This document shows, piece by piece, positions 1 to 64,000 of a stretch of 64,000 bases of DNA. Numbering within the stretch: position 1 is the stretch's first letter; each line of letters begins with the position of its first letter. The position numbers were made by a program, and so were the translations under genes. The notes beneath the pieces are model-generated. The model saw only the letters and a list, made by a program, of their open reading frames with translations, made no database searches and was not told where the DNA came from. The DNA is from Arctopsyche grandis (lineage: Eukaryota; Arthropoda; Insecta; Trichoptera; Hydropsychidae), in contig NC_135356.1 of NCBI RefSeq assembly GCF_051622035.1, positions 2,108,001-2,172,000 on the forward strand, given 5' to 3'.

Positions 1-59
1 ATAGAATCCACTAGTTAGTTTGTTAGTAATGTCTGTAACTAACGGAATATTATTTATGA

Positions 60-260
60 TATGCAGGTTTTTCAAGTTCGTAATATGGGTGTGTTATAAA
101 TTATTTTTAGGGATTTATTTTGTATTATTTGGAACTTGGAAAGGTTAGTATTCGAGGCGTTATTCCAATAAGGCGAGGTATAGGTTAATAATGTTAATAT
201 GAGCGTGAGATATAATTTTATTTTATTTTGAGTTGATAAAGAACTATGGCGATTATACAT
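60..260 (-). mobile_element. Jockey-like LINE reverse transcriptase fragment
   Basis: The minus strand reads as the C-terminal part of a Jockey-clade reverse transcriptase, with LTYTSPYWNNASNTNLSK followed by IIQNKSLKIIYNTP. This is the conserved thumb/C-terminal segment of insect non-LTR elements. No palm motifs are present, so only a short piece survives. A second piece with almost the same peptide lies at 7.44-7.57 kb on the plus strand. Non-functional relic; the family level is an inference from the motif. Confidence 0.7.
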
Positions 261-943
261 ATATTGGGTATATTGAGAATATACCCTGCATCGCCTTGCG
301 TTTCGCTGCCTCAATGTGAGGTGCCCATCTCATTCTTTTGTCAAATGTTACTCCTAAATATTTTATTACTGATAGCCATTTCAGACTTCCTCCATATAAA
401 TAATATAATATATTCCAATTACATGTATTTTAGATATTTTGATGCGAAACACAGATGCGGCGATGACCCAAAATACATAAAAAAAATAAATGATTGTCAT
501 TTTTGTATATTGAAACATTTCTTTTCTCTAGCTTTGATCTCTGGAGTCGTGAGTTCGTGAGAGTTTCTGGTTGCCGCTCAAACTGATATTTATTAAGGTA
601 TACATTATAATGAAAACCAAATTCTAATGTTCGCACCGTCTATCGGCACATTGTTTTTATGTTGAACAAGTTTTCAAATATTTCAATATTTTCACTACCA
701 AACAGTGATTAGCCCGATGTCATATTTTCTCATACTGTCGGATCAGCATATGATGAAAAATTAATTCCAGCATATGATGATAAACCGTCATCTGATATTG
801 AACCACCTTATGTGTGTATTCTTTAGGAAAGTTGGACATGATAGGCGAGGAGCAGGTAGATGTATGATGGTGTTCAGCTATACTAACGGCTTGGGCCGAT
901 ACTAGTGGAAACTAGTTTTAAATATATAATTGTATTCCTATTT

Positions 944-1022
944 ATGTACGAACTTAGAATTGATAAGGTTTTGGTTATAATTCGTAAACCGGAAGTAGTA
1001 ATTTTTTTAAAACAATATTTCA
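944..1022 (-). repeat. Short copy of the CTTCCGG repeat family, abutting kelch exon 1
   Basis: The reverse complement matches the array unit at 62.5-63.2 kb (CTTCCGGTTTACRAATTCT, then CAAAACSTTAYCAA). It ends in TATTTCAG, about 31 nt upstream of the kelch ATG. That end could serve as a 3' splice site for an upstream untranslated exon. Confidence 0.6.
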
Positions 1023-1053
1023 GAATATATTCATACGTCAATTCTAAACAAAA

Positions 1054-5521
<4,468 letters not shown>

Positions 5522-5930
5522 ATTGTGAAATGAATATTCGAAAATTACGTATTTTATTTCAATTCTACACAATTTCAGACATCTACATACATATATGAGC
5601 ACTCTACAATGTGCTTATTTACCATGTATGATACATAAGTTGTTATTATATATTTTCATGTTGTGTCAAGGGAACCTTAAATTTTAAAAATCTTTGAAAC
5701 GGTCTGCCGTGCCTCCAACCAATCGATTTATCTCAACAAATTTTCGAGTAATGTGTTTTCACATATATCTCGTTTTTGGGAATAGTTTCGACTTCAATTT
5801 AAAGTATTGTTTAATTAAACAAACTCTCAATATTCATCTATGACAGTTTAATTGGGTCGCTTATGATGGATTTTGACTGATTGGTGAGAATTCAAAGTTA
5901 CCGTTTCGCTCGAATGTTCCCATATATGTA
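5522..5930. other. Kelch 3' flank, no gene seen
   Basis: AT-rich sequence after the kelch stop codon. I see no convincing coding exon and no clear AATAAA close to the stop. Confidence 0.5.
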
Positions 5931-6500
5931 TAACGCGCCGCGTTTTTTGTATGTTAAATGTAAGATCTAGAAGTTTAAGCTTAATACTAAGTTATGTATT
6001 CAATTATAAGTCTCCATCAAATGGAAATGGCAGTTTACTATTGTTCGATTTTTCTTCCACTACTTTTTTCCACCCCTTAAACATGTGTGATCTTCACGAA
6101 AATAGCTAAGTGCAATCCAAAAAAATCATTTAATTTCATAAACCGGAAGTGGGATGTTTTCCCCTTAGAAAAGTAAAAATGTTGTCCTTGCACACCCCTG
6201 AACGTATCAAGCTGAAAATTTGTATTTTTTGTATTTGTATTTTTTTAGAGCTGATACGGTTTTGGACAAAATTCGAACCCCGGTAGTAGTTTTTTTCTTT
6301 AAAACAATATACCATTATTTTGTTTTGACCTTATAAATTATTTTTAGTTTCTTAATATTTAATGTGCTTTATAGTGATTATAGTGCTTTTAAGTAATAAA
6401 AAAATTTGGAAAAAAATCGCAATTGCTTTATTTATTCAATTTTGTTTTGCAACCTTCTTATATATTCCTCAAATACATAGATAATATCATGGGATGGTCA
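5930..6500 (-). repeat. Dispersed single-unit copy of the CTTCCGG repeat
   Basis: Read on the minus strand, this follows the same order as 62.2-63.5 kb: the ATGTATTTGAGGAATATA...AAGGTTRCAAAACAAAATT block, then CCGGAAGT sites, the CAGGGGTGTG block, and the block with CGTGAAGA...ACACATGTTTAAGGGGT. It has only one unit of the part that is triplicated at 62.5-63.2 kb, so it may show the unexpanded form. Confidence 0.6.
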
Positions 6501-7440
6501 GATCTGATTATTTTTTATGTGTTTATGTATGATGTTTTAATGTGTGAAGTATCAGAAGACTTATGTACACCATTATAATCTTCATCTCGATGTAGGAAGT
6601 TCTACATATGTAGCTCGAAAACTGTGGCAAGGTCCTCGTGAGTTTAACTTTTAATTTGCTACATTGTTTTTTGTATGGTTAAAACACTGATTCACTTCAA
6701 AAGCAATTAAAACTATAAGTAATAATAACAATTTATGAATTAAGTCAAATTAAAATAGTGCTTTTGCAATTGAAAATAGACCTTCGCCAATTTCTCATTT
6801 ACAATGAAACTTACAAAAACATAAAACAACAGAAGTGTAGTTTTATAATGTACATGAATATCAATTGAAAGTAAAACATATACATAAATAAACTTTTTTT
6901 AAGATTATAAAAAAGCTTAATACTTAAGTCCATAGTATAATACATTTAGTATAGACGGTGCAAAAAAACAAGGTATGGAGATTTTGTGTGTTTATTATTT
7001 GTGCAAAATATGATAAATACATACATACAATATTATATCAATCAATTTTAAAATGAATTTATATTCAATATGGAATTACACACTGAATTATTTCTACAAT
7101 TCGTCCATCTTTGCCATCATATTAGTGCAACAAATTGACATTACGGCCATTTGATTCGACAGTTGATAAACAGTATTGGTGAGATTTGCTAAGCTGTTGT
7201 CATTCTCCTCGTATATTTGTCTCGTTCAAATTCGTAAATAAATAAATAAGTTTTTTAAGTAATGAAAAAATATGAGGGGGGGTCATAAAAATTAAATTAC
7301 TTGGCTTGTAATAAGTTGTTATGTGGTATGATCTTACAACCTATTTACATATGTATTTATGTATAATAACTGTTTTAACGTACTCTTCATTTTTAACATT
7401 TTTGATATTTTCTCTTAGAGCTACATATGTATGTTTCACT
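6500..7440. other. AT-rich spacer, no gene seen
   Basis: Low-complexity AT-rich DNA without long reading frames, splice-consistent exons or RNA gene signatures that I can see. Confidence 0.45.
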
Positions 7441-7575
7441 ATTTATGAAACCTATGCTTCACCTGTATGGAATAACGCTTCGAATACTAACCTTTCCAAG
7501 CTCCAAGTAATACAAAATAAATCCCTAAAAATAATTTATTATGTAATACACCCATATATACTTACTTGAAAAAAC
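7441..7575 (+). mobile_element. Jockey-like LINE fragment (second copy)
   Basis: Translates as YASPVWNNASNTNLSKLQ, then VIQNKSLKIIYYV. This is the same family and same segment as the fragment at 60-260 but in the opposite orientation. It is truncated at both ends and has no catalytic motifs. Confidence 0.7.
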
Positions 7576-8161
7576 TGCATGCCATATGTAATATTCCGTT
7601 TGTTTCCTCGTCGATTCTAAACTTTCTGCTTTTAATTTGGAATTTCTTTACTGATTGTGTGATTGTGATCTAAGCAGACTTTCCATATGTTTTCTTTACT
7701 TTTGTACATATTGATCTTCACATGCAACAATTTTTCATTTTCTTCTGAACATGGAGGAAACATTTTATTTCAAATGTTTTGAAACTCATAATTCTGCGAT
7801 TATGTAGTCTTTCCTATTTCCCAAAATTAAATTCCTCATCGGTTTTAAAATTTCTTCACCGATAGTGTGAATGTGATCTAAGCAGACTTTTGTCACTTTC
7901 CATAATGTTTTCTTTACTTTTGTACATATTGATCTTCAAAAATGTGTGTTGACCAGTGTCCCAGTCTATAGAAACTCATTTGTGTTTTGCATATTACTTA
8001 TGAATAATGAAATAATACGAATTAATAAAATTGACATACGATGTAAACATTATAGAAAGTAATATTCGCACTGGCAGGAAATCAAAATTCCAGCTATCGA
8101 TTCGTTGTCTGGTAATTTCACGACCAAATATGGGCATATAGAATGTGTCCTATAAATAGAC

Positions 8162-8202
8162 CTACCAATGTGCTAAGGTTATCGCCCTTAGCACATTGGT
8201 AG
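8162..8202. repeat. Perfect 16-bp hairpin
   Basis: CTACCAATGTGCTAAG (8162-8177) and its exact reverse complement (8187-8202) are separated by 9 nt. No poly-T follows and there is no miRNA-length stem, so I call it only a palindrome, possibly the end of a foldback repeat. Confidence 0.75.
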
Positions 8203-8265
8203 CCATCGTTCGTTTTCCAGCCAATGCCAATATTTTGTTGTTTATTTATAATGTTTTGCTTATAC

Positions 8266-9329
8266 CAGCGGCTTCCAAACTGGGAGGCGCGGACTATTGC
8301 CAGGGGAGGCGCCAAAACTTTTTATCTACAAATAAATAAAACTTTATATCGTAGTTTAACAGTAAAATTCAATGCATGAATGTTTATTTTTGTTTTTCTT
8401 TCATTTTTATATACACATTTAATTAGCAGACTTTCTCGTTTGAGGATTTGAGGATGAGGAAGAGGCACATTTGTGGACGAACGATAATTTTATTGTTAAA
8501 CTTGCCTATTTGGTTGAAATTTTTGGAAAATGAGCGGTTTAAATAAATCAATGTAGGATCACAAATACATTCACTTGTTCAAAAAGACAAAGTAAAAGCT
8601 TTCATTAACAAGTTGAAGCTATGAAAATCAAATTTACAAAAGAATGAGTTGGATATGTTTTCACTTTCCAAAGATTTCTGGGCCACAGCCAATATTGAAG
8701 CAAGTAAAAATCTTTTTATTGACCACTTGGATGGTTTAGCGCTGCATTTTTCCAATTATTTCAAAGACTTTGATTTCTCAAAGTTTTTGTGGATACAGAA
8801 TCCATTCAACTACCATGAAGAAGACGAATTCGAGCTGCCAACCATCGAAAAAGAAAAATTGATAGCTCACTAAAACAAAAGTTTCAAAATTAAACCATAA
8901 TGAAATTTTGGACGAATCTTAGTGGAGAGTGTGAATCTCTGTATTGCAAAGCAATGCAAGTGCTTCTACCGTTTGTAACGTCTTATTTATGCGAAACGGG
9001 CTATTCGGCACTAGCTGCAATGAAAACCAAATATCGAGCCAGGTTAACTTTGTGCCAATAAACAACAATGTACAAATTTGATGTGTTAGATTTAGTTTAA
9101 TTAGTAATTTAATATAAAAATAAATATACGTGTTCGTATAAATTTATGTTATAGCAAAACCTTTTTATTTTTCTGTCTATTGTAGTGTTCAGTTTTTTTT
9201 TTAAATAAAGGTTTATTATTTAAAACGTGTCTATATTATTATATCTATTAAAAAATAAACGGTAGGGAGGCGCGGAAAAAAAAATTTTTTTTTAGGGAGG
9301 CATAGTAGCATAAAGTTTGGAAACCGCTG
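8266..9329 (+). mobile_element. hAT transposon relic (ZBED5/SCAND3-like transposase), copy 1
   Basis: Both ends read CAGCGGYTTCCAAACT as terminal inverted repeats, the hAT type. The flanks GCTTATAC and ACTTATAT share 6 of 8 positions, fitting a decayed 8-bp target duplication. Inside, 8649-8873 encodes FSLSKDFWATANIEASKNLF and FLWIQNPFNYHEEDEFELP. Further on, SYLCETGYSALAAMKTKYRA belongs to the C-terminal hAT dimerisation region of the ZBED5-like group. The N-terminal zinc finger and the catalytic core are missing, and stops break the frame. It is therefore a non-autonomous deletion derivative. Copy 2, reversed, lies in a furry intron at 53.9-55.5 kb. Confidence 0.85.
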
Positions 9330-9760
9330 ACTTATATTGTAAAACGTGAACTTTTGTAAGATATGTTTAAAATATTAACTAATATCTGAAATTTGTCTCC
9401 CGTATTCTGCGCGCCAATGTCATAACATAAATAAAGGATCCTCTTAGTGTTAGTATACAATCAGTGTTTTCATAGACCTCCCTGCGGTACATTCAACGCG
9501 GTGAATTAAGATTTGTGATTTGACATACGAACTGTCAAAGTGAAATGAACGCAAAAGCGATTGCCAACCTTCTCGGCGTGGCTAGAGGCTAGAGGCTAGA
9601 GAGCGTCAGATGAGCTGACTCTGATGGGATGGCCGCGAACTCTTCGCGAAGACCTCAAACAACGGCCACGGCCACGGTCACGAGGGCCTTTGGCTCGAAC
9701 ATATGTCTAGTCGATAATAATAAAAATTTCGTAAATAAAAAGTATTTGAGAATATTTTTG
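9330..9760. other. Spacer with a short GC-rich patch, no gene seen
   Basis: The segment at about 9,570-9,680 is GC-rich (GGCTAGAGGCTAGAGGCTAG triplet repeat; CTTCGCGAAG palindrome) against an AT-rich background. I see no reading frame that I can assign. Confidence 0.4.
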
Positions 9761-9762
9761 TT

Positions 9763-10147
9763 TGTGTGACCAATTTTAAATTTTTGGGTGTGACCAGTTT
9801 TCTCGTGACCAGTTTCAGCGTGTGACCAGTTTTCTTGTGTGACCAATTTTCTCGTGACCAGTTTTAGCGTGTGACCAATTTTCTCGTGACCAGTTTTAGC
9901 GTGTGACCAATTTTCTCGTGACCAGTTTTAGCGTGTGACCAATTTTCTCGTGACCAGTTTTAGCGTGTGACCAATTTTCTCGTGACCAGTTTTAGCGTGT
10001 GACCAGTTTTCTCGTGTGACCAATTTTCTCGTGACCAGTTTTAGCGTGTGACCAGTTTTCTCGTGACCAGTTTTAGCGTGTGACCAGTTTTATCGTGACC
10101 AGTTTTAGCGTGTGACTAGTTTTCTCGTGACCAGTTTTAGTGTGACG
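9763..10147. repeat. GTGACCA minisatellite, about 32-bp unit, ~11 copies
   Basis: The unit alternates GTGTGACCARTTTTCTC and GTGACCAGTTTTAGC. The last units diverge and run into the R1-like LINE piece. On the minus strand the array lies directly beyond the 3' end of that LINE, so it may have arisen from the LINE tail (inference). Confidence 0.88.
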
Positions 10148-10191
10148 GATGATCACGAGTGACCGACCTAGAGCGACCAGTTGTCCTGTGA

Positions 10192-11400
10192 CAGGTTCAC
10201 ATTTGACTAGTAATCACCGAACCCTCTGCTGTCTCCTGTGTGAGCGTATTGCGCAAGGCCAGCTGCTGCCTGGTAATGCTTAAGTGCGGGTCCGGCAGCA
10301 GCTGAAAGAGAGAGGGGTTTTTAGTGCGTAAGAATCTCACACTCCCCCTGGAATTTGGGCCGGGGGGGCCTATACAAGGCTTTCCCCTTTCACGGAAACG
10401 GCTCGGTTCCTCTCTCTTTCCTCTTCTTCGCAATACGCTCACACAGGAGACAGCAGAGACCCACCTCAAGTCGCGGTGCTCTTATCGAGTCCTACGACTC
10501 AGAAGCGGGCCCCTGGCGTCTCCTTTCCCTTTCGGACTGTAACTTCTCCCCGATCTCGGATGCAGCAAAGGCCTCCCAAGCCGACCAGCTCCCTCTGTCG
10601 CGGAGCATGGAACCCATCACCATCCCCGTCCTCAGCGTTTCCTCCCCGATCGCGGCTTTGAGGACCTCTCTCGGGGCGTCCCACGCAGGACAGTGAAGCA
10701 ATGTATGCTCCGCGTTATCGTCAGCTGCCTCACAGTGGTGGCAGCTTGGTGTTGCTTCTTTCCCTATCTTGTGCAGGTAGGTTCCGAAGCAACCGTGTCC
10801 TGTCAACAACTGGTTGAGGTGGTAGTTCAGATCACCGTGTTTCCTTCCGCACCATTGCTTCAGGTCCCCGACGAGCTTTTGCGTCCACCTCCCCCAGTAG
10901 CTGACTCCCACCGCTGCTGCCACCGTATCATGGTGGCATCCCTCGCTTCGCTTATTTTCAGCCCACCGTGTGTCGCCTGTTATTATGTCGCCTTTCGCTC
11001 AATCGCAAGCAGGTCCACAGGTAGTGTGCCAGCGAGCACCAGAGCGGCATTTTCCGATACCGTGCGGTACGCCGAGACGACCCTCAGAGCACTCCGCCTC
11101 TGCACTCCAGCCATTTTCCGCCTAGTGCGCACCACTTTAAGGGAGTCACACCAGACAGGAGCTCCGTATAGGAGTATAGAGTGGACCACTGAGCTCAGGA
11201 GTTTCCTCCTAACACTCTTAGGTCCCCCTACATTCGGCATGAGGCGAGCTAACTGACAGGCCTGCCCGTCACGTCTGCCCTGGCGGATGCCCGCTCCACA
11301 TGCTCCGTGAACCTGAGCTTCCTGTCGAGCTGGATTCCGAGGTATCGCACCGAGTCACAGAACGCTGCCCCCCTCCTAGGTTTGAACGGGACTATCCACA
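10192..11400 (-). mobile_element. R1-type LINE, 3' part (RT C-terminus and zinc motif)
   Basis: Read on the minus strand: a thumb region VRYLGIQLDRKLRFTEHVER, then LLSSVVHSILLYGAPVW, then RRSALRVVSAYRTVSENAA. The C-terminal Cys/His motif CHHCEAADDNAEHTLLHC follows. All are typical of R1-clade non-LTR elements. The frame is broken near 11,250, and the 5' two thirds (endonuclease, RT palm) are missing. The segment is far more GC-rich than its surroundings. Its 3' region holds a 30-bp perfect inverted repeat (10224-10253 and 10429-10458). Confidence 0.85.
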
Positions 11401-12905
11401 TTGTTTAATGTATTATTATGAATTTGAATTAAAATACTAAACTAACAAAAATATAATATTGAAATTCTTTAGAGCACTGACACGTCGATTTTTTCCAGAA
11501 AAAACATAAAAAATAAAAAAAAAATCATATATATTTTGTTTTATGGTTTGTATTGCTATGAAAGATTTTCAGGAGATTATTTTGTACTTTATATACACCT
11601 ATTTTTCTAATATAATACACCCCCCCTCCTAGAAATTCATTCCTTACTGGTCAAAAATTTTGCCCCCGTCCCTGGGAAAAGCTGAAAACACGCCCCTGCA
11701 TATTAAGCAAATTTTAATTAAAATCAAATTATAATGTTTTTTTTTTATATTAAACACGTTTTCAAATATTTAATATTTTCACTACCTACAATTTCATAGT
11801 ATTTTTTTTTATTGTTATTTTCAGATATTGCTGAAGATGGATTTCGACGCAAGGAAAATCGAGGAACTAATTGATCTAAATTAACGCCGTTAATTGATCT
11901 AAATATACCGCCATTTTTATTTGAGATCGATCTTTACTGCTAATTTTCTTATACCCGAGGCCAGATCTTTCGAACCCAACCCCTCTACATCCGTCTATTC
12001 GGATAATTCTCTTTATTCTTCTTATGAATCTATAATCCGGCACTTGTCTGTAATGCACATTTGGAGACAATATGTATATACCCAAAGCACATCAGTGCAT
12101 ACTGTGTGGTATTTGGTTTTACAGAAAAAGGACGCTTATGCAGCACTTATATTTCAAACACGGCATCGTGAGTTTCGAGAAGTATGAGATATACATAAAC
12201 TATTACTACAAAGATGAGAGTACGGCTGATCGCTGTTCCGAATGATTCCGAATTTAGACCTTGTCGCCGGCATAAACAATCAAACTTTCACGTTTTTATT
12301 GTATAAGTTACTCTATTTAGTCATTGAGAATACTTGGCCAGAATGTGGTTGTGGGGCTATCGAAAATTATTTTTTAGTTCAACGAGAATACTTTAACTTG
12401 TACACATTTAGTTTATTGTTATAAATTGCTTTCGATAGCCACCAGTTATTATTTGTATTATATTGTTACGATTATTATACATACTTGTTATTTAGTATTA
12501 CAATATTCATAAAGTTGTGATCTCCCCCCCCGTAAAAATAGTATTACAAAAAAAATAATGTAAAATATATATTTTCATTGAGAACAAAAGAGTGTATTTA
12601 TTAAAAAATAATCATTATGCATGTACGTGAAGATTTACACAAAAATGTAGATACAAATATGAGTATCACACAGAAAATTCCTCTTAATGAAACATCCAAA
12701 CATGGAAATTGCTTCAGCAACGGCCGTCTACCATTTGTGATGGTCATTCTTTTCTTACATTATTGGGCCAAAGAATTGACGTCAATTCAATTGTGCAAGT
12801 AGATATAGCAGGCAAAATCGATGAATGATTGTTTACAAAGGGAGAAAATAATTAAATAAAATAGCCTTTTTCAATACCAAATTATATTTCGATTAAATCT
12901 TCAAG
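11401..12905. other. Intergenic stretch, no supported gene
   Basis: AT-rich. A possible short exon-like piece after TATTTTCAG at about 11,823 reads KMDFDARKIEELIDLN and then stops. It faintly recalls the start of MADF-domain proteins, but nothing around it extends the domain. I do not call a gene. Confidence 0.35.
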
Positions 12906-12919
12906 TTACAGATAGACTT

Positions 12920-15240
12920 TGTATATTTTAGATTTCATGCTTAATAACAAAAAATTAAACTCACTGGTATAGTATTATATAACTGTAATTAATACCCTAA
13001 CCGCAAATTAAAAAATCACAATATTTAATTAACAAATATCATATTGAATTTATCAGTCTTATATGTTATCGGAACAACTGACCAATAGCTAATACATACA
13101 TTCTAAAAAAACATATAATAAAGGGGTGTGTATTAAACACACCATATTTATTTATATATATTTTAGCTATCAAGCTAATTTAAAAATACATCTTAATTAT
13201 TATACTTAACTCTAAAATTTATAATTAACTTATATGTACTGTCCCTCACAGAGGTGTCTCTTCGCACCTCGCAGGAATGCATCCATGTTTTTAGCAGACC
13301 TGACTGCACTCAGGGAGGGCGTTATACATGAGCACACCCCTGTGAAAAACACCCCCAGCCGTCTTATTCTTTCTTACTCTACTTACAACTAGTTTGTCCT
13401 TATTTCTAGTATCAAAACTATGTTTATCTCTATTCCTTATTATATAATCATCAAAATACTTAGGTAATAACTTATGATCTAACTTATAAACAAAAGACAA
13501 TGTACTAATATTTAGACTAATTCTAATACTCATCCATCCTAATTCATCTAACATACTTCCAATACTCTTAAATCTACTCACATTCAAAATAGCTCTCATA
13601 GCTTTATTCTGTATTTTTTGCATTTTTTCTAAATCTTGGCCACTAAACAAATTAAGCACAGTGGCACAATAAACCACATGTGGCAAGACAATTGAATTAA
13701 ACACTAAAATTTTACTTTTTTTACTTAAAATATTTCTTAATCTACATAATACACCAACTTTTCTAGCCATTTTTTTTATTATATAGTCAGCGTGCATTTT
13801 AAAATTTAGTCCTGAATCTATGTATACACCTAAGTATTTTATATTTTCAACTTTTTCAATTAACTTATCATCAATTCTAATTTCATTCAATATATTTTTA
13901 TTTTTACCATTCAACCACATCATTTTTGTTTTATTCACATTCAACTTTAATTTATTTTCACACAACCAGTCATTCACATAATTTAATTCTATATTTAAAA
14001 TCTCAGACATTACATCAACATTCTTTCCAATTATATATATATATATATATATCAATGTATCATCTGCAAAAAAATGTATTTTACACATCTTAATTACCTT
14101 AACAATATCATTTATATATAATATAAATAATAAGGGTCCCAATTTGGACCCTTGCGGCACTCCATGAGGTGTTACAAATTCAGAGGATAACACCTTATCA
14201 ATTTTTACTATTTGCCTTCTATTATTTAAGTATGATTGAAGCCACTTTAATACTATACCATTTATTCCTAACTTATATAATTTTTGTAATAAAATATTCC
14301 TATCTACTGTCTCGAAATGTATCTATTGTATATGTGGTTGAAATTATATTAAGAACTATCGCATTGCACTTATCAGTCTTATTAATTGAACTTACTAATT
14401 ATTAATACATATGTATGTATGTAAAAAGGCACATAATTTTGTTTCGCCAATCACAATATTCAATAGCTATGATATAAGGCTACATTCACGTATACTAAAT
14501 ATTATAATGAGATGTTACGCAAAAGAGGTCCACATCAAATACAAAAATTATTAAGGAAATTCTACTCTAACATCAGTCTAATTCTTTGAACATAAATGTT
14601 TAATATATAAATATTTTAGATTTCATACTAAATAACAAAAAAATAAACTCACTAGTATAGTATTATATAACTGTAATTAATACCTTACACCACAAATTCA
14701 AAATTCATATTCTATAATAAAAATCACGATATTTTCTTAAACAATATTCAATTAACAAATATCATATTGAATTTATCAGTCTTATATGTATCGAAACAAC
14801 TGACCAATAGCACACAATACACACACATTCTAAAAAAACATACAATAAAGGGGTGTGTATATCAAACAAACAATATTCAATTAAAAAATACCATATTGAA
14901 TTTATCAGTCTCATATTATTGTAACAACTGACCAATAGCTAATACATACACATTCTAAAAATCGTACAATAGAAGGGCGTGTATCGAACACACCATATTT
15001 GGTTGAAATATGTATGTAGGTGCATTCTATTAACAATTATCACATTGAATCAGTTTTATTGATTACTACAATTACTAATGCATATGCACATATGTATAAA
15101 GGCACATAACTTTGTTTCACCAATCACAATATTCAATAGCTACGCTATATAAAGCTACATTCATGTAAAATACTAAATATTGAAATGAGATGTTACCCAA
15201 AAGGGGTCCACATCAAATATTAAGTATTATTAAGGACATT
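12920..15240. repeat. Direct tandem duplication (two units), first unit split by a LINE
   Basis: Unit A (12,922-13,149 plus 14,317-14,558) and unit B (14,606-15,236) share the same order of landmarks. These are TTTAGATTTCATRCT, AACTGACCAATAGC, GGGGTGTGTAT, CCAATCACAATATTCAATAG and GGTCCACATCAAATA...TTATTAAGG. Unit B also contains an extra ~125-bp internal repeat (about 14,880-15,000). The array lies directly downstream of the stop codon of the minus-strand microexon gene, so it could include duplicated 3' flank. Confidence 0.8.
13150..14316 (-). mobile_element. CR1/Jockey-like LINE, 5'-truncated copy 1
   Basis: The minus strand encodes about 300 residues of reverse transcriptase. RT motif B is HGVPQGSKLGPLLFILYIND, and the catalytic FFADDTLIYI follows. 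The thumb and C-terminus include MRAILNVSRF and GVFHRGVLMYNALPE. The 3' end is an AAATAAAT-rich tail. It is truncated at RT motif A (begins in FETVDR) and shares nearly the same sequence with the longer copy at 25.85-27.78 kb. It was inserted into unit A of the tandem duplication. A TA microsatellite directly after the FADD codons encodes YIYIYI and stays in frame here. Confidence 0.9.
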
Positions 15241-15275
15241 AAGAAAAAAAGTATTATCGATGCACAGTTGATGAT

Positions 15276-18200
15276 TCAGAATTCTGGCTGAGGTCTTGAA
15301 TACGGGTGATAACGAGGAAATCGCCTTTTTTGCAACATTTTTGATTGCCGAAACGCCAACCTGGGTATTGGAGGATTGACATAAAAGTAATTATTAATGC
15401 AGCAGATGATTAATAATAATGTGTACATAAATATAAATATGTATTGTGCAAGCACGACTTACATTTCTGAAGCCATCGGTGATCCCACACTAAACGGTTC
15501 CACGTCGCTATCCGAGCTGAAATTTTAATGCGATTGCGATTACTAACATAACCAAAATGTTATAAACAATATACAGATAGAAGCGATTTACTTTTCTGGC
15601 GAGCTTGCTTCCTCGCTGCTAGACCTGAAAGTAAAGCGATTGTAATTATGAATATTGTCAAACATCAATAAGTAATAATACGCATAATATAAACAGCTAC
15701 ATCTTACTTTTCGGATAGCGGTGTCCAATCTTGACTATTGGTTTCTACATCGCTGTCAGAGCTAAAATTTAAATGCAATCGCCATTATAAACATATCCAA
15801 GAATTGATAATAATACAGAAATAACAAACTTACTCTTCTGATGAGGATACAGCCTCGCTATTAGACCTGAAAGAATGATAATTGTAATTATTAATATTGT
15901 TGGCCATTGATAAATATTAATATACATATGTAAGTGGCTACAGCTTACTTTTCAGATACCGTTGTTGAGTCTCGACTCTTGGTTTCTAAATCTCTTTCTA
16001 AATCAGAGCTGAAATTTAAATGCAATCGCCATTATAAACATATCCAAGAACTCATAATAATCTTCTTCTTCTTGTTAATGCCTTGTCCGCATCCGGACGT
16101 TGGCGACCACCTCGTCGATTATTCGAATATATCCGCATCGGTCTTCAGCGGCTCGGAACAGCTCTTCGGCGCTCATATCGGTCCACATGCGCATGTTTCG
16201 AAGCCAAGATAACTTTTTCCTGCCAATCCATTTTTTTCCTTCTATTTTCCCCATGGTTATCAAACGGAGAAATTCGTATTATGGACCCCGTATCATGTGT
16301 CCGAGGTACTCCATCTTTCTCCGCTTGATGACAGAAACAAGTTCCCTGCCTCTCCCCATCATGCCGAGGACAGCTTCGTTTGATATCTTTTTGGTCCACG
16401 GAATCTTCAGCATACGCCTATAGACCCACATCTCAAAAGCTTCAATGCGGCTGATCATCTTGGTTTTCAGAGTCCACGTCTCACATCCGTGTAGTAATAC
16501 TGTCCAGACGTAGCTCTTCGCGAATCTCAACCGCGTATGAAGATTGAGATGCTTGTTTGTAAGCGCCGCCTTCATTTTTACAAATGCTGTTCTAGCCATC
16601 TCGATGCGGATTCTTAGATCTTCATCTGGGTCCATCTCTTCATTCAGCCAGGTACCCAGGTATTTGAATCTTTTTACTCTTTCTATCACCTCTCTGCTAA
16701 ATTTTCAGCGACTATTGCCGTGTCATCAGCATATCTTATATTGGTGATCGTCTCGCCGCCCATCTTGATGCCCTCCGCCTCTTGGAGAGCATCGTGGAAG
16801 ATGGATTCGGTGTAGGTGTTAAAAAGAGTAGGTGATAGGATGCATCCTTGCCTGACGCCCCGTTCTATAGGAATCTCATCAGTGAATTGATCATCGACAC
16901 GTACTACTGCAGTCTGATTCCAATAAATATTTCGTAGCAATCTGACATCTCTGTCATCCAGGCCAATATTTTTTAATGTTTCCATCAGGCGAGCGTGTTG
17001 GACATAATAATACAGAAATAATAAATCAGTGTGGCTTACTCTTCTGACGAGGATGCAGCCTCGCTATTGGACCTGAAAGAATGGTAATTGTAATGATTAA
17101 TATTGTCGGCTATCGACAAATATTAATGTATGTAAGAAGCTACAACTTACTCTTCGGATAGCGTTATCCAGTCTCGACTATTGGTTTCTACATCGCTGTC
17201 AGATCTGAAATTTAAATGCAATCGTCATTATAAACATATCCAAGAATTGATAGTAATACAGAAATAATAAAACAGTGTGACTTACTAGGATGCTGCCTCC
17301 CTATTGAAACTGAAAGAAATATATTTATGATGATTAATATTGTCAGTAAAGGATAAACATACACATGCAAAGCATAGGCACTACTTACAGTATCGATGGC
17401 GTTGTCGTGCTTCGACTAATTTCATTATCATTCTCCGAGCTGAAATTTAAATGCAATCACCGTTATAAACACACCCAAGATTTGATTAATATATAAATAG
17501 ATGTCATTTACTGTATCGACGAGATCGATTCCTCGGTGATAATCCTGAAAGTAAAGTGAATGTGTTCGTATGAATATTTTCAATCATCGATAATAATTTA
17601 TCTTACACATTCTGTAAAACAACTCACGTATTGTATACCGTGATTAAGCTTCGACTCCTGATTTCCTCACAGCTATCCGAGTTGAAATTTAAGAAGCGAT
17701 TGCGATTATTAACATACACAAGAAATGATAATAACACAAAACATAGTATAAATATATTTCATTTACATTATCAACGAGCTGACTGACTCGGTGATAAACC
17801 TGAAAGTAAAGTGAACGTTAATATGAATATTTTCAATCGTCGTTAAATAATCGTACGCAGACATTAAGTAAATATTATTACAACTCACGTTTCGCATTGT
17901 GTTACCGAACGTTGACTACCCATTTCCATGCTTCTATTCGAGCTGAAATTTAAAAGCGATTATTAACATACACAGGAATTGATAATAAGACTGTGTGTAA
18001 ATAAATAAATATAAATGTGATTTACTTTGTTGATGAGCTCGCTGTCTCGTTGAAAAACCTGAAATTGAAGTGAACGTCATGATGAATATTTTCAATCATC
18101 GTCAACTAATGTTACACACACTGTATATGTAAGTAAGTACATATGTATAAAAACTGACGTTTGGCATTGCGTAACCGAGCTTTGTCTCCTCATCTTCACA

Positions 18201-18360
18201 CACACACACACACAGCTATCCGAGCTGAAATGTAATTAATTAAAAAATGCGATCGAGATTGTTTCGAATGTAGTGTATACAAGCGATCGTGCGCACACAA
18301 CTACTCGCGACCGAGGCCACACACCGACTGTGGCATTTGCTCGCTACACTCGTTACTCAT
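15276..18360 (-). CDS. Putative microexon gene: acidic Ser-rich repeat protein (~261 aa)
   Basis: Predicted exons, 5' to 3' on the minus strand: 18305-18360 (ATG), 18159-18224, 18026-18058, 17889-17942, 17767-17799, 17628-17681, 17512-17544, 17389-17439, 17286-17309, 17151-17204, 17040-17072, 15949-16008, 15834-15866, 15708-15761, 15592-15624, 15463-15516, 15276-15360 (TGA). Long exons (51-66 nt) alternate with 33-nt exons. Almost all have TTTCAG/TTTTAG acceptors and GTAAGT/GTAAAT/GTGAGT-type donors. Every internal exon length is a multiple of three and every junction has the same phase. Long exons encode peptides such as SDSDVETNSQDWTPLSE; short ones such as SNSEAVSSSE. The tail RQSKMLQKRRFPRYHPYSRP is basic. 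No signal peptide, membrane segment or known domain is seen. Oddities: exon 17286-17309 gives a TAA if joined to the next exon, and exon 17628-17681 has AA instead of AG as acceptor. The 5' exon and the transcription itself are inferred. Confidence 0.62.
15463..18224 (-). repeat. Tandem array of eight ~245-bp exon-pair units
   Basis: Long-exon starts recur at 238-270 bp spacing (252 bp across the LINE once its 950 bp are removed). Each unit contains a long exon, an intron with TTATAAACATAYCCAAGAAT-like sequence, a 33-nt exon and a second intron. Units on the left (15.4-17.2 kb) are more alike than those on the right, so the array seems to have grown at its 3' end. One unit carries a (TG)n expansion inside its coding exon (about 18,197-18,214). 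Confidence 0.85.
16061..17002 (-). mobile_element. RTE-type LINE, truncated copy inside the microexon array
   Basis: The minus strand encodes RT sequence with GVRQGCILSPTLFNTYTESI (motif B) and IRYADDTAIVAE (catalytic YADD). FKYLGTWLNEEMDPDEDLRI, IEAFEMWVYRRMLKIPW and GKIEGKKWIGRKKLSW follow, as in RTE/BovB-like C-termini. About 150 nt are deleted after the YADD region. An 8-bp direct repeat CATAATAA flanks it (16053-16060 and 17003-17010), and the neighbouring array units show the empty intron sequence. The insertion is therefore younger than the array and lies in an intron. Confidence 0.92.
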
Positions 18361-18414
18361 ACATAACATTCATAATTCCGTCCATTACTTTCGACATATT
18401 AAATAATATTTAAC

Positions 18415-19330
18415 CCTTTGCAACCGGATAAATAATTTTGTTTTCGATTGTATTTTATAAATTATCATTTTGATCGATAAAATGTAATTATTAAAATTTT
18501 ATACGTTAAAAAACAAAATAATATTTAAACTGTTGTCAACCGGATAAATAAGTATATTTTTTCGATTGCATTTTCTAATTCAAAATGTATTTCTAATTTT
18601 CGATCAGACGCATGACCGTGACCCGAAACGATCGAAAAAAATAGCGAGCATTATCGGCAATTATTGACGGTAATTCCCGGCTAGTTTGTGAGTCGTTTGT
18701 GCTATAATTTCGTTCACGGATTGATAGAAAATTTCACTCACCGAATAAAATGCTAACGAAATGAAAATCGTATTTGAGTATGAAAATAAAATGAACTAGC
18801 GAACGAGAACGCCCACGGTAATTACAGCTCAAAATAAATGGTAAATTAATAGGAAAGAATTCGACTGCCTGCAGTCGGAATTTTAAGGCCTGAAAAAATA
18901 TATGAATTAATATTGACACGCATTCAAGTATAACTTTGAACTCATTCCCCTCAAAGTGGATTTTCATTATGCAAAACATATCAAATACATACATTTTAAC
19001 ATATGTTTTTGGCAAATGGAGTTGAAAAAATTTATACTAAATCAATCACGAGAATAAAATCATTTTATAGAGTATGCCATTATTTTAATATATCTGCATA
19101 TAATATAATAAAAAAAATAGCTCGAGATGAATTTCCACGGTGCATAATAAAAAGCAAAAATTTCAAGTTTGTTAAAATTGACATTACTCAAATTTTTATT
19201 TAATACTCAAATTTTCTACGTTTAGAAATAAAATAAAATTTAAACTGTTGTCAACCGGATAAATATTATTTTTTCAATATTTATAAATCAAATGCATTTT
19301 GATCGATAAAATTTACTTTACTCTTTGAAT
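18415..19330. repeat. Dispersed TCAACCGGATAAATA repeats, otherwise no gene
   Basis: The block CTGTTGTCAACCGGATAAAT followed by TTTTCRAT..ATTTTGATCGATAAAAT occurs at about 18,415-18,490, 18,530-18,595 and 19,235-19,315, spaced by unrelated AT-rich DNA. The piece TTAACCCTTTG at 18,410 resembles piggyBac-type ends, but I found no partner. No coding exon is supported. Confidence 0.55.
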
Positions 19331-19334
19331 TTTA

Positions 19335-19520
19335 TTTTCAGATTCGGTTCCAGATTCTTGTTTCAGTCCCGATTCCTTTTTCAGTTCTGGATCCCGATTC
19401 CTGTTTCAGTCCCGTTTTCTTTATCAGTTCCAGATCCCGATTCCTTTTCCAGTTCCATATCCGGATTTTTTTTTTAATTTCCGCTTCCAGATTCCATTTT
19501 CAGTCCCGACTCCTTTTCAG
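19335..19520. repeat. Degenerate minisatellite (CAGTCCCGATTCCTTTTTC-like units)
   Basis: Around eight imperfect repeats of a 22-26 nt motif built from CAGTYCCGATTCC and CAGTTCCRGATCC. No reading frame is conserved across the units. Confidence 0.75.
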
Positions 19521-19654
19521 AAAAACCAAAAATTTCCGAAAACCCGTTATTAAATAACTGGTTTTCGTCTAAAAATTCATATAATATATGTACATATTTT
19601 CAAAATAATTTTTTTGAAAAAATATTGAAAACCCATTGTTCCAAATTTGGGGTG

Positions 19655-20408
19655 ATACCACTGCTTTTGGCGTGTATTTAATTGATCAGTCATTTATTCA
19701 GCTTTTGATCAACAAAAATAACTAAATTGTCAGTAAGTATTTTAAATGATCAATACGCTTTGATTATATACTCAATTAGTTATTATATACTCAATTATTA
19801 AACTAAATGATCATTGTAATGAACGATATTACGCGCGTCTTTATGCAGAGGGCGTGATATATCGTTATTCTTCCAAAGAGTCAAGTTAGGTGGAAACGTG
19901 GACTAACCTTGGGGTAGTTGTATTAATGTATATAGTCTGGGAGGTTCCTGACTGCAAGTCGTGTGCGTTGATAACAGCTTCTCCAGAAGCTGGCCCTGTG
20001 GTTTCGTCACAGCAGCGGGAGGGGGAGGCAGGAGACAAACTCCGTACTGCCTCGTGTGGACACAAGATGGCGACCTCTGGGCGTCTCTGAAGCGCTCGGC
20101 GGAGGTGCTGGAGGGAGGTCCTTCCCGGTTGGAAGCTGGCGAAGAAGAGGCCACGTCTCGATCCTTCTCGAGGCGGGTAGTGTGTTTCGCGCGGTAAAGT
20201 AGTTGGTGCCAACCTAAAGGTTACCACCGCTACCAACTTAAGGGACACTTGGGAGAACGTCGCGTTACATCATATAATAAAATGAAACGGTCGATGATCA
20301 TTATAACGTGATCGGTAATATCATTTAAATATTATCATTTCATTTTGACATCCAGAAAATTGTCAGTGCCGCCATATCGCATTATGACCCCTAGTATAAA
20401 AAATCCTG
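19655..20408. mobile_element. TGATCAGT-rich repeat element, copy 1 (interrupted)
   Basis: Matches 41.73-42.0 kb through TTATTCAGCTTTTGATCAAC, AATAAAATGAAACGGT and CATATCGCATTATGRCYCCT. It is split by a solo LTR (19815-20269) and then by the RTE-type LINE starting at about 20,409. Part of the second half (GCGGGGCGACGCGCTATCAT) appears past the LINE at 22,086-22,140. Unknown family, no coding capacity. Confidence 0.65.
19815..20269. mobile_element. Solo LTR (455 bp) with 4-bp target duplication
   Basis: Starts TGTAATGAACG and ends CGTCGCGTTACA, with TCAT on both sides (19811-19814, 20270-20273). The second copy of the host repeat at 41.8-41.9 kb has the uninterrupted site (ATGATCAG-ATAATAAAATGAA). 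It is GC-rich compared with its surroundings. A 4-bp duplication and TG..CA-type ends suit Ty3/gypsy-like or Bel-like elements. No internal region is left. The reading frames on both strands here are chance frames. Confidence 0.88.
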
Positions 20409-21677
20409 AAATGAAAAAAATCAAATACAGATGCTCGGGATAAGCGAAGCTAGATGGCCTGGAGCTGGAAAAACGACGCATTGCAATAGATATACGACTT
20501 ATTACTCGGGATCGCTTGACGACACTCATAAGAATGGTGTTGCTGTGATTCTGGAAGACGACATCAGTAAAAGTGTGAGAAACTTTATTCCGTTATCTGA
20601 ACGAGTCATGATGATACAATTGGCAGGAAAACTTATAAATTTTAACATAATACAAGTGTATGCCCCCCACTTTCGATAAAGAAGAAAATGAGATTGAAGA
20701 ATTTTATCAACAAATCAAAGAATTTATGACATATACGAAAAAAAATTATGTTAACATTATAATGGGAGATTTCAACGCCAAAGTTGGAGACGAAGAAACA
20801 CCTACTCTTTTTTACACCTACACCGAATCCATCTTCCAAGATGCTCTCCAAGAACCGGAGGGTATCAAGGTGGGCGGAGAGACCATTACCAATATAAGAT
20901 ATGCTGATGACACGGCACTAGTCGCTGAAAATTTAGCAGACCTGCAAAGATCTCTAGACCGTGTACATCAAGAAAGCAATCGAAGAGGTCTGCGCATAAA
21001 TCTAAAGAAGACAAAATTTATGATAGTAGATAGAATGCAAACAGACACCGGGTGATTCCCGGATGGAGAGGTGATAGAAAGAGTAAAAATATTCAAATAC
21101 CTGGGTACCTGGCTGAATGAAGAGATGGACCCAGATGAAGATCTAAGAATCCGCATCGAGATGGCTAGAACAGCTGATAGATGGCTACAAACAAGCATCT
21201 CAATCTTCATACGCGGTTCAGATTCGCGAAGAGCTACGTCTGGACAGTATTGCTACACGGATGTGAGACGTGTACTCTGAAGACCAAGATGATCAGCCAC
21301 ATCGAAGCTTTTGAGATATGGGTCTATAGGCGTATGCTGAAGATTCCGTGGACCAAAAAGATATCGAAGCTGTCCTCGGCATCATGGGGAGAGGCAGGGA
21401 ACTTGTTTCTGTCATCAAGCGGAGAAAGAGTACCTCGGACACATGATACGAGGTCCAAAATACGAATTTCTCCGTTTGATAACCATGGGGAAAATAGAAG
21501 GAAAAAAATGGATTGGCAGGAAAAAGTTATCTTGACTTCGAGACATGCGCATGTGGACCGATATGAGCGCCGAAGAGTTGTTCCGAGCCGCTGAAGACCG
21601 ATGCGGATATCTTCAAATAATCGACGAGGTGGTCGCCAACGTCCGGATGTGGACAAGGCATTAACAAGAAGAAGATA
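20409..21677 (+). mobile_element. RTE-type LINE, internally deleted copy
   Basis: The N-terminal half encodes an apurinic-like endonuclease with MLGISEARWPGAG and the motif IIMGDFNAKVGDEE. It then jumps straight into the RT palm near TLFYTYTESIF and IRYADDTALVAENLADLQRS, so most of the RT fingers and palm are deleted. The C-terminus is FKYLGTWLNEEMDPDEDLRI and later parts, in broken frames. The 3' end AACAAGAAGAAGA runs into (TA)n. Same family as 16061-17002. Not functional. Confidence 0.9.
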
Positions 21678-21694
21678 TATATAATATAAAAATC

Positions 21695-22040
<346 letters not shown>

Positions 22041-22365
22041 ATATATAAAATTGGGGTGACACCACTGGATATTACGCACGATGGATGATAGCGGGGCGAC
22101 GCGCTATCATCCAACTGTCAAAAATTATGATAATAATGCTGACTATTATGATGGTATGAATAATAAAGGTGATAATTATAATAATGATGAGAATGCCAAA
22201 TGTTATTCATACATATGTACATATATCAGTGGCGTGCGGTAACTTTTCAACTAGGGGATGATGATCAATTTTTTTTAAATTTTATTTTATTCCTCTCTCT
22301 TTTTTCGACAAAATGAAATTGTACATAAGCGAAATTGTACCTAGAGGAAAGTAAGCATTTTAAAG

Positions 22366-22551
22366 GGTAAATGGTCCATTACTTACATTGAGCTCGCCCA
22401 AAAGACAATATTTGCCACGAAAATCGCGAATGCGGAATATTTTGCACTCGAGTTCTCGTTAGTATGTTGGACTTTTCGACTGCCAGGTGTTCCGTCATAG
22501 AGATTCTAGTGACTTTTGGGCGAGCACTTTGTGGGCAATAATCGCCGAATC
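22366..22551. mobile_element. GGT..ACC MITE family, copy 1
   Basis: Shares AATCGCGAATGCGGAATAT, CTCGAGTTCTCGTTAGTA and GCCAGRYGTTCCGT with the 52.9-53.1 kb copy. Ends are the decayed GGTAAAYGG and GCCGAATC. No coding capacity. Confidence 0.7.
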
Positions 22552-24074
22552 GTTTTACATAACTATTTTAAACTAAAACTCCATACCAAAAAGTATGGCT
22601 TCTAGACAACGATCAGCGACCTTCCGGAGCCAATGGTGTGAGCGGCATTAAAAGAGTGGATACTTTTAATTTACGAAAGCCTCTCGGTTGGCTATGGCTA
22701 TTATGCGGAACGTTGAGGCCGGTGAATGTTTGACATTAGTTAGCTAGGATCGTAGCGTGACGGAGGACGGCCGCTCCCGGTCCATGGAAGGTAAGCGATC
22801 AGCTCATCCACAGGCCAGCAGCGTTTGCTATTTTCACACTTTGCGTCAAATCGTCATCGGAACCTCACAATGAAAGCGTTCCCACTGCGTCCTGTCTCAG
22901 CATCGCACGTCACATTCGCGTATGACGTTTGCCTAACATTGCCTTCTCGTGTATCCCGGGTCTACTTGTCTATCGCACACGCGAGTTTCTCCGCGAATTG
23001 CACACACATTACTTGTACACATTTTCGATTGCGACATGTCATCTGCGATTTCACCATAGGCCTTCACCCCACCTTCGTCCACAACCCCGCTGACAGTTAT
23101 CAATTTCACGCGACAATCTTCGAATGTCTCTCTCCCGAGTACATTCGTCTGTCGTAAGGTGGGCATTTTTTCCAAATTTATAAATACTTCAATTATTTAA
23201 AACGAAAATGAATTCATTTTCTACACAAGACTGGTTTGAAATCACACTAAGCGATTGGCAAACATTCAATTTCGCTCTATCACCGAACTATATATTGTTC
23301 ATCAAACCTGTCGGCTGGTGCAGTTGTTCCTGATGAATGGAAACACCATTCGACCAATTTGGCAATATTTTTGTAGGAGACATCATTTTCGCCGAAGAAT
23401 TTGTATATTCATCTATCTATTAGATAAAAAAAATTCTATTACATAAAAAAGTGTACTGGTTTTATCACACCATTTATCAAGACAGATACCTAAAACACCA
23501 GTACCGTCTTGGTAAAATCAGTACGGTTTATCGTGTCTCATTTTTAGGTTTCATCAGTGACGTATACGTATTCGAATTTGACAGTTGTTTTTTTTAATAA
23601 ATCCTTTTTCACAATTCCCAATGACGTTTTTAATTCCTCAAGAAGGCAACTTGTGACAATTGCTAGCTTTTTTCTCTGAATATTTGAATTTTCGATCTAA
23701 AAGCCTTTCGGTGCTTCCTCTCATTATATCATGTAGATGCTTTCGGGTCATAGACTTGACAGAATCCTCAGTAACTGGAATATAAATAAAGGATGAAAAT
23801 TAGTAAAAAATACAACCTACGAAATACGATTTATTATTATATTAATGTGAAAATTCCGGAAAACTTTGTTTTACTAGAACGAAAGTAGAGAGCCTCAAGT
23901 TTCGCATCACATAAATTTGATTCAGTACAAATTAGCACAATACGTTTAAAAACATCAATTTGTATACACAAATAAAGAAAACCTTTAACTAAAAATAAAG
24001 ATAACATTTTATACAATTCAGCGAAATTCGAGATTGCAGCAAAATGGGTAAAATTGCCAATTTGTTGGAACCGT
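22552..24074. other. Intergenic stretch, no supported gene
   Basis: Moderately GC-rich around 22,750-23,160, with several overlapping frames on both strands. None has recognisable motifs or splice-consistent extension. Confidence 0.4.
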
Positions 24075-24076
24075 TT

Positions 24077-24216
24077 CAATGAAAATCAGATGAATTAGTA
24101 AACTCTGATAGGAAACGGTCGACCTGTAGTCTCAAAACCAAGGTCTGACCGGCAGAAACCAGTGGGATTTGAACATATGCTCTGAACAGAGTGAACATTA
24201 TAGTCTATTCTGCTGG
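24077..24216 (-). mobile_element. tRNA-derived SINE, copy 1
   Basis: Reverse complement: a tRNA-like head with an A-box-like stretch (AATAGACTATAATGTTCA) and the B box TGTTCAAATCC, then a unique tail ending ATTCATCTGATTTTCATTG. The same family is at 44.5 kb (+) and 48.6 kb (-). Confidence 0.8.
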
Positions 24217-24374
24217 TTCTTGTTCTTCAACGTCTATACTAAGGTATATTTTTTATGTTACTATACTTCGATCTATTCAATGATAAATTTCATTATTATT
24301 TCCTCAATTATTATTCTTTCATTATTATTTCATTATTAGTTCATCTCGTCCTTTTTTATATAGATATTTTGGGT

Positions 24375-24553
24375 GGTTCGGTGATTATTCCGCTAATATA
24401 GTCCCTAAAATCTCGATCACGGAACATCTGGCAACCAAAAACTCCACCAATCGAAAGTTGCGCACGCGAAATATTGTACTGATGAGAACTCGAGTGCCAG
24501 ATGTTCCGTGATTGGGATTTTAGATCGCCTTTTTGCCGAATAATCCGTTTACC
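24375..24553. mobile_element. GGT..ACC MITE family, copy 2
   Basis: Begins GGTTCGGTGATTATTCCGC and ends GCCGAATAATCCGTTTACC, an inverted pair. Inside are subterminal inverted repeats CACGGAACATCTGGCA and TGCCAGATGTTCCGTG. No reading frame. Confidence 0.82.
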
Positions 24554-25137
24554 ACATTGAGGTACCAATCAAACACTCAATACTATTTTCTCAAACTGTT
24601 GCAATTTACTTGAACAATATGATTTCCATCTTTCCGTTAAAACATTTATGCCTTTTCTGTAAAATGCCTCCGTTTTAGAGTCGAAATAATAATACAAGCC
24701 CATTTTATCTCTTCTGTAGAACAAAAAATGTTCCACGAACGGAAAATAAATAGTAGTCGGAAGGAGCCAGATCCAGAGATCTGGATTCTATGCGACACTT
24801 GCCAATTTCTGTAATGCTATTATATATCTGGCTATTGTACCATGATCTTGTTGGATAATTCCTCGATCGATCGTAACCCATTTTTTTCAGTCAGAATCGT
24901 TTGGGCCAAAATAGGTTCTTCGTCAGAATGGGAATACAATTTATTAAAGGGAATACAACAAGTATTTAGACTGGGTTTCGGTCGACTCGTCCACAATTAA
25001 GGGTCGTCAAATCGTTTAATTGATTATTGTCTGGGAAAATAGCAGAACATTGTCAAAAATCATGTACTATTCTTGAAATGAAATGATTTTTTGATTGAAA
25101 ATGAAGGGATCGTCAAGCTTATCTCCCTATTTCAAAC

Positions 25138-25341
25138 GGTTCGGTGATTACTGGTCACAAAATACTCGTCACAAAGTCACTAAAATCTCTATAACGGAAC
25201 ATCTGGCAGCCGAAAAGTCCATCATACTAACGATAACTATCATACTAATGAGAACTTGAGTGCCAAAGATTGTGTATTCGCGATTTTCATGGCAAAAATT
25301 GTCTTTGTGACCACAGCAAAGTGACGAATAGTCCAATTACC
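25138..25341. mobile_element. GGT..ACC MITE family, copy 3, with 9-bp TSD
   Basis: Begins GGTTCGGTGATTACTGG and ends CCAATTACC. A perfect 9-bp duplication ATTTCAAAC flanks it (25129-25137 and 25342-25350). The subterminal GGAACATCTGGCA is shared with copy 2. The 8-9 bp duplication points to a hAT- or Mutator/Merlin-like source. Confidence 0.85.
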
Positions 25342-25849
25342 ATTTCAAACATATGTCGACGCCAACTGGGATCGTGTTGAAAAACAGTATTAGGACATTT
25401 TTTACAATAAAACGACTCATTCAACAGTGTTGTAGTATTGTAATGAATAGTCTTAGACATTTTGATTGAGTTCTCTGTAAATTTGCGATGCAAATAGCAC
25501 GTTAAAAATACTTTGTTTGAGAATATTTGTATTGACAGTGACCGCTTTGTACAAATTTTGAACGTCGATAAAAATAATAATTCGAATTTCGAATTAATGA
25601 GGTTTTTATTTGTCGCCATTATGTGTTTGATTACTGAAACAATTAAACAAACTTTAGATTTGAATCCATGAAGTAGACTAAACAGAAAATAAATTACGTT
25701 CATAATAATCATCGACATGACTAATGCACTTCAGATTTTCATGTTGACAGATGGTTATGATTGGCGAATGTATACGAGTTGTATGTAAATTAAGCCAATT
25801 GATTTTAATGCACGCACTGGTTTCTATTTCATCGTTGCAACGTCATTAT

Positions 25850-27777
25850 ATAATGGCAGATACGATCAGAATGCGAAGAGGGATTGGCATGAAAGAAATA
25901 TAGATGGTGCAAAAAAAGATCCCACAAAAATGTGGCGAATAATTAAAACTTTGATTTCCGGGGGAAAAAAATCTTTCTTTGAATGAATTAGAAGTCGAGG
26001 GGGTAGTATATAATGATAAAGAGGATATGGTTGAAAGATTGAATGAGTTTTACATCAATAGTGTGAATGATATAGTTAATTCAATACAAACAAGGCATAA
26101 TAGTGTGAATGATGATATTAATTTGGGTTTAAATAAGTTTGAAAGGTTTAAATTAGTGGAAATGGGGGGATTAAATGGTGTATTGAAGGGCATGAAATCA
26201 GTTTCTAGTATGGATGGATTGACTCTAGATATTTTAATCAACACTTGGGACATGGTTGGACCTCTGTTACTGAAATTAATAAATGAATCGTTAGAAGTGG
26301 GATCCGTCCCGGATGCATGGAAGGTGTCTACTATTGTACCGGTACCAAAGGTTACTGGCACACATAAAGCCAGTGAAATGAGGCCCATCAATATGTTACC
26401 AATTGTTGAGAAGATGCTGGAGGAAATCGTTATGATTCAATTGAAAGAGTTCATTAGTATAAATGATTGTTTGGTTGTGGAACAGTCTGGATTTAGAGTG
26501 AAACATTCAACAGAAACCGCTATCCAATTGGTGGTTTCTGATTGGATGGAGGCGATGGATGAATCTAGCATGGTTGTTGGAGCAGTTTTTCTAGATTTTA
26601 AGCGAGCGTTCGAGACAGTAGATAGGAATATTTTATTACAAAAATTATATAAGTTAGGAATAAATGGTATAGTATTAAAGTGGCTTCAATCATACTTAAA
26701 TAATAGAAGGCAAATAGTAAAAATTGATAAGGTGTTATCCTCTGAATTTGTAACACCTCATGGAGTGCCGCAAGGGTCCAAATTGGGACCCTTATTATTT
26801 ATATTATATATAAATGATATTGTTAAGGTAATTAAGATGTGTAAAATACATTTGTTTGCAGATGATACATTGATATATATATAATTGGAAAGAATGTTGA
26901 TGTAATGTCTGAGATTTTAAATATAGAATTAAACTATGTGAATGACTGGTTGTGTGAAAATAAATTAAAGTTGAATGTGAATAAAACAAAAATGATGTGG
27001 TTGATTGGTAAAAATAAAAATATATTGAATGAAGTTAGAATTGATGATAAGTTAATTGAAAAAGTTGAAAAAATAAAATACTTAGGTGTATACATAGATT
27101 CAGGACTAAATTTTAAAATGCACGCTGACTATATAATAAAAAAAATGGCTAGAAAAGTTGGTGTATTATGTAGATTAAGAAATATTTTAAGTAAAAAAAG
27201 TAAAATTTTAGTATTTAATTCAATTGTCTTGCCACATGTGGTTTATTGTGCCACTGTGCTTAATTTGTTTAGTGGCCAAGATTTAGAAAAAATGCAAAAA
27301 ATACAGAATAAAGCTATGAGAGCTATTTTGAATGTGAGTAGATTTAAGAGTATTGGAAGTATGTTAGATGAATTAGGATGGATGAGTATTAGAATTAGTC
27401 TAAATATTAGTACATTGTCTTTTGTTTATAAGTTAGATCATAAGTTATTACCTAAGTATTTTGATGATTATATAATAAGGAATAGAGATAAACATAGTTT
27501 TGATACTAGAAATAAGGACAAACTAGTTGTAAGTAGAGTAAGAAAGAATAAGACGGCTGGGGGTGTTTTTCACAGGGGTGTGCTCATGTATAATGCCCTC
27601 CCTGAGTGCGTCAGGTCTGCTAAAAACATGGATGCATTCCTGAGAGGTGCGAAGAGACACCTCTGTGAGGGACAGTACATATAAGTTAATTATAAATTTT
27701 AGAGTTAAGTATAATAATTAAGATGTATTTTTAAATTAGCTTGATAGCTAAAATATATATAAATAAATAAATAAATA
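25850..27777 (+). mobile_element. CR1/Jockey-like LINE, copy 2 (RT and C-terminus)
   Basis: A linker WHERNIDGAKKDPTKMWRII precedes a frameshift in a poly-A run at about 25,965. The RT follows: VPKVTGTHKASEMRPINMLP, motif A GAVFLDFKRAFETVDR, motif B HGVPQGSKLGPLLFILY, motif C HLFADDTLIYI. A second frameshift lies right after motif C, where the TA microsatellite is shorter than in copy 1. The C-terminal part (26905-27684) is nearly identical to copy 1. It ends in AAATAAATAAATAAAT. The 5' ORF1 and endonuclease are missing. Confidence 0.92.
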
Positions 27778-29624
27778 GATATAACTGATAATTCGCAGTC
27801 TCGAATTATTTTTTTAAATACCTGTTAAGCCTTTCCAGGTAGCATTGAAAAGAAATGCATTGCACATGGCTCGTGTAATCCGTGTCAATGGTTATCAAGA
27901 CTGGTTTACACCGGAATTTCTGAATTTATAACCATAGCAGAATTTCCCGATGGATATCGCTAACTGGATATTTTAGATTGTAGCTTGGCATTTAGAGCAT
28001 TACATTTTAACAACAATGAAGAACATAGAACTAGTTTTGGAAGAATACATTCATTAATAGACTTATTTTGTTTATTTTACATATATTGTTGCAAGATATA
28101 TTAGAGAGTCTAAACACACCTTTACAAAACTCGAAATCCTCGGCGGTAGTTATCTGGGGTTTGTTTGGATTAGCTACAATTTTTATACCTGCTCCCTATT
28201 TGATTTTTAAATAATTCTAGTTGGAAATGTTGGCGAAATTTTAAGTGTGGCGGGCTTTCAACAGAAAATACGTCCACACTCAAAGGGTTAATAACATCTT
28301 TATACATATTTTCTGAATCTGAATCCCGTGCTCGGCTCATCGTATAATGGTTTTAAAAGTTCGACCTTCAAAATAATTAGAAAGGACACAACACACGTGT
28401 AAAATAATAGCTTTATATATAGGGTGCACTTCAGATCGATTGAAAACGCCACAGTCAATTTTTCATTACTGTCAAATGTGTCGCGTAAATGTCGTTGGAC
28501 TCGTCGATCTATGCGAGAGTGCGAATTATGTCTTTTTTTGTCATATTTGGTTGCGATGTGAGATGTGAGACCTCGAATCCAATAACTGAACATTTCGGGA
28601 TTTCCGAGAAAAGATAATAATAGACATGTTGATACAAGGAGTACGTTTGTGGATCGGCTCGGATTCGTACTTTATTGTTTTATATACCGATAGTCATTGT
28701 CAATCATCCATCGCTAGATTAAATTCTCAACAACTCAAGAACAACAACAAAAAAAATCACACGTACAAACTATATAAATGTATTTATAACTCGTTGATTC
28801 ATTCATTACAGAAAAGGTTATTCGATTATTTTATAATAATTTTAATAAACGAACGAATAGACGTTTGAGATTTGGATTCCTTCATAGAAACCTAAGAACG
28901 AGGCATTTATTTTTTCTCTAAAATGTTCCGTTGTCACATCTTCAGTTCAGAAACACATACGTTTATTTATGAACGGGTTTCCGGAAACCTTTGTAAACCC
29001 ACTGGACAACCACACTACTTGTGGCTTACTTTATACAATCTCTCGGAAAGCATTTGAGTATCGTCTTTATTTATTTTGCTTCGGATCTTATTTGGCTTCT
29101 GTCTCGTTCCTGTTTTTTTCATTCTATACTTTTCCAAACGCGCTGAACCTTATTCCATATTCAGCATAACAATAAGATGAGAATAATATGAATATAAAGT
29201 TAGAATAATGAATCCCATACATACATACATACATAAATCAAATTTGAATCTAATCGACTTGAATAAGCTGGCAACAGATAAAACAACATCATTGTAGTTT
29301 TATAAATGGTTTTCCTTTTGTGAATATGTATGGAGTGTTTTAAAATACATCAAGTAAATCACTTTTGAAATGACTCATATTAATACCGTATTGTTTATTA
29401 ATCTGGTGCTCGCTGTTTGCGTATGAATACATGTTTGTAGATTTAATAATGCAATGGCTATCTAGCGGCTTTGTTTATAATATTACATGTGTATTTTTTT
29501 CAGTGAAACATTACTTTTATTGTGTTACTTTTGATAATGTGCCGACTGTTCTTGCGATTGTGATTTGTGTGTTTGCGCATTATTTAATGTGTAATTGAAT
29601 TGTGTATTATTTTCAGCATAAATC
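27778..29624. other. Intergenic stretch upstream of furry
   Basis: No supported gene. It includes the likely furry 5' flank. An AG at 29,615-29,616 (TATTTTCAG) about 9 nt before the furry ATG suggests a spliced 5' untranslated exon farther upstream, which I cannot locate. Confidence 0.45.
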
Positions 29625-57635
<28,011 letters not shown>

Positions 57636-57806
57636 AAGCTTCCTTCGTTCATCTATTTTTTTTTATTATTATATATTTCTCATTATTGTAACACTTAGTG
57701 AATTATTTTCTCCCATAAAAATATCTACAATGCTTAAATTAGTCGCAGTGGTCGGCAATTTTCAGAAATTAAACTATTTATGTTTCGGCTTTTATGCTTT
57801 TCATTA
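57636..57806. other. fry: fry 3' UTR start
   Basis: Sequence right after the fry stop codon, AT-rich. No canonical AATAAA occurs in the first ~150 nt, so the cleavage site is not called. Confidence 0.5.
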
Positions 57807-58351
57807 GTGTTGTAAGTCGAGAATATTCTCCAAAAGATTATTCGCCGAGAATTTTCGAGAATGTTGTTTTTTCTTGGTTATAAAACATCTCTAGATAGTT
57901 TATTAGCTTTTAATATGATTTTCAGAACCTAATAGGAGTAATAAGACTTTCTAGAATGTTTGAGAGCATTTTTAATGACATTTTTTCATTCTGACGACAC
58001 TGAATATGTCATTTTGTCATTTTAACATACGCGCACTACCACCATGAACGTTTTCCGTGAAATTCTCACAGGATTGCAACGCTTATTAACTCTGGAAGCA
58101 ATAATTATACATGTTTTTATTGCTTTGTTGAATATATTCCAATGAAATTGTTCCAACTTACTGATTTAATCATTGTTTTAAACTTAACACAAACGATAGT
58201 AAAAAATTTCCCGTATTCACGGTCTATTAAATTTAGTTTAGTTTCGGGAAGTAATTTGACGTTTGTTAAAATATAGTATAATATATATATATATGAATAT
58301 TCTCGAAAATTCTCGGTTTGGAGAATATTCTCCAAAAGATTTTTACAACAC
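57807..58351. mobile_element. Inverted-repeat (MITE-like) element downstream of fry
   Basis: Left end GTGTTGTAAG...GAGAATATTCTCC..CCGAGAATTTTCGAGAAT and the reverse complement of the right end GAATATTCTCGAAAATTCTC...TTACAACAC match over about 50 bp with small indels. No coding content. Confidence 0.7.
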
Positions 58352-59134
<783 letters not shown>

Positions 59135-59821
59135 AAGAGAATAATACTATTGTCAAAAGTGATCATATTATTGCTTAGAAAAATTGAAAAAGTTAGTAAT
59201 ATAATATATTCTAAAAAATCCATATATTTCATATTTTTATTGAGAAAATGCAATTTTCGCAAAAATATTTTATCTTTATAATTAAAATGCGTAATTATGG
59301 ACGGTTTAGAGGTGTAATGATTTAACCATTTATTTACGTGTGTAATTAACGGTTCGACACACTCTTTACAATTTAGCGTATAATGTATGTAATTGATTAG
59401 GAAAATGAAAGAATTTTGTTTATATATATATATATTAACTTGTTTACAATGTTGTATGTATGTATGTATATATTGAAACTTTTAAACGTTTAGCGAGTTA
59501 AACAAATATATCCACTCTTCGACTTTTGAGCCTTTTGAGCCGTCCGTATATAATTTTTTCCCTTCAATTAATTATATCATATACATACATATATTTTTAC
59601 ACTGAAATATATATAAATGTTGTATTGAAACGGCATATTTAAATGAGCCTCGGCTCATTAGTCAAACCTACGATTGTTTTATTATGTACTGCAATAGACG
59701 ATAAGTTGAATGTTTGACACGTTTTCCTGAAAAATTTTATGTGACGTGTCAAATGTGTGTTTTAAATTTAAAGTAATCTTTTTACGGGGATATAAACCTT
59801 TTAACATTAATTTTTAATCAT

Positions 59822-59822
59822 G

Positions 59823-59874
<52 letters not shown>

Positions 59875-59881
59875 ATATATA
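59822..59881. repeat. (TA)n microsatellite
   Basis: Perfect TA repeat except a single C near its end. Confidence 0.95.
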
Positions 59882-60620
59882 TTGTAAATGCGTTCAACTA
59901 GCAGTTTCGATTCTAAAACAAACAGCCTTTGTCGAAACGCATTCAATGAATGTTTTGCATTTTTTTTTTCATTTTTATTATGAAATGTGATAATTGATCT
60001 TTGCTTACTTCATATACACATACAAAATGCTAGCGTGCATGTTTTATTAATGTTGTGTAAATTATGTGTGTAGGTTGGTCCGTGTGTTTCATTAGAAATG
60101 TTTTATTGGAACTCTGTACACATGTATGTATGTACAAATCTATTTACATAAATACAAATATATATATATATATATATTTTGAAAAATTGAATTAAATGGA
60201 CCATGCTGTATTTTTGTAAGTTGATGAATCAAACAGTACAATGATATATTATTTCTAAATGAAAAGCAATATTGATTTTGAAAGATTTTAAAAAGATTAT
60301 AATGTACTTGTGAAAGCATATGTGCATACTTATGCATGTGTATATGATGCATATATATACATATATATATATTTTTTTAGTTGCTTCGGTGAATTGATGC
60401 GAGCAATTAAGTAAATTTCAATTGATGTAACAGTTACAAGGGAATGAAACGTAAAGAAAAGGGTGTTGCACACTTTAAGCTTTTTGAATATCGTGAATTT
60501 CTAGAAGATGCTAGTCTGTGTTAATAATCTGCCTAAAGTATCATATGTTGTTTCGTGTTTTTTTTTTATTATTATTATTGTTTTTTATTTAACCTGTTAT
60601 ATGTATATTTTGGCATATAA

Positions 60621-60622
60621 AT

Positions 60623-60684
<62 letters not shown>
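60621..60684. repeat. (CA)n(TA)n compound microsatellite
   Basis: ACACACACACAC followed by a long TA run. Confidence 0.95.
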
Positions 60685-60688
<4 letters not shown>

Positions 60689-61056
60689 GTATTTGTGAAT
60701 TTAAAATAAATGGAACAAATTAAATAGTAAAATACTTGAGCGTTTCATTTAAAATTTCCACACATTACATTAAGTTTTTGTCTTTTGATTTTTATATATG
60801 AAAGTGTCAAAAGTCATATTTTTATTTTATTGTTACAAATCAATATACACTCGCCATTACAGATTTGCTCCGATACGACGGGTGTACGCTAACGAAATAC
60901 AGAATACATAAACAATCAGAAATCTTCTAAATACAGTAATACATACATATACAATCAGAATATATAGCATATAACAATTAATCAGAAATAATAATCATAG
61001 AGACATCTATGGATTATTTTTAGATTTTTTTTTTTGTATACAATTTTTATACATAT

Positions 61057-61853
61057 TGTTACGTACGCCGCGGATTAAGCGAATAGAATCCCAGAGACTA
61101 TGTGACCGTTCAAGGGTTATCTGTTAACGGATTAACTAAGTGCTTGCATTTAGACCAACGGATATCTGTTATCGGATTAACTAGGTGCTTGCACTTACTT
61201 CCAGGATTATTTTATTTATTTATTTATTTAATAGTTTTGGACCATTGTGGCATTACAGGAAGAACCTAATGCGCCACAATGGCCTACATTTGAAAAAGAT
61301 ATAAAAACATGATATAAAAACAAGTATACTGTAAATAAAGGAAAAAAGCAAAAGCAGAAAACATGGTAAAATAAAATAATAAAAAAAAGTAACAAAAGGA
61401 AAATAATACCTCATTCAGAGAGAAAAAAAAATAACAAAAGTGTAAAAATTAAAAATAAAATCCATAAATCCCATTCTTTGTTTACACTGAGCAAAATTAA
61501 AATAGTATATAAAAATGTACAAAAGAGAAAGAAAAATTATTATATTATATTATATTATATTATATCTGGACTCAAAGTGCATTTAGGCTAAACAATGACC
61601 GTTATTAGTCCTTTCTCAGAATCGGTACGGGGAGACCCAATGTCGTGGAAATACATATCCGAATACGTGACTATACAACAGGTAAACAGATTAGACGTCC
61701 TGAGAGATCTACCCTTTATAAGGCGGTACGTAGGCGATATCAGGTCATTCTGGACTGAGCACTGCCAGTGCGTGTATCTTCTTAATCATCAATAAATGCT
61801 GTGAAACGACTGTTGGCCTTTGACTTGGATCCTCCACCCACCCCTACGCAACA
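61057..61853 (+). mobile_element. Solo LTR with internal repeat insertion
   Basis: Starts TGTTACGTACGCCGCGG and ends CCACCCACCCCTACGCAACA. ATAT flanks both sides (a low-complexity 4-bp duplication). A promoter-like CTTTATAAGGCGG (about 61,713) and a poly(A) signal ATCAATAAATGCTG (about 61,787) fit U3 and R. The LTR is interrupted at about 61,207-61,560 by the TTTTGGACCATTGTGG repeat and a TATAT tract. Ty3/gypsy-type is likely (inference). Confidence 0.78.
61207..61390. repeat. LINE/SINE 3'-end repeat (TTTTGGACCATTGTGGCATT), copy 2
   Basis: Same block as 21.9-22.04 kb, with a TTTATTTATTTATTTATTTA edge and the ACATGGTAAAATAAAATAAT end. Inserted into the solo LTR. Confidence 0.7.
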
Positions 61854-62229
61854 ATATAATAAATACGAAATTATAGAGTTGTCTATAGAGATATCTATAG
61901 ATTTCAGATTACTGTGTATAATTATTACAGATTTTTGTGACAATAGGATTAGATCTAATACCAATTTTCAGGAACCGTTTCAGCAATGATCAGATAAAAT
62001 TTGTAAAAATTTGTAAAGAAATCTGAAATCTATAGATGTCTCTATAATTTCGTGTATACAAATTGTAATAATAATTGTGCACAAAATCTAAAAATAATCC
62101 ATAGATGTCTCTATGAATCTTATTTCTGTACTTGATTATTGTATTCGATGTTTATTGAACGTACTGTATACGTTATCTGACCGTTCTCGTACACATTGAT
62201 TGTAATAAAAAAAATTCGGGTGTGACCAA

Positions 62230-63900
62230 CCCATGACTTTATCTATGTATTTGAGGAATATAAGAAGGTTACAAAACAAAATTCAATATTGAACTAATAA
62301 CTATGATAGCGATACAAATTGAGCGCAAATATATGCAAATACTAGCACAAGACAAAAGTTCTACTTCCGGTTGTCGGATTTTGTTCAAATTTTTTTTATT
62401 ATTTAAAATCAGTATAATTATTATACACATTAAATATCAAGAGGATAAAAATAATATAAAAGGTCAAAATAAAATAATGAAATATTGTTTTAAAAAAAAA
62501 TGCTACTTCCGGTTTACAAATTCTGACCAAAACGTTACCAAATCTAAGTTAGTACATAAACAACACAAATATAAATTTTCAGCTTAATACGTTCAGGGGT
62601 GTGGACAGGATCCAGGCGACAACATTTTTGACCTATATAATAGGAGAAAATCCCACTTCCGGTTCATTAAATTTAGTGATTTAATTTTTTAATTTTACTT
62701 AAAATCACTATCTTTATTATACACAGTAAATATCAAGACGCTTAAAATAATTGAAAAGGTCAAAATAAAATAATGAAAAAATAATGAAATATTGTTTTTA
62801 AAAAAAATACTACTTCCGGTTTACGAATTCTGACCAAAACGTTACCAAATCTAAGTTAATACATAAACAACACAAATATAAATTTTCAGCTTAATACGTT
62901 CAGGGGTGTGGACAGGATCCAGGCGACAACATTTTTGACCTTTCTAATAGGAGAAAATCCCACTTCCGGTTCATTAAATTTGATGGTTTTATTTTTTATT
63001 TTGACTTAAAATCACTAACTTTATTATACACAATAAATATCAAGACGCTTAAAATAATTTAAAAGGTCAAAATAAAATAATGAAAAAATAATGAAATATT
63101 GTTTTTAAAAAAAATACTACTTCCGGTTTACCAATTCTAACCAAAACGTTACCAAATCTAATTTAGTACATAAACAACACAAATATAAATTTTAAGCTTA
63201 ATACGTTCAGGGGTGTGGACAGGATCCAGGCGACAACATTTTTGATCTTCCTTCCGGATGCTTCCGGAAGGGAAAAAATCCCACTTCCGGTTTATTAAAT
63301 TTAGTGATTTTTTTTTTATTTTAATCACATTGATACAAGAATTATACTTGCATTTTTTCGTGAAGACCACACATGTTTAAGGGGTCGAAAAAAATAGTGG
63401 AAGAAAAATCGAACAAGAGTAAACTGCCACTTCCGGTCGACGAACGCTTACCAAATTTTATTCATAACTTGGTATTGAGCTTAAACTGATCGATATGAAA
63501 TTTCAGTTCGATAAATCAAAAGGCTTTTGAGAAAAACATAAAAAACCTCGATTCTCTAGAGTAAAAGTACTACTTCCGGTGCAGATAAAAATATTTAAAA
63601 AATATAAAATTATAAAAATTATTATTTCTAGTACATGTAAAAAAAATTCAGTCCGATTTAGTTAGTAGTTTGGGAGAAAATCGAATTCAAAAACTTAAAA
63701 AAAAGAGGACACCTATAAGGGGAGGTACCATTTCCGGTCAACTTAAAAATTTGAAAAAAATTTACGTAGTGTCTATAAGAATTTCATTAACCGATACTAA
63801 GTTTCGGTTCGATAGGACTAACGGTGTTGAAAAAATCCCCAAAGTACACAGACACACACACAGACACACACACATTTTTTCTAGATCATGAAAACGTGAT
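62230..63900 (+). repeat. CTTCCGG repeat array: three ~306-bp units plus flanking modules
   Basis: CTACTTCCGGTTTAC recurs at about 62,508, 62,813 and 63,118, each followed by TAATACGTTCAGGGGTGTGG, ACAGGATCCAGGCGACAACA and CCCACTTCCGGTTYATTAAA. More CTTCCGGT sites follow at 63,431, 63,573 and 63,729, about 150 bp apart. Reduced reverse copies are at 5.9-6.5 kb and 0.94-1.02 kb. The array ends in a CA-rich ACACAGACACACAC stretch. Confidence 0.88.
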
Positions 63901-64000
63901 CAGTGATCGATTCTGAGTTCGAATCAGTCAAAATCTCGAGTTCGAATTTTCGCATGATCACAAAACTTCATCTATTGTTACTACGTACATAGATAAAGTA

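Follow-up and report, generated by a model that had tools for sequence, protein, structure and literature searches.

A dispersed family of predicted tandem phase-2 microexon genes in Arctopsyche grandis, one member of which is probably decaying

Introduction

Arrays of small symmetric exons are found in the vertebrate genes for casein, elastin and fibrillar collagen. The products of these genes are secreted, caseins carry clusters of phospho-serines, and the exon phases are other than those of the family described below. The closest described systems are the bicycle genes of aphids and the micro-exon genes (MEGs) of schistosomes. According to the parts of PMC9168663 on which we draw, the bicycle genes of Hormaphis cornu have about 17 exons on average, and their small internal exons are almost all in phase 2; they are named for their CYC motifs, many of them encode signal sequences, and in some homologues the CYC motifs are degenerate or unclear. 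In the same parts of that source, phase-2 microexon architecture serves as an argument for homology among plant-effector genes. In schistosome MEGs, as described in the sections of PMC4671649 cited here, the microexons are shorter than 36 bp, and 26 of the 33 in the set described are symmetric.

Here we analyze a window of 64,000 nucleotides of the Arctopsyche grandis genome (positions 2,108,001 to 2,172,000 of NC_135356.1, contig C2 in what follows). An earlier note, made from the letters alone, had proposed a tandem microexon gene on its minus strand. The proposal was of the right kind, in that relatives elsewhere in the genome share the architecture and one of them has an intact frame; several of its details have to be revised.

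Results

All 17 exons of the earlier note were found at their places, each once, on the minus strand. Fifteen of them are internal and alternate between long and short, with eight long exons and seven short ones (six of 33 nt and one of 24 nt). In the following list, R1 and R2 are the models that the exons match:

18363-18397, minus strand: alternative first exon, found by eye (ATGTCGAAA..TTAT, then GTATGAGT), with a phase 2 end
18305-18360, minus strand: candidate first exon of the earlier note, more plausibly a remnant of the leader (5' untranslated), its donor being poor
18159-18224, minus strand: exon 2, long, 66 nt, with a TG run inside (R2)
18026-18058, minus strand: exon 3, short, 33 nt (R1)
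17889-17942, minus strand: exon 4, long, 54 nt (R2)
17767-17799, minus strand: exon 5, short, 33 nt (R1)
17628-17681, minus strand: exon 6, long, 54 nt, acceptor broken to AA (R2)
17512-17544, minus strand: exon 7, short, 33 nt (R1)
17389-17439, minus strand: exon 8, long, 51 nt (R2)
17286-17309, minus strand: exon 9, short, 24 nt, forming TAA with exon 10 (R1)
17151-17204, minus strand: exon 10, long, 54 nt (R2)
17040-17072, minus strand: exon 11, short, 33 nt (R1)
15949-16008, minus strand: exon 12, long, 60 nt (R2)
15834-15866, minus strand: exon 13, short, 33 nt (R1)
15708-15761, minus strand: exon 14, long, 54 nt, acceptor TTTTAG (R2)
15592-15624, minus strand: exon 15, short, 33 nt (R1)
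15463-15516, minus strand: exon 16, long, 54 nt (R2)
15276-15360, minus strand: exon 17, last exon with TGA and a basic tail, aligned with the last exon of the relative L026
15122-15152 (G000:C2:2123122-2123152), minus strand: 31-base 3' element, shared without change by six C2 members
14723-14947, minus strand: copy of the 3'-tail repeat of the family; others at 14343-14561 and 13017-13161, and a tandem repeat at 14739-14984

The length of every internal exon is a multiple of three (15/15) and all of them are in phase 2, meaning that two codon bases are left over at each exon boundary; exon 17 ends in TGA in that same phase. Length changes inside the exons of the array also come in multiples of three, exon 9 being 9 nt shorter than its kin. 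The introns measure 72-102 nt, with the exception of intron 11, which measures 1031 nt. Searching the window with R1 and R2 at E values up to 1 returned the 15 known exons and five weaker cross-hits on them, and no further exons elsewhere in the window. No Rfam element reached the gathering threshold in 12500-20000.

A chain of splice sites produced by chance was ruled out by a test of length and frame and by shuffling. In the test, each strong acceptor was paired with the next strong donor, and length and frame were left free. Twelve of the 15 internal exons of the window lie above the splice thresholds, exons 2, 6 and 9 having weaker acceptors. All 12 passing pairs are divisible by three and all 12 are open in the phase-2 frame; read in the other two frames, the same pairs are open in 3/12 and 7/12 cases. 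Outside 14901-18700, neither strand of the window contains an acceptor above threshold. The longest chain numbered 13; when the array, freed of the LINE, was shuffled 300 times with dinucleotides roughly preserved, it was 0. Since the splice matrices were trained on exons of the window and its relatives, absolute scores favor these exons; the length and frame result is unaffected by that training. The window exons are mutual copies of one pair, and thus not independent. Better evidence comes from the relatives L026 and L056, in which 13/13 and 10/10 pairs, respectively, are multiples of three (9/10 of those in L056 being open). Together these two loci contain seven exon lengths (33, 42, 48, 51, 54, 57 and 60 nt), all of them multiples of three. 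Across 21 short loci, most of which lie on C6, 54 of 57 exon pairs are multiples of three and 53 of 57 are open.

The array is not a lone gene. A single-copy gene is ruled out by relatives on several contigs: DNA searches of the 475.7 Mb genome with the array found them on C2, C5, C6, C9, C10, C12 and C13. The exon pattern AATTTCAGCTCNGANAGCGAYNNNGA, with up to two mismatches allowed, has 77 matches genome-wide, and its reversed control has 0. When matches within 10 kb are joined, the 77 fall into 33 clusters, of which the window array is one; 20 clusters are on C6, six on C2, three on C9, and one each on C5, C10, C12 and C13. The 31-base 3' element occurs exactly in eight places, all on C2, namely in the six C2 members and in two tail copies that adjoin the member at 3.57 Mb. 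A search with up to three mismatches added 12 tail copies with 2-3 mismatches, also on C2. Because all matches to the element lie on C2, the members that keep the 3' end appear to be confined to this contig.

Several of the relatives are incomplete or damaged. Read by eye, L047 and L022 (C6), L052 (C9), L049 (C5) and L024 (C10) comprise only two to five exons each; some of these fragments have lost splice sites or contain in-frame stops. The second-last exon of L056 (C2:3.58 Mb) is interrupted by TAA, as is that of its twin L031, and L057 (C2:533 kb), again by eye, has kept the start exon and has an in-frame TAG and lost donors. Among the six C2 members, a whole intact frame was seen only in L026 (C2:3631493-3633757). 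This gene consists of 15 exons (a first exon of 374 nt, 13 internal exons of 33-60 nt and a last exon) and reads through 352 codons from ATG to stop with no internal stop; none of its 105 possible joins creates a stop. In its inverted twin L055 (C2:3569756-3572016) the acceptor of exon 6 has been lost through a 25-base deletion. The twins differ by 31 substitutions, 28 of which lie in one 245-nt tract where exon 5 of L055 reads like exon 3, so that conversion between units is the likely cause. We rejected the low coding divergence of the twins (Fisher p 0.0004) as proof of selection on account of this concentration of 28/31 differences in a single tract.

Some further observations concern this part of C2. 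An inverted duplication at G000:C2:3565-3637 kb holds two family genes (at about 3570/3633 kb and 3582/3616 kb); one inverted pair is 99.9% alike over 2349 nt, and the other has a difference tract. Downstream of the gene, the 3' tail of the family forms a satellite-like array (G000:C2:3564566-3569187 and 3634322-3636665), with copies mostly 536-608 bases apart. The 31-base element of these satellite copies differs from that of the gene copies mostly in that AAA replaces GTA at the center of a small palindrome. Just upstream of a family array, at about 1802-1978 of the locus L056 (G000:C2:3579.8 kb), there is another Ser/Asp/Glu-rich frame with a basic end (MYSPYDSEPSSDTEMASDAET..KRAKRMRVSNR), which has no Pfam match.

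Among aligned exons of the family, most of the invariant columns lie in splice sites and flanks. In an alignment of 14 short exons with their flanks, 10 of the 13 fully invariant columns lie in splice sites or flanks, and only GAG is invariant inside the exon. For 12 aligned long exons, the corresponding figure is 15 of 19, and only T, GA and A are invariant inside. Pooling 14 exon pairs gave a pS of 0.33, a pN of 0.20 and a dN/dS of 0.54 (Fisher p 0.002); these pairs were picked by hand and, although no exon was used twice, they share ancestry. Single comparisons range from 0.11 to 1.09, several being near 1 (1.05, 0.97 and 1.09).

The window copy itself has several defects. The frame had been described as open through the full chain, which does not hold: the final TA of exon 9 and the first base of exon 10, an A, together read TAA. 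Full inclusion of the exons would yield 134 aa. Joins of exon 9 to exons 11, 13, 15 and 17 give TAG, which makes five stop-creating joins out of 136 possible ones, all involving exon 9. The claim that any internal exon can be skipped is therefore right for 131 of 136 joins in the window and for 105 of 105 in L026, and wrong for those five. At the acceptor of exon 6, AA stands in place of AG (score -2.2).

The start of the gene is also affected. The first exon at 18305-18360, which had been said to fit independently, has a donor score of -0.6, and the alternative at 18363-18397 one of -4.8, whereas the 25 donors used for training range from 7.5 to 14.5. The sequence at 18305-18360 can be aligned to the leader that precedes ATGGCC in the relatives L026, L057, L047 and L022, although the alignments of both candidate first exons with the leader are weak (E 0.007 to 0.0002). 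L047 and L057 carry AAG where the alternative first exon has its ATG. In the relatives, the start exon, beginning with ATGGCC, lies further down from the leader; no copy of it was found in the window. A search of the 2.5 kb upstream (18225-20700, minus strand), with limited donor patterns, yielded no first exon ending in phase 2 whose donor scored higher than 4. The window exons contain 208 internal codons and no stop among them, an outcome with a probability of 0.17 under 7% neutral change, and hence use of the window copy is neither proved nor excluded by this count.

Intron 11 contains a LINE fragment flanked by 9-base duplications, which was absent from the earlier note:

17003-17011, minus strand: target-site duplication ATTATTATG, on one side of the LINE
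16062-17002, minus strand: 5'-truncated recent LINE fragment, 941 nt, with reverse-transcriptase remnants and an AAG-rich tail
16053-16061, minus strand: target-site duplication ATTATTATG, on the other side

An open reading frame lies within it at 16279-16689, and pieces 98-100% identical to it occur at many places in the genome. LINE reading frames that by eye resemble it, in the opposite orientation, are present on the plus strand of the window at 20660-21594.

The predicted product is rich in serine and acidic residues. Ser/Thr and Asp/Glu make up 24% and 12% of the L026 protein and 33% and 19% of the window chain. Sites of the type S/TxxD/E number 19 in L026, compared with 10.5 in shuffles (P 0.0015), and 21 in the window chain, compared with 14.5 (P 0.018). 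By the charge-hydropathy line, a simple disorder call, the window chain falls on the disordered side and L026 as a whole slightly on the folded side (0.424 vs 0.413). The L026 protein starts MANPNPNPNGGSGSG, and the most hydrophobic 10-mer of its first 70 residues is at residue 58 (mean 1.12). As judged by hydropathy, it thus has no hydrophobic start; the start of the window copy is itself uncertain. Neither the L026 protein nor the window chain contains a CYC motif. A known domain was considered and set aside, since both sequences fall below every Pfam cut-off. L026 was also compared with the PDB, where no match was convincing, the best one (E 0.0037) being on the low-complexity start. Together, these properties might fit a protein that acts inside the cell, is phosphorylated and flexible, is rich in Ser, Asp and Glu, and has acidic-kinase-type sites as well as a basic tail.

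Other features were recorded in passing. The plus-strand open reading frame at 33408-34115 of the window matches Pfam PF14222 (cell morphogenesis N-terminal), and we take it to belong to a furry-type gene; further plus-strand frames up to about 57000 may be exons of this PF14222-type gene, and those at 30681-31463 and 46891-47361 have no Pfam match above the cut-off. A short degenerate GTTAGG run at 38356-38415 resembles insect telomere repeats. In a 42.7-Mb contig, the locus at G000:C1:36082829-36087169 contains an intact mitochondrial-type COX1 frame of 512 aa (TGA read as Trp), and further frames that resemble COX2, ND2 and ATP6; it is either a nuclear copy of recent origin or a join made in assembly. 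Two COI primers of Diaphorina citri do not match this locus, with 5 and 7 mismatches of 20 at best.

Discussion

Our results place the window array in a family spread over several contigs. A family gene would consist, as in L026, of a start exon beginning with ATGGCC, an array of short and long phase-2 microexons and a short basic last exon, and it is presumably transcribed and spliced as predicted. With a single phase at both ends of all internal exons, the frame survives when exon pairs are duplicated, converted, deleted or skipped. What our data support is a mechanism of gene evolution in which symmetric phase-2 exon pairs are the units that multiply, convert one another, shorten by multiples of three and get lost, with the length and sequence of the array turning over fast and the splice sites and phase staying fixed. 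We consider it likely that this is a family of Ser/Asp/Glu-rich proteins evolving through the copying, converting and loss of symmetric exon pairs, and that the window copy is a decaying member. Its decay is indicated by four observations: no start exon was found, exons 9 and 10 join to TAA, the acceptor of exon 6 is AA, and a recent LINE sits in intron 11. The earlier suggestion that this locus could yield many isoforms accordingly gives way to that of a copy that is probably decaying, although the window copy may still be in use with exons 6 and 9 skipped.

How a living window copy would work can be spelled out. An ATG newly arisen in the former leader (18360 or 18397), or one lying farther upstream, would serve as the start, and splicing would leave out exons 6 and 9 and give rise to many isoforms. 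Such use agrees with the absence of stops from the 15 internal exons in their common phase, with 131 of 136 joins making no stop, with length changes inside the exons that keep to multiples of three, and with the phase-2 end of either candidate first exon. The two candidate donors, on the other hand, score far below those of the family, neither candidate ATG is common to the aligned relatives, and the upstream search described above, with its limited donor patterns, produced no better first exon; we therefore regard a living copy as unlikely. One could go further in the opposite direction and regard the whole family as a dead, tandem and dispersed repeat, the splice sites of which are kept only because the copies are young. 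In favor of this, the dispersed copies that we read through are all incomplete, and in some of them donors are broken or stops interrupt the frame; satellite repeats of the tail lie downstream, and within an array one exon unit seems to have been converted. However, youth of the copies would have to be reconciled with seven exon lengths in L026 and L056 that are all multiples of three, with a fully intact frame of 15 exons and with the pooled dN/dS of 0.54, which makes a dead repeat improbable.

Homology with the aphid family, in the form of a divergent bicycle-type gene for a secreted effector, would account for the small internal exons that are all in phase 2, for the number of exons (about 17) and for a dispersed multigene family, as reported for bicycle genes in the parts of PMC9168663 cited here. 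The lack of a CYC motif is not decisive in this respect, because homologues with degenerate or unclear motifs are among those reported there. Nevertheless, the intact relative L026 has neither a CYC motif nor a hydrophobic start, and a shared phase follows from the copying of a single exon pair and needs no homology, so that we hold such a relationship to be very improbable. A more ambitious proposal, which as a whole we also find rather unlikely, is that of a new insect family unrelated to bicycle genes and MEGs, in which the phase-2 microexon pair is the unit of evolution, with arrays that expand, convert between units, shed exons harmlessly and scatter fragments over the chromosomes, and which encodes fast-changing, non-secreted, phosphorylated and flexible proteins, has a conserved 31-base 3' element and includes the window copy as a possible isoform generator that skips its damaged exons. 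The reading that we prefer is still that of exon-pair turnover in a family to which the window contributes a probably decaying member. No description of such a family appeared among the papers that our searches of the open-licence PMC literature listed.

Frame-neutral exons of this kind make a case for studying tolerance to damage, since exons 6 and 9 of the window and exon 6 of L055 could drop out harmlessly as far as the frame is concerned. For comparison with the MEGs, we use the sections of PMC4671649 cited above. The family resembles them in having longer outer exons, a central run of tiny symmetric exons and frame-neutral skipping. It differs in that all 15 internal exons of the window are symmetric and are tandem copies, eight of them measuring 51-66 nt and seven falling below the 36-nt limit within which MEG microexons, most of them symmetric, are found. 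Furthermore, MEGs are described in these sections as shorter and secreted, whereas L026, judged by hydropathy, lacks a signal peptide in its 5' exon.

The likeness to bicycle genes, which the earlier note had raised without claiming homology, is stronger in structure than it had proposed, as far as the parts of PMC9168663 cited here allow the comparison: small phase-2 internal exons make up 15/15 of those in the window (24-66 nt) and 13/13 of those in L026, and the number of exons is close to the bicycle average. Fast-changing sequence, a dispersed multigene family and repeated units, as in megacycle, are shared as well. The likeness does not extend to the product, as the L026 protein and the window chain are free of CYC motifs and L026, on hydropathy, has no N-terminal signal sequence. 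Unlike in bicycle genes, the exons of the window family are plainly copies of a short and long pair, and the 3' end is kept by few members. From this family it would seem that a symmetric exon pair copied in tandem can mimic the bicycle signature with no CYC motif or signal peptide detected, and homology searches based on structure only may therefore need a control for tandem copies.
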